The position numbers were made by a program, and so were the translations under genes. 58,572 bases of DNA, taken from contig JALTZZ010000060.1 in NCBI GenBank assembly GCA_027051165.1, positions 1 through 58,572 of the forward strand. The letters run 5' to 3'. The notes under the pieces are model-generated. The model was not told the origin of the DNA, ran no database searches, and worked only from the letters and a program-made list of their open reading frames with translations. Below are positions 1-58,572 of this stretch, in pieces. This DNA is from an archaeon. Its GTDB lineage: Archaea; Hydrothermarchaeota; Hydrothermarchaeia; JALTZZ01. Position 1 is the stretch's first letter; every line of letters starts with the position of its first letter.

Positions 1-1
1 C

Positions 2-109
2 TATAATAAATTAAAAAATGATTCGAGATTTGATGAATTAAAGTGTCTTATACAAAAAATTCAAACAAATATCTTTGGTATAATGTTAGAAAATGTTAAA
101 TGTTACTAA
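2..109 (+). CDS. 3' end of a truncated CDS (…YNKLKNDSRFDELKCLIQKIQTNIFGIMLENVKCY*), function unknown
   Basis: Open frame 2 from window edge to TAA at 107-109. Confidence 0.45.
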   Translation, partial: YNKLKNDSRFDELKCLIQKIQTNIFGIMLENVKCY

Positions 110-201
110 AAGAAAATTAATGTTGGCTGAAAACTTCATGGTTAAAGATATGTTCACTTTATAAATATACATCATTAATGTTATCTTTTGACATATAATC
201 T

Positions 202-504
202 ATGAGACAAATTCCTTTAGAGCTTGAAAAAGATTTAGAGGAGATTTTTGGCGAACCCTTGGATAAAAGCATTATCAAGGCTTTAATAAATGAGCTAAAG
301 AGAAAGCTTTCTGAGTATATTCTTATAGATAAAATGATGAGGGAGAAGTATGGAATGAGCTTTGAGGAGTTTAAAGAAAAAAATATCGTTGAAAAGAAGG
401 GCTATTCTTTTGAGGTTGAAAGTGATTACTGCGACTGGGAGCTTGCTGTTGACGGCATTAAAACGATAAAGGAAAAGATAAAGAAGCTTGAGGAGCTTCT
501 ATGA
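202..504 (+). CDS. Small helical protein, probable antitoxin-like partner of next ORF
   Basis: 100 aa ORF overlapping the start of ORF 501-833; TA-like arrangement. Confidence 0.5.
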   Translation: MRQIPLELEKDLEEIFGEPLDKSIIKALINELKRKLSEYILIDKMMREKYGMSFEEFKEKNIVEKKGYSFEVESDYCDWELAVDGIKTIKEKIKKLEELL

Positions 505-833
505 TTGATGAGTTTATTAAGGAGGTTGAAGAATCTGCAAAAAACTTCTCGCTAAAGATAGAAGTTGTTGCGAAAACTAAGAATGCTGTTAAAATAAAAG
601 TTCAAATAACTGAAAACATATATCTCCAGTTCTATTATAATAGCTTATCTGGAACAAAGAACTATGTTCTGATTGGATGGAACAGAAGACTTTTTGGTAG
701 AGATTGTATTGGTGGAAGATGGCACCTGCACCCTTTTGAGAATCCCGATGAGCATGTCTTTTGTGATGAAGTTCCAGTAAAGAATTTCTTTGAGGAAGTT
801 TTTGAAATTTTAATTAAAAATAAACTAATATAA
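501..833 (+). CDS. DUF6516-like putative toxin
   Basis: QFYYNSLSGTKNYVLIGWNR…RWHLHPFENPDEHVF resembles DUF6516-type toxins; overlaps upstream ORF. Confidence 0.45.
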   Translation: MIDEFIKEVEESAKNFSLKIEVVAKTKNAVKIKVQITENIYLQFYYNSLSGTKNYVLIGWNRRLFGRDCIGGRWHLHPFENPDEHVFCDEVPVKNFFEEVFEILIKNKLI

Positions 834-845
834 GGTAGATAAAGA

Positions 846-3758
846 ATGAAGAGAGAGATGATACAGTCAGAAGAATACATTGCTAAGGAGCTGAAAAATC
901 TTGGCTGGAAGTATGTAGAGCAAAGTAGGCTTATTGTTGATCCTTCTCAACCCATTGCAGTAGAACATCTGAAAACCTCTTTAAAAAGGATAAATCCTGA
1001 AATAAGCGATAAAGAAGTAGAAGAGGTTATAAAAACGCTTGAATATACGCCTGTATCCTATGAGGGTGCTAAAAAGATTCTGAGGTATATAAAGTATGGT
1101 TTGCCAATAGAAGACCCAAAAACAAAGCTTCCAAAGGAGATAAAGCTGATAGATTATGATAATCCTGATAAAAACTCCTTTTTATATTCGAGGCAGGTTA
1201 GATATGGAATTGTTCCAGACATTGTTCTTTACATAAACGGCTTGCCGATTATGCTAATAGAGTGCAAGGCTATAAACGTTGGATGGAAAGAGGCTTATAA
1301 GCAGGTAAAAAGATATGAAAAAGAATTTCCTGAACTTTTCAAGTATGTTCAGCTTAGTTTGGCTGTGGCTGATAAGATAGTATACTTTCCAAACGTTCCT
1401 TGGAGCGAAGAAGTTTCAGTTTATGAGTGGAAACCAAACCCAATAGAATTCTTGGAAAAAGAGAAAATTCTTAACATTTTAAAATACTTTACCTTTTATA
1501 GGGAAAAAGATGGAAAAATTACAAAGGTTTTACCAAGGTATATGCAGTATAGAGCAGTAAACAGCATTGTTAACAGAGCTGTAAGGTATGCAAGAGGAGA
1601 AAGCGAGAGAAATAAGGGATTAATATGGCATTGGCAAGGTTCTGGAAAAACCCTTACAATGATTTTCTCTGCATATAAAATTCAGGATTTGCTTGGGAAT
1701 CCGACAATATTCTTTATAGTTGATAGAAGAGAGCTCCAAACTCAGCTAAAAGAAGAGCTTAGGGCTTTGAAGATAGGTTTTAAGGTTGTAAGGTCTATAC
1801 CACATTTGAAAAGAATTTTAACCCATGCTGATGGAGAAAGGGGAATTTTCATAGCATTGATTCAGAAGTTTAGGGAGGAGGAGTTTAGAGAGCTTATAAG
1901 CATGATTAAAGAAATAGGGAAAAAGAAGCTGAGCATAATGGATAGAAAAGATGTAGTGGTGCTTATAGATGAAGGTCATAGAACGCAATATGGAGACTTG
2001 GCGGCTGTTATGCGAACTGTGCTTAAAAAAGCCTCTTTCTTTGCATTTACAGGAACACCTATAGCGAAGGTTGGCAGAGATACATACGCTACGTTTGGAT
2101 ATGAAGACGAGCCTTACCTCGATAGATACTTTATAATTGACTCGATAAAAGACGGATATACTGTTAAAATAGCATATCAGGCAAGGCTTGATTTGGAGCA
2201 CCTTGACAGAGATTCATTAGAGGTATTTCTGTCATCGAAACTTGAGGAGATTCCAGAAGAGTATAGAGAGAAAGTTGAGGAAGATTTAAAGAAAAAGCTT
2301 AATGCTATAAAGGTTGTGCTGAAGAATCCAAAGAGAATAGAGAGAGTAGCAAGAGATATAGCTATGCACTACAAAAAGCATGTTGAACCCTTTAAGGCTA
2401 TGGTTGTTGCTGTTGATAGGGAAGCCTGCGTTCTGTATAAGGAAGCCCTTGATAAATTTCTTCCAGAGGATTACAGCGAGATTGTGATGACGTTTAACCA
2501 GAACGATACGGAGAAAATAAGAAAATATTTCGAAATTCTCAGAGAAAAATATAAAACAAAGGAACAGAAAGATATAAGAGAAGAGATTATAAGGAGATTT
2601 AAAAAAGAAAACGAAAAACCAAAGATATTAATTGTTACCGACATGCTTTTAACAGGGTTTGATGCTCCGATACTTCAGACAATGTATTTGGATAAGCCTC
2701 TTAAGGAGCATAGACTTTTGCAGGCTATAGCGAGGACAAACAGACCTTACATTAAAGATGGGGAAAACGTAAAAGGTGCTGGGCTTGTAATAGATTATAT
2801 CGGAATATTCAAGGAGCTTAAAAAGGCGTTGTCAATATACGATGAGGCAGATATAAGAGGTGTTGCATACAACATTGAGGAAATTAAGGAGGAACTGAAG
2901 AAAAAAATAAATGAGATAATGAAGATCTTTGATGGAATACCAAGAAACTTAGATAGGGAGACAATAGATAAAGCTATAAACAGAATTGAGGAACTTGATA
3001 AGGGGAATTTATTTAAAAAGCTTTACAGAGAAATAAGAAACCTATATAGATTGCTAATTGAAGAAAGGATAGAATTTAAGCAGGATTTTGATTGGCTTAC
3101 TGAGGTTTATTATGCATATTATAGGAAGGTTGAGGGTATAGATTCAGTTGAGATAGAGCAGAAAAGAGATCAGTTCTTTAAGGAGGCTCTGAGATTTATA
3201 CATGAAACTATAGATGTAGAGAAAATTAGGAAGGATTTTCCAATAGTTGAGCTTGATGAGGAGTTCTTGAAAAAGGTTATGAAGAAGGAGAAAGCGAGAT
3301 CGTTCTACGACCTTCTTTTTGCTGTAAACCGATATATAAAGAGGGGTGAAGCACTAATAACAGAAGATATAGTTGAAAGGGTTGAAAAAATCATTAAAAA
3401 CTGGAGGGAAAGAGAAAAAAATGTAGAGGAATTATATGATGAGCTTTTATCTGTTGCAAAAACAATTAATGAGAGAAGAAAGGAAATGGAAAGACTTAAG
3501 CTTACTCCTCTTGAATACTCTTTAATTTTAGCTCTTAGGAACCACATGAGAGCAAGCACAGAGGAGCTTATAGAAATTGCTAAAGAAATTATAAAAAATA
3601 CAGAAAAGGATAGATTTGAAGGGTGGAAAGAAAAAAGTGATGTTATAAAGAATATTTCAAAAAACATATTGTTTTTCCTCATTAAATATAGAGAAAGATT
3701 GGACAACATACAAAAGACGAGAGATGACATTGTTGAAAGTTTAATGAAGTGGGGATAA
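846..3758 (+). CDS. hsdR: Type I restriction enzyme R subunit (HsdR)
   Basis: N-terminal nuclease-like region (VPDIVLYINGLPIMLIECK), Walker A WQGSGKT, DEGH box, SF2 helicase motifs. Confidence 0.93.
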   Translation: MKREMIQSEEYIAKELKNLGWKYVEQSRLIVDPSQPIAVEHLKTSLKRINPEISDKEVEEVIKTLEYTPVSYEGAKKILRYIKYGLPIEDPKTKLPKEIKLIDYDNPDKNSFLYSRQVRYGIVPDIVLYINGLPIMLIECKAINVGWKEAYKQVKRYEKEFPELFKYVQLSLAVADKIVYFPNVPWSEEVSVYEWKPNPIEFLEKEKILNILKYFTFYREKDGKITKVLPRYMQYRAVNSIVNRAVRYARGESERNKGLIWHWQGSGKTLTMIFSAYKIQDLLGNPTIFFIVDRRELQTQLKEELRALKIGFKVVRSIPHLKRILTHADGERGIFIALIQKFREEEFRELISMIKEIGKKKLSIMDRKDVVVLIDEGHRTQYGDLAAVMRTVLKKASFFAFTGTPIAKVGRDTYATFGYEDEPYLDRYFIIDSIKDGYTVKIAYQARLDLEHLDRDSLEVFLSSKLEEIPEEYREKVEEDLKKKLNAIKVVLKNPKRIERVARDIAMHYKKHVEPFKAMVVAVDREACVLYKEALDKFLPEDYSEIVMTFNQNDTEKIRKYFEILREKYKTKEQKDIREEIIRRFKKENEKPKILIVTDMLLTGFDAPILQTMYLDKPLKEHRLLQAIARTNRPYIKDGENVKGAGLVIDYIGIFKELKKALSIYDEADIRGVAYNIEEIKEELKKKINEIMKIFDGIPRNLDRETIDKAINRIEELDKGNLFKKLYREIRNLYRLLIEERIEFKQDFDWLTEVYYAYYRKVEGIDSVEIEQKRDQFFKEALRFIHETIDVEKIRKDFPIVELDEEFLKKVMKKEKARSFYDLLFAVNRYIKRGEALITEDIVERVEKIIKNWREREKNVEELYDELLSVAKTINERRKEMERLKLTPLEYSLILALRNHMRASTEELIEIAKEIIKNTEKDRFEGWKEKSDVIKNISKNILFFLIKYRERLDNIQKTRDDIVESLMKWG

Positions 3759-3759
3759 T

Positions 3760-4407
3760 ATGGAGCTGATATATAGGAAAATAAAGCATGCAAGAATAGA
3801 AATAAAGCCTGATGGAAAAATTGTAGTAGTGGCACCTCCAAATACTGATATAAACAAAATTTTGGAGAAAAATAAGAAATGGATAGAGAAAAAGCTAAAA
3901 GAATTGGAAAAGATAAACAAAGAAATAGAAGGTAAGGAAAACATGCTTCTTTTAAACGGAAAATTTTATAAGCTTGAGAATGGAAGTAGAAAAATAAAAA
4001 TTGAAGATAGCACAATTCACTTCGATGGAGATTATAAAAAGCTCAAGAAATGGTTAAAAAATAAATTTAGAAGGGAAATTGAGGAGAAAGTCAAGCTATT
4101 TTCCTTTATACTCGGAACAAAGTATAAGAAGATATATATCAGAATGCAAAAAACGAAATGGGCAAGCTGTTCTTCTTCTGGAAATCTAAGCTTCAACTTA
4201 GCATTGCTTGCTCTTCCTGAAGAGATAAGAGATTATGTAATAATACATGAAATTGCCCATTTAATAGAGCCAAAGCATACGAAGAGGTTTTGGAAAATTG
4301 TTGAGAAATACTGCACAGATTACAAAAATGCGAGAAAAGAACTGAGTAAATATTGGATATATTTGGAGAGAAACAATGTTTGGAGAAAACTAAGGGAAAT
4401 AAAATAA
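3760..4407 (+). CDS. YgjP-like (DUF45) M48-type metallopeptidase
   Basis: HEIAHLIEPKHTKRFW zinc-protease motif; immediately downstream of hsdR, a common association. Confidence 0.88.
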   Translation: MELIYRKIKHARIEIKPDGKIVVVAPPNTDINKILEKNKKWIEKKLKELEKINKEIEGKENMLLLNGKFYKLENGSRKIKIEDSTIHFDGDYKKLKKWLKNKFRREIEEKVKLFSFILGTKYKKIYIRMQKTKWASCSSSGNLSFNLALLALPEEIRDYVIIHEIAHLIEPKHTKRFWKIVEKYCTDYKNARKELSKYWIYLERNNVWRKLREIK

Positions 4408-4415
4408 ATAAAAGT

Positions 4416-4592
4416 TTACTTACTCAGCTCCTCAATCAGACTAACTAAAATTTCCTCCCTAATTCTATATCCCTTTCTAACGAGTTCCAGAAGGATAACT
4501 CTAAGATCATCCTTGGAAATATTTCCTAAGCTGTAGGCTTTTGTGAGAATCCATATAGTTTTCTTTGGCTTCAAACAAAAACTTGTAAACTT
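4416..4592 (-). pseudogene. Remnant C-terminus of a DUF3368/PIN-domain protein
   Basis: Minus-strand reading …KKTIWILTKAYSLGNISKDDLRVILLELVRKGYRIREEILVSLIEELSK* with no start codon. Confidence 0.5.
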
Positions 4593-4635
4593 CTAATAAA
4601 CCAAGTTTTTTAAATCTTGAGGATAAAATAATATC

Positions 4636-5079
4636 ATGAACTACTGGCTATGCATAACAACAGAGGATAACTGGAAGGTTATTAAGGAGAAGAATGTTTG
4701 GGGAGTTCCGGAAAGGCATAAGAACACCATAGCTAAGGTAAAACCAAAGGATAAGCTTTTGATATATCTAAAGCAGGAGAGAAAGAAGGATAAGATCGTT
4801 GAGCCGAGGATAGTTGCAGCCTATGAGGTTGCTTCTGAGGTTTACAGGGATTCTAAAAAGATTTTTAAATCTCCGCCTAACATGAGGAATGAAACCTTTC
4901 CTCTGAGGATAAAGATAAAGCCCGTGAAAATCTTTAAAAAGCCTGTTGACTTTAAATCCTTAATCCCAGAGCTCAAGTTCATTAAGAACAAGCAGAAGTG
5001 GACAGGGCACTTAATGGGCAAGGCTATGAGACAAATTCCAAAGGAGGACTACGAACTTATAATGAGCAAGGCTCAATAA
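4636..5079 (+). CDS. EVE domain protein
   Basis: [45 protein letters not shown] matches EVE domain pattern. Confidence 0.85.
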
Positions 5080-5486
5080 TATCTTATCTCGCCTTTCTCT
5101 TCAGCCTCGTAATATTCTTTTAACCCCTTTTCAATGCTTTCGGCATGAATAATCTTAACTGACACTTTCCCAACCTTAGATTCAACCAGATATTCTATCA
5201 CAGCTGTGAGAGTTTTTGGATTGAAATAGCTTGAATACAGGTCAACACCCTTAATTTCTCCCAAATCTTCTTTGATGGAATTTTTAACAATCTCAAAAGG
5301 CTTTATTTTATCTTTTTCAAAAATCTCTGCAAGCTCTTCAAAAGATAGGTTTAGCTCTGTAAATGTGTCCATGAAACAAACATAGGTTCTGTTCATCTCT
5401 ATAGGCAAGAGGGTTAACCTTTGAATATCTTCACAGCTGTGAGAAATCGTCAATTTTTTAAGCATAAAACATAGAGCAAAAATCAT
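5073..5486 (-). CDS. Hypothetical protein (start more likely the internal ATG at 5398, MNRTYV…)
   Basis: ORF; palindrome 5431-5442 would lie in the leader if the internal start is used. Confidence 0.55.
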
Positions 5487-5757
5487 GATCGTGAGAATAC
5501 TCCCAGAGAAAGATAGAGTTATGGGGTTAATAATATTTGGCGGTCTCTACGATTTGTTAGAGTTTGACTGGAAGGAAACAAAGTGCGATGAGTGTGGAGA
5601 GGTTGTTTTATACTATAAAGAGATACCCGAAGATGCAAAGAAGGTTTACATGAAGTGTGCCGAAAAGCTCTATCCTGAGGAGTTCTACGAGACTATAAAG
5701 AGAGGTTATATAAGAGGCATGAAAAAGTATCTTGAAAGAACAAGATACATACAGTAG
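5485..5757 (+). CDS. Hypothetical protein with CxxC
   Basis: 90 aa ORF, divergent from previous. Confidence 0.5.
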   Translation: MIVRILPEKDRVMGLIIFGGLYDLLEFDWKETKCDECGEVVLYYKEIPEDAKKVYMKCAEKLYPEEFYETIKRGYIRGMKKYLERTRYIQ

Positions 5758-5784
5758 CAAACTTCCATTTCTCTTTTCATGTTT

Positions 5785-6645
5785 TCACAGCTGTGAGGAT
5801 TCATATACCTTCACAGAGCCAAGGAGACGTTTTTCTCTGAGGTAGGAAAACATCTCGTATAGTTCATCAGCAACCTTGGAATACCACTCATCTGCACTCG
5901 TTTCCCTCGCCAAATAGTGCATCGCTCCCACGTTTATCGGATTTCTTCCCTGAATGAAGTCAACAACGTCGGCTGGAACACCTTTTCTAAACAGAAAGTT
6001 GTAGTGCCACTTCCTCAAATACTTCAGCCTTATCTTCCTTCTCTTAAAGTAGTTTTTGACCCCAGCAACGGTTATATCAAGCCTTTTGAGCTTCTTAGTG
6101 AACTTTAATGGTATGTAAACGAAGTAAACGTTTTTAGTTCTCCTTAAATAGTTCAGAGGATACTTCGCAAAGTTCTTGTATCTTATCAAGTTATTTTCAT
6201 CATAGTTTTTAAGCATGTGAACCGCTTCCCTTATTCTTATACCGCTGTAACAGAGGAACTCGTAGAGAATCCTGTATTTCTCCATGTCTATTCTCATGTA
6301 GTCCCTTAGAACTTTCTCCGTGGGAGGTCTGTATGTATCTATACCACCTTTGGGAATCTTCACAAGCTTTCTGTATATCATCAGCGAGTTGAAGTCCAGA
6401 ATTCCCGTTTCCTCGCAGAAGTTGAAAAGATTTCTTAAAGCCGTTCTCAAGTGTCTTTTGCCCCTTTCCACATTGAGCAGGCTTAAAATAGCGTTTATGT
6501 CAACTTTTCCGTTAACGTATCTGTCGAGATAGCTTATCATCTTCTTTGCATGCTCCTTGCTAACCCTCTGGTAGAGCCATGCTATAAACCGCTCTCTTAT
6601 TGCATGGTAGTCTATCGGCTTAGCCTCCATCAGCAAATACTTCAA
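5785..6645 (-). CDS. int: Archaeal tyrosine recombinase/integrase
   Basis: YSGIRIREAVHML (catalytic R region), RKWHYNFLFRKGVPADVVDFIQGR, late Tyr region; adjacent to tRNA; stop codon is inside the TCACAGCTGTGA palindrome. Confidence 0.88.
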   Translation of the reverse strand: MKYLLMEAKPIDYHAIRERFIAWLYQRVSKEHAKKMISYLDRYVNGKVDINAILSLLNVERGKRHLRTALRNLFNFCEETGILDFNSLMIYRKLVKIPKGGIDTYRPPTEKVLRDYMRIDMEKYRILYEFLCYSGIRIREAVHMLKNYDENNLIRYKNFAKYPLNYLRRTKNVYFVYIPLKFTKKLKRLDITVAGVKNYFKRRKIRLKYLRKWHYNFLFRKGVPADVVDFIQGRNPINVGAMHYLARETSADEWYSKVADELYEMFSYLREKRLLGSVKVYESSQL

Positions 6646-6646
6646 G

Positions 6647-6748
6647 TTTTAAAAGTCATTCCCATACTCGTGTATGGGATTACAAAAATTGTTGAAGGTA
6701 TTAGTAACTCCGGGACGAAGAGTATTAGTAACATGAGAAGCTCTGTTT
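6647..6748 (-). repeat. ~102-bp inverted repeat copy A (partner 55180-55281); putative att/P-arm or integrase regulatory region
   Basis: ~95/102 identical to the reverse complement of 55180-55281; contains two GTTACTAATAC repeats and TCCCATAC-ACGA-GTATGGGA. Confidence 0.93.
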
Positions 6749-6770
6749 AAGTTGTTTTCAAAAAATGAAG

Positions 6771-6843
6771 TGCGACCGCCGGGATTTGAACCCGGGCTAC
6801 GGGTTTGGCAGACCCGTGTCCTACCAGGCTAGACTACGGTCGC
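6771..6843 (-). tRNA. tRNA-Gly(GCC)
   Basis: Acceptor GCGACCG/CGGTCGC, anticodon loop CTGCCAA, T-arm CGGGTTCAAATCCCG. Confidence 0.93.
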
Positions 6844-6958
6844 TTGACCGATATAAAATATAAAGGTTATTGTCGTAAAAGGTTTTAGAAATTGGACAAA
6901 GTTTATTATTTATGAGATTTTATACATGTGTTAATTTCCTATAAAAGGCGGTGGTTAA

Positions 6959-8512
6959 ATGTGGAACGCAAAAGAGATAGAAGAGCTTGCAGAAGAGAAC
7001 TTTGAGAAAGCATGGATGGAAACAAAGAATCTGCTTCCAAAAAAGAATTTGGACAAAATATATCCATTAACAAAAGTTAAGCAAGGGAAGCCGCATATAC
7101 TGTTTGAAACTATTCAGAAACTTAGAGAGGCTTATATAAAGCTTGGTTTCGAAGAAGTTGTAAATCCAATATTTATCGAGGAAAAAGAGGTATATAAACA
7201 GTTTGGTAATGAAGCACAAGCTATTTTGGATAGATGTTATTACTTAGCAGGCTTGCCAAGACCTGATGTTGGAATGAGTGAAGAAAAGATAGAGAAATTA
7301 AAAAAAATAGTAGAGATTGATGATAAAAAAATAGAAAAACTTAGAGAAGTTTTACATGCATATAAAAAAGGAGCTTTTGGTGGTGATGATTTAATATACA
7401 AAATAGCCGAAGTCATAGAAACAGATGATGTTGTCGCAACAAGAGTTTTAAATGAAGTTTTTCCAGAGTTTAAGGAGCTGAAACCTATAGCTACAAGAAT
7501 CACCTTAAGAAGTCACATGACAAGCGGATGGTTTTTAACGCTTGCAAGCCTAATTGGTAAAAAACCACTTCCAATAAAGCTTTTCTCAATAGACAGATGC
7601 TTTAGAAGGGAGCAGAGGGAAGATGAAACACACCTTAGAAGTTACTTTTCAGCGAGCTGTGTTGTTGTTAGTGAAGATGTAACTGTTGAAGATGGAAAGC
7701 TCATAGCAGAAGCCCTTCTTGAAAACTTTGGATTCACAAAGTTTAAGTTTAAGCTCGATGAAAAGAGATCAAAATACTATGCTCCGGATACGCAAACCGA
7801 GGTATATGCTTACAGCAGCAAAACAGGCTGGGTAGAAATAGCAACGTTTGGGATATACAGCCCTGTTGCTCTTTCAAGATACAAAATAGAATATCCAGTT
7901 TTAAACCTCGGCTTAGGGGTTGAGCGCTTAGCCATGGTTTTGGAAAATGCAGAAGATGTAAGAGAGCTTATCTATCCACAGTTTTATAAGGAGATAACCT
8001 TAAGCGACAGAGAAATAGCGAGCATGCTTAAACTTGAGGAAACGCCAAGAAGTAAAGAGGGTTTTGAGATTGCAGAATCTATCATAAAGGCGTGTGAAGA
8101 GCATGCAGATGCTGAATCTCCCTGCGAATTTTTAGCTTATCGTGGAAAGATCTTTGACAGAACTGTAGAGGTGAAAGTTGTTGAAAGGGAAGAAAACCAG
8201 AAACTCCTTGGTCCAGCAGCTTTTAACAAGATTTATATAATAGATGGCAATATATACGGATTAGCACAGAGTGATAAGGGATTGTTTATAGGATTGAGAT
8301 ATATAGATGCAATAGCATACAAAGTAGCATCTCTTGTTGAAAAAAATGCCCTTGTTGGAAATGATTTTGAATATAAAGTTAAAATTGTTAGAAATCTTGG
8401 AGATATAAACCTAAGGCTTGATGAGGCTGTATTGAGATATATTACAACAAAGAAAAAGAAAATAGATGTTAGAGGTCCAGTATTTATAACTGTAACGGTA
8501 AAATATAAGTGA
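6959..8512 (+). CDS. sepS: O-phosphoseryl-tRNA(Cys) synthetase
   Basis: Class II aaRS SepRS signature (LRSHMTSGWF, FSIDRCFRREQREDETHLRSY, LGLGVERLAM). Confidence 0.93.
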   Translation: MWNAKEIEELAEENFEKAWMETKNLLPKKNLDKIYPLTKVKQGKPHILFETIQKLREAYIKLGFEEVVNPIFIEEKEVYKQFGNEAQAILDRCYYLAGLPRPDVGMSEEKIEKLKKIVEIDDKKIEKLREVLHAYKKGAFGGDDLIYKIAEVIETDDVVATRVLNEVFPEFKELKPIATRITLRSHMTSGWFLTLASLIGKKPLPIKLFSIDRCFRREQREDETHLRSYFSASCVVVSEDVTVEDGKLIAEALLENFGFTKFKFKLDEKRSKYYAPDTQTEVYAYSSKTGWVEIATFGIYSPVALSRYKIEYPVLNLGLGVERLAMVLENAEDVRELIYPQFYKEITLSDREIASMLKLEETPRSKEGFEIAESIIKACEEHADAESPCEFLAYRGKIFDRTVEVKVVEREENQKLLGPAAFNKIYIIDGNIYGLAQSDKGLFIGLRYIDAIAYKVASLVEKNALVGNDFEYKVKIVRNLGDINLRLDEAVLRYITTKKKKIDVRGPVFITVTVKYK

Positions 8513-8518
8513 GGGGGA

Positions 8519-9115
8519 ATGAAGGTTAGCGTGTTATTTAGCTCTGGAAAAGACAGCTCGTTATCTGCACTAATATTAGACAGACTTGGCTACAAAGTAG
8601 AGCTTGTAACAGTAAACTTTGGATTGCTCGATACATACAAATTTGCAGAAGAAACTGCAGAAATACTTGGATTTGACTTTAGAGTTAAGAAGCTTGATAG
8701 CGAAATCCTTGAAAAAGCGTTGGAGATTCTTATTAAGAAGGGATATCCAAACGATGCAATAAACTATCTGCACAGAGTTTCCGTAGAAGAGGTGGCTAAA
8801 GAGGCAGAGAGCGAGGCAGTAGCAGATGGAACAAGAAGAGATGACAGAGTTCCTATGCTGAAGCTTAGCGAAATTAGAAGCATAGAAGATAGATACAACG
8901 TGGAATATATTGCTCCTCTTTGGGGTTTCGGGCACAGAACTATAAAGAGGTTTGTTGAAAGATTTTTTATCGTTGAGATTGATGAAAGCGACAAAGTTAA
9001 AAAAGCCGATTATGAAGCGGAGCTAAGGGAACTGCTAAGAAGAAGAGGATATAATGTTTACAATTATTTTCCAAAGGAGCACATGCAGTCAAGGGTTATC
9101 GGGATTAAACATTAG
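8519..9115 (+). CDS. PP-loop ATPase family protein
   Basis: N-terminal SSGKDSSLSAL PP-loop. Confidence 0.85.
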   Translation: MKVSVLFSSGKDSSLSALILDRLGYKVELVTVNFGLLDTYKFAEETAEILGFDFRVKKLDSEILEKALEILIKKGYPNDAINYLHRVSVEEVAKEAESEAVADGTRRDDRVPMLKLSEIRSIEDRYNVEYIAPLWGFGHRTIKRFVERFFIVEIDESDKVKKADYEAELRELLRRRGYNVYNYFPKEHMQSRVIGIKH

Positions 9116-9188
9116 AAAAATTTTATGGTAAAACCGCAGTTTTAAAAGTTGCAGAACATTTATAAAGGTTAACAAAAGATTCTATTTC

Positions 9189-10412
9189 ATGATTTTAAGG
9201 AACTGCAAAGCCTTGATAAATGGAAAGATCGAGGAGGTAGACATTTTAATCGAAGGAGAAAGAATAAAAAAAGTTGGTAAAATAATTAGGGGCGATGAAT
9301 CAATAAATATAAGAAAGAAGATCGTTATTCCAGCATTTATAGATGTTCATGTTCATCTGAGAGATTTTAAAGAAAGACACAAAGAAACAATAGAAACGGG
9401 AACGAAGGCAGCAATTTCAAGTGGAATAACAACTCTGATAGAGATGCCAAATACGGAGCCGAGCATAGATAATATGGAAAATTTAAAAAAAAGGATCAGC
9501 ATAATAAACAAAAAAAGCTATGTGGATGTGGGGATATTTTTTAAATTTACAGATAAGATTGAAAAAGATGTTGAGGATGTTTTTGGATATAAATTCTATA
9601 TGGATAAGCCGTTTAGCGATGAAACATTCATAAAATCGTTTGAACTTGGAAAAATAGTTTGTTATCATGCAGAAGATTATAAAATAATAGAAGAAAATAA
9701 AAAAAAGTTTAGAGAACATCATAAGATAAGGAACTGCAAAGCAGAAGTCATAGCTATACAAAAAGTTGCAAAAAATGCATTAATAAAAAGAAAAAAAGTT
9801 CATATATGTCACATATCCTGCAGCGATTCTCTCAAATATTTAAATGAATATACAACATGCGAGGTTACACCTCATCATCTGCTTTTAAACAAGGAGCATT
9901 ACGAGGAATACGGCGGTATAGCTAAGGTAAATCCACCACTAAAATCGAAAAAAGACAACATATATTTATTAGAAGCTTTAAAAAAAGGCAAAATTGATAT
10001 TATAGCAAGCGATCATGCACCCCATTCTATATCTGAGAAGGAAAGCGAGGATTCACCTTCTGGAATTCCAAACCTCGACGTGATGGCAAAAATTTTTCTT
10101 ACGCTTGTAAAAAGAAATGTTATATCTCTTTATGATCTATGGAGACTCTATTCAAGAAATCCAGCGGAAATATTCGGAATAAAAGAAAAAGGTTATTTAA
10201 GAGAAGGATACTATGCGGATATGGTTGTAGTAGATTTTGATGCCAAAGGAAAAATAGATCCAGATGAGTTCTTTTCCAAGGCAAAATATTCCCCTTTTGA
10301 AGGATTCAAGTATCATGGCGACGTAGAAATCGTTTTTTTAAGAGGGAAAATTGTTTACTACGATGGGGATATCGTTGAAAAGCGGGGAAGGTTTATTTTT
10401 AGAGATTTTTAA
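9189..10412 (+). CDS. pyrC: Dihydroorotase
   Basis: DVHVHLRDF, ASDHAPH metal-binding motifs. Confidence 0.92.
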   Translation: MILRNCKALINGKIEEVDILIEGERIKKVGKIIRGDESINIRKKIVIPAFIDVHVHLRDFKERHKETIETGTKAAISSGITTLIEMPNTEPSIDNMENLKKRISIINKKSYVDVGIFFKFTDKIEKDVEDVFGYKFYMDKPFSDETFIKSFELGKIVCYHAEDYKIIEENKKKFREHHKIRNCKAEVIAIQKVAKNALIKRKKVHICHISCSDSLKYLNEYTTCEVTPHHLLLNKEHYEEYGGIAKVNPPLKSKKDNIYLLEALKKGKIDIIASDHAPHSISEKESEDSPSGIPNLDVMAKIFLTLVKRNVISLYDLWRLYSRNPAEIFGIKEKGYLREGYYADMVVVDFDAKGKIDPDEFFSKAKYSPFEGFKYHGDVEIVFLRGKIVYYDGDIVEKRGRFIFRDF

Positions 10413-10435
10413 TCGTTAATCTAATATTTTCTTTT

Positions 10436-11530
10436 ATGGAAAAAACTGGTGTAGTGGAGCTTCCGCTGCACTATGGAAAAGCTCCTAAATGGCTGCTTAT
10501 AAGAATGGAAAAGCTCTCAAGAGAGATATTCAAGCTTATTGTTGAAGAATTTGAAGCAGATGGAGCTGTTAAGAGGCTCAGCGATCCTCTTTGGTTTCAA
10601 GCCCTTGCATGCGTTCTTGGCTTCGACTGGCACAGCAGCGGCACTACAACGGTCGTTACTGGGGTTCTGAAGAGCACGTTGAGCTTAGAGGAGCATGGAA
10701 TAGGTGTGGCTGGCGGCAAAGGTAAAAAAGCTCTTGAGGCTCAGAATGATATAGAAGTTATAGGGGAAAAACTTGGTTTAAGCGAGAGTAGAATTGAGGA
10801 AATTAAAAAAGCAAGTAAATTAACAGCTAAGGTTGACAACAGCCTTGTTCAAGATGGATACGATCTGTATCATCACGTAGTCTTCATATCTGAGAACTCT
10901 TGGAGCGTTGTTCAGCAGGGGATGAACATAAAAGATAGGTATGCAAGAAGATATCACTGGTTTAAAACAAAAAACTTTTTGAACGATCCACATGCTGGAA
11001 TAGCCTCTCAGAGAATTGAAAAAAAGGTTTTAAATCTTGCAAGCAAGAAGAGCGAGGAAACAAGAAAAGCATGCTTAGATCTTCTCAAGGAAAATCCAAA
11101 CACTCTAAAAAGTATCTTTTCTGGAAAAATTCTAAAAAAATACGAAAAAAGGCATGGACAACTTACATTAACCGGGGAAAAGGTTATAAGGCTTCCTTGG
11201 AAGTTTGACTGGAGCGTAGCAAGGAAAGTTTACGAAATCCAGCCGAAGAATTTTGAGGAGCTTTTAATGATCAGAGGGATAGGCAAAGCCACAATAAGGG
11301 CACTTGCACTTGTATCTGAAATTATATATGGAACGGAGATAGATTGGCAGGATCCAGCAAAATATTCTTTTGCATTTGGTGGAAAGGATGGAATACCATA
11401 TCCAGTAAACGTTAAGAGAATGGACACGATTATTAATATACTGCGTTCTTTTATAGAAGAATGCAGAGTTGATGATAAACTAAAGAGATATAGTCTAAAA
11501 AAGCTTGCCAAAATTAGCCGAGAGGTATAA
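10436..11530 (+). CDS. DUF763 family protein
   Basis: GVVELPLHYGKAPKWL… and HSSGTTT typical of DUF763; HhH-like RGIGKATIRAL. Confidence 0.88.
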   Translation: MEKTGVVELPLHYGKAPKWLLIRMEKLSREIFKLIVEEFEADGAVKRLSDPLWFQALACVLGFDWHSSGTTTVVTGVLKSTLSLEEHGIGVAGGKGKKALEAQNDIEVIGEKLGLSESRIEEIKKASKLTAKVDNSLVQDGYDLYHHVVFISENSWSVVQQGMNIKDRYARRYHWFKTKNFLNDPHAGIASQRIEKKVLNLASKKSEETRKACLDLLKENPNTLKSIFSGKILKKYEKRHGQLTLTGEKVIRLPWKFDWSVARKVYEIQPKNFEELLMIRGIGKATIRALALVSEIIYGTEIDWQDPAKYSFAFGGKDGIPYPVNVKRMDTIINILRSFIEECRVDDKLKRYSLKKLAKISREV

Positions 11531-11532
11531 AA

Positions 11533-12696
11533 ATGGCGTTAGAAATAAAAAGCAGGAAGCTTGAAGGCAAAAGAGTAGCTCTGTGCGTAACTGGAAGCGT
11601 TGCAGCAATACTTGCACCGAAGCTTGCAAGAGAGCTTAGAAGGCATGGAGCTTATGTAAAGCCCTATATGACAAAAAACGCAACAAAAATTATCCATCCC
11701 TATGCACTTGAGTGGGCATGCGGAGAGGAGGTTGTTTTAAATTTAACGGGTAAAATGGAACATCTTGAAAAGTTTGATATAGTTTTAATAGCCCCAGCAA
11801 CCGCAAATACAATATCCAAGATAGCATGTGGAATCGCAGATAACGCTGTAACAACGCTTGCTCTCTGCAGCGAGAACGTCGTTTTGGCACCAGCAATGCA
11901 TGAGGAGATGTTTAGAAGTAAAGTTATTGCCGAAAATTTGGAAAAACTCAAAAAGATGGGTTTTACCATAGTTGAACCGTATATTAAGGAAGGTTCTGCA
12001 AAGATGGCTGATATAGACGAAATAGTTGATTTCTGCATTAGAAGTATCTATAAAAAAAGTTTATCCAAAAGGAAAATTTTAATAACCGCTGGAGCAACGC
12101 AAGAGAGAATTGATCCTGTAAGGGTGATTACAAACAGAAGCTCTGGAAAAATGGGTTTAGCCTTAGCAAAGGAAGCTTTTTTTAGAGGTGCGGAGGTTTT
12201 TACGGTTCTCGGATCTGCTAGTGTGGAATTTCCAAGATACCTAAAAAAAATATATGTAGAAAGCTCATCTGAAATGCTTAGAGCTGTTAAAGAGATTATA
12301 GATGAATGCGATGTATTTATATCCGTAGCCGCAGTATCAGATTTCAAGCCAAAAACAACATATAAAAAAAAGATAAGAACAAAGGAAAAAATTATTTTAG
12401 AGCTAATTTCAACAAAAAAAATCTTGGAAGAGGTAAAGGATAAAGATGTTGTGAAGGTTGGATTTAAAGCATTATATAATGTTTCTGAAAAAGAACTAAT
12501 AAAATCGGCTAAAGATCTTCTTGAAAAGAGAAATTTAGATGTTGTAGTTGCAAACGATCTTGCAAAAAACTACTTTGGCTCAGATAAAACCGAGGCATTT
12601 ATAGTAACGAAAGATGATGTTATAAGGTTTTCTGGAAGAAAAGAGGATGTTGCAGAGAAAATAATGGACGTGGTTGAGAATTTTCTGCTGAGATGA
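11533..12696 (+). CDS. coaBC: Bifunctional phosphopantothenoylcysteine decarboxylase/ligase
   Basis: VTGSVAA flavoprotein start, PAMHEEM, AGATQERIDPVRVITNRSSGKMG. Confidence 0.93.
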   Translation: MALEIKSRKLEGKRVALCVTGSVAAILAPKLARELRRHGAYVKPYMTKNATKIIHPYALEWACGEEVVLNLTGKMEHLEKFDIVLIAPATANTISKIACGIADNAVTTLALCSENVVLAPAMHEEMFRSKVIAENLEKLKKMGFTIVEPYIKEGSAKMADIDEIVDFCIRSIYKKSLSKRKILITAGATQERIDPVRVITNRSSGKMGLALAKEAFFRGAEVFTVLGSASVEFPRYLKKIYVESSSEMLRAVKEIIDECDVFISVAAVSDFKPKTTYKKKIRTKEKIILELISTKKILEEVKDKDVVKVGFKALYNVSEKELIKSAKDLLEKRNLDVVVANDLAKNYFGSDKTEAFIVTKDDVIRFSGRKEDVAEKIMDVVENFLLR

Positions 12697-13574
12697 TAGA
12701 TATGTCAATTAGAGTAAAATTTCCGTCGAGCATAACTGGTTTTTTCTCGATAAAGAAGCATAAAGATCCTTTGAGAAAGGGCTCGCTTGGTGCTGGAGTC
12801 GTTATCGAGGAGGGTGTGGAAACAGGGCTGAGAATTTCCAGCAGCACAAGCTTTCATGTTTATACATACATAAATGGCAAAAAATGCGAGTGCAAAACTA
12901 CTAAGAGGGCTGTAAAAATATTTTTTGATAAGTTTGATATAGAAGAAAGGTATAGAATCGAAATTTTTCATGAAATAAAAGTTCCGATAGCACAGGGTTT
13001 TGGAACATCCGCTGGAATGGCTTTGGGTGCTGTAAAATGCCTGAATGAATTCTTCAATATCGGGCTATCTTTGAAGGAGATAGGGAATGTTGCGCACGTT
13101 GCAGAAGTATTGGAAAAAACGGGTTTGGGAAGCGTTGTAGGTGAGCTCAGCAAAGGTATATTTATAAGGCTTAAGGAGGGTGCTCCCAGTGTAGCTAAGG
13201 TTGATTCTATAGATTACGACGGATTTTTCGTATGTGCAAAAGTTGGAGAGCCCATACCAACAAAAAATATAATCTCGAAGGAAAAAATTATAAAGAGGAT
13301 AAACGAGCTTGGGGATTTTTGCTTGAATGAGTTTTTAAAAAATAAAACTCCAGAAAACTTCTTAAGGATATCAAAATATTTCGCAGAAAACTTAAGAATT
13401 GGGGATATAAATGTTCTGAAAATTATAAAAAAGCTTGAAGATAGAGGATATATATTTTCTCAGACGATGGTGGGTAACTATATATTTACACTAACACAAA
13501 AGCCAGAGGAAGTTTTGAGCGTGCTTGAAGAACTTGGTTTAAATGGAATTGCTTATAATGTAAAAAGAAGTTAA
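12693..13574 (+). CDS. Pantoate kinase (archaeal GHMP kinase)
   Basis: GSLGAGVVIEEGV, PIAQGFGTSAGMALG; operonic with coaBC. Confidence 0.87.
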   Translation: MIDMSIRVKFPSSITGFFSIKKHKDPLRKGSLGAGVVIEEGVETGLRISSSTSFHVYTYINGKKCECKTTKRAVKIFFDKFDIEERYRIEIFHEIKVPIAQGFGTSAGMALGAVKCLNEFFNIGLSLKEIGNVAHVAEVLEKTGLGSVVGELSKGIFIRLKEGAPSVAKVDSIDYDGFFVCAKVGEPIPTKNIISKEKIIKRINELGDFCLNEFLKNKTPENFLRISKYFAENLRIGDINVLKIIKKLEDRGYIFSQTMVGNYIFTLTQKPEEVLSVLEELGLNGIAYNVKRS

Positions 13575-13611
13575 ATGATTTTACTCTGTTGCAAGTATTA
13601 TATATGCACTG

Positions 13612-14210
13612 CATAAGAATAAGAGGGGGCACAAGTGGTATAAATTCCATGGGATAGTATTCAGCTTAGGTTACAGAAATATTGAAGAGGAGTTTATATT
13701 AAGCAGGAGGCTCAGGAAGATTATAAACTTAAAGAGAGTTCCGTGTTATACAACGATATACAGGGTTGTAGGAAAGTTAACGGAAGAAGAAGCGAAGAAA
13801 ATTTTTGAAGAGAGTAAAGAACTTTTTAAAGAGGAAGGTAACGTTTTAGCATGCGATTCTACTGGCATTAGGGATGATAACAGAAGCTCTTACTACGAAG
13901 CGGGATCCGGGAAAAAAGAAAAGCACTGGCATGTTCATATCGCTGATGCAAGCAACATTTCAGTGCTCTCTCAGAGAATTGTTATATGCACAAGCTCAGA
14001 TTTCTTAGCTGATGTGAAAAACGAAAAACACATAGTCACAGATTCTGGCTTCGATTGCTTGGCAACTGGAGCTTCGCAATTTTAAAACCTATTAAAGTTC
14101 AAGTCTAAAAATATCTTAAACTCTTCCTCGTCAATGTGAAAAAAGATTGCTCTGCAAAACTTATAGGCGATAGAGTTAAATCCCGCTTATGTAAGTTCTG
14201 CTAATCACCG
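13612..14210 (+). pseudogene. Degenerate IS5/IS4-like DDE transposase
   Basis: Reads KNKRGHKWYKFHGIVFSLGYRNIEEEF…LACDSTGIRDDNRSSYYEAGSGKKEKHWHVHIADA…TDSGFDCLA then frameshift to NWSFAILKPIKVQV; no intact ORF. Confidence 0.75.
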
Positions 14211-14378
14211 CTTGCTACAACATCTATCTTTTTTACTTATTTGTTACTTTTTTTATCCTTGTTATCTAAACTTACAAAAGAGTAATTTGATAAAAATAAA
14301 ATCTAAGAAAAATCAAAGAAAAAGAACTCACTTAAATCAAAGATCATGCTCCTGTAGCTAACCACATAACATTCAAGA

Positions 14379-14406
14379 GAGAGACCCCCTTTATTTCCAC
14401 TGGAAC
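14379..14406 (-). promoter_or_regulatory. ORB-like origin recognition box (GTTCCAGTGGAAATAAAGGGGGTCTCTC)
   Basis: Dyad TTCCAGTGGAA followed by G-run, as in euryarchaeal ORBs; 1.1 kb upstream of orc1/cdc6. Confidence 0.8.
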
Positions 14407-14430
14407 TCAACTCCCTTCATAGGTTGGATC

Positions 14431-14819
14431 TTAACCCCTTTGCAAAAGACCTCATACAAGCGAAGAGACATGCTCATATAATTGCGAGCTAAGCTATACA
14501 TAATATTTTCCAATAAAAGGACATTTAATTATTAATTATCAAAAAACGGTTAAGATATTTTTATAAATTGCCGACGAAAGGGCAAATCTTTCTTAAACAG
14601 TTGCTGAAATTAACTTTAAAATTTTAAGATTAAATTATTCTTTTCAATTTCTCAGTAAAGCTGTAGAATTTTTGCACATTTTTCGACAATATAATTTAAA
14701 AACAGAAGCTATATAATAATCTATGAAAAAATTTAATGTCCTTTTATCAGAATGCATAAATATTAAGTTAAAAAGGAAGAATATATGTGATTGACTCTCG
14801 CATTTTGCAAGGGGGTTAA
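14431..14819. other. Probable oriC core/DNA unwinding region bounded by inverted repeats
   Basis: TTAACCCCTTTGCAAAA (14431-14447) vs TTTTGCAAGGGGGTTAA (14803-14819) inverted 16/17; inner pair 14513-14528/14732-14747; AT-rich centre. Confidence 0.6.
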
Positions 14820-14821
14820 TT

Positions 14822-15289
14822 TTAATAAATAACATAAAGCAATAAATAGACAGCTATACCAGATAAAAATGAGAGAACCCATGTAAACAATGTTATTTTT
14901 CCTATTTTTCTATGTTTTTTAATGTTTTCATCTTTCATTTTCTTTTCTCTTCTATCGAAGTTTTTTAGTCCATTATAAATCATAAAACATGCCAAAGCTA
15001 AGACAACAATAGAAATTAATGAATGGAATACTACTGTTGGAATGTATATAAATTTATAAACGGTAACGGGACCCTTAAACTCTGTCCTTCCCTCAATTAA
15101 AGATTTTATCATGTAGCTTACAAGGAAGGCAACGTCCAGTAGAAACGCGCTTATCATAAACTTTGGATGAAGGTTGAAATTTCTTTTTCTTGCAAAATAG
15201 TAGCCAGTAAAAAACATTACAGTCACGAGAACTTCGAGAGTAAGTGAAATGTCGGAATATAAGCTTGCTCTGGTTCCATATATTCCCAT
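14822..15289 (-). CDS. DUF420-like integral membrane protein
   Basis: Four hydrophobic segments, NLHPKFMISAFLLDVAFLVSY, HKKIGKIT-like motif. Confidence 0.7.
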   Translation of the reverse strand: MGIYGTRASLYSDISLTLEVLVTVMFFTGYYFARKRNFNLHPKFMISAFLLDVAFLVSYMIKSLIEGRTEFKGPVTVYKFIYIPTVVFHSLISIVVLALACFMIYNGLKNFDRREKKMKDENIKKHRKIGKITLFTWVLSFLSGIAVYLLLYVIY

Positions 15290-15323
15290 GTATAAAAGTT
15301 ATGTTGGTTGGTATATAAAAATA

Positions 15324-15352
15324 TTTCTCCACAAGAAATAAAGGGGTCTCTC
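15324..15352 (+). promoter_or_regulatory. Second ORB-like element (TTCTCCACAAGAAATAAAGGGGTCTCTC), opposite orientation
   Basis: Shares GAAATAAAGGGG(G)TCTCTC with 14379-14406. Confidence 0.7.
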
Positions 15353-15500
15353 CGATTAATCCAACATCAATTTTTTATGAATATATTCTTTATAGTAATT
15401 AAAAATGGTCTCGTAGATAATTTTTGGATAAGGAGTAGCATGGAAAAGGCTTAAATAGTAAACCATGTAGGTGGGATATAAAACTTACGCTTGAGCACAG

Positions 15501-16775
15501 TTGCTTAAATTTTTTCAAAAAATTTTGAGGGGAGATAAAAGGATGAATGTCAACGCTTTAGAGAACATATTCGAGCCTTTCCTTAAAAAAGAACCGATAT
15601 TTATTAATAAGGAAGTGTTGAGGCACACATACACACCAAGCGAACTGCCACATAGGGAGAATGAGATAAAGCAGATTGCTGGAATACTTGCACCTGCACT
15701 TAAAGGGGAGACACCATCAAACATACTCATATACGGTAAAACCGGAACTGGAAAGACTATAGTATCAAAATTTGTTTGCAGAGAGCTTGAAAAAGCTGCA
15801 AAGAAGTTCAATGCTAATTTAAGATGCATATATATAAACTGTGAGATAGTTGACACAAAATATAGAATACTTGCAAATCTTTCAAGGGAATTTGGTAAGA
15901 GTGTTCCATTTACAGGTTGGCCAACAGATAAAGTATATAATGCATTTAAAAGAGCAATAGATTCAAAAAAACAAGTTGTAATAATACTCCTTGATGAAAT
16001 TGATAAGCTTGTGGCAAAAAACAGCACAGACGTTATCTACACATTAACAAGGATAAATTCCGAGCTAAAAAATGCAAAGGTAAGTTTGATTGGCATAAGT
16101 AACGATCTAAAGTTTACCCAGTATTTAGATTCAAGAATAAAAAGCTCTTTAGGAGAAGAAGAGATAGTTTTCGCTCCATACAATGCAAAACAACTTGAGG
16201 ACATTCTTAAGCAGAGGGCAGAGCTTGCATTTAAAGAAGGCGTTCTTGAAGAGGGTGTAATACCCCTCTGTGCAGCCTTGGCTGCAAGGGAGCATGGAGA
16301 TGCAAGAAAAGCTCTCGATCTTTTAAGAATAAGCGGTGAAATTGCAGAAAGAGAGGGAGCAAGCAAGGTTACAGAAGCTCATGTGAGAAAAGCGAAGGAT
16401 AAAATAGAGAGTGATAACATTGCAGAGGCTGTGAGAACTCTACCAACTCAGAGCAAAATAGTTTTATATGCAATTATAGTATTAGAGGAAAGTAAAGATA
16501 AAGTCGCAACAACAGGAGAGGTTTATGAAGTGTATAAGAACCTCTGCAGAATAGCTGGTGTGGACATACTAACGCAACGTAGAGTAAGTGACCTAATTAG
16601 CGAGCTCGACACGTTGGGTATAGTAAATTCTCGTGTTGTTAGCAAAGGCAGATATGGAAGAACAAAGGAAATAAAGCTCAGCGTTGATATACAACAACTA
16701 AGAGATCTGCTCAGAGAGGATTATAAACTTAGTGGAATAGAATACAAAATACCAAGACAGAGGAGATTGTTTTGA
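15501..16775 (+). CDS. cdc6: Orc1/Cdc6 replication initiator (start likely MNVNALENIF at 15543)
   Basis: YGKTGTGKT, LLDEIDKL, sensor motifs and C-terminal winged helix. Confidence 0.95.
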   Translation: MLKFFQKILRGDKRMNVNALENIFEPFLKKEPIFINKEVLRHTYTPSELPHRENEIKQIAGILAPALKGETPSNILIYGKTGTGKTIVSKFVCRELEKAAKKFNANLRCIYINCEIVDTKYRILANLSREFGKSVPFTGWPTDKVYNAFKRAIDSKKQVVIILLDEIDKLVAKNSTDVIYTLTRINSELKNAKVSLIGISNDLKFTQYLDSRIKSSLGEEEIVFAPYNAKQLEDILKQRAELAFKEGVLEEGVIPLCAALAAREHGDARKALDLLRISGEIAEREGASKVTEAHVRKAKDKIESDNIAEAVRTLPTQSKIVLYAIIVLEESKDKVATTGEVYEVYKNLCRIAGVDILTQRRVSDLISELDTLGIVNSRVVSKGRYGRTKEIKLSVDIQQLRDLLREDYKLSGIEYKIPRQRRLF

Positions 16776-18409
16776 ATGATATCCTTAAAAAGCTCCTTGA
16801 ATGCGGAATAAATGTATCACCGGAAGTCTTAGAGGAAGTAGAGAGGTTAGATGATAGTATATTGAAAAAAATAATTGAAGAAAAGCCAGTTGTTTTAACC
16901 TTAGAATGTATAGAGAGGATATGCAAAGAAGGTGCTGAAAACAGAAAAGAAAATTTCAGAGGAAAAAACAGCGAAGCAAACTTAAAAGCAGCAGTTCTTG
17001 TGAAAAATATAAGACAGAAGAGAGAGACGAAGAAAAAATCAAAAAAACAGAGGAAACTCGTAAAATCTCTTGATAGTTTTTTTGTTAAAATAAAGGAAGA
17101 TAAAAAAGTGGAAAAAAGAGAAAAGGCTATAAATAAAGATAATTTCAGCACTTCTGGAGGACAAATCTTAGTTTTTAAGAAAAAGAAGGAGTATATAGCT
17201 AAGGAATACGATGAAAAAATTCTTATAAAAAAGGTATTTAAAAATTCAAAGTCTCAAGCAAGCGTTGAAAACTTTTTAAAGTATTTTTTAGAGAGATACG
17301 AAAAAATAGCCAGTATTTTAAGAGAAAGAAATGATATGAAAGATGCTGTAGATATAGTTAATGCTAAGAAGATAGGAAAAGATGTGAAGATAATAGGGAT
17401 GGTGAGCGATATAAAGAGGAGCAAGAACGGCAAGCTTATTCTTGAAGTTGAGGATCCAACCGGCAGCGTTAGGGTTCTTTTAAACGAAAACCATGAAATT
17501 GTTTTTGATGAAGTAATAGGGATTAAGGGGAGCATTAATGGGGATTTTATGATTGCCGACGAAGTAGTTTTTCCGGAGATACCATATAAAAAGATAAACA
17601 GAAGCGAAGAACCAGTAGCGCTTGCTCTAATCTCTGATGTACATCTTGGAAGCATAAAGTTCCTTGAAAGGGAATTTAACAACTTCGTAAAATGGCTCAA
17701 CTTAGAAATAGGAAGTAAGGAGCAGAGGGAACTTGCAAGCAAGGTTAAATATGTTGTTATAGGCGGTGATCTTGTGGATGGAATAGGAATATATCCAGAG
17801 CAGCTTGAGGAACTTATTATAAAGGATATTAAGGAGCAGTATAGAACTCTGTATAAATTCTTAGAAAAAATTCCAGAGCATATTAAAATAATAGTTATTC
17901 CCGGAAATCACGATGCCGTTAGGCAGGCGGAGCCACAGCCAGCAATAAGCAGAGAGTATGCAGAGCAGTTTTACGAGGATGAAAGGATATACATGCTTTC
18001 CAATCCCGCTTTTATAAACATTCACGGCATAGATCTGCTAACGTTTCATGGAAGGAGTTTAGATGATATAATAACAGCAATACCCAATCTGAGCTACAGA
18101 AAGCCTGAGGAGGCAATGAAATTTTTATTAAAAAAGAGACATCTCTGCCCAATTTATGGGGAAAAAGTTCCAATAGCACCTGAGGATAAGGACTACCTTG
18201 TCATAGACGAGGTTCCAGATATACTACATGCAGGGCATGTGCACAGCATAGGTGTTACTACGTATAGAAACGTTCTCGTAGTAAACTCTGGCACGTTCCA
18301 AGAACAGACATCCTTCCAGAAGAAGCACAACATAAATCCAACACCAGCAAAAGTTCCAGTAATAGATCTGCAGACTCTTAATACAAGAATAATGGATTTC
18401 AACTTTTAG
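16772..18409 (+). CDS. polB: DNA polymerase II (PolD) small subunit DP1
   Basis: SDVHLGS, GGDLVDGIGIYP, IPGNHDAVR phosphoesterase motifs; downstream of cdc6. Confidence 0.95.
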   Translation: MNDILKKLLECGINVSPEVLEEVERLDDSILKKIIEEKPVVLTLECIERICKEGAENRKENFRGKNSEANLKAAVLVKNIRQKRETKKKSKKQRKLVKSLDSFFVKIKEDKKVEKREKAINKDNFSTSGGQILVFKKKKEYIAKEYDEKILIKKVFKNSKSQASVENFLKYFLERYEKIASILRERNDMKDAVDIVNAKKIGKDVKIIGMVSDIKRSKNGKLILEVEDPTGSVRVLLNENHEIVFDEVIGIKGSINGDFMIADEVVFPEIPYKKINRSEEPVALALISDVHLGSIKFLEREFNNFVKWLNLEIGSKEQRELASKVKYVVIGGDLVDGIGIYPEQLEELIIKDIKEQYRTLYKFLEKIPEHIKIIVIPGNHDAVRQAEPQPAISREYAEQFYEDERIYMLSNPAFINIHGIDLLTFHGRSLDDIITAIPNLSYRKPEEAMKFLLKKRHLCPIYGEKVPIAPEDKDYLVIDEVPDILHAGHVHSIGVTTYRNVLVVNSGTFQEQTSFQKKHNINPTPAKVPVIDLQTLNTRIMDFNF

Positions 18410-18413
18410 CACT

Positions 18414-19310
18414 ATGATAGAGGTTTTTTTTGTTTCTCTTCTTTCATTTGTCCTTACATATACAACAACCCCGTATTTTATAAAATATTTTAAAAAGAAG
18501 GGTTTGGTTGGAATTGATATTCATAAAGAAAAGAAGCATGAAGTCCCTGAGAACTGCGGGATTTCTATATTTTTGAGCTATCTTCTCTCATTATTAATTC
18601 TTTTCTTACTGTTGAACGAAAAAAGAATTATCCTTGTTCTTTTACTCGTTTTTATCATAGGACTTCTTGGAATTTTGGACAGATATAGAAGATTCAGCCC
18701 AAAAGAAAAAATGATATACTTTACTCTTGTGGGAGCTCCCTTAGCATTCTTTGGAGAGGGAAGTGAAGCACTTGCTCTTCCTATACTTTTCATGGCGGCA
18801 ACAAACTTCACAAACATGCTTGCTGGTTTTAACGGCTTAGAAATAGGGTTGGGCTTTATATCGGCTATTTCTCTTGCACTTATAGGATTCTTTGAAAACG
18901 ATCTGTTTATTTTAGCGGTATCTCTACCCCTCGCTCTATCGGCACTTGCATTTTTAAGATACAACTTCTATCCAGCCAAGGCTTTTCCCGGTGATGTTGG
19001 AACCTTAATATTCGGTGCGGCAATATTCTCTGCAATAGCCTTAACAAAGAAATATTTCGCTCTCCTTCTATTTGCACCACACTTTTTAGATGCATTTTTA
19101 AAGTTTATAAGTGCTGGCATCTTGGTAAAAGAAAAATATGCTCCAACGGAGATAAAGGATGGAAAGCTGATATATGCTGGAGGTTACCTCTCCCTGCCAA
19201 GGTTTATTTTAAAAATAAAGCCCATGCACGAAAAAAATCTTGTTATAACGATATGGCTCATAGAGATCTTCTTTAGCATGCTTGTGGTTATATACTATGC
19301 CTATCATTGA
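18414..19310 (+). CDS. MraY/Alg7-like glycosyl-1-phosphate transferase
   Basis: Multi-TM, NFTNMLAGFNGLEIG and AFPGDVGTL motifs. Confidence 0.87.
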   Translation: MIEVFFVSLLSFVLTYTTTPYFIKYFKKKGLVGIDIHKEKKHEVPENCGISIFLSYLLSLLILFLLLNEKRIILVLLLVFIIGLLGILDRYRRFSPKEKMIYFTLVGAPLAFFGEGSEALALPILFMAATNFTNMLAGFNGLEIGLGFISAISLALIGFFENDLFILAVSLPLALSALAFLRYNFYPAKAFPGDVGTLIFGAAIFSAIALTKKYFALLLFAPHFLDAFLKFISAGILVKEKYAPTEIKDGKLIYAGGYLSLPRFILKIKPMHEKNLVITIWLIEIFFSMLVVIYYAYH

Positions 19311-20280
19311 TTTCTTCCAGAGCCAAGCAAAGTTTATCTATTTTGACAAAACAACGATTCTCATAGTTATTAGTCTTTAAAATTCTTACAGACTTTCTTG
19401 GAAATTTTATCTCGAACCTTTCCTTATAATAGTTCTTGAAAATTATCTCTGAGATGTTGTATCCATAAACCTTCTCAAAAGCTACAACAGAAGTAGTTAT
19501 TCTCGGATTTATTTCAATAACAAAAACGGTGTCGTTACTAACTATAAAATCTACACCAACGTATCCAAAGAGGTCAAATCTTTCAACGGATTTAAAAATT
19601 GGTTCTAAATCAACACCGCTGGATACTTCTCCGGGAACTACAATTTCTTTTAGCTTAAAATTTGATTTTTTTGATAGAATCTGCCTATTTATACTAATTA
19701 ATTTTATTTCATCTCCAACAATCAAGCTTGCACTCATATCAATGCCATCAACGAATTCCTGAACTATATATCCTTCCGGTATTCTTTCCATGTCCTTCTC
19801 GGACCTTACAATAAAAATTCCTTCACAAGAGCAAGAAACTCTCGGCTTTGCAACAAAAGGCAGATTTAGAGAAGTTTTACCATTAAAAATTTCTGTTCTT
19901 GGAGAAAAATTTTTAATTTTCTTGTATGTTAAATATTTATCTGAAGTTTCAAAAACTCCTCTTGAAGGAGAGCCCAAATTTTTTGATCCGGTTTTTTCAA
20001 TTATCTTTGTTAATTTGTAAAGTAGGCCGTCGTCTTCTGGAGCAACTATCAAAGAAAAGTCCGAACTTTCGGCAAATTTGATGAAAACATCTATAACATC
20101 TTTGTTCTTAAAAAAGTTAAGGGAAAAAGGGATATCTTTTCTTAATGTAAAGGTTTTTACGGTAGAAAATTTTTTAAATCCTTCATAGAGAGATTTAAAC
20201 ATGCCAATACCCTCTAAAAGAATGTCCCTTGGCAATGGATCGTTTGAACATGTTGCGTGCTCGTATAGAAAAACGTTCAT
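19288..20280 (-). CDS. mfnD: ATP-grasp protein, tyramine-L-glutamate ligase-like
   Basis: MNVFLYEHATCS… start and VFVIEINPRITTS ATP-grasp motif. Confidence 0.78.
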   Translation of the reverse strand: MNVFLYEHATCSNDPLPRDILLEGIGMFKSLYEGFKKFSTVKTFTLRKDIPFSLNFFKNKDVIDVFIKFAESSDFSLIVAPEDDGLLYKLTKIIEKTGSKNLGSPSRGVFETSDKYLTYKKIKNFSPRTEIFNGKTSLNLPFVAKPRVSCSCEGIFIVRSEKDMERIPEGYIVQEFVDGIDMSASLIVGDEIKLISINRQILSKKSNFKLKEIVVPGEVSSGVDLEPIFKSVERFDLFGYVGVDFIVSNDTVFVIEINPRITTSVVAFEKVYGYNISEIIFKNYYKERFEIKFPRKSVRILKTNNYENRCFVKIDKLCLALEEINDRHSI

Positions 20281-20317
20281 AAACCTTATTTATTATATTA
20301 ACAACTTTTAAAATGTT

Positions 20318-21148
20318 ATGCATAGATTTCTTTGCATGAAAAAGGGTGGATTAAAGAGAAAGCCTTGGCTGCTATTTTTGTTCTTCTTTACTCAAATTCT
20401 TCTTGCACTCTGCACCGAAAAAGAGGATAATGTAGTTCTGTGGGATGACTACCATAGTGGAGTGTTTCCTCCATGGGAATTCAGCAAATTCGGAAAAATT
20501 ATAGAAAATAAGGGAGGAAAAATAATTTATCTGACCGAAGGGATTGAGAATGTGAAAGGAAAAGCACTTATAATTTGTGGACCAAAAAGAATGTTTACGA
20601 GAGAAGATATAGAAAAGATTAAGGATTTTGTAGAAAATGGGGGAAGAGTTTTGATCTTGGTTCATATACCTCCTTCAATAAATCTTGGAACCCTTCTTTC
20701 CGAGCTCGGTTTCTCCTATGGAAGTGCGGTTGTTTATCAAATAAAGGATGGAAAATTTTCTCAAGATATAGTTGTAAAAGTGTTTAATGGAGAATTTAAG
20801 CAGAATTTGTTTAAAGAAGTTGAAAAAATAACAGTTTATGGAGGGTTTTACATAAACAATGCAATAGCATGTGCAGATGGTTATGCTGATATAAATAAGG
20901 ACGGAATTCTATCTGAGGAAGAAAAAAGATACTATGGGATTGTAGGATACAAAAAAATCGGAAGAGGGGAAGTCCTTGTTATAACGGATGATGCAATGTT
21001 CTTGGACAGATACATAAGCTCTGCGGACAACACAAAATTTGCAGAAAACATAGCGGAGTGGCTTTTGGGAAAAATAAGCTTGTCATGGGCCCGCCCGGAT
21101 TCGAACCGGGGACCTTCTCCGTGTCAGGGAGACGTCATAACCACCTAG
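20318..21148 (+). CDS. DUF4350/GATase-like protein; reading frame runs into antisense of tRNA-Val
   Basis: N-terminal hydrophobic segment; last residues WARPDSNRGPSPCQGDVITT are tRNA-derived. Confidence 0.65.
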   Translation: MHRFLCMKKGGLKRKPWLLFLFFFTQILLALCTEKEDNVVLWDDYHSGVFPPWEFSKFGKIIENKGGKIIYLTEGIENVKGKALIICGPKRMFTREDIEKIKDFVENGGRVLILVHIPPSINLGTLLSELGFSYGSAVVYQIKDGKFSQDIVVKVFNGEFKQNLFKEVEKITVYGGFYINNAIACADGYADINKDGILSEEEKRYYGIVGYKKIGRGEVLVITDDAMFLDRYISSADNTKFAENIAEWLLGKISLSWARPDSNRGPSPCQGDVITT

Positions 21149-21159
21149 ACCACGGGCCC
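21086..21159 (-). tRNA. tRNA-Val(GAC)
   Basis: Acceptor GGGCCCG/CGGGCCC, anticodon loop CTGACAC, T-arm CCCGGTTCGAATCCGGG. Confidence 0.92.
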
Positions 21160-21209
21160 TAGGGAACTAATGAAAAAGCAAAGCGTGCCAAGTGCAAATA
21201 ATTTAATAG

Positions 21210-22217
21210 GTGATTAATAAAATGCTTAAAGAAGCTCTTCTTTACGAAAAACTAAAAAATGAAAAGGTAAGATGCAAGCTCTGCGAGAGAAGATGTGTAA
21301 TAGAAAATAATAGAACTGGATACTGCAAGACAAGAAAGAACATTAATGGAAGGCTTTATACTCTTGTTTATGGAGATTTAAGTGCAATTGAGTCGAGACC
21401 TATAGAAATAAAACCTTTTTATCATTATTATCCCGGAACATCATCCATGACGTTTTCAACGTGGAGCTGCAACTTCCCATGCCCTTGGTGTCAAAACTGG
21501 CATATATCAAAAGCAGAGCCGAAGGGAAGCTATATATCACCAGAGGAAGTAGTTTCAGCAGCTTTGAGAGCCGGAGATAGGGGCTTGTGTGCGAGCTTTC
21601 AAGAGCCAACACTTCTCTTTGAGTTCTGCATAGACACGTTCAAGCTTGGCAAGAAAGAGGGACTTTATTCATGCTACGTCTCAAACGGATACATGAGCAT
21701 AGAAGCCCTTGAAATGCTGAAAAACTCTGGAATGTCGGGAATAAATATTGATGTAAAGGGGGATGAAGAAGTTTATAGAAGGATATTAAATGCAGATGTC
21801 AACGTTGTTTGGAGAAATGCGGAAAAAGCAAAGAAGCTTGGCATGCATGTGGAAATAGTATGCTTAATTGTAACGGGAATAAACGATAGCGAAGACTTTA
21901 TAGAATGGGTTGTGGACATGCATCTAAGAAGACTTGGTGAGGAAATTCCTATACATTTTAACAGATACTATCCTGCCTACAAGTATAGAAGAGAACCAAC
22001 CCCGCTGAGCATACTTGAAAAAGCATATAGAACAGCTAAAAGAGAAGGTATAAGCTATGTCTATATAGGAAACGTTAATATAAGCAAATACGAGAGCACA
22101 TATTGCCCAAGTTGCGGAGAACTTTTAATAAAACGGCATGGGTATAGAATACTTTCATATAAAATTAAGGATAAAAAATGTCCAAAGTGTGGCAGAGAGA
22201 TTTATATATTTGACTGA
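21210..22217 (+). CDS. Radical SAM protein, AmmeMemoRadiSam/PflA-like
   Basis: CNFPCPWCQNW radical-SAM cysteines, C-terminal CxxC pairs. Confidence 0.88.
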   Translation: MINKMLKEALLYEKLKNEKVRCKLCERRCVIENNRTGYCKTRKNINGRLYTLVYGDLSAIESRPIEIKPFYHYYPGTSSMTFSTWSCNFPCPWCQNWHISKAEPKGSYISPEEVVSAALRAGDRGLCASFQEPTLLFEFCIDTFKLGKKEGLYSCYVSNGYMSIEALEMLKNSGMSGINIDVKGDEEVYRRILNADVNVVWRNAEKAKKLGMHVEIVCLIVTGINDSEDFIEWVVDMHLRRLGEEIPIHFNRYYPAYKYRREPTPLSILEKAYRTAKREGISYVYIGNVNISKYESTYCPSCGELLIKRHGYRILSYKIKDKKCPKCGREIYIFD

Positions 22218-22514
22218 TCACTCTTTTAACGGGATTCCCTCTGGAGCAGCGTGGCACTTACTACAATCAGCTTTTGTATGGCAGTCTCTGCACAGAAATT
22301 TATGCCCGCCTCTGTATTCTTCTTTTAAAATTGTTGGATGCTTTTCCTTAATAACATCAAGAGCAAATGACTCGTGGCATGTGCTACATTCTTTTTCTGC
22401 ATGGGGCTTACTTTCATCCTTGCTTGGAGAAACACCTTGCTTCTGGGACTGTGTGCACATCGAAAACGCTCCAAGGACAAAAACACAGAACAGAACGGCT
22501 AACAATGCCCTCAT
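22218..22514 (-). CDS. Triheme c-type cytochrome lipoprotein
   Basis: Signal/lipobox region FSMC; CSTCH, CRDCH, CSKCH. Confidence 0.85.
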   Translation of the reverse strand: MRALLAVLFCVFVLGAFSMCTQSQKQGVSPSKDESKPHAEKECSTCHESFALDVIKEKHPTILKEEYRGGHKFLCRDCHTKADCSKCHAAPEGIPLKE

Positions 22515-22596
22515 GAAATAATATTTAATCGCTTATACTATATAAATTTATCGCTACTGCAAACAAATAAAATAAAAAAATTAAAGAGTTAAGAAG

Positions 22597-22965
22597 TTAC
22601 TGTATGAAATCTGGAGCTGCGTGGCACTTGCTGCACGTATCCTTGTTATGACACTCTTTGCACATGTCTTTGTGCATTGCAAACTTCTCAAAAGCGGTTT
22701 TGTGCTTCATTCTGAAGTCATCAACTGTTGGTGCATTATGGCACGAGCCACACTTATCTGGGGCATGTAAAGCTGGCTGAGCTTGAGGAGCCTGTTCAGC
22801 TGGTTTTTCCTCAGCGGGTGCAGCTTTCTGTTCTACAGGAGCTTGGGCAGGAGCTTTTTCCTCAGCAGCGGGTGCTTTTTCCTCTGGAAGCTTGCCTGCT
22901 TGCCCACAAGCTGCGAAGAGCAGTAGCACGCCTATAGCAAGGAATACGGCAATCCCCCTCATCAA
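22597..22965 (-). CDS. Triheme c-type cytochrome lipoprotein with A/P/E-rich tether
   Basis: LLLFAACGQ lipobox; EEKAPA/PAEEKPAEQAP linker; CGSCH, CKECH, CSKCH. Confidence 0.87.
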   Translation of the reverse strand: MMRGIAVFLAIGVLLLFAACGQAGKLPEEKAPAAEEKAPAQAPVEQKAAPAEEKPAEQAPQAQPALHAPDKCGSCHNAPTVDDFRMKHKTAFEKFAMHKDMCKECHNKDTCSKCHAAPDFIQ

Positions 22966-23163
22966 AGTATAAATGAAAGCAATTCATTGATAAATTTTTT
23001 CATTGTAGAGTATAAAACCTATGTATATAGAAAAGTAAAAAAACGATTAAATAATTTATAATGTATAACAATCAACAGAGAAGAATTTCTACTAAAAGAG
23101 GTTTTATCGAAGAATAAAGAGGATATTTATTAAAATGCTGAGATAAAAAAATATTATAATAGT

Positions 23164-23481
23164 GTGCAAACAAAAAACTTTTTAGCGAAAGGAATCGGCA
23201 TGTATTTAAAATTTGAAAATGTCGTTAAAAAACAAAACTATGCTATGAAAGAGCTTGACGATGTAAAAAGAAGTGCAGAAAGAATCTTAGAAGAACTTTC
23301 ATCGTTGTTGGCTGATATAGAACTTAAAGAGAAATACTACGTTATAGAAGAAAAAAACATCTATAGAAGTGATGATAAGCCAAAAAAGAAGAATTTTAAA
23401 GAAGAATTAAGGAAAAATGCACCAAGAATGGATGAGGAGGGTTATATAATAACGGAAGTTGGGGCGTGGATAGAGCAGTAA
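23164..23481 (+). CDS. Hypothetical protein
   Basis: ORF, co-directional with next. Confidence 0.55.
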   Translation: MQTKNFLAKGIGMYLKFENVVKKQNYAMKELDDVKRSAERILEELSSLLADIELKEKYYVIEEKNIYRSDDKPKKKNFKEELRKNAPRMDEEGYIITEVGAWIEQ

Positions 23482-23506
23482 AAACAGAAAAAGGAGAATT
23501 TAAGAA

Positions 23507-24349
23507 ATGGACGAAATAAATAAAGCATTTAATCTTTATAAGGAAAATTTAAAGATAATTTTTCCAAGATTTTTTGAGGTAATGTTTCTTTTACTTTTTT
23601 TTATGTTTGTTTTTGCATCATCAGTTGGATTTAACATGTTTATGCAGCCGTATCCAGAAGATTTCGTTCTCGAAGAAGAAGCTCTTGTAAAAAATGAGAG
23701 AAGTTTAATACTGCTCGCAGTTATATTTCCAATTCTATACTTATATGTAAATTCAGCAGCAAATTCAGCAATAATAAACATGAGCATAGCCGCAAATAGA
23801 GGTGAAAAGGCGGATTTTTCACACGGAATTCATGGAGTTAAAAAATTTTCCTTTAAAATATTCTTATTCCAAATTTTTAGAATAGTAGTTCTAATAGTTT
23901 TCATGCTCGTGTTTCTCGTGCTAACGGTGTTGATGACGGGTATAGAGAGAGGCATAGAAAGCATAGAAGGAATGCTTTTTCGCATTATTTTCATGATAAT
24001 TATAGTTTTGCTAATTTATGGGATATTTTATGCGTTTACACTATTAACTCCGCAATATATCGTCCTCGGATTTGGATTTGTTGAGGCTATGGAGAACAGC
24101 ATAAGATACGTTAGAAGAAACATATTAAAAATTATTATTTACGGCCTCCTTGTTCTTTTTGGCATGATATTGATTTCAATTATTCCAGCAATTATTTCCT
24201 ACCCAATAGTTTTTGCCTCTAAGATGGCTGCGAACATTGTAAATATCTTCACAACGTTTCTGCTGATAGTTTTGATAACACCATACTTCGAGGTTCTCAA
24301 GACGGTAATGGTGCTTGAATATGAAAAAGATAGCAATAATAGGTGGTAG
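23507..24349 (+). CDS. Hypothetical multi-pass membrane protein
   Basis: Several TM segments. Confidence 0.7.
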   Translation: MDEINKAFNLYKENLKIIFPRFFEVMFLLLFFMFVFASSVGFNMFMQPYPEDFVLEEEALVKNERSLILLAVIFPILYLYVNSAANSAIINMSIAANRGEKADFSHGIHGVKKFSFKIFLFQIFRIVVLIVFMLVFLVLTVLMTGIERGIESIEGMLFRIIFMIIIVLLIYGIFYAFTLLTPQYIVLGFGFVEAMENSIRYVRRNILKIIIYGLLVLFGMILISIIPAIISYPIVFASKMAANIVNIFTTFLLIVLITPYFEVLKTVMVLEYEKDSNNRW

Positions 24350-25643
24350 CGGAGAATTTGGAAGAGTTTTTGCAAAAATATTTAAGGAACAAGGTTTTTA
24401 TGTAACAATTACCGATGTTGATTTTGAAAAGGCTAAAAGAGCTGCAAAAGAGCTTGGAGTTGATGTTAAGAGCAATGCTGAAGCTACAAAGGAGAGCGAT
24501 ATTGTTATAATTTCTGTGAGCATAAATAAAACTGTAGATGCGATAAAAGAAGTTGCACCTCTCGTTAGGGAAGGCTCCCTTCTTATGGATTTTACCTCAG
24601 TAAAGCTTGAGCCTTGCAGAGCAATGGAAAAATACGCAAGCAAGGGCGTGGAAATTATAGGATTGCATCCAATGTTTGGACCGAGGATAACAAGCTTAGA
24701 AGGGCAAGTTTTTGTTGTTACTCCTGTAAGACCAAAAAATATAGAGGAAAGTAATTGGTGGAGGAGCTTTCTTAAACCATTTCTTGAAAAAAACAGGGCG
24801 AGGTATATTATAACAACACCAGAAGAGCACGACAGAATAATGAGCGTTGTTCAAGCATTAACGCATTTTGTCTATATTTCTGTAGCTTCAACACTTAAAG
24901 AATTAAACTTTAACGTAAAAGAATCGAGAAAATACGCTTCACCAATATATGAGCTCATGATAGACCTTATAGCGAGAATTGTTGGGCAGAATCCTTGGCT
25001 CTATGCATATATCCAGATGCTCAATCCATATACGAAAGAGGTTCATGAGGTCTTCTTAAAAAAAGTTAAGGAGCTTAGGGAAATAGTTTCAAAGGGTGAA
25101 GTAGAGAGGTTTGTGAAGATTATGGGTAGCGCTGCAAAGCACATGGGAGATATAAGCACAAGCATGGGAAGAAGCGATAAGGCTATTCTTGCACTAAATC
25201 AAGAGCTAAAAAAACTGAGTAACAGCATAGGAAAAGAAGTAGCATTAAAGCACATATACTCGAATAAAGTCCATATAGGGATTGTTGAAAGTGTAAATCC
25301 AGAATTCGTTGTTTTAAAATCAAAAAAAGGAAAAATTAACCTTAAAATATCAAACGTAGAGCTTCTTGATGAAGATGAGCTGTTTAAAATAAAAAGCAGA
25401 ATTTTACCTAAAGAAGTAAGGGATTACAGTATTTTAATCCCAGAAGGTGCGGATGAAAATTACATTGCAAATTTAATAAAAAATATTGACAAAAGAATTG
25501 TTGAATGTAGGGTTGTTGATATATATAGAGGAGAACAGATACCTGAAGGTTATAAAAGCGTTACTTTTAGAATAAAAGCTTTTGAATTTGATTTTAAAAA
25601 AATAGATAAATTTATTAGAGCACTTGGATATAGGATTAGATAG
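24315..25643 (+). CDS. tyrA: Prephenate dehydrogenase (TyrA-like)
   Basis: Rossmann GGSGEFGRVFAKIF; GLHPMFGP motif. Confidence 0.85.
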   Translation: MNMKKIAIIGGSGEFGRVFAKIFKEQGFYVTITDVDFEKAKRAAKELGVDVKSNAEATKESDIVIISVSINKTVDAIKEVAPLVREGSLLMDFTSVKLEPCRAMEKYASKGVEIIGLHPMFGPRITSLEGQVFVVTPVRPKNIEESNWWRSFLKPFLEKNRARYIITTPEEHDRIMSVVQALTHFVYISVASTLKELNFNVKESRKYASPIYELMIDLIARIVGQNPWLYAYIQMLNPYTKEVHEVFLKKVKELREIVSKGEVERFVKIMGSAAKHMGDISTSMGRSDKAILALNQELKKLSNSIGKEVALKHIYSNKVHIGIVESVNPEFVVLKSKKGKINLKISNVELLDEDELFKIKSRILPKEVRDYSILIPEGADENYIANLIKNIDKRIVECRVVDIYRGEQIPEGYKSVTFRIKAFEFDFKKIDKFIRALGYRIR

Positions 25644-25649
25644 AAAATA

Positions 25650-27812
25650 TTATCCACCAAACTCATGCAGTGTGGTCTGGTATTCTTTCTTTTCTTTATA
25701 TTCTATTCCCATAGCTTTATTCTTTATTTTTTCAGCAAGTTTTCTTCCTATTCCCTTAATTCTCTCAAGCTCTTTTATATCGGCGTTTTTTATATCTTCT
25801 AAGCTCTTAAATCCAGCATTGTATAGTAATCTTGCCCTTGCCCTTCCAATTCCCTCTATTTTTACAAGCTCAGCAAGCTCTTCTTTAACACCGTATTTTA
25901 CCCTAATTCTAAGATTTTCGAGAAATTTAAGTATCCTTTTATCTGCTTCTATTATTTTTCCAATCTCCCTCATCGAGTATATAAGCCACTCTGCAATTTC
26001 GATTTTGTTGTAGATATCACCGGGAGCAAGTCCATACTTTTCAAGAAGCTTTTCTTCGCTACATTCGTTTATCCAGTCCCTTAGAAACAGTGCGGTTTTT
26101 ATCTCAGCAAGAACAAATTCATCAAGTTCTTCATCAAAAAGTAAATAATCTTTATTCTCATAGAACTCTTCTATGCACATTTCGTAGTCTTTCTTTCTGA
26201 GATATATTAATCCAAGCTCGCTCGTCTTTGTTATTGCATGCAAAAAAGAAAATTCATTAAATTCTTTCTTTTCTGCATTTTTAAGTGCTTCTATCAAATA
26301 AACGGCACTCATTGGATCGAGATAAAGCTCACTAACTCTTTTACCGAGTTTTGTTGCTTTATAGTTCTCTATAAACATGTTTTCCTCCAAAAAGCTCAAT
26401 ATCTTGTCAATAATATATCTTATATGCTGAAGCTCACTCTGATAGGAGAAAAATGTATTCTTTACAACAGCCATTAATTCTTCATCGCTGTTTGCTATGT
26501 TTGTAGCTATAAGAGATAGAATCTGCCCTCTTAATGTGCTTTCTACAGCAAGTTTTGAATATATAGGCTCAACGTCGGCTCTTATATAGCTTTCCAATAA
26601 AAAATCAGCTTCTTCTTCACTTTTTGCAAGTATTAGGGCAATGCCAATATTATCATACTTTGGTCTCCCAGCTCTTCCAAGCATCTGCTTTATCTCCATG
26701 ACCGGCATGTAAACATAGCCAAGGTTTGTTTCGTATCTTTTGTAATCTCTTATTAAAACGAGTCTTGCCGGCAAGTTTACGCCAGCGGCTAAAGTTGGTG
26801 TGGCAACTATTATTTTTATAAGGTTTTCTCTAAAAGCCTCCTCTACAATTTCTCGCTGTGCGTTAGCCAAACCAGCGTTATGGAAAGCCACTCCTCTGGA
26901 TACGCACTTGGAAAGCTCTCTGCAAACTTCAGTAGGCTCTGGAAGAACATTTAATACTTCATCAGCAATTTTTTTGAGTTCTATACTTGTTTTTTTGTCT
27001 AATTTAATTTTTTTTGAAAATTTTAGGGCAAGAGATTGCGAATCTTTTCTTCTATTAACGAAGATTAAAGCTTGTGCACCATTTTTAATATAGCTTAAGA
27101 CGAAGTTCATATAGTCTTCTATACCAGAATCTTCTACGGATCCGTCTTTATAGTATATTTTTCCTCGAATAAATACACCTTCCTTAAGCTTAACCGGTCT
27201 AAAATTGCTTTTTATTAGAACCGCATTCAACCAAGATGCTATCTCTTCGGCATTCTTTACAGTCGCACTTAGACCGAGTATTAATGGATTTACGAGTTTT
27301 TTTAGTTTTGCTATAAGTATTTCCAGCGTTGCTCCTCTATGGGGATCGTTTAGAAGATGTATTTCATCAACTACCAGAAGGTTTACATCGCTAAGCCAAG
27401 ATGCTCTGTGTCTAAGGAGACTGTCTGCCTTTTCACTTGTGGTTATGATAATGTGGTAGTCCTTAAGCCAAGGATCGCTTGAATCGTAATCTCCTGTGCT
27501 TACAGCCACTTTAACTCCAATTTCTTCATATTTTTTGAATTCTTTAAACTTTTCGCTTGCGAGTGCTCTTAAGGGAACGACATATAATACCTTTCCACCT
27601 CTTATTATAATGGACTTTAAGGATAAAAGCTCAGCTAACAAAGTTTTTCCACCCGCTGTAGGGATGCTGATAAGAAAATTCCTTTTAAGATCGAGTAAAC
27701 CTTTTTTTAAAGCTTCTTCTTGAGGAGGATACAAATTTTCTATGTTTTCTCTTTTAAGAATTTCAATAACTTTTTCTGGAATTCCATAGTTAAATAGTTC
27801 TTCTACTCTCAT
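25650..27812 (-). CDS. hel308: ATP-dependent DNA helicase Hel308
   Basis: PTAGGKTLL, DEIHLL, QMLGRAGRP, C-terminal HhH. Confidence 0.95.
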   Translation of the reverse strand: MRVEELFNYGIPEKVIEILKRENIENLYPPQEEALKKGLLDLKRNFLISIPTAGGKTLLAELLSLKSIIIRGGKVLYVVPLRALASEKFKEFKKYEEIGVKVAVSTGDYDSSDPWLKDYHIIITTSEKADSLLRHRASWLSDVNLLVVDEIHLLNDPHRGATLEILIAKLKKLVNPLILGLSATVKNAEEIASWLNAVLIKSNFRPVKLKEGVFIRGKIYYKDGSVEDSGIEDYMNFVLSYIKNGAQALIFVNRRKDSQSLALKFSKKIKLDKKTSIELKKIADEVLNVLPEPTEVCRELSKCVSRGVAFHNAGLANAQREIVEEAFRENLIKIIVATPTLAAGVNLPARLVLIRDYKRYETNLGYVYMPVMEIKQMLGRAGRPKYDNIGIALILAKSEEEADFLLESYIRADVEPIYSKLAVESTLRGQILSLIATNIANSDEELMAVVKNTFFSYQSELQHIRYIIDKILSFLEENMFIENYKATKLGKRVSELYLDPMSAVYLIEALKNAEKKEFNEFSFLHAITKTSELGLIYLRKKDYEMCIEEFYENKDYLLFDEELDEFVLAEIKTALFLRDWINECSEEKLLEKYGLAPGDIYNKIEIAEWLIYSMREIGKIIEADKRILKFLENLRIRVKYGVKEELAELVKIEGIGRARARLLYNAGFKSLEDIKNADIKELERIKGIGRKLAEKIKNKAMGIEYKEKKEYQTTLHEFGG

Positions 27813-27894
27813 CTTTTTTAATTATGAATATACCATTGAAAATTTTTTAGCTATGTTGGTAAATTATTTAAGCATTTATTTATAAGATAGTTCT

Positions 27895-29028
27895 ATGGAA
27901 AAATTATGCTGGCTTGAGATAGAAAACTACAGAGGAATAAAAAAAGCACGACTCGAAAACTTCGGAGACATTAATGTTTTTGTTGGGAGAAACAATACTG
28001 GCAAGAGCACGATACTCGAAGCTATTTATCTTAACATTACAGCACAGAATTTAGATTTAATTGGCAACCATCCAATTCTTTTAATTTTCCAAAGAAGAGG
28101 TGCAAGATTACCTTCGCCAATAATCTCTCGAAGAATTTTTGAGATTGAAGATATTTTTCACTATTTTAGCTACATTTTTTATCAAGGTGATATAGATAAG
28201 AAAGTTAATTTAAAATCAAACTTAGCCGATTATAGCTTAAGCGTATTTAAAGAATATGAAATTCCAGAAAAATTGCTGAACTTTATAAAAGATTATTTGA
28301 AAAAAACAACCTTTCGTGAAAAAATTGATGTTATAGAACCATTATTTGTTGTTATTGATAATGCTCAAAAACCCCAGATAATTGTGTTTAAAGAGATTTT
28401 TCCAAAGAGATACATTAAGTATGGCGTGGAATTTATAATACCAACGCTAAAAAAGCAAAAGAGAAAGAATGTTATTATAGTTGATACTCACTGGCTATTT
28501 TATTACAGTATATTTGAAGAACCTCAAATTACAATAGCTTTAAGACGTCTTGAAAGGATTGCAAGAATAGATAAAGAAGATCTGGTTAGTTTTCTATCAG
28601 AACAGCTTGAACTTGAGATATCTACTGTGCAGTTGGGACTTTTCGATATCTATGTTGTAACCAAAGATGACAAAGTTATACCTTTCAGCCTTTTGGGCGA
28701 TGGAACGAAGATGTCACTTGCATATTTTTATACCTTATCGGTTAAAGATTCTCACATACTATTCGAAGAGCCAGAGAACCATCTTCATCCAAAATTGATG
28801 AATCGCTGTATAGATTTAATGTTAAAATCTTCTGATCACAATCAGATATTTATAACAACACACAATCTGGAATTTTTACAAAAGATTCTCAAAAAAGCTA
28901 AAGAATTAAACAAAAATTTAAGGGTATTTTCAATAGCAAGCTTAAAAGACGGTGATCTTGAATATGAATCTTACGATCTTGATGAAGCATATATAGCTCT
29001 TAATAGAATTGGAGTTGATCTGAGATGA
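27895..29028 (+). CDS. OLD/AAA15-type ATPase
   Basis: LEIENYRGIKKARLENFGDINVFVGRNNTGKSTILEAI; FEEPENHLHP Walker B; TTHN. Confidence 0.9.
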   Translation: MEKLCWLEIENYRGIKKARLENFGDINVFVGRNNTGKSTILEAIYLNITAQNLDLIGNHPILLIFQRRGARLPSPIISRRIFEIEDIFHYFSYIFYQGDIDKKVNLKSNLADYSLSVFKEYEIPEKLLNFIKDYLKKTTFREKIDVIEPLFVVIDNAQKPQIIVFKEIFPKRYIKYGVEFIIPTLKKQKRKNVIIVDTHWLFYYSIFEEPQITIALRRLERIARIDKEDLVSFLSEQLELEISTVQLGLFDIYVVTKDDKVIPFSLLGDGTKMSLAYFYTLSVKDSHILFEEPENHLHPKLMNRCIDLMLKSSDHNQIFITTHNLEFLQKILKKAKELNKNLRVFSIASLKDGDLEYESYDLDEAYIALNRIGVDLR

Positions 29029-29705
29029 AACTCATAATTCTTGAAGGATACAACGATTTGCAGTTTTTCAAAAGTTTTCTTATAAGAATAATGGGGGCTG
29101 ATGATAAGACCTCAGAAGAAAAATTGTTGGTAGAAAATTTTAGAAGATTAATACAGAGTAATCCAGAAATGGCAAGAGTAAATATTCTTAAGCTAAATAA
29201 AGAAAAGATACTGTTGCTAAGCGTAGGTGGAAAAGAAAATTTCAGATTACTTGCAGAAGGATTAAGACCACTTGTTAATAAGATAAAAAGAGAAAAAGAT
29301 GAGATAATAGATGGGATTCTTTTTATAGCAGATGAAGATGCAAAAGTGGATATTAAACATGCTTTAGAAACTATAAAAAATTCAAACCTTGCCATAGATG
29401 CCGACTATATACTCTATGATAGCTACTTGGAGGATATGATAATAGAAACAGCCAGTTTAATCATGGAAAGTGTTAATGAGAAGGAAAGAAAGCTCTTAAA
29501 ATATGTTATTAATATTATTGATGAACATTTTAAAAATGATAAATATATTAAAAAGCGAAAGATTGCAATCATGCATGCAATCATAGGTCCAAGATGCTTT
29601 GGACATTTATATGATGAAATATTTCAAAAATGTAAAAAATTTCAAAATCTATTTCAAAAATTAAGAGTATTTGGCAAGCTGATAAATTGGATAAACAGAA
29701 AGTAG
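29025..29705 (+). CDS. DUF3226/TOPRIM-like protein paired with the ATPase
   Basis: MKLIILEGYNDLQFFK…; DADYILYDSYLEDMI; start overlaps preceding stop. Confidence 0.7.
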   Translation: MKLIILEGYNDLQFFKSFLIRIMGADDKTSEEKLLVENFRRLIQSNPEMARVNILKLNKEKILLLSVGGKENFRLLAEGLRPLVNKIKREKDEIIDGILFIADEDAKVDIKHALETIKNSNLAIDADYILYDSYLEDMIIETASLIMESVNEKERKLLKYVINIIDEHFKNDKYIKKRKIAIMHAIIGPRCFGHLYDEIFQKCKKFQNLFQKLRVFGKLINWINRK

Positions 29706-29917
29706 AAAGTTATTAATTTCACCTTCATCAGTAGCTACTTCTCAGAAAACAGCAAAAATTTTGACGATGATACTTTCATTAAATATTCAAGCTTAAAAGC
29801 TGGATAAAAATCTTTGATAAATTTCCCTATTATTGCTAAATTGGGGTTGATTCTAAAATATTTTAAAACGTTATAAATAAAAAAGGGATAAGCCTTCCTT
29901 TTGCAGGGGTGTAAGTA

Positions 29918-30913
29918 ATGGGCAGAGATAGTTTCCACCCAAGGAGAGGTTCATTAGCCTACAGCCCAAGGAAGAGAGCAAAGGATATTGTAGCGAGGAT
30001 AAGGTCTTGGGTTAACGAGGACAAGGTTAGAATGCAGGGTTTTGCCGGATATAAGGCAGGAATGACTCATGTCATGATGATAGACGACTACAAGCACAGT
30101 CCAACTTATGGCGAAGAAGTATTCAAAGCGGTTACTGTTATAGATGCTCCACCGCTGAAAGTCTTTGGAATAAGAGCTTATGTCAGAGAAAACGGTGCTT
30201 TAAGGTCGATAAAGGAGGTTTGGGCAGAGAACCTTAGTAAAGACCTCGGTAGAGTTTTCCAGCTTCCTAAGAAGCTTTCTCATGATGTTGAGGATATAGA
30301 AAAGATTTTGGATGAAGTCGCTCAAATAAGACTTCTCGTTCATACTCAACCAAGATTGAGTGGTTTAGGTAAGAAAACGCCGGAGGTTATGGAGTATCTT
30401 GTTTCTGGGAATATTAAAGATGCTTTTAACTATGCTAAAGACGTTTTAGGTAAAGAAATAAGAGCTAAAGATATATTTGAGGAAGGGGAATATGTTGATG
30501 TTATTGCTGTAACTAAAGGAAAAGGATTTCAGAGCAGTGTTAAAAGATGGGGTGTTAAGCTTCTCCATCACAAAACGAGGAAGGGTAGAAGAAGAGCTGG
30601 AACCCTTGGTCCAAGACATCCAGCAGCGGTGATGTGGACTGTTCCGCAGAGCGGTCAGGTAGGATTTCATCAGAGAACGGAGTATAATAAAAGAATTTTA
30701 ATCATCGGAGAAAATGGTGAAGAAATTACACCAAAAGGAGGATTTGTAGGTTATGGAATTATAAAAGGGGATTATATTGTTTTAGAGGGCTCAGTTCCTG
30801 GTGCAAGAAAGAGGCTTATAAGGCTAAGACCAGCAATAAGGTTGGATAAATACAGACCTTTTGGAAAGCCAAATATAACCTATATAAGCTTAGAATCTAA
30901 GCAAGGTGTATAA
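29918..30913 (+). CDS. rpl3: 50S ribosomal protein L3
   Basis: Sequence and operon position. Confidence 0.96.
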
Positions 30914-31694
30914 AATGGTAAAAGTTCTTTCGATAAATGGAGAGATTTTAGAGGAAATTGAACTTCCAGCGATATTTAAAGCTGATATAAGACCAGATTT
31001 AATAAAAAGAGCGGTAGTTGCTATACAGAGCCATAGGCTTCAGCCAAAAGGAACGGATCCTCTTGCTGGTAAGCGAAGGAGCGCAGAGAGCTTTGGTCCC
31101 GGCTATGGTGTTTCGAGGGTTCCAAGGATAGCAACTGGTAGGGCAGCGTTTGCACCTGGCACAGTTGGAGGTAGGGAAGCACATCCACCCAAGGTTGAAA
31201 AGGTTTTGGAGAAAAAAATAAACAAAAAAGAAAGAATAAAAGCTACTTTGAGTGCTTTAGCTGCTACAGCAGTTAGAGAGCTTGTAGAGGCGAGGGGGCA
31301 CATTATAGGGGATGTTAAAGAGATACCCTTAATAGTTGAGGATAAACTTGAAGATTTAAGGAATGCAAAAGAAATAAAAGAAGTTTTTAAAGCTCTTGGC
31401 ATATGGCAGGATATATTAAGGGCAAAAGAAAGAAAGGTGAGGTCTGGTAAGGGGAAGATGAGAGGTAGAAGATACTACAGAAAGAAGAGTGTTTTAATAG
31501 TAGTTAGCGAAGCTAAAAAGCCGATAAAGCTTGCAGCCCGAAATTTTGCTGGTGTGGATGTTGTGGATGCTATGAATCTATGTGTAGAAGATTTAGCCCC
31601 GGGAACGCACTATGGAAGGCTCACTGTTTACACAAAAGGGGCTATTTCAAAATTGGAGGAGAGATTTAAAGATTACATCGGGTGGTTAACATGA
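30906..31694 (+). CDS. rpl4: 50S ribosomal protein L4
   Basis: Sequence and operon position. Confidence 0.95.
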
Positions 31695-31939
31695 TCATAA
31701 TAAGACCGGTTGTAACAGAAAAAACCCAGAGGCTTCTTGAAAAAGAAAACAAACTTGTTTTTATTGTTGATAGAAAAGCAAATAAAACTGAAATAAAAAG
31801 GGAAATAGAAAAATTGTATAACGTTAAGGTGGAAAAAGTTAATACATTGATAACACCGAGAGGGGAAAAGAAGGCATACGTTAAGCTTGCTAAAGAATAT
31901 AAGGCAGAAGATGTTGCTGCCAAGCTTGGAATTGTATGA
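31682..31939 (+). CDS. rpl23: 50S ribosomal protein L23
   Basis: Sequence and operon position. Confidence 0.95.
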
Positions 31940-31950
31940 AGGTGGTTTAA

Positions 31951-32676
31951 ATGGGTAAACGTATAATAGTGCAGAGGCGAGGGAAGGGCGGTAGCGTATT
32001 TAGAGCACCCTCTCATAGGTATAGAGTTGACCTTAGATATAGAAAATACGATGACGTAGAGAAAAATGGCGTGCTAAAGGGAGTTGTTCTTGATATAATT
32101 CATGCTCCTGAAAGAACAGCACCACTTATAGATGTTAAGTTCGAGAATGGAGAAAGAATATATATGCTTGCATGTGAAGGTATAAAAGTTGGAGATGAAA
32201 TAGAAGTTGGAGCAAAGGCAAGCATTAAACCCGGTAACGTTCTTCCGCTTGCAAATATTCCCGTTGGGACGTATATCTACAACATAGAAGGCTTGCCTGG
32301 AGATGGGGGCAAATTTGTTAGAAGTGCTGGAACGTATGCGCTGCTTATAAGCCATGAAGACGGAAAAAGTGTTGTTCAACTTCCAAGCGGGACTATAAAA
32401 ACCTTTGATTCGAGATGTAGAGCAACTATAGGTGTGGTAGCTGCTGGTGGTAGAAAGGACAAGCCCGTTTTAAAAGCTGGCAAGAAGAGTCACATGCTGA
32501 GATCAAAGGCAACATATTGGCCTGTTGTTAGGAAGGTTGCTATGAATCCCGTTGATCATCCTCACGGTGGTAACTCGAGAAGACCCGGAAAAGCCACCAC
32601 TGTGCCGAGAAATGCTCCTCCAGGAGCTAAAGTAGGGCATATAGCCGCGAGAAGAACTGGTAGGAAGAAGAGGTGA
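31951..32676 (+). CDS. rpl2: 50S ribosomal protein L2
   Basis: [19 protein letters not shown]. Confidence 0.97.
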
Positions 32677-33074
32677 TTTATATGGCAAAGGTTTTTACGT
32701 ATCGTGGTTATACGCTTGAGCAACTTCTTGAAATGCCCCTTGATGAGTTTGTTAAGCTTTTGCCAGCGAGGCAGAGGAGGAGCTTAAAGAGAGGTTTAAC
32801 TCCAGCCCAAAAAAAGCTTCTTGAAAAAATTAAAAAGGTTAAGAAGGGAGTTAAGAAGAAATTGAGAACGCACTGCAGAGATATGATAATACTGCCAGAA
32901 ATGGTTGGATTGACAATAGAGGTTCACAACGGTAAGGATTTCGTGCCAGTAAGAATAACCCCAGAGATGATAGGTCACTACTTAGGAGAGTTCGCTCTAA
33001 CAAGGAAGAAGGTTGAGCACGGTAGCCCAGGTGTTGGAGCAACGCGTTCAAGCATGTATGTCCCGCTTAAGTAA
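32673..33074 (+). CDS. rps19: 30S ribosomal protein S19
   Basis: Sequence and operon position. Confidence 0.95.
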
Positions 33075-33083
33075 GGTGATTGC

Positions 33084-33536
33084 ATGCCTTATACAATGAA
33101 GCTTGAAAACGAGGAAAAAATAGCAAAAATATATGGCAAGGAGCTGAGAATTAAACCAAAATATGCGATAGAACTTTGCAGAGAAATAAAAGGCATGCGT
33201 TTAGACAAAGCAAGGAAGTATATTCAGGAGATAATAGAATTTAAAAGGGCACTGCCTTTGAGGAGGTATAAAAAAGGGGTAGCTCACAGAAGTCAGATAA
33301 GCAAGTGGTATGCTGGCAGGTTCCCAGTTAAGGTTTGCAAAGCCTTTTTAAAGCTTCTTGATCAGGTTGAGGCAAATGCTGAATACAAGGGGCTCGATAC
33401 AGAGAGGCTATACATAAAGCATGCATGTGCATACAAAGGCAGAACGATGGTTCGCTACCTGCCGAGAGCATTTGGAAGAGCTACAAGGATAAATAAGAAA
33501 ACTACGAATGTTGAAATTATTGTGGAGGAGAGATAA
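33084..33536 (+). CDS. rpl22: 50S ribosomal protein L22
   Basis: Sequence and operon position. Confidence 0.95.
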   Translation: MPYTMKLENEEKIAKIYGKELRIKPKYAIELCREIKGMRLDKARKYIQEIIEFKRALPLRRYKKGVAHRSQISKWYAGRFPVKVCKAFLKLLDQVEANAEYKGLDTERLYIKHACAYKGRTMVRYLPRAFGRATRINKKTTNVEIIVEER

Positions 33537-34240
33537 TGGACATTGAAAAGAGATTCATTGCAGAGAATTTAAAGAGATTTGAAGTTAAGGAGTTCCTTGA
33601 AAAAGAACTCTCAAGAGCTGGCATAGGTGATATACAGATACAGAGGACTCCAATAGGAACAAGGGTAATCGTCTATGCTCAAAAACCAGCTTTAATAATA
33701 GGGCGTAGGGGGAGCATAGTTAGAAGGCTCACAAACATACTAAGGGAGAAGTTCAACCTTGATAATCCAACGATAGAAGTGCAGGATATAGATGTTCCGG
33801 AACTTAATCCAAAAATAATGGCTAACTATATAGCAAGGGCTATAGAGAGAGGAGTGCATTTTAGAAGAGTAGCGTATTCGGCTTTAAGAAGAATAATGGA
33901 AGCTGGAGCCATAGGTGCAGAGATTAGAATATCTGGAAAATTAACTGGAGAAAGGGCAAAAGCAGTAAAGTTTACCCAAGGATTTTTAAAGAAGTGTGGA
34001 GACCCTGCCCAAAGGTATGTAAGAGTTGCATACGCAACAGCTATTCCAAAGCCGGGAGTAATTGGAATTCAAGTGAGAATACTTCCACCGGGGGCTATAC
34101 TTCCTGATGATATAAAGATTAAGGATGTAAAGGAGCTTGAAGAAATAAAGGAAGAAGAAATAGAGCTTGAAGAAGTTGAAGAAGTAAAAGAAGAAAAAAC
34201 CGAAGAGAAGGGTGATCAAGGTGGCAATTCTAAGAGCTGA
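33536..34240 (+). CDS. rps3: 30S ribosomal protein S3
   Basis: KH domain IIGRRGSIVRRL; acidic tail. Confidence 0.96.
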   Translation: MDIEKRFIAENLKRFEVKEFLEKELSRAGIGDIQIQRTPIGTRVIVYAQKPALIIGRRGSIVRRLTNILREKFNLDNPTIEVQDIDVPELNPKIMANYIARAIERGVHFRRVAYSALRRIMEAGAIGAEIRISGKLTGERAKAVKFTQGFLKKCGDPAQRYVRVAYATAIPKPGVIGIQVRILPPGAILPDDIKIKDVKELEEIKEEEIELEEVEEVKEEKTEEKGDQGGNSKS

Positions 34241-34418
34241 TGATATCAGAAATATGGATATAGAGCAGATGAAAGAAAAGCTGAGGGAACTAAGGGAGGA
34301 GCTTTTAATTGCAAGAACAAAGCTGAAAATAGGCGGTTTGGAGAATCCCGGAAGGATAAGGGAATTGAGGAGAACTATTGCAAGAATATTAACGATAATG
34401 AGAGAGAAACAGTCATGA
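34212..34418 (+). CDS. rpl29: 50S ribosomal protein L29 (start perhaps GTG at 34221)
   Basis: Sequence and operon position. Confidence 0.9.
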   Translation: MIKVAILRADDIRNMDIEQMKEKLRELREELLIARTKLKIGGLENPGRIRELRRTIARILTIMREKQS

Positions 34419-34690
34419 TTACCCCATACAACCTCGTAAGGCATGAGCTTATAGGTTTAAGGTGCAAAGTCGTTGCATCAAAAAATAAGAACCTCGTTGG
34501 AATATGTGGAACTGTGGTTGACGAGACAAAAAACATGCTCATAATAGAAACCAATGGGAGGGAGATAAAAATCCCTAAAAACGTCGTAACTCTTCACTTC
34601 TACCTAAAAGAAGCGGTTGTTGAGGTTGATGGAGAGGTGCTTGTCGCAAGACCTGAGGATAGGATAAAGAAGAAGCTTAAGAGGTGTTGA
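34415..34690 (+). CDS. rnp1: RNase P protein component 1 (Rpp29/Pop4)
   Basis: [33 protein letters not shown]. Confidence 0.92.
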
Positions 34691-34691
34691 A

Positions 34692-35030
34692 ATGAGAGAC
34701 ATCGGTATAGATGTTAGCAATCCGCCTAAAGAAACATGCAACGATGAAAACTGTCCATACCATGGACATTTGAAGGTTAGGGGACAGATATTTGAAGGTG
34801 TCGTTATAAAGGATAGAATGAGCAAGAGTGTTGTTGTTCAAAGGGAATATGTATATTACCTTAAAAAGTATGAGAGATATGAAAAGAGAAGAAGTAGAAT
34901 AATGGCTCACAATCCCCCTTGCATTAATGCAAAAGTAGGTGATTATGTAAGAATTGCGGAAACAAGACCAATAAGTAAGGGTAAGAGCTTTGTTGTAATA
35001 GAAATTTTAAAGCGTGGTGATCAAAAATGA
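34692..35030 (+). CDS. rps17: 30S ribosomal protein S17
   Basis: Sequence and operon position. Confidence 0.95.
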
Positions 35031-35425
35031 GGGCTGTAAAGGCAAGCGTTACCAAAGCTTTGCCTATAGGCGCAATTTTAACGGTAGCAGATAACTCCGG
35101 AGCTAAGGAAGCGGAAATTATAGCTGTTAGAGGATATAAGGGAACAAGAAGAAGGCTTGCAAGTGCCGGTGTAGGAGACCTTGTCGTTGTAAGCGTGAAG
35201 AAGGGCACGCCTAAGATGAGAAAGCAGGTGTTTAACGCTGTGATAATAAGACAGAAAAAAGAGTATAGAAGAGCTAACGGCATTAGAGTAAAATTTGAAG
35301 ATAATGCGTGTGTAATTACAAATGAAGACGGGGAGCCGAAAGGAAGCGAAATAAAGGGACCTGTTGCAAAGGAAGCTGCTGAAAGATGGAGCAAAATAGC
35401 AAGCATCGCAAGCATAATAGTATGA
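35027..35425 (+). CDS. rpl14: 50S ribosomal protein L14
   Basis: Sequence and operon position. Confidence 0.95.
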
Positions 35426-35436
35426 GGTGGTAGAGG

Positions 35437-35865
35437 ATGAATGTTCCAAAATCACGTCAGCCAAGAAAGCAGAGGAAGTTTTTATACAATGCACCACTTC
35501 ATAAAAGGCAGAAGCTCATGTCTGCAACTCTCTCGAGAGAGCTTAGGGAGAAGTATGGCATAAGGAGCTTACCTGTTAGAAAAGGGGACACCGTGGAAGT
35601 AATGAGAGGCGATTTTAAGGGGCATAAGGGCAAGGTTGAGAAGGTTGACCTAAAAAGATATCGTGTATACGTCCAAGGAGTTACGATAAGAAAGGCTGAT
35701 GGAAGTGAAAGATTTTACCCGTTGCATCCTTCAAACTTGAGAATAATAAAGCTCAATCTTGAAGACAAATGGAGAAAGAAGATAATAGAAAGAAAGCAGA
35801 AATCTAAGGAAGTTGAGAAGGAAGAAAAAGAAATAGAAAAAGAAGAAAAAGAGGAAGGTGAATAA
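35437..35865 (+). CDS. rpl24: 50S ribosomal protein L24
   Basis: KOW motif; sequence and position. Confidence 0.95.
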
Positions 35866-35867
35866 AA

Positions 35868-36656
35868 ATGCATACAAAAAGATTAGCCGCACCAAGAGCT
35901 TTAAAAATTTCAAGAAAAGAAGCAAAATTTGTGGTTACTCCGAGACCCGGTCCGCATAAGAAGGACAGATGTATTCCCCTTCAAATACTCGTTAAAGATT
36001 ATTTAGGTTATGCAAGAACATCAAAAGAAGCTAAAAAAATAATAAAAAGTGGTAAAATATTGATTGATAAGAAAGTAAGAAAGGATCTCAAGTTCCCTGT
36101 TGGGCTGTTCGACATTGTTGAAATTCCAGAAACTGGAGATACAAAGATTGTGCTCTTAGATAGAAAAGGAAGACTGATTCTAAAGGATATTGATAAGGAA
36201 GCTGCAAAATACAAATTCTGCAGAATAATGAACAAGACCGTTGTTAAAGGTGGACACATTCAGCTAAATCTTCACGATGGAAGAAACTATTTGGTTAGGG
36301 TTAAAGATCCAACGAATCCTAAGGAAGATGTTTACAAAACAAAAGATACTGTTGTTTTAAATTTGGAAACTGGGGAAATTGTCAATCACTTCAGATATAA
36401 GGAGGGGAGCTATGTTTATATAATAGGCGGAAGCAACGTTTCTAAGGTTGCAAGGATCGAGAATATAAGAATTGTGAGAAGCCCACTACCCAACCTTGTA
36501 ACCCTAAGGGAAAACGGCAGAACTTTTGAAACAATAGAAGACTACGTGTTTGTTATCGGTGAGGATAAGATAATGCTACCAGCACTTGCTGAAAGCACAG
36601 TCTTAGCAAGCGAAATAGAGCAAAAAGAAGGTGGCGAGGAAGAAGGTGATGAGTGA
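35868..36656 (+). CDS. rps4e: 30S ribosomal protein S4e
   Basis: Sequence and operon position. Confidence 0.95.
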
Positions 36657-37177
36657 TGAGCGAAGAAAATCCTATGAGAAGGCTGAAAATTGCTAAGGTA
36701 ACTGTAAACATTGGTGTAGGTGAAGGTGGAGAGAGGCTTGCAAAAGCAGAAAAGCTTCTTGAAAGGATTACTGGGCAAAAGCCAGTAAGAACCTATGCAA
36801 GAGTTACAAATCAGACTTTCGGAATAAGAAAGGGGTTGCCCATAGGATGCAAGGTTACTTTGAGGAGAGAAAGAGCCATAGAATTTCTAAAAAAGGCTTT
36901 CGATGCTATAGATTATAAATTAAAAGCAAGCTACTTCGACAACGAAGGAAACTTTTCATTCGGAATTAAGGAGCATATAGACTTACCCGGAGAAAAGTAT
37001 GATCCAAACGTTGGTATATTTGGTATGGATGTCTGTGTTACAATTGAAAGACCGGGGTTTAGGATTAAGCATAGAAGGATAAGAAAGACAAAAGTTCCAA
37101 AAAAACACAGAGTAACTAAGGAGGAGGCTATTGAGTTTATAAAAAATATGTTCAATGTAAAAATCGAGGGTGATTAA
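36653..37177 (+). CDS. rpl5: 50S ribosomal protein L5
   Basis: Sequence and operon position. Confidence 0.95.
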
Positions 37178-37178
37178 C

Positions 37179-37325
37179 ATGCCCAAGGGCAGTGTTGGTA
37201 AGTGGAAGCACAAGTGTAGGAGATGCGGCACCACGAGAGGTGTAATAAGGAGGTATAATTTATACATATGCAGAAAGTGCTTTAGGGAGATAGCTCCTGA
37301 GCTTGGGTTCAGAAAATATGAGTAG
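37179..37325 (+). CDS. rps14: 30S ribosomal protein S14 (48 aa, absent from ORF track)
   Basis: [48 protein letters not shown]; CxxC…CxxC zinc site. Confidence 0.95.
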
Positions 37326-37328
37326 AGG

Positions 37329-37730
37329 GTGATTCTTATGTGCTTAAACGATCCATTAGCAGATGCACTATCAAACCTAAAAAACCATGAAAGAGCTGGA
37401 AAACTTGAATGTATAATAAAACCAGCATCAAAACTTATTGGAAACGTGCTGAAGATAATGCAAGATTACGGTTACATCGGTGAGTTTGAATTTATTGACG
37501 ATGGTAAGAGTGGAAAGTTTAGAGTCAAGCTCCTCGGCAAGCTCAACGACTGCGGTGCAATAAAGCCGAGGTTTGCTGTTAAAAAGAACGGTTATGAGAA
37601 GTTCGAAAAGAGATATTTGCCTGCCTCTGGCTATGGAATCCTCATTGTTTCAACAAATCAAGGTTTAATGACACATTACGAAGCGAAAGAAAAGGGAATT
37701 GGTGGTAGACTCATTGCCTATGTATATTAG
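37329..37730 (+). CDS. rps8: 30S ribosomal protein S8
   Basis: Sequence and operon position. Confidence 0.95.
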
Positions 37731-37739
37731 GTGGTTTAA

Positions 37740-38288
37740 ATGCCAAGCGAAGTAAAGGTTGAAGAAGAGATCGAAATTCCAGAAGGCGTAGAGGTAAAAA
37801 TTGAAGGTAGTAAGGTGATCGTTAAAGGAAAAAAGGGAACGCTTGAGAAGAAGCTTTCATATCCCGGAGTTAATATAATTAAAAAGGATAATAAAGTTGT
37901 TGTTGAGTGTTGGTATCCGAGGAGAAAGCAGAAAGCAATTGTTGGGACATATGCAAGTCATATAAGGAACATGATTAAAGGGGTTACCGAAGGATTTGAA
38001 TATAAGCTTAAGGTTGTTTATTCTCACTTCCCAATCTCCGTTAAGGTTCAAGGAAAAGAGATTATTGTTGAGAATTTCCTTGGAGAGAAATATCCGAGAA
38101 AAACCGAAATATATGGTGACTGTGAGGTAATAGTTAAAGGACAGGAGATTATCGTTAGGGGGATAGATATTGAGCAGTGCGGTATAACTGCAGCCCGCTT
38201 AGAACAGCTCACAAGAATTAAAGATAAGGATATAAGAGTATTTCAGGATGGTATATACATAGTTGAGAAACCGAATAAGCCTGTATAA
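37740..38288 (+). CDS. rpl6: 50S ribosomal protein L6
   Basis: Sequence and operon position. Confidence 0.95.
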
Positions 38289-38631
38289 TGCGGGGTGCTT
38301 AAAAATGAGCAAGGATTTTCCAAGATATACAAGAGGCTTGAAGAGGCTATCTGACTCTTGGAGGAAGCCGAGGGGAATACACAACAAAGTTAGACTGTGC
38401 ATAAAGGGTAAGCCAAAGATGCCGAGAATAGGGTATGGAACGAAAAAGGAGCTTAAGCATAAACATCCAAGTGGATACGAGGAAGTTCTTGTTTATAACG
38501 TAAAAGATTTAGATAAAGTGGATAAAGAAAAGCAAGCCATTAGAATTGCAAAAGTAGGGAAAAAGAAGAAGCTCGAAATTCAGAAAAAAGCGTATGAACT
38601 TGGAATAAAAGTCCTCAACCCATTAAGGTGA
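38263..38631 (+). CDS. rpl32e: 50S ribosomal protein L32e (start likely ATG at ~38305, [14 protein letters not shown])
   Basis: Sequence and operon position. Confidence 0.93.
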
Positions 38632-38635
38632 TTCT

Positions 38636-39085
38636 ATGGATCTAAAAACGCAGAGAAGAATGGCAGCTGAAATATTGGGAGTGGGTATAGAGAGAGTTTG
38701 GATAGATCCAGAAAAGATAAGCGAGGTAGCCAATGCTGTAACTAAGGATGATGTAAGGAGGCTTATCAAGGAAGGTGTAATAAAGAAGAAGCCAGAAAAG
38801 GGGACAAGTAGACATAGAGCAAGGATAAGAGCCATAAAGAAGGCTAAAGGAAGAAGGAGAGGACATGGAAGAAGAAAAGGTAAGAAAACGGCGAGATATC
38901 CAAGAAAAGAAAAATGGATGAGTTTGATAAGAGCTTTAAGAAAAGAGCTTAAGACTTTAAAGGATACAAGAAAGATAAAAAGAAGTGCGTATAGAAAGTT
39001 ATATCTCCTTGCCAAAGGAGGTTTCTTTAGGAGTAAGGCTCATCTCCACGCATATATAAAGGAGCACGGCTTGCTTAGGAGATAA
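38636..39085 (+). CDS. rpl19e: 50S ribosomal protein L19e
   Basis: Sequence and operon position. Confidence 0.95.
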
Positions 39086-39095
39086 AGGTGGTAGC

Positions 39096-39677
39096 ATGGC
39101 TAAGGGTCCAAGGCATAGGGTTCCATTTAGAAGGAGAAGAGAAGGTAAGACAAACTACAGAAAAAGATTAAAGTTACTTTTATCTGGAAAGCCAAGACTT
39201 GTTGTAAGAAAAAGCAACCAGCACGTAACAGCACAGATAATAGTGTATGATGAAGTGGGTGATAGAACCATAGTTAGTGCACATTCAAAAGAACTTGTAA
39301 AAATAGGCTGGCTTGGCTCGACAAAAAATGTTGCAGCTGCATATCTTGTAGGGTTACTTTGTGGGTTAAGAGCTAAGAAAAAAGGTATAGAGGAAGCCAT
39401 ACTTGATATAGGGTTAATTTCTCCGACAAAAGGTGGAAAGGTTTTTGCTGTCCTTAAAGGTGCAGTTGATGCTGGACTAAAAATTCCACACAGCGAAGAG
39501 ATACTTCCAAGCGAGGATAGAATTAAAGGCGAGCACGTTGCAAACTATGCAGAAATGTTGAGCGAGGAAGATAGAAAAAGAATATTTTCCCAATACTATG
39601 AAAGGGGTCTTGATCCAAGAGATTTGCCAAGGCATTTTGAGGAGATAAAGGAGAAAATTTTAGAGCTTGAAGGATAA
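39096..39677 (+). CDS. rpl18: 50S ribosomal protein L18
   Basis: Sequence and operon position. Confidence 0.95.
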
Positions 39678-39693
39678 TCCTTAGGGTGATAGC

Positions 39694-40335
39694 ATGTTAG
39701 AGGACTGGGAGCCGAAAACAAGGCTTGGAAGGCTCGTAAAGAATGGTGAAATAACAGACATAAACGAAGTGTTTAAGTTAGGCTTACCCATAATGGAGCC
39801 GGAAATTGTTGATGTCCTTCTACCAGATCTTAAGGAAGAGGTTCTTGAAATAAAGCTCGTTCAGAGGATGCATAAATCTGGAAGAAAAGTTAGATTCAGA
39901 GCAAGCGTTGTGGTTGGCAATGAAAATGGTTACGTTGGCGTAGGAACCGGTGTTGCAAAAGAGGTTGGACCGGCTATAAGAAAAGCCATAAGAGATGCAA
40001 AGCTCAACATAATCCCGGTTAGAAGGGGATGTGGTTCATGGGAATGTGGCTGTGGCACAGCCCATAGCGTTCCTTTTAGGGTAATAGGTAGGTGTGCAAG
40101 TGTCAGAGTCGTTTTGATGCCAGCCCCTCGTGGTGTTGGCTTGGTGATAGGTGATGTTGGAAAGAAAGTTCTAAGGCTTGCGGGAATAAAAGATGTATGG
40201 TCAAGAACAGAGGGACAAACAAAGACGACACTGAACTTTGCAAGAGCCACGTTAGAAGCTTTAAAGCAGACATACTTGATGAAAGTAAACGAAAGGTTTG
40301 TTAAAAACGTTGGCATGGTGGAAGGGAAGATATAA
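39694..40335 (+). CDS. rps5: 30S ribosomal protein S5
   Basis: Sequence and operon position. Confidence 0.95.
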
Positions 40336-40828
40336 AGGGAACGTGCAGGGGGCGCGTGGCTTGAGAAGGATCGCTGTTGTAAGGGTTAGAGGGGGCATAG
40401 GTGTAAAAAAGGAGATTCTCGATACTTTGGCGATGCTTGGACTAAAAAAGGTTAATCACTGTGTTATAGTTGACGATAGACCAAGCTATATGGGAATGAT
40501 AAAAAAGGTCGAAAACTTTGTTACATACGGCTATATAGATGAAAAGACTCTTGCTACAATCTTGAGAAGGAGAGGGGAGCTTGAAGGCGGTGGGAAGCTT
40601 ACCGATGAGTATGTCAGAGAAAATACAAGATTTAATTCAATAGATGAATTTGCTAAAGCTTTTATAAATTTTGAAGCTGAACTAAGTGATATACCTAAAT
40701 TAAAGAAAGTTTTTAGATTACATCCACCGAGAAAAGGATATAAAAACATAAAAAGACACTTTAAAGAGGGTGGAGCCTTAGGATTTAGAGGAGAAAAGAT
40801 AAACGAGCTATTGTATAGAATGAGATAA
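40298..40828 (+). CDS. rpl30: 50S ribosomal protein L30
   Basis: Sequence and operon position. Confidence 0.93.
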
Positions 40829-40854
40829 TAAAATTTTCAATCGGGGGGTTTAAA

Positions 40855-41295
40855 TTGGCAAGATCAAAGAGAAAAATTAGAAAGAGAAGGGGACATAGAA
40901 GTGCTGGAAAAGGTTCACACAAAAAAGCAAGAAGCGATAAAAGCTTGAGAGGTGGAAGAGGATTTGCGGGATCATTTGATCACAGATACATTCACATGCT
41001 AAAATATTATCCCGGGAGGCTTGGAAAAAGAGGATTTTCCCTACCCCCAGAAGTGAAGGTGGAATACGAGGTAATCAATGTGGGTGTTCTCGACGAAATA
41101 GCTGATAAGCTCCTTGATCTTGGGATTGCAAAAAAAGAGGGCGATAAGATATTCATAGATTTAGAAAAAATAGGTAAAGATAAGGTTCTTGGTAGCGGTA
41201 GGGTTACAAAGCCTCTGAAAATTAAAGCTAAAAAGTTTACGGAAGAAGCAATAAGAAAGATTGAAGAAGCGGGTGGCGAGGTTGTAGAGGCGTGA
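40855..41295 (+). CDS. rpl15: 50S ribosomal protein L15 (TTG start)
   Basis: Sequence and operon position. Confidence 0.95.
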   Translation: MARSKRKIRKRRGHRSAGKGSHKKARSDKSLRGGRGFAGSFDHRYIHMLKYYPGRLGKRGFSLPPEVKVEYEVINVGVLDEIADKLLDLGIAKKEGDKIFIDLEKIGKDKVLGSGRVTKPLKIKAKKFTEEAIRKIEEAGGEVVEA

Positions 41296-42638
41296 GCTTC
41301 GTCAGAAGCTTAGAGCCGATAGTTACAAAACTGCCTGAAGTCCAAAGACCGAGGGTTCCTCTTAGCTTTAAGGATAAATTAAAGTGGACATTTCTTGTTC
41401 TTATAGCATATCTTTTAATGTCAAATACAATGCTATATGGATTCGATCCGCAAGCAGAGAACTACTTTAAAAGCATACAGACAATTCTCGCAAGTAGCTT
41501 TGGAACCCTCATGAGCCTTGGAATAGGACCGATAGTTACCGCTGGTATAATACTTCAGCTTCTTGTTGGTGCAAAGCTTATAGATTTAAATCTCGCAGAT
41601 CCGAGGGATAGACTGCTATACAATGGTTTGCAGAAGTTCTTAGCAATAGTATTTACACTATTTGAAGCAAGCGTTATGGTTCTTGTGGGTGCACTGCCAG
41701 CGAAAGGTGGGGACCCAACGCTCGAAATTCTATTAATAATCCAGCTCTTCATAGCCGGTCTCTTCGTAATATATATGGACGAAGTTGTTTCGAGGTGGGG
41801 TATCGGGAGCGGTATAGGCTTGTTTATAGTTGCAGGTGTTGCTCAAGAAATTGCATGGAGGGGCTTTAATCCCTTTTTCGAAGGTGGTGCACCTGCAGGA
41901 ATAATACCAAAATTCTTATATGAGCTTGTTAAGGGCACCCCAGATTTCTTAACTCTTATTCCATTTTTTGCATTTTTAATAACGTTCCTTATAGTAGTTT
42001 ATTTTGAGAGTGTTAGAGTTGAGATACCACTGACTTACGGAAGATTCAGAGGTCTTAGAGGGAGATATCCAATAAAATTTATATACGCAAGTGTCATACC
42101 AGTAATATTCGCAAGCATTTTGATGGCAAACGTCCAGCTTTGGGCAACAATCTTGGAAAAGATGGGTAACCCGATATTGGGCACTCCAGGAACGGCAACA
42201 ACGCCGCCAAGCGGCATAGTAAAATACTTCACAATACCAACCCCTATATACTCCGCAAACTTCGATGTCGTGCATGCACTTGTTTATTCCGCAATATTAA
42301 TATCCCTTGCCGTTTTGTTCTCAAAATTCTGGGTAGAAACTACGGGAATGGATGCAAAGAGCGTTGCAAGACAGCTTCAGCGTAGTGGAATGAAGATACC
42401 CGGATTTAGGGGGGATATTAGGATAATAGAGAAAGTTTTGTCAAGATACATACCAGCGGTAACGATTCTTGGAGGATTTACTGTGGGTGCATTAGCAGCA
42501 TTTGCAGACGTTACTGGAGCCTTAGGCGGCGGAACCGGTGTTCTCCTTACAGTAGGAATACTATACAGAATGTATGAGGAAATGGCAAGAGAGCAGATAT
42601 TTGAGCTTTATCCAGCTTTAAGAAGGTTTGTCGAATAA
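41292..42638 (+). CDS. secY: Preprotein translocase subunit SecY
   Basis: Multi-TM, operon position, YEEMAREQIFE…. Confidence 0.96.
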   Translation: MSFVRSLEPIVTKLPEVQRPRVPLSFKDKLKWTFLVLIAYLLMSNTMLYGFDPQAENYFKSIQTILASSFGTLMSLGIGPIVTAGIILQLLVGAKLIDLNLADPRDRLLYNGLQKFLAIVFTLFEASVMVLVGALPAKGGDPTLEILLIIQLFIAGLFVIYMDEVVSRWGIGSGIGLFIVAGVAQEIAWRGFNPFFEGGAPAGIIPKFLYELVKGTPDFLTLIPFFAFLITFLIVVYFESVRVEIPLTYGRFRGLRGRYPIKFIYASVIPVIFASILMANVQLWATILEKMGNPILGTPGTATTPPSGIVKYFTIPTPIYSANFDVVHALVYSAILISLAVLFSKFWVETTGMDAKSVARQLQRSGMKIPGFRGDIRIIEKVLSRYIPAVTILGGFTVGALAAFADVTGALGGGTGVLLTVGILYRMYEEMAREQIFELYPALRRFVE

Positions 42639-42898
42639 AAATTTGAAATTTGAAACATTAATTTTTTAAAATATAATATTTATCAATAAATTTTAGGATG
42701 AAGATATAGCTTCAAAATAATTAATAAAATATATAAGGAAATGCCATATAATTAAAAAAATATAAATATGCTTAAAGATGAGAAAAGTTACGGATGTGAA
42801 TATAAAACCATCATAGAAGATATGTCACATATAGAATATTAGATCATAGTTATACAATTAGTATTTGGTTGTGAAGTTGGTTTGGGAAGGGGGGTAAA

Positions 42899-43516
42899 AT
42901 GCCCTGCCCCTGCACATCAAGCATCCTAAAAGAGAATAACTGTGGTGTTGTGGAAGTAAACTGTAGAAGATGTGGTTTCCAATCTAAGTTGTATACAAAA
43001 GAATTCGTAAAAAATGCTATAGAAGATTTTACCGAAATAGAAAAGCTCTTGGATTACGACAAGATATATATAGATGAGGATTTAAAGATAGTCTTAGAAA
43101 AAAACTGTTTAAAATGTGATGTCGAAAAGGAAATTGGGACGTTGCTCGATTTTGGATTTAGAATTGTTGATATAGATATAGATGGCAGAGTAAGAATACT
43201 TGCTAAAAAGGACATAGGATATCGCCCCACAAATAAAAAAAGTGCTATAATGGTTCTAAAAAAGAACGGAACTCTTTTCATTGGAATAAGAAATCTTAAC
43301 AAAAAACCAATAAGATACAAAATAAATATAGATTCTGATTTACCTTTTAAAATAGAGGGAAAGATAATGAATAGATACGAAGATATCGGAACACTTTCAT
43401 TAACAAAACTCTACATGCTTAGCGGAAGCAACAGATACTTTTTGAGGGTGTCCATAGGAACAAAGAGTGAAACGTTTAGAGTGCAGAACAATCTTAGCAT
43501 TGTAAAAGTTATTTAA
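42899..43516 (+). CDS. Hypothetical protein with N-terminal zinc-ribbon-like cysteines
   Basis: CPC…CRRCGF; CLKC. Confidence 0.6.
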   Translation: MPCPCTSSILKENNCGVVEVNCRRCGFQSKLYTKEFVKNAIEDFTEIEKLLDYDKIYIDEDLKIVLEKNCLKCDVEKEIGTLLDFGFRIVDIDIDGRVRILAKKDIGYRPTNKKSAIMVLKKNGTLFIGIRNLNKKPIRYKINIDSDLPFKIEGKIMNRYEDIGTLSLTKLYMLSGSNRYFLRVSIGTKSETFRVQNNLSIVKVI

Positions 43517-43707
43517 TAATATTAAATAGTTTTAAATTTTGGCGAATTTACTGAGAAATCGTAGTTACGTTATAACCCTACATATAAGGGAATGTTTTTA
43601 TGCTCCTAACAAACCCCAAAAAACTAAGATTTATATTGAACCGACTTAATAAAAAGTTATAATATTGGTCTAATATAACCTATCCACACTAAGGTTGGTG
43701 TTAAATT

Positions 43708-44352
43708 ATGAAAGTTGAGCTAAAAGTTGAGAAAGCAATGCAAGATGATGTTGGTAAAGGAATCGTTAGAATAGACACAAGAACAAGAGAAATTCTTGGA
43801 GTTGCAGCTGGAGATATTGTTGAAATAATTGGTAAGCGTGCTACAGCTGCGATTGTTTTGCATGCTTATGATGAAGATGAGGGCTTAGGCATTATAAGAA
43901 TGGACGGTATTTTAAGGCAGAATGCAAAGGTAGCTTGGGGCGAAAAGGTAAAGGTTAGAAAAGCTAAAGCCGAAGATGCAGAAAAAGTTATCTTATCACT
44001 TTTACATCATGTTAGGTTCTCTCCTGGATTTGGTGAGTTTATAAAACGCAAATTACTTGGCAGACCTGTTGTTAAAGGAGATAAAATCGGTGTTAGTGTT
44101 CTTGGCACCATGATACCTTTTAAGGTTGTTCAAACGATACCAGAAGGTATAGTAACGATAGAGGGTTTCACAGAGGTAATAGTTAGAAGAGGGAAATATA
44201 CCAAGGAAGCTTTATTTATGTTTCTTGAGGAGATAAGAAAAGATATTAAAGAAATTAAAAAATTCCTCTTTAAGCTTGAAAATAGAATTGCAAGTATAGA
44301 ATATGAAATGAGAGATTTGAGAGACAAAATGAAAAGCATAGAGAAGAAATAA
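43708..44352 (+). CDS. Stand-alone CDC48/VAT N-domain-like protein with C-terminal coiled coil, no AAA domain
   Basis: GKGIVRIDTRTREILGVAAGDIVEIIGKRATAAIVLHAYDEDEGLGIIRMDGILRQNAKVAWGEKVKVRKA matches the CDC48 N-domain pattern. Confidence 0.85.
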   Translation: MKVELKVEKAMQDDVGKGIVRIDTRTREILGVAAGDIVEIIGKRATAAIVLHAYDEDEGLGIIRMDGILRQNAKVAWGEKVKVRKAKAEDAEKVILSLLHHVRFSPGFGEFIKRKLLGRPVVKGDKIGVSVLGTMIPFKVVQTIPEGIVTIEGFTEVIVRRGKYTKEALFMFLEEIRKDIKEIKKFLFKLENRIASIEYEMRDLRDKMKSIEKK

Positions 44353-44442
44353 AAAATATGATAAAGAATGTTATTTACATATTTGTATCATGACAACCTT
44401 TACCACGTTAAGGATAGAGTTACAAATTAAAACCTAATAAAG

Positions 44443-45081
44443 GTGAACAAAATGGTAAAAGCTGCTGATATAGAGGCTCTTTTTAAAAAGTATATTGAAG
44501 AAAATAGTATTGAACGTGCAGATGCTCTTTACCTTTTGTATGCTGTTGGAAAGGAAAATGCAGCAAAAACACTAAGAATAAGATATGGAATTTCTGCACC
44601 GTTATCTTCGGTTATAGAAGATTTAAAGAGACTCAATATAGAACCAGGAGAATCTTTAAAACTTGAAGATACTGGAGAATATATAGGAGATGCTGTAAAA
44701 AGCGCATTTAACTACATGTGTCTAAGGAAAATATTAGAAAATGTTGAAAAAATTAAAGAGAATTTAAGCAGAGAAGCTAAAAATGTATTGTATACCATTA
44801 AAGAGATGGATAAACTTGATATTAGTGTCTTAGACCATATAGAGCTTGCCTACTACCTTTTATTTAAAGATTTGCACAACGAGTTTAAAGATATCCCTTT
44901 AAGAAATATAATAGAAAATGCATTGAATGAGCTTGTTAGGTACCATATTCTTTATCTTACCTCCTATCTCCCTGGATATGGTCTTACTCCATATTGGAGA
45001 GACGTTTTGAATATTTTGAAGGATGAGATCCCAGAAATAGAGATTAAAGTTCATTATAAACAGAAGGAGGTGCCAAGATAA
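44443..45081 (+). CDS. Uncharacterised protein, operon gene 1
   Basis: ORF, overlaps next start (TAATG). Confidence 0.7.
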   Translation: MNKMVKAADIEALFKKYIEENSIERADALYLLYAVGKENAAKTLRIRYGISAPLSSVIEDLKRLNIEPGESLKLEDTGEYIGDAVKSAFNYMCLRKILENVEKIKENLSREAKNVLYTIKEMDKLDISVLDHIELAYYLLFKDLHNEFKDIPLRNIIENALNELVRYHILYLTSYLPGYGLTPYWRDVLNILKDEIPEIEIKVHYKQKEVPR

Positions 45082-45692
45082 TGTTTAAAGAACATTTAGC
45101 AAATATGATTAGAGCTTTTATGGCAATTTCTCCATCAAGGAACTACATAACCCAGTTTTTATATCTGATAAAAGAAAGCGGTGGAATAGAGTATGCTACT
45201 CTTGAAAGCGGATACAAGGAATTGTTAAATGATGAGGTGAGAGAAAACATTGCAAAAGCCTTTGGAATAGCATTTGATGAAAAAGTTTACTTAGAAGATG
45301 GTTATGGTAGGAAATTAACGGAATTCATAGATAAAATTTTTGAGCTGTTTGAAGATGAAGAATTTAGAAAAAATTTAGAAGTTCTCCTCAAAGATGAATT
45401 TCCAGAAGGCATTCCGAATTTAAGGAAAGAATGGATAGAAGTAAAGCTTCAAGGCTTAAGGAATGATCAGAATTATGGTGAAACAGCAGTAGCTATTTTA
45501 AAGGAATTAACAAAGTTTACCCGCATGAAAGCGGATGAACTCGAAAAGAAGCTGAATAAAAGTAAATCTAAAATTTTAAGCTCATTAGAACTCCTTAAAA
45601 TATATGGACTTGTAAGCGTAGAGTATGACGGGAGCTATAGAATTCCCTCTGATATAGTAAACAAATATAAAGACATTTTGGAGGCTCTATAG
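45081..45692 (+). CDS. Uncharacterised protein, SPSRN-x-I-x-QF motif, operon gene 2
   Basis: AFMAISPSRNYITQFLYLI; C-terminal wHTH-like segment. Confidence 0.7.
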   Translation: MFKEHLANMIRAFMAISPSRNYITQFLYLIKESGGIEYATLESGYKELLNDEVRENIAKAFGIAFDEKVYLEDGYGRKLTEFIDKIFELFEDEEFRKNLEVLLKDEFPEGIPNLRKEWIEVKLQGLRNDQNYGETAVAILKELTKFTRMKADELEKKLNKSKSKILSSLELLKIYGLVSVEYDGSYRIPSDIVNKYKDILEAL

Positions 45693-46459
45693 TGGAAGAC
45701 GTAAAAAGAAATCTTCAAAACTTGATAAACGCTCTAACAAATTTGTCTCCCTCAAGAAATATGATATCTCAGTTTATCCTATTGCTTCCAGAGAAGTATC
45801 AGAATATTGATACTTCGTTTCCAGAAATTATAGAAAACAGAAAAATTCTTGAAAAATTGGGTATATTATTCGATAATAAGATTTCAAGAAAGACGGATTC
45901 CTTTTTGGAAAATTTATATAATTTTATTCATGAAACTTTTGATTGGCTTTCAAACGAAAGGGAAGAACTTGTTAAGATATGCGATAATGTTCACGACCCA
46001 TACTCAGAGTGGGTGGAGCTTGTTTTAAGGAAGATTATGAAAGAGCCTAATGGATATAAAGCCTTAAAACTACTCAAGGATTTTATAGAATATTTAAAAC
46101 GTCCTATAAGTGCTGCTTCATACGAATGGGTAAATGGACAAATAAAAGATTTCTTTGAGAAGAAAATGAAAGAATACGGATTATCACCAGCAGAAGTTTA
46201 TAGATATAAAAGACTCCTTATAGATAACAGAGATTCAACTTTTATTAGAGTGAAAGAACGTTATGAAAATTCAGAACATCGTATATATTTAAGACACTCA
46301 AAGTATCATATCGACATTCTCTTAAAAGAAGTAGATATATATGCTTGGGAAAGGGGATATAAAAGGGGATATGATTATCATTATAATTTTTATATAGACC
46401 AATCAAAAGCAGAGAAAATAAAAAGAATTTTGGAGAAGTTGCTGTATGAAGGAGATTGA
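45692..46459 (+). CDS. Uncharacterised paralogue-like protein, operon gene 3
   Basis: ALTNLSPSRNMISQFILLL; overlaps gene 2 stop. Confidence 0.7.
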   Translation: MEDVKRNLQNLINALTNLSPSRNMISQFILLLPEKYQNIDTSFPEIIENRKILEKLGILFDNKISRKTDSFLENLYNFIHETFDWLSNEREELVKICDNVHDPYSEWVELVLRKIMKEPNGYKALKLLKDFIEYLKRPISAASYEWVNGQIKDFFEKKMKEYGLSPAEVYRYKRLLIDNRDSTFIRVKERYENSEHRIYLRHSKYHIDILLKEVDIYAWERGYKRGYDYHYNFYIDQSKAEKIKRILEKLLYEGD

Positions 46460-48506
46460 AAAGTCTAAAGAAAGGATTTATGAAATAAGGAGAAGAAAGA
46501 TTAGAGAAGAAACTGAAGAAGAGAAGGGATATCCAAAAGAGAAAAAACAAAAGCTTTATCATAGAAAAATAAGCATTCCACTACTTGAAGCTCAGGTTAG
46601 AAAAACAGATAAACTATTGCCAAAAATTTCAATTAAAGGACAAATATTTTCTATAAAAACAAAAGAATTTTTAAATGTTTCTGTGCAAGACGTTATATAT
46701 CCAAACCTAACAAACTACGCTGAAGAAAAAATCTTCATAGATACTTTAGATCAAGAACCTTTGGAGCTCAAAACCAAAATAAAACCTTTATTGTCTTTAA
46801 AAAATGAATCTCTTGGCATAGAAACTGTAGAAACTGAAATAATTTACATTTCTAACAAATACCTTCCAAATTTATCTCTAAAAAATAAATTGCAAATAAA
46901 TCTGCAAATATTACCTACACAAAATCCTTTCTCAAATTTTAAGGTAATTCCAAATATAGCGATAAAAACAATAAAAATTCCTCAAATTGGAATACATAAT
47001 CCACCTGTAATAAATTCTAAAATTTATATTCCAGTTTTATCCTTTAAACCGTCTATAAAAGAAGAAGAGAAACAAAGAAAAGACGTCAAAACAAAAGAAG
47101 AATATCTTAAAAAATCAGTTGAGGAAATAGAAAGAATTGAAGAAAGCTTTGAGAAGGAGCCTTCTCTGGAAACTATTGGAGAAGACAAACCTCCTTCAGA
47201 GCTAATATTTTCTTATAGTGATGGGCTAAGTTTACCTGCAGATACCCGATTATTCTACATTGAAGGTAAGAAAGGAATGGGCTTTGAAGTCTTTAGAGGA
47301 TTACTTATGTTAGAACTCGAAGACAGAGGTAGAAAACCAAAGTTAGAGATTATATCATTCAAAAAACCAGATTATGGCGTGAAAGGTGATACAGCGGAAA
47401 TTAGGGAACCTGAGAAGTTGAAGAATATTTCAGATGATCGCTATGATTATTATAAGATTATATGGATAGAAAATTGTCCATTAAAATATTTAGAGAAGAA
47501 ACCTGAGTTGATTGAAGAGGTAATAAAAGCATTAAAAAAAGGTATAATGAAATACATAGTTTTTGCCGAACCTCAAGATATTCTCACCATTGTTGACCCA
47601 GAAGAAGTTCATAAGCAATTTGGAAGACTTTTTGCAAAATATGGTAATTTCTCTGTGCTAATTCTTAAGCACTATTTCTCACTCAAAGAGGAAAAAGATT
47701 GGGAAAAGAAAGAAAAGATATTAAGTGAGATAGTTGAGCTTTTCTGCAAAATATTGCAAATAAATAAAAGAGATATTAATCTTGGTAAGTTAATTGAGGA
47801 TGTTAAGGACTTAACACCTGATGAACCTATAGATGCTTTATGGAATATGTTATGGGAACGAAGAAATAGCGGTTTAGAAAAATTGCGAGATATTTTTGAA
47901 ACAGATCCTAAGGTATCTAAGTATTTACCACCTTCAGCAAAATTAGAAAATGAATCAGAAGAACACTTTGTATTTAAGCAACTCGTAATAAATTTCGCCT
48001 TAAGGAAAGGATACGAAGTAAATTACAATGATACTACCTATTACTTTAGTGAGGATTATACAAAGACGCATGTTTGGCAAAAGGATAAAATTGAAATTGA
48101 AGAAGAACCTTTAGAAATTGAGGTTGAGGAACTTAAGTATAAAGAAGAAGATGGTAGAAAAATTCCTATTAAAAGACCTGATGTCGTTATTATAACAAAA
48201 GAAGGTAAGAAAATTTGGGTAGAAGTAGAAACTTGTAAAGTTGCCAAGAAAGACCCTCTTAAATTTGTGAAAGATAAGCTTAGGAAATTAACTGAGGTTG
48301 AAGAAACAGAAAGACCAGATGAAATATGGGTCGTTTTTCCGTATAGAAAATATGTTATCTATGGGAAACAATTAAAGGACAGAATTCGTAAATACTTCAT
48401 ACAGTTTGCAAGTAAGAACTCCTTAATAGAAAAAGGAAAAATTATCAAGTTTAAACCACGAATCTTTTTAGCAGATATATATAATGGCACGCTTGAAGAA
48501 ATTTAA
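46446..48506 (+). CDS. Large protein with C-terminal PD-(D/E)XK-like nuclease domain, operon gene 4
   Basis: KRPDVVIITKEGKKIWVEVETCKV…DEIWVVFPYRKYVIYG. Confidence 0.7.
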   Translation: MKEIEKSKERIYEIRRRKIREETEEEKGYPKEKKQKLYHRKISIPLLEAQVRKTDKLLPKISIKGQIFSIKTKEFLNVSVQDVIYPNLTNYAEEKIFIDTLDQEPLELKTKIKPLLSLKNESLGIETVETEIIYISNKYLPNLSLKNKLQINLQILPTQNPFSNFKVIPNIAIKTIKIPQIGIHNPPVINSKIYIPVLSFKPSIKEEEKQRKDVKTKEEYLKKSVEEIERIEESFEKEPSLETIGEDKPPSELIFSYSDGLSLPADTRLFYIEGKKGMGFEVFRGLLMLELEDRGRKPKLEIISFKKPDYGVKGDTAEIREPEKLKNISDDRYDYYKIIWIENCPLKYLEKKPELIEEVIKALKKGIMKYIVFAEPQDILTIVDPEEVHKQFGRLFAKYGNFSVLILKHYFSLKEEKDWEKKEKILSEIVELFCKILQINKRDINLGKLIEDVKDLTPDEPIDALWNMLWERRNSGLEKLRDIFETDPKVSKYLPPSAKLENESEEHFVFKQLVINFALRKGYEVNYNDTTYYFSEDYTKTHVWQKDKIEIEEEPLEIEVEELKYKEEDGRKIPIKRPDVVIITKEGKKIWVEVETCKVAKKDPLKFVKDKLRKLTEVEETERPDEIWVVFPYRKYVIYGKQLKDRIRKYFIQFASKNSLIEKGKIIKFKPRIFLADIYNGTLEEI

Positions 48507-48783
48507 TAAATAAATTAGTATTTTCATGCTTTCATCCTTCCTTAATTAATCTTTACTATTAATGAAAAGTTAAAAAGTAGCTTTATATTTATTTGAAAAT
48601 CGTAATAATTCATGATCATGCCATAGTCAAATTTCTTAACAAACCCGCATATATTCTTTTAATCCACTCTTATTTTGGAAAATGTTAACATATAGACATG
48701 CTAAGGAGTGAGCAACAGTTGTCGAAATCCTTATAAATCTTAAACATATAGGGGTAGAAAGAAGTGCGGAGCTGTGAATCGAG

Positions 48784-50061
48784 GTGCACTTCATGAAAAT
48801 AGCAATTCCCGCTTGCATATACGAAATAAGCGAGGAAGAAGAGAAATATTTGCTGGATTTGTTCAGAAGGTTCGGAATAGCGAGGAGAAGAGCTTACAAC
48901 ATGCTTCGCAAGGGTTACATTAAATCAGAGATCGAGAAAATACTTCAGGAAGAGCTTAACTTAAACTCAAGATATATTAAAGATGCCATACACAGCGTTA
49001 AAAATCTGCCAGATGGCTGGGTATGCGGCGGTAAGAAGCTGCAGAAGCTTAGACAAAAAGGAAAAATTTCCAAGGAAGAGTTCAGAGATAGAAGAGATTC
49101 GTTCATTCTTTCAAGGGGAGATAAAAGCAAGAAGGGCAACCTAAACACAAGAATAATATTTGGGGAAGATATCGAGCTCAGAATAAACGTTCCTCCTAAA
49201 TACGGAGAATCAAAAAGATATATTTACCCTAAGCTATACATACCAGAGAAGTATTTGAGGAAGTATAAGCACCTTCTTGACTGTTCAAAGCCCTATACTG
49301 TCATCATAAAGAAGAGATTCGACAAGAACGGTTATGATGTAAGGATAATTGTTGATGTGGAATCTGAGGAAAACGAAGGTGATAGGGTTTTGGCTTTGGA
49401 TGTTAACGCTGGGCATACAGACTTTGCTGTGGTTGATAGGAAAACAAAGAATATCGTTGCTGTTGGTAAGTTTAATCATCATGAAACCCAGTTTGCCAAA
49501 AAAGGGAGAAGAACTTATCTTCTGCACAGATTGGCTGATAGGATCGGTAGAATTGCTAAACACTTTAATGCTACCGTTGTTGTAGGTAAATTGAAAACCT
49601 CTGAATTTAACGGCACAAAAAAGGCTAATCGTGAAGTTCACAGCATGCCTCATTTCAGGTTTAGGCAGATTCTTAAGTATAAACTTCCTTTAAAGTATGG
49701 TGTTAAGGTTAAGGAGCATTCTGAAGCCTTTACTTCTAAGGTTGGCAGAATATTAGGTAGATTTATAGGCTTGGATGTTCATAAGGCTTCGGCAATAGCC
49801 TTCGCTATTAAAGTCATTGATTATAACCTTTTCAAGCTCATCCTCTCCGAAGTCCGCTCAGATGAAGCCGATGGAAGGCTGAGAGCGAGGCTTGCTAAGG
49901 GATGCGGGCTAACCGCCCCCTGCCAGTCTCTAAGACTGGCAGGCGATGAAGCCTTTGAGCAGAGGCTAACGGGAGATCCCTGGTATCCCGTGCTCTCCGC
50001 TCTCGCGGAGAGTGTAAAAGCCAGCCTAACAGGTCGAATTTGGCTTGTGAAGATCTGTTAG
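48784..50061 (+). mobile_element. tnpB: TnpB-related (IS605 OrfB-like) protein gene; true C-terminus probably near 49,840
   Basis: RuvC-I-like LALDVNAGHTDFAVVD; NREVHSMPHFRFRQIL; EAFTSKVGRILGRFIGLDVHKASAIAFA; reading frame continues into GC-rich structured DNA. Confidence 0.75.
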
Positions 50062-50078
50062 GCTGGCAGAACCAGGTT
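49845..50078 (+). ncRNA. Candidate omega/reRNA-like structured RNA at the tnpB 3' end
   Basis: GC-rich island with CTGCCAGTCT-CTA-AGACTGGCAG, CTCTCCGC-TCTC-GCGGAGAG, GCCAGCCTAACAG…CTGTTAGGCTGGC and GAACCAGGTTC. Confidence 0.55.
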
Positions 50079-50083
50079 CAAAA

Positions 50084-51085
50084 GTGGGAGCTAAGGATGA
50101 TATTTTAAAACTGCTTAAAGAGAGAAAAAGCGAAGGAGTCCTTCAAAGCGAACTCTATGAACTTAAATATTCAAAATCAACGATAGTGGATGCCCTTGAG
50201 AAGCTTCTCGATGGAAATGTTGTCATAAGAAAAAAGGTGGGAAAAAAGCAGTATAGAATTTGGCTGATAGAACATGCCCCATTTCCAATAAGAAGAACAA
50301 TAAGGATAGGCTTGCTTAAGGCTGTTGAATATCCACATGTTCTTCTTGCAGCTGAGGAAATAAAGAAGAGGTATAACGTTATAGTTAAAATTTTCAAGAA
50401 CGCACTTGAAGCTACAAGGGCACTTGCACTCTGTCAGCTTGATATAGCGTGTTCGCCGCTTATAACTCAAGTCATGCATGCATTAGTTTCAAAATCAATA
50501 AAGATATATGCTGGTTGTGGATTTAATGGAAGCGGGATAGTCTTTAAAAAGGAAAAGCCAAAGTGCTATGCTTGTTCTGAGCTGTCAACGATGGAGATGA
50601 ACCTAAAATACTATCTAAAGGAGAAAAACATTGATATAACTAAAGCAGATATCAGATATTTCAAGGATCCTGAAAGAATGATGGAGAGATTTTTTAACTG
50701 TGAAGTTGAGGCTATAGCTATCTGGGAACCCTATCTAACGAAACTTAAAAAATTTAAAATTGTAGAATTTAAGGATGTTCTCGGAAGATTTCCATGCTGC
50801 ACGCTTGCCGCAAACAACAGATTTGTAGAGGTAAACAAAGACATTTTTAAAGAGTTCCTTTACATGTATAAGAAATGCTCATCAGAAATATATGAAAGGA
50901 AGGAAGAAGCCATACAGCTAATGAGGAAATATTTTGGTTTTGATGAGGAAATTCTTAGAGAATCGTTTGGAAAGTTTGAATATTCATATAAAATAAGTTT
51001 GGATGATATCCTAAAAAATCTTGAGAGGTTTGGAATTTCACTAACAAAAACCGTTATCAATGAAATATTTGATTTATGTGGTTAA
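50084..51085 (+). CDS. wHTH fused to periplasmic-binding-like (NMT1/SsuA-type) domain; putative ligand-responsive regulator
   Basis: N-terminal [38 protein letters not shown]; substrate-binding-like remainder without signal peptide. Confidence 0.65.
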
Positions 51086-51915
51086 TCTATCAACTACTTT
51101 CCATGCTTGCAAAGGAAATAAAAATTGAGGAATACTACATTACCGAAGAGCCCTTCTATATACCCGTAGGTAATGAAATAGAAATCTTTGAGGCTGCATA
51201 CAAAAACAGAGTTCCGGTAATACTTAAAGGACCTACTGGATGCGGGAAAACAAGATTTCTGCAGTATATGGCATGGAAGCTTAAGAGACCGCTTATAACA
51301 GTGGCATGTCATGAAGATCTAACCGCAAGCGATCTCGTAGGGAGATACTTAGTAAAAGGTGGAGAGACTGTTTGGGTTGATGGTCCTTTAACCAAAGCGG
51401 TGCGTGTTGGTGGAATATGCTATTTAGATGAGATAGTTGAAGCAAGAAAGGATACAACTGTTGTTATACACCCATTGACAGATGACAGGAGAATTTTGCC
51501 CATAGAGAAGAGGGGGGAGATATTAAAAGCACCTCCAGAATTCATGCTCGTTCTCTCATACAACCCAAGATATCAGAGTGCATTGAAGGAATTAAAGCAG
51601 AGCACAAGGCAGAGATTTATAGCAATAAACTTTGATTTCCCACCAAAAGATATAGAAAAAAGGGTTATTATGCATGAAGCTAAGGTGAGCGAAGAAATTG
51701 CAGAAGATTTAGTTAATCTTGCCGAAAAAATAAGAAATTTGAGAGAAAAAGGTTTAGAAGAAGGAGCAAGCACGAGATTGCTTATATATGCAGCAAATTT
51801 AATAAGAGAGGGTATAGATCCAAGAACTGCATGTGAGGTGGCGATAGCAAACACGATTACCGATGATGCAGAAATGCAGAGGGCTATAAAGGAGATTATA
51901 TGGGCAATGCTTTAA
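51076..51915 (+). CDS. MoxR/CbbQ-type AAA+ ATPase
   Basis: [28 protein letters not shown]. Confidence 0.88.
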
Positions 51916-52934
51916 CATTCATTTTCTTCGCTGAAGATCGTATAGAGGGCTATTAAGCTTGTGGGAATAGTATGCTCGGTAGCAAAAGTAATTCCCGGTG
52001 AAAGATCAATGATATAATGTGCAAATCTAAAGATGCCCTTTGGTATTCCTTCCCGCGATCCAGCGAAGATGAATATTTTCTTATATCTAATCAGATCTCT
52101 CCTCAATTTTTCTTTTACTTTCGATATCTGGTCACCGGTAGGATCAGTTATTATTATAAGGTTCTTCTTTGGATTTATTTTCCTAATGAGCTGATAGATG
52201 TTGTCAACAACAACGTCTACAACCTTTATCCTCCTTGAGTAAGTTCTCTTTTGAACATCAGCCCTCGCCTCAATACCCTCAAAAACACCTTCCAAAAAGC
52301 TTTTTAGCTCTTTGGCATTTATTTCGTCGTGTAGTGCTATATATAGTTTATCTATTTCAAAGGCTTGAGATGCTCTTCCTATTCTTAGTCCCATCTCATA
52401 GCATCCTTGCAAAGATCCCCAGTAGGCAAGCTGAACGAAGTTTATTTTTTTAAAGAGCTCTAAGCTTATCTTTTTTTCTGGAGTTATCTTTTTTCTTCTT
52501 CCTTTATCTGCCAAAATTATGTAGGCTTTATCTCTAAATATTTCTATACGGAAAACCTTATCTGGATTAACAAGGTTTACCTCACAGCCGCTTTCTTCTT
52601 GTATTGCTCTACCGCAGAGAACGTTTACATCTATGCTTGAGAATTCGTGCGTTCCTCTTCTAACGGTTTCTACTGCAAATGTTTCCTCTTTTTTTAATTT
52701 TTTTGCAAGCTCTCTGCATGCCTTTTCTATTTCACTAAGATCGGATTCGACAATCTTACTTACCAGATATGCATTTTCGACTTCCGGAATATTTAGAACA
52801 TCTTCTAAGCTGTCTGAATATACAAAAACTACTCCGAGATATCCCATTGGTTTTGCTTCACATTTTATATTTTTTTCTTCTAAAATAGATTTTACGACGT
52901 GTTCTAAACCTTTTTTTGTTTTTGCGATTATCAT
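51912..52934 (-). CDS. THUMP-like/SPOUT RNA methyltransferase family protein
   Basis: N-terminal THUMP-like region; C-terminal [39 protein letters not shown]. Confidence 0.72.
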
Positions 52935-53013
52935 AGGAGCACCTTTTTATAAATTTTTTATTTCGTGAAATTAATAAATAACCAAGGTTCATTATGCTCA
53001 TTATATCATCGAG

Positions 53014-55047
53014 GTGAATAACATGGACATGACGGTGGCAGTTCCGCTGGTAGGTTTAATAGCCTTAGCTATGGCAGGAATATTTGCAAAGCTTGTGCTC
53101 TCTCAGGAAACTGGGACGAAGAGGATGCAGGAGATAGCTGCGGCTATTCAAGAAGGAGCTTCTGCATATTTAAATAGACAGTATAGAACAATAGCAGTAT
53201 TCGCAGTTATTTTGACGGTTATACTTGGCTTAGCTCTCGGCTGGAAGATTGCTGCGGGATTCATTGCGGGTGCGGCAAGCTCTGCCGCAGCGGGTTACCT
53301 TGGAATGAATACAAGTGTTAGAGCGAACGTGAGAACGGCGGCGGCTGCAATGAAGCACGGCTTGGAGAAGGCTTTTAGAATCGCTGTTTGGGGAGGTGCA
53401 GTAACGGGCTTAGCAGTTGTTGGCTTAGGATTGCTCGGAATAAGCATTTTCTATCTGCTGTATGACAAGGATCCAAGGCTCATCGTAGGTTTTGCATTTG
53501 GGGCAAGCCTAATAAGCCTATTCGCAAGAATTGGCGGCGGTATATATACAAAAGCAGCAGACGTTGGAGCAGATCTTGTTGGTAAGGTTGAGGCAGGAAT
53601 TCCAGAAGACGATCCAAGAAACCCAGCGGTAATAGCAGACAACGTTGGCGACAACGTCGGCGACTGTGCTGGTATGGGTGCGGACCTCTTCGAGACGTAT
53701 GCAGTAACTATAATAGGTGCCATGGTTCTTGGATTTCTAACAATGCACGATGCAAAATACGTAGAGTATCCACTTTTAATAGGTGCGGTAGCAATTCTGG
53801 CGAGCATTCTTGGAGTTTTTGCAGCGAAGATAGGAAGAGATGGAAAGATAATGAAGGCTCTATACAAGGGAGTTGCAACGAGCATCGTTTTAACAGCTGT
53901 TGGTCTATTTGCAGTGGTAAAAGCGCTGAAGCTTGAAATGGGAATCTATTATGCAAGCCTAATAGGTCTCGTTATAACAATAGCTATATTGGCAATTACG
54001 GAATACTACACATCAACGAACTTCAAGCCAGTTAGGTTTATAGCAACAAATTCGCAAACTGGGTATGCAACAAATATAATCTCCGGTTTAGCCGTAGGCT
54101 TAGAGAGCCCTGTTTTGGTGGCTTTAGTCCTTTCTGCAGGTATCTTGGGAAGCTACTTTATTGCAGAGGCTTACGGTGTTGAAGGCGTATATGGCGTTAG
54201 CATTGCAGTAGCGGCAATGATTGCACTAACTGGAATTATAGTAACGCTCGATACCTATGGTCCGATAACAGACAACGCCGGTGGTATAGCGGAGATGGCA
54301 GGCTTGCCAGATGACGTTCGTGAAATAACAGATGCGTTAGATGCTGTTGGAAACACAACAAAGGCTGTAACAAAAGGTTTTGCAATAGGTTCTGCTGCAC
54401 TTGCGGCATTAACGTTTTTCGCAGCATACGTAGAGGAGCTCAAAACAAAGGCTGTAGAAATTCTAAATAGAGAGATTATATTTAAGTTTGATCTCGGAGA
54501 CCCTTATGTTTTAGTTGGCTTATTTATAGGGGCTCTGATACCTTTCCTCTTCAGTGCAATGGCAATAAAAGCTGTGAGCTTAGCAGCTTTCGATGTTGTA
54601 AACGAAGTAAGGAGACAGTTCAGAGAGCTGAGGATACTTGAAGGAATTGACAAGCCAGAGTATGGAAAATGCGTCAGTATAGTTACAGGAGTTGCGCTTA
54701 AAAAGATGTCTGCTCCAGCTCTCTTAGCAGTGCTAAGTCCTGTGGTTGTAGGCTTGGTGCTTGGTCCAATAGCTCTTGGTGGATTGCTTGTGGGTTCAAT
54801 AGTAAGCGGTCTGATGCTCGCTCTAATGATGGCAAACGGCGGTGCAGCGTGGGACAATGCAAAGAAGTTTGTTGAAGCTGGTAATCTTGGAGGTAAGGGA
54901 AGCGATACACACAAAGCGACGGTTGTAGGCGATACAGTAGGAGACCCGCTTAAAGACACTGCAGGTCCAGCAATAAATCCGCTGATAAAAGTTATGAACA
55001 CTTTAGCGCTACTGATAGTTCCAATAATAATAGTGCTAAAATTCTAA
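53014..55047 (+). CDS. hppA: Membrane-bound H+-translocating pyrophosphatase
   Basis: [50 protein letters not shown]. Confidence 0.96.
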
Positions 55048-55083
55048 ATTTTTTTTAAATTGAAAATTTTTATTATCTTAGTA

Positions 55084-55157
55084 GGGCCCGTAGCTCAGTC
55101 TGGTAGAGCGAGGGACTCTTAATCCCTTGGTCGGGGGTTCAAATCCCCCCGGGCCCG
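55084..55157 (+). tRNA. tRNA-Lys(CTT)
   Basis: Acceptor GGGCCCG/CGGGCCC, anticodon loop CTCTTAA, T-arm GGGGGTTCAAATCCCCC. Confidence 0.93.
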
Positions 55158-55179
55158 GATATTTTTCTAAAAGCTACCA

Positions 55180-55281
55180 AAACAGAGCTTTTCCAGTTAC
55201 TAATACTCTTGGTCTCGGAGTTACTAATACCCTCAACAATTTTTGTAATCCCATACACGAGTATGGGAATGACTTTAAAAA
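55180..55281 (+). repeat. ~102-bp inverted repeat copy B (partner 6647-6748)
   Basis: See 6647-6748; starts 22 nt past the tRNA-Lys 3' end. Confidence 0.93.
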
Positions 55282-55327
55282 ATCTAACCCTCACAGCTGT
55301 GAGGATGTTAATCTTTGCTAAGAGGGC

Positions 55328-55528
55328 ATGAAGATAAGAGTTAGGTATGAGAAAGGTGTTTTAAAGCCTTTAGAGAAAATTGAACTTGAAGAAGGAAAGG
55401 AGTATACAATTGAAATCAAAGAAGATCTTTATACTTACATAAAGAGGTATTATGGAAAGGTAAAAGGGATTTATGAGTATAAAAATGAAGAATTAGAGGA
55501 AGTCATTTATGGAGAAAATATTCATTGA
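55328..55528 (+). CDS. DUF104/AF2212-like antitoxin
   Basis: MKIRVRYEKGVLKPLEKIELEEGKEYTIEI. Confidence 0.85.
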   Translation: MKIRVRYEKGVLKPLEKIELEEGKEYTIEIKEDLYTYIKRYYGKVKGIYEYKNEELEEVIYGENIH

Positions 55529-55970
55529 CTCAACGGTCTTTATAAAGTATGCAAGAGGAGAAGACGATCTTCTTTTAAAGCTCATAGGCAATGAGCTTTA
55601 TACTTCTACAAACGTTTTTGAAGAATGTTTTTATAAGCTTTTACTTTTAAAATGTGGAGATATAACCGGAAAAATCTCCGTATATAAGTTAAAGGATTCT
55701 TTGAAGAAAAATTATGATGCTTTCAAAGATGTTTTCGAATTTATGGATTTTTTTGAAAGTTTGCTTTCTATGAAAGTAGTTCATCTGCTGGAAATTAATC
55801 TCGAAATATTAAGGATTATGAGCGATATCGTTGAGAAATATAAGCTTCTTCCTAACGACGCCCTTATAGCAGCTACTTGTAAATACTACGATATTAAGAA
55901 GATTGCAACTTTTGATGAAGACTTTAAGAGAGTAGACTTCCTTGAGGTAGTTGAACCCTCACAGCTGTGA
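55509..55970 (+). CDS. vapC: PIN-domain toxin (VapC-like); ends …EPSQL* inside the palindrome
   Basis: MEKIFIDSTVFIKYA…LLPNDALIAATCKYYDIKKIATFDEDF. Confidence 0.87.
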   Translation: MEKIFIDSTVFIKYARGEDDLLLKLIGNELYTSTNVFEECFYKLLLLKCGDITGKISVYKLKDSLKKNYDAFKDVFEFMDFFESLLSMKVVHLLEINLEILRIMSDIVEKYKLLPNDALIAATCKYYDIKKIATFDEDFKRVDFLEVVEPSQL

Positions 55971-56076
55971 GGATAAAAGCAGATATCCAAAAATTGAGGT
56001 TTTTAAATAGAGGAGAACCAACGCTTACATGGAAATCTAACACATACATCATTCCGATTATAGAAAAATATTAGAA

Positions 56077-56285
56077 GGTTACCTGGTTACCCGGTTACTT
56101 AGGTTACCGGTTACCTGAGTTACCCGGGGTTTCGTGAACTTGACAGAAAAAATTTGTGAGTTTTCATTTTGTCAGGTAACCAGGTAACCTAATAAAGAAG
56201 CTTGATTTAAGGATTTCAGATATAAAATAAGGGTAAATTAGTCGGTTACCTCGCACACCTTTAGGTTACCTGGGTTCAGGTAACC
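56077..56285. repeat. GGTTACC/GGTAACC iteron array (9 exact + 2 near copies)
   Basis: Copies at 56077, 56085, 56093(var), 56102, 56109, 56118(var), 56175(-), 56183(-), 56244, 56264, 56279(-). Confidence 0.85.
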
Positions 56286-56383
56286 TTCTCATTCAAGCAG
56301 AAAATTGGCTAAAACGTTACATTTGCTCTTTTTCCTTTCCCTAAGAGAAATATTTGATCATAAACATCAAAATAAAGTTAATA

Positions 56384-56836
56384 CTATTTACTTTTTGATT
56401 TCAAAACAACATTCTTTCTCGTTAAGTCAATAACACCAATACCATATTTAGCGAGCCAGTTAACTCTTGGCTTCTTCTTAAAAGGATAAGCAACATAGAT
56501 CTCGGAAAACAAGCCAAGCTTAGCCTTCTTTAATGCTTGTTTTACGAGCCTTCTGAAATATTTATCTTTAACCTCGATCAAAATTATCTTATCATCCTTG
56601 ACTCCGATCAAATCGAACTCATATCTATCATAGCGAATCCTTTCATAAACTTTGTATCCCTTTGAATAGAGCCACTCTCTAAGAAACTCATAGTAATCGT
56701 ATTCGCTCATTCCCTCTATAGAATTTCCTTCTTTTATCTTTATTTCTCTCTTATTTTTAGATAATATCTTTAATTCTTTTTTATTTTTCTTCACTTGCCC
56801 AAGTGGAAAGCACAGTATACTCGCAATCTGAAACAC
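56384..56836 (-). CDS. PD-(D/E)XK nuclease-like protein
   Basis: DRYEFDLIGVKDDKIILIEVKDKYFRRLVKQALKK. Confidence 0.65.
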   Translation of the reverse strand: MFQIASILCFPLGQVKKNKKELKILSKNKREIKIKEGNSIEGMSEYDYYEFLREWLYSKGYKVYERIRYDRYEFDLIGVKDDKIILIEVKDKYFRRLVKQALKKAKLGLFSEIYVAYPFKKKPRVNWLAKYGIGVIDLTRKNVVLKSKSK

Positions 56837-57092
56837 TGCACATTAAGCAAGATTCCCTCAAAAACTCTTTTAATCCATCGCTGCTCAGAAGCTTTGCCAG
56901 TAAACTGCAGTTCCTCTTTATAACGTATTCCAAGTTTTCTTTAGAATCAATAAGATCGCTTAACACACTGTTAAAGCTTGTTTCTCTTTCATCTCTTAGT
57001 TTCCTCAACTTTTCGTAGGTATTCTGCTTCACCTTTACCGTCTTATATTTTGCCTTTCTACCACTTTTCCTCAATAGTTCTCCAACCCTCAT
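56781..57092 (-). CDS. Small RHH-like/antitoxin-like protein with a Cys pair
   Basis: AKYKTVKVKQNTYEKLRKLRDERETSFNSVLSDLI; overlaps the nuclease-like ORF start. Confidence 0.6.
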   Translation of the reverse strand: MRVGELLRKSGRKAKYKTVKVKQNTYEKLRKLRDERETSFNSVLSDLIDSKENLEYVIKRNCSLLAKLLSSDGLKEFLRESCLMCSVSDCEYTVLSTWASEEK

Positions 57093-57342
57093 ACAAAATA
57101 CTAAAAGTTTATAAAAACAAATCCTCACAGCTGTGAGAAATTTTCAGTAGAAGTAAAAGCAGAACTTAGGTAGAAGCATTAAAACAAAAAGAATAAAAAA
57201 TTGATATTTGAGCCTATACTCAAAAATTTTTAAACTATATGGGAAATTACTTGGAGATTACTACTATAATTATGTTAATACTTTAAAAACCAGAGAAAAA
57301 TCTTAAGGGTTACCACAAAATCTAAGAGACTTCCACCAAAGT

Positions 57343-57446
57343 TTCTCACAGTTGTGAGAATCAGAAACTTATAAAAATCTTATAGAATTGCTATAAATAT
57401 GCACAACCAAGTTGACAATCAATTGACAATTTCTCACAGCTGTGAA
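57343..57446. repeat. Composite ~105-bp direct-repeat module 1 (palindrome-TATAGAATTGCTATAAA-TTGACAAT-palindrome)
   Basis: Near-copy of 58167-58281. Confidence 0.85.
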
Positions 57447-57451
57447 GACAT

Positions 57452-57913
57452 CTAAATCTGATATCTTTTCCTTAAATTCTCTTTAACTTCATCTAAACTT
57501 TTACTTTTAAGCAATTCCTCAACAGCATCTGTATCTAAAGCTAAAAACTTCCCAGACCTAAGACCATATATTATAAAATCCTTATCGTTCGTCCATACCG
57601 GTATATTAAGCTTTAGAGCTAAGGCGATGAAAGGAGTATCATCCTCATCAAAATTTCTTGCAATTTCATAAGCTTCTCTTATTTTATCGAGATAAAATTC
57701 CTGAGGAATGATATGAATCAGACTAAAAGCCAAAAACATTCTAAACTCGAACTCCTTGGTTTTCAGCTTGTTTTTATGCTCCTTAAATTCAAGCAATCCC
57801 TCCTCTGGAAAAAATAAATCAACGCTATACTTCTTAATTACTTTAAAAGCTTTAGATTTTTCACCGGAAATTATGATTGAAAACAAAATGTTGCTGTCAA
57901 CAACTAAATGCAT
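57452..57913 (-). CDS. vapC: PIN-domain toxin (VapC-like)
   Basis: MHLVVDSNILFSIIIS…DEDDTPFIALALKLNIPVWTNDKDF. Confidence 0.86.
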   Translation of the reverse strand: MHLVVDSNILFSIIISGEKSKAFKVIKKYSVDLFFPEEGLLEFKEHKNKLKTKEFEFRMFLAFSLIHIIPQEFYLDKIREAYEIARNFDEDDTPFIALALKLNIPVWTNDKDFIIYGLRSGKFLALDTDAVEELLKSKSLDEVKENLRKRYQI

Positions 57914-58140
57914 TAGATCAGACCCTTTTCCTTATATTCCTTCTTTATTTTCTTCCAAACTTCTTTCCTCGTTTTTTCAAATTCTTCAAAGGCTTTTTCA
58001 GCATTAACATCCATTCCTTGCTTAAGAATTTTAAGGATTATGTCTTTGAATTTTTCTTTGCTTAAACCTTCAGCTATCCAGATATAAACATCCTTCTCCT
58101 TTACCCATTCTGGAACCTCTATTGTAATCGTTTTAGGCAT
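57913..58140 (-). CDS. vapB: Antitoxin for the adjacent PIN toxin
   Basis: MPKTITIEVPEWVKE…; start/stop overlap with vapC. Confidence 0.78.
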   Translation of the reverse strand: MPKTITIEVPEWVKEKDVYIWIAEGLSKEKFKDIILKILKQGMDVNAEKAFEEFEKTRKEVWKKIKKEYKEKGLI

Positions 58141-58166
58141 ATCCTCTCACCTATTCTTAACGTCGT

Positions 58167-58281
58167 TTCTCACAGCTGTGAGGAATAAAACCTATAGGAA
58201 TCCTATAGAATTGCTATAAACATGAACAACCAATTTGGCAATTAATTGCCAATCAATTGATAACTTCTCACAGCTGTGAAG
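58167..58281. repeat. Composite direct-repeat module 2, with internal palindrome TTGGCAATTAATTGCCAA
   Basis: Near-copy of 57343-57446. Confidence 0.85.
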
Positions 58282-58572
58282 AACTCTTATTAAGCTTTCT
58301 CAGCAGGGACTCAAGAGCATCGAACCTTTTATCAAAATACTCATATACTTCATCTATAAGATCGTCAACACTATCAAACCTCTCTAAGAACTCTGCGATC
58401 TTAGCTAAAGCATCAACCATTCTCTTAAAATTTGAAGCATCCTCTACACTTTTAAAATCAAGCTCGCCACCCTTTGATCTATCAATAACAGCCCTAAGAA
58501 CATCTATGTGCAGCTTGCCTAAAAGATCGCTCGCAGCCCTTATAATGCCCTCAGGATCTATGTATGCTACCT
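58268..58572 (-). CDS. Truncated CDS (…ALESLLRKLNKSSSQL*), stop inside the palindrome
   Basis: Open minus-strand frame from window end: VAYIDPEGIIRAASDLLGKLHIDVLRAVIDRSKGGELDF…. Confidence 0.65.
   Translation of the reverse strand, partial: VAYIDPEGIIRAASDLLGKLHIDVLRAVIDRSKGGELDFKSVEDASNFKRMVDALAKIAEFLERFDSVDDLIDEVYEYFDKRFDALESLLRKLNKSSSQL

Follow-up and report, generated by a model that had tools for sequence, protein, structure and literature searches.

Domains of the PD-(D/E)XK superfamily, among them AF2093 (2ph7), the XisH-type 2okf, YaeQ, VRR_NUC, NucS and Can2/Card1, share an alpha-beta-beta-beta-alpha-beta core and a D...(D/E)-x-K motif. BamHI is a precedent for E-x-E in place of E-x-K. 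The last gene of the operon described here (gene 4) is similar to these proteins in its predicted alpha-beta core and in the order of its acidic residues. It differs from them by the E-x-E that replaces E-x-K in most members of its family, by the lack of a Pfam match, by a disordered N-terminus with repeats and by a middle part that looks AAA/Rossmann-like but has no P-loop. The systems collected in PADLOC-DB v2.0.0 are the second term of comparison. The module resembles them in being accessory and patchy and in combining a predicted nuclease with a putative DNA-binding partner, whereas genes 1, 3 and 4 match no described defence protein family in that database and gene 2 matches Csa3/CARF regulators in their winged-helix part only. 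In the open-access library searched, no account of the module turned up. The operon is one of a hitherto unnamed family of operons with a nuclease fold; the family is patchily distributed and looks accessory and possibly antiviral.

The window, meaning the whole stretch of 58,572 nucleotides analysed, is contig C60 of a 2.38-Mb archaeal genome in 171 contigs. A ribosomal cluster and secY are followed there by a zinc-ribbon-like gene, a CDC48-N gene, four overlapping genes and a TnpB-related ORF. The initial annotation described the four genes as an operon with overlapping stops and starts, and the layout was confirmed (44452-48506) except for the first start. Gene 1 probably begins at ATG 44452 and not at GTG 44443, because the Bathyarchaeota homologue in locus L035 begins at the equivalent Met and GGTG stands just upstream. 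Genes 1 and 2 overlap by 1 nt, genes 2 and 3 by 1 nt, and genes 3 and 4 by 14 nt, each overlap being accompanied by a Shine-Dalgarno-like sequence. The features are the following.

43708-44352, forward strand: CDC48-N gene, a neighbour judged to lie outside the module; stand-alone CDC48 N-domains and a coiled coil, paralogue of the genome's own CDC48
44452-45081, forward strand: gene 1, about 209 aa, with homologues in just two of about 30 module loci, L035 (E 9e-42) and L036 (E 5e-19)
45081-45692, forward strand: gene 2, a protein with the SPSRN motif and a C-terminal winged-helix signature
45692-46459, forward strand: gene 3, diverged paralogue of gene 2, in a separate clade together with its L035 and L036 counterparts
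46446-48506, forward strand: gene 4, 686 aa, with an N-terminus that is disordered and carries repeats, a Rossmann/AAA-like middle (tentative) lacking a P-loop, and a PD-(D/E)XK-like domain at the C-terminus
46518-47207, forward strand: N-terminal region of gene 4 (about residues 25-254), predicted disordered, with the [ILVF]P-x-[ILVF] motif
47913-48503, forward strand: nuclease-like domain of gene 4 (residues 490-686), with E503, H507, K511, D579 (48180-48182), E593-x-E595 (48222-48230) and T596
48784-50061, forward strand: TnpB-related ORF, a neighbour judged to lie outside the module; match to TIGR01766, E=2.6e-12

The last of these bears out the TnpB-related element that had been noted downstream. 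It had also been stated that adk, DUF106 or rpl34e genes usually continue after secY; this is the case in four relatives of the class, but two relatives of the same order carry a uppS-like gene at that place. Elsewhere in the window, judged by sequence appearance only, an OLD-like AAA ATPase and a TOPRIM-like gene overlap immediately upstream of the ribosomal cluster (27895-29705), an HsdR-like helicase-nuclease lies with a YgjP-like metallopeptidase gene (846-4407), and a recombinase-like gene (5785-6645) is found near tRNA-Gly (6770-6843).

The gene at 43708 had been assigned to the CDC48/VAT N-domain, without ATPase domains and with a coiled-coil end, and placed next to the operon. The assignment is correct. 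Like CDC48/VAT N-domain proteins, it has both N-subdomains (CDC48_N E=2e-28, CDC48_2 E=3.5e-16), the second of which aligns to PH1500 of the PH1500-like proteins, but it lacks the two AAA ATPase modules that define the CDC48 family AAA ATPases; TIGR01243 is matched over positions 2-167 of 733, with 166 bits vs a cut-off of 803. Over residues 1-167 it is 74% identical to the genome's own full-length CDC48, and it is a lineage-specific copy of the host CDC48 N-domain. A link to the operon is not supported, as the gene recurs beside none of about 30 other module loci; it was rejected as a component and is a neighbour only. A second stand-alone CDC48-N and coiled-coil protein is encoded in the same genome beside hypothetical genes (L012 3517-4305, G000:C83).

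Genes 2 and 3 are paralogous (BLASTP E=7e-14, 28% identity over 147 aa), so that the SPSRN motif from which their kinship had been proposed reflects true homology. Winged-helix similarity is found both in gene 2 and in the profile of the gene 2/3 family. The usual form of the module elsewhere consists of two genes, a helical partner of ~410 aa (alignment A5) and then the gene 4 homologue. Several partners match the gene 2/3 profile weakly, and almost every intact locus has the partner directly upstream of the gene 4 homologue, often with an overlap. Only the window, L035 (a Bathyarchaeota MAG) and L036 (an Archaeoglobaceae MAG) yielded the four-gene form, of which gene 1 is an added component.

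Searches of Pfam, NCBIfam, PADLOC and PHROGs with gene 4 produced nothing convincing, the homologues scanned had no Pfam match, and a sequence search against the PDB returned nothing useful. Structure prediction covered the full-length protein and the nuclease domain. The full-length protein was modelled poorly (pLDDT 50.6) and its N-terminal third came out unstructured; the AAA+ matches of this model in Foldseek (TM about 0.15) were not relied on. The AlphaFold2 model of the nuclease domain (pLDDT 73.6, pTM 0.71) contains the elements H16-31, E76-79, E82-85, E91-94, E100-105, H115-126 and E137-143, that is, the core of the PD-(D/E)XK superfamily. Its top Foldseek matches, which include AF2093, XisH-type 2okf, YaeQ, VRR_NUC, a Cap4 receptor, NucS, Cdn1, Can2, Card1 and EcoO109I, are mostly restriction-endonuclease-like. 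The best E is 5.6e-3 and none falls below 0.001; from rank 10 on the list also includes unrelated folds (carbonic anhydrase, Argonaute).

The alignment of 23 diverged members shows E/H/K in helix 1, D and E-x-E-T to be conserved in the C-terminal domain. A further Glu of gene 4 falls at 552-559, where the alignment is ambiguous. The window and most members read the D579...E593-x-E595 type, and the classical D-x-K is present in two homologues of one genome, L093 (DAK) and L091 (DGK). The nuclease domain is under purifying selection, with pairwise dN/dS values of 0.06-0.14 in three pairs, below those of the N-terminus; synonymous sites of a fourth pair are near saturation. Near-invariance of D, E-x-E, H and K under such selection is what a metal site would show. 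Family conservation, structure prediction and fold search, the last with modest Foldseek E-values, support the segment recognized at the end of gene 4 as a predicted PD-(D/E)XK-like nuclease domain. In the N-terminal part, residues 1-286 of the window protein contain the motif [ILVF]P-x-[ILVF] six times vs 1.5 expected, a count reached in 0 of 500 shuffles; the motif is likewise commoner than in shuffles in over half of the members that were tested.

Single-sequence queries with gene 4 found no homologue in 83 genomes or in genome, viral and plasmid collections. The family was uncovered only through profiles of genes 2 and 3, which revealed homologous loci in Bathyarchaeota, Archaeoglobaceae, Hydrothermarchaeota, Helarchaeota and further archaeal genomes. 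It is much wider than the one operon first described, and mostly in the two-gene form. Gene 4 occurs in 23 of 397 sampled archaeal genomes, in 21 of 95 genomes of one family that is Thermococcus-like by gene content (one genome having four matches), and in 5 of 36 genomes of the order including Methanocaldococcus-like genomes. These counts leave out G103, G230 and G368, which have weak gene 2 profile matches only and no match to the nuclease profile. Bacteria were covered by two genome-contig scans and by plasmid and phage collections only. The phage and viral collections yielded no homologue. Plasmids gave a single one, from Halorussus pelagicus (L144 3242-10182): it makes up the C-terminus of a 1403-aa protein whose gene follows a phospholipase-D-type gene with a ZacB match. 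Several module copies are broken or interrupted; in L083 (6840-9909), a TnpB-like ORF on the opposite strand separates the partner gene from what is left of the nuclease gene.

In the gene 2/3 tree, the window copies group with the four-gene copies of Bathyarchaeota and Archaeoglobaceae and not with the copy of G014, a genome of the same class (support 89/87 for gene 2 and 100/99 for gene 3). The GC content of the module is 30-32% vs 40% in the ribosomal cluster. Because of this tree placement and lower GC, the module is read as acquired horizontally, as a unit, and the restriction of the four-gene form to the window and to the two MAGs likewise indicates horizontal transfer. Patchiness, transfer and decay, the marks of an accessory gene, are all present, and the accessory insertion suspected from the neighbourhood agrees with distribution, tree and GC. 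Such behaviour speaks against a housekeeping role.

We tentatively read the operon as an enlarged version of an archaeal nuclease module that is accessory and spreads horizontally, and whose most likely role is immunity against viruses or plasmids. The helical winged-helix subunits (genes 2 and 3, or the one ~410-aa protein of most archaea) would bind nucleic acid or an invader signal and attach to the disordered, repeat-carrying N-terminus of gene 4. Cleavage of nucleic acid would then fall to the PD-(D/E)XK-like domain at the C-terminus, through a putative E...D...E-x-E metal site of the type found in BamHI.

The two-gene coupling, the patchiness, the decay and the Halorussus plasmid copy would also suit a selfish or addiction module, in which gene 4 is a toxin nuclease restrained by the upstream partner, as in toxin-antitoxin pairs, and maintained by mobile elements; indeed, the Bathyarchaeota locus L035 resembles a mobile element. 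This is unlikely, as partner and nuclease are both large and constrained, and their size and the long disordered scaffold are atypical of toxin-antitoxin pairs.

A further association concerns a proteasome-like Ntn hydrolase, a Pfam Proteasome match just above the cut-off. In the Thermococcus-like family it occurs in 6 of 95 genomes, all of them module-bearing, and lies within about 4 kb of the nuclease gene in all six. The chance of such an overlap, with shared ancestry left out of account, is C(21,6)/C(95,6) = 6e-5. In G208 the module (L045) also has a homologue of this peptidase beside it. The peptidase loci are L078 6249-7085, L079 5755-6585, L145, L150, L152, L160 and L045 3094-3891. This tight link was unexpected, and the peptidase would be an extra component in one subtype of the module. 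It lends something to an equally improbable alternative, namely that the E-x-E site is inactive and the complex is a DNA- or protein-binding scaffold tied to protein quality control. The change of K to E in most members, the peptidase beside the module in 6 of 6 Thermococcus-like genomes having it, the Helarchaeota gene 2 homologue beside chaperone-type genes and the CDC48-N gene adjoining the window copy all fit such a regulator. On the other hand, the nearly invariant, selectively constrained residues are those expected of a metal site and D-x-K members exist, while the peptidase is confined to a minority of loci and the CDC48-N gene to the window. Least probable is a DNA repair or recombination module in which gene 4, guided by its winged-helix partners, processes damaged or branched DNA: the fold, the repair endonuclease NucS among the Foldseek matches and the replication-factor-C-like genes adjoining the module in one Thermococcus-like subgroup (L155-L157) are consistent with it, but core repair genes look different from a module that is carried by no more than ~6% of the archaeal genomes sampled and ~22% of one family, has decayed copies and varies in genomic site.

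For the immune reading, the neighbourhoods of the module were compared with 16 control stretches of the same genomes. Defence-type neighbours comprise a type II R-M pair (L040), BrxA/BrxB (L088), an MkoA-like helicase (L081), an IetA-like AAA protein (L089) and a match to a type I REase. Of 24 loci, about 4 lie near R-M, BREX, Mokosh-like or IetA-like genes, and the control stretches also match CRISPR (including Cas1 and Cas3) and other families, so no enrichment is claimed. Of the candidate defence system proposed in the initial annotation, the operon, the paralogy, the nuclease-like C-terminus and the accessory, horizontally acquired nature stand, and the defence role is plausible. Most copies sit between ordinary chromosomal genes, which, with the E-x-E of most members, the missing PADLOC match for gene 4, the lack of homologues in the phage and viral collections and the single one in plasmids, counts against an immune function. 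A defence role, proposed by analogy, is nevertheless our best guess. More doubtful is its stronger version, an archaeal immune system of new architecture in which a disordered scaffold of repeats carries both the winged-helix sensors and a nuclease whose E-x-E site is like that of BamHI, with the proteasome-like peptidase as second effector in some lineages. The occurrence of the two-gene form in Thermococcus-like and Methanocaldococcus-like genomes makes the module testable.

The Helarchaeota contig L039 (1007-4934) carries, in a row on one strand, genes for an Hsp70 that ends in a ubiquitin-like domain, for a DnaJ-like protein and for a homologue of gene 2.
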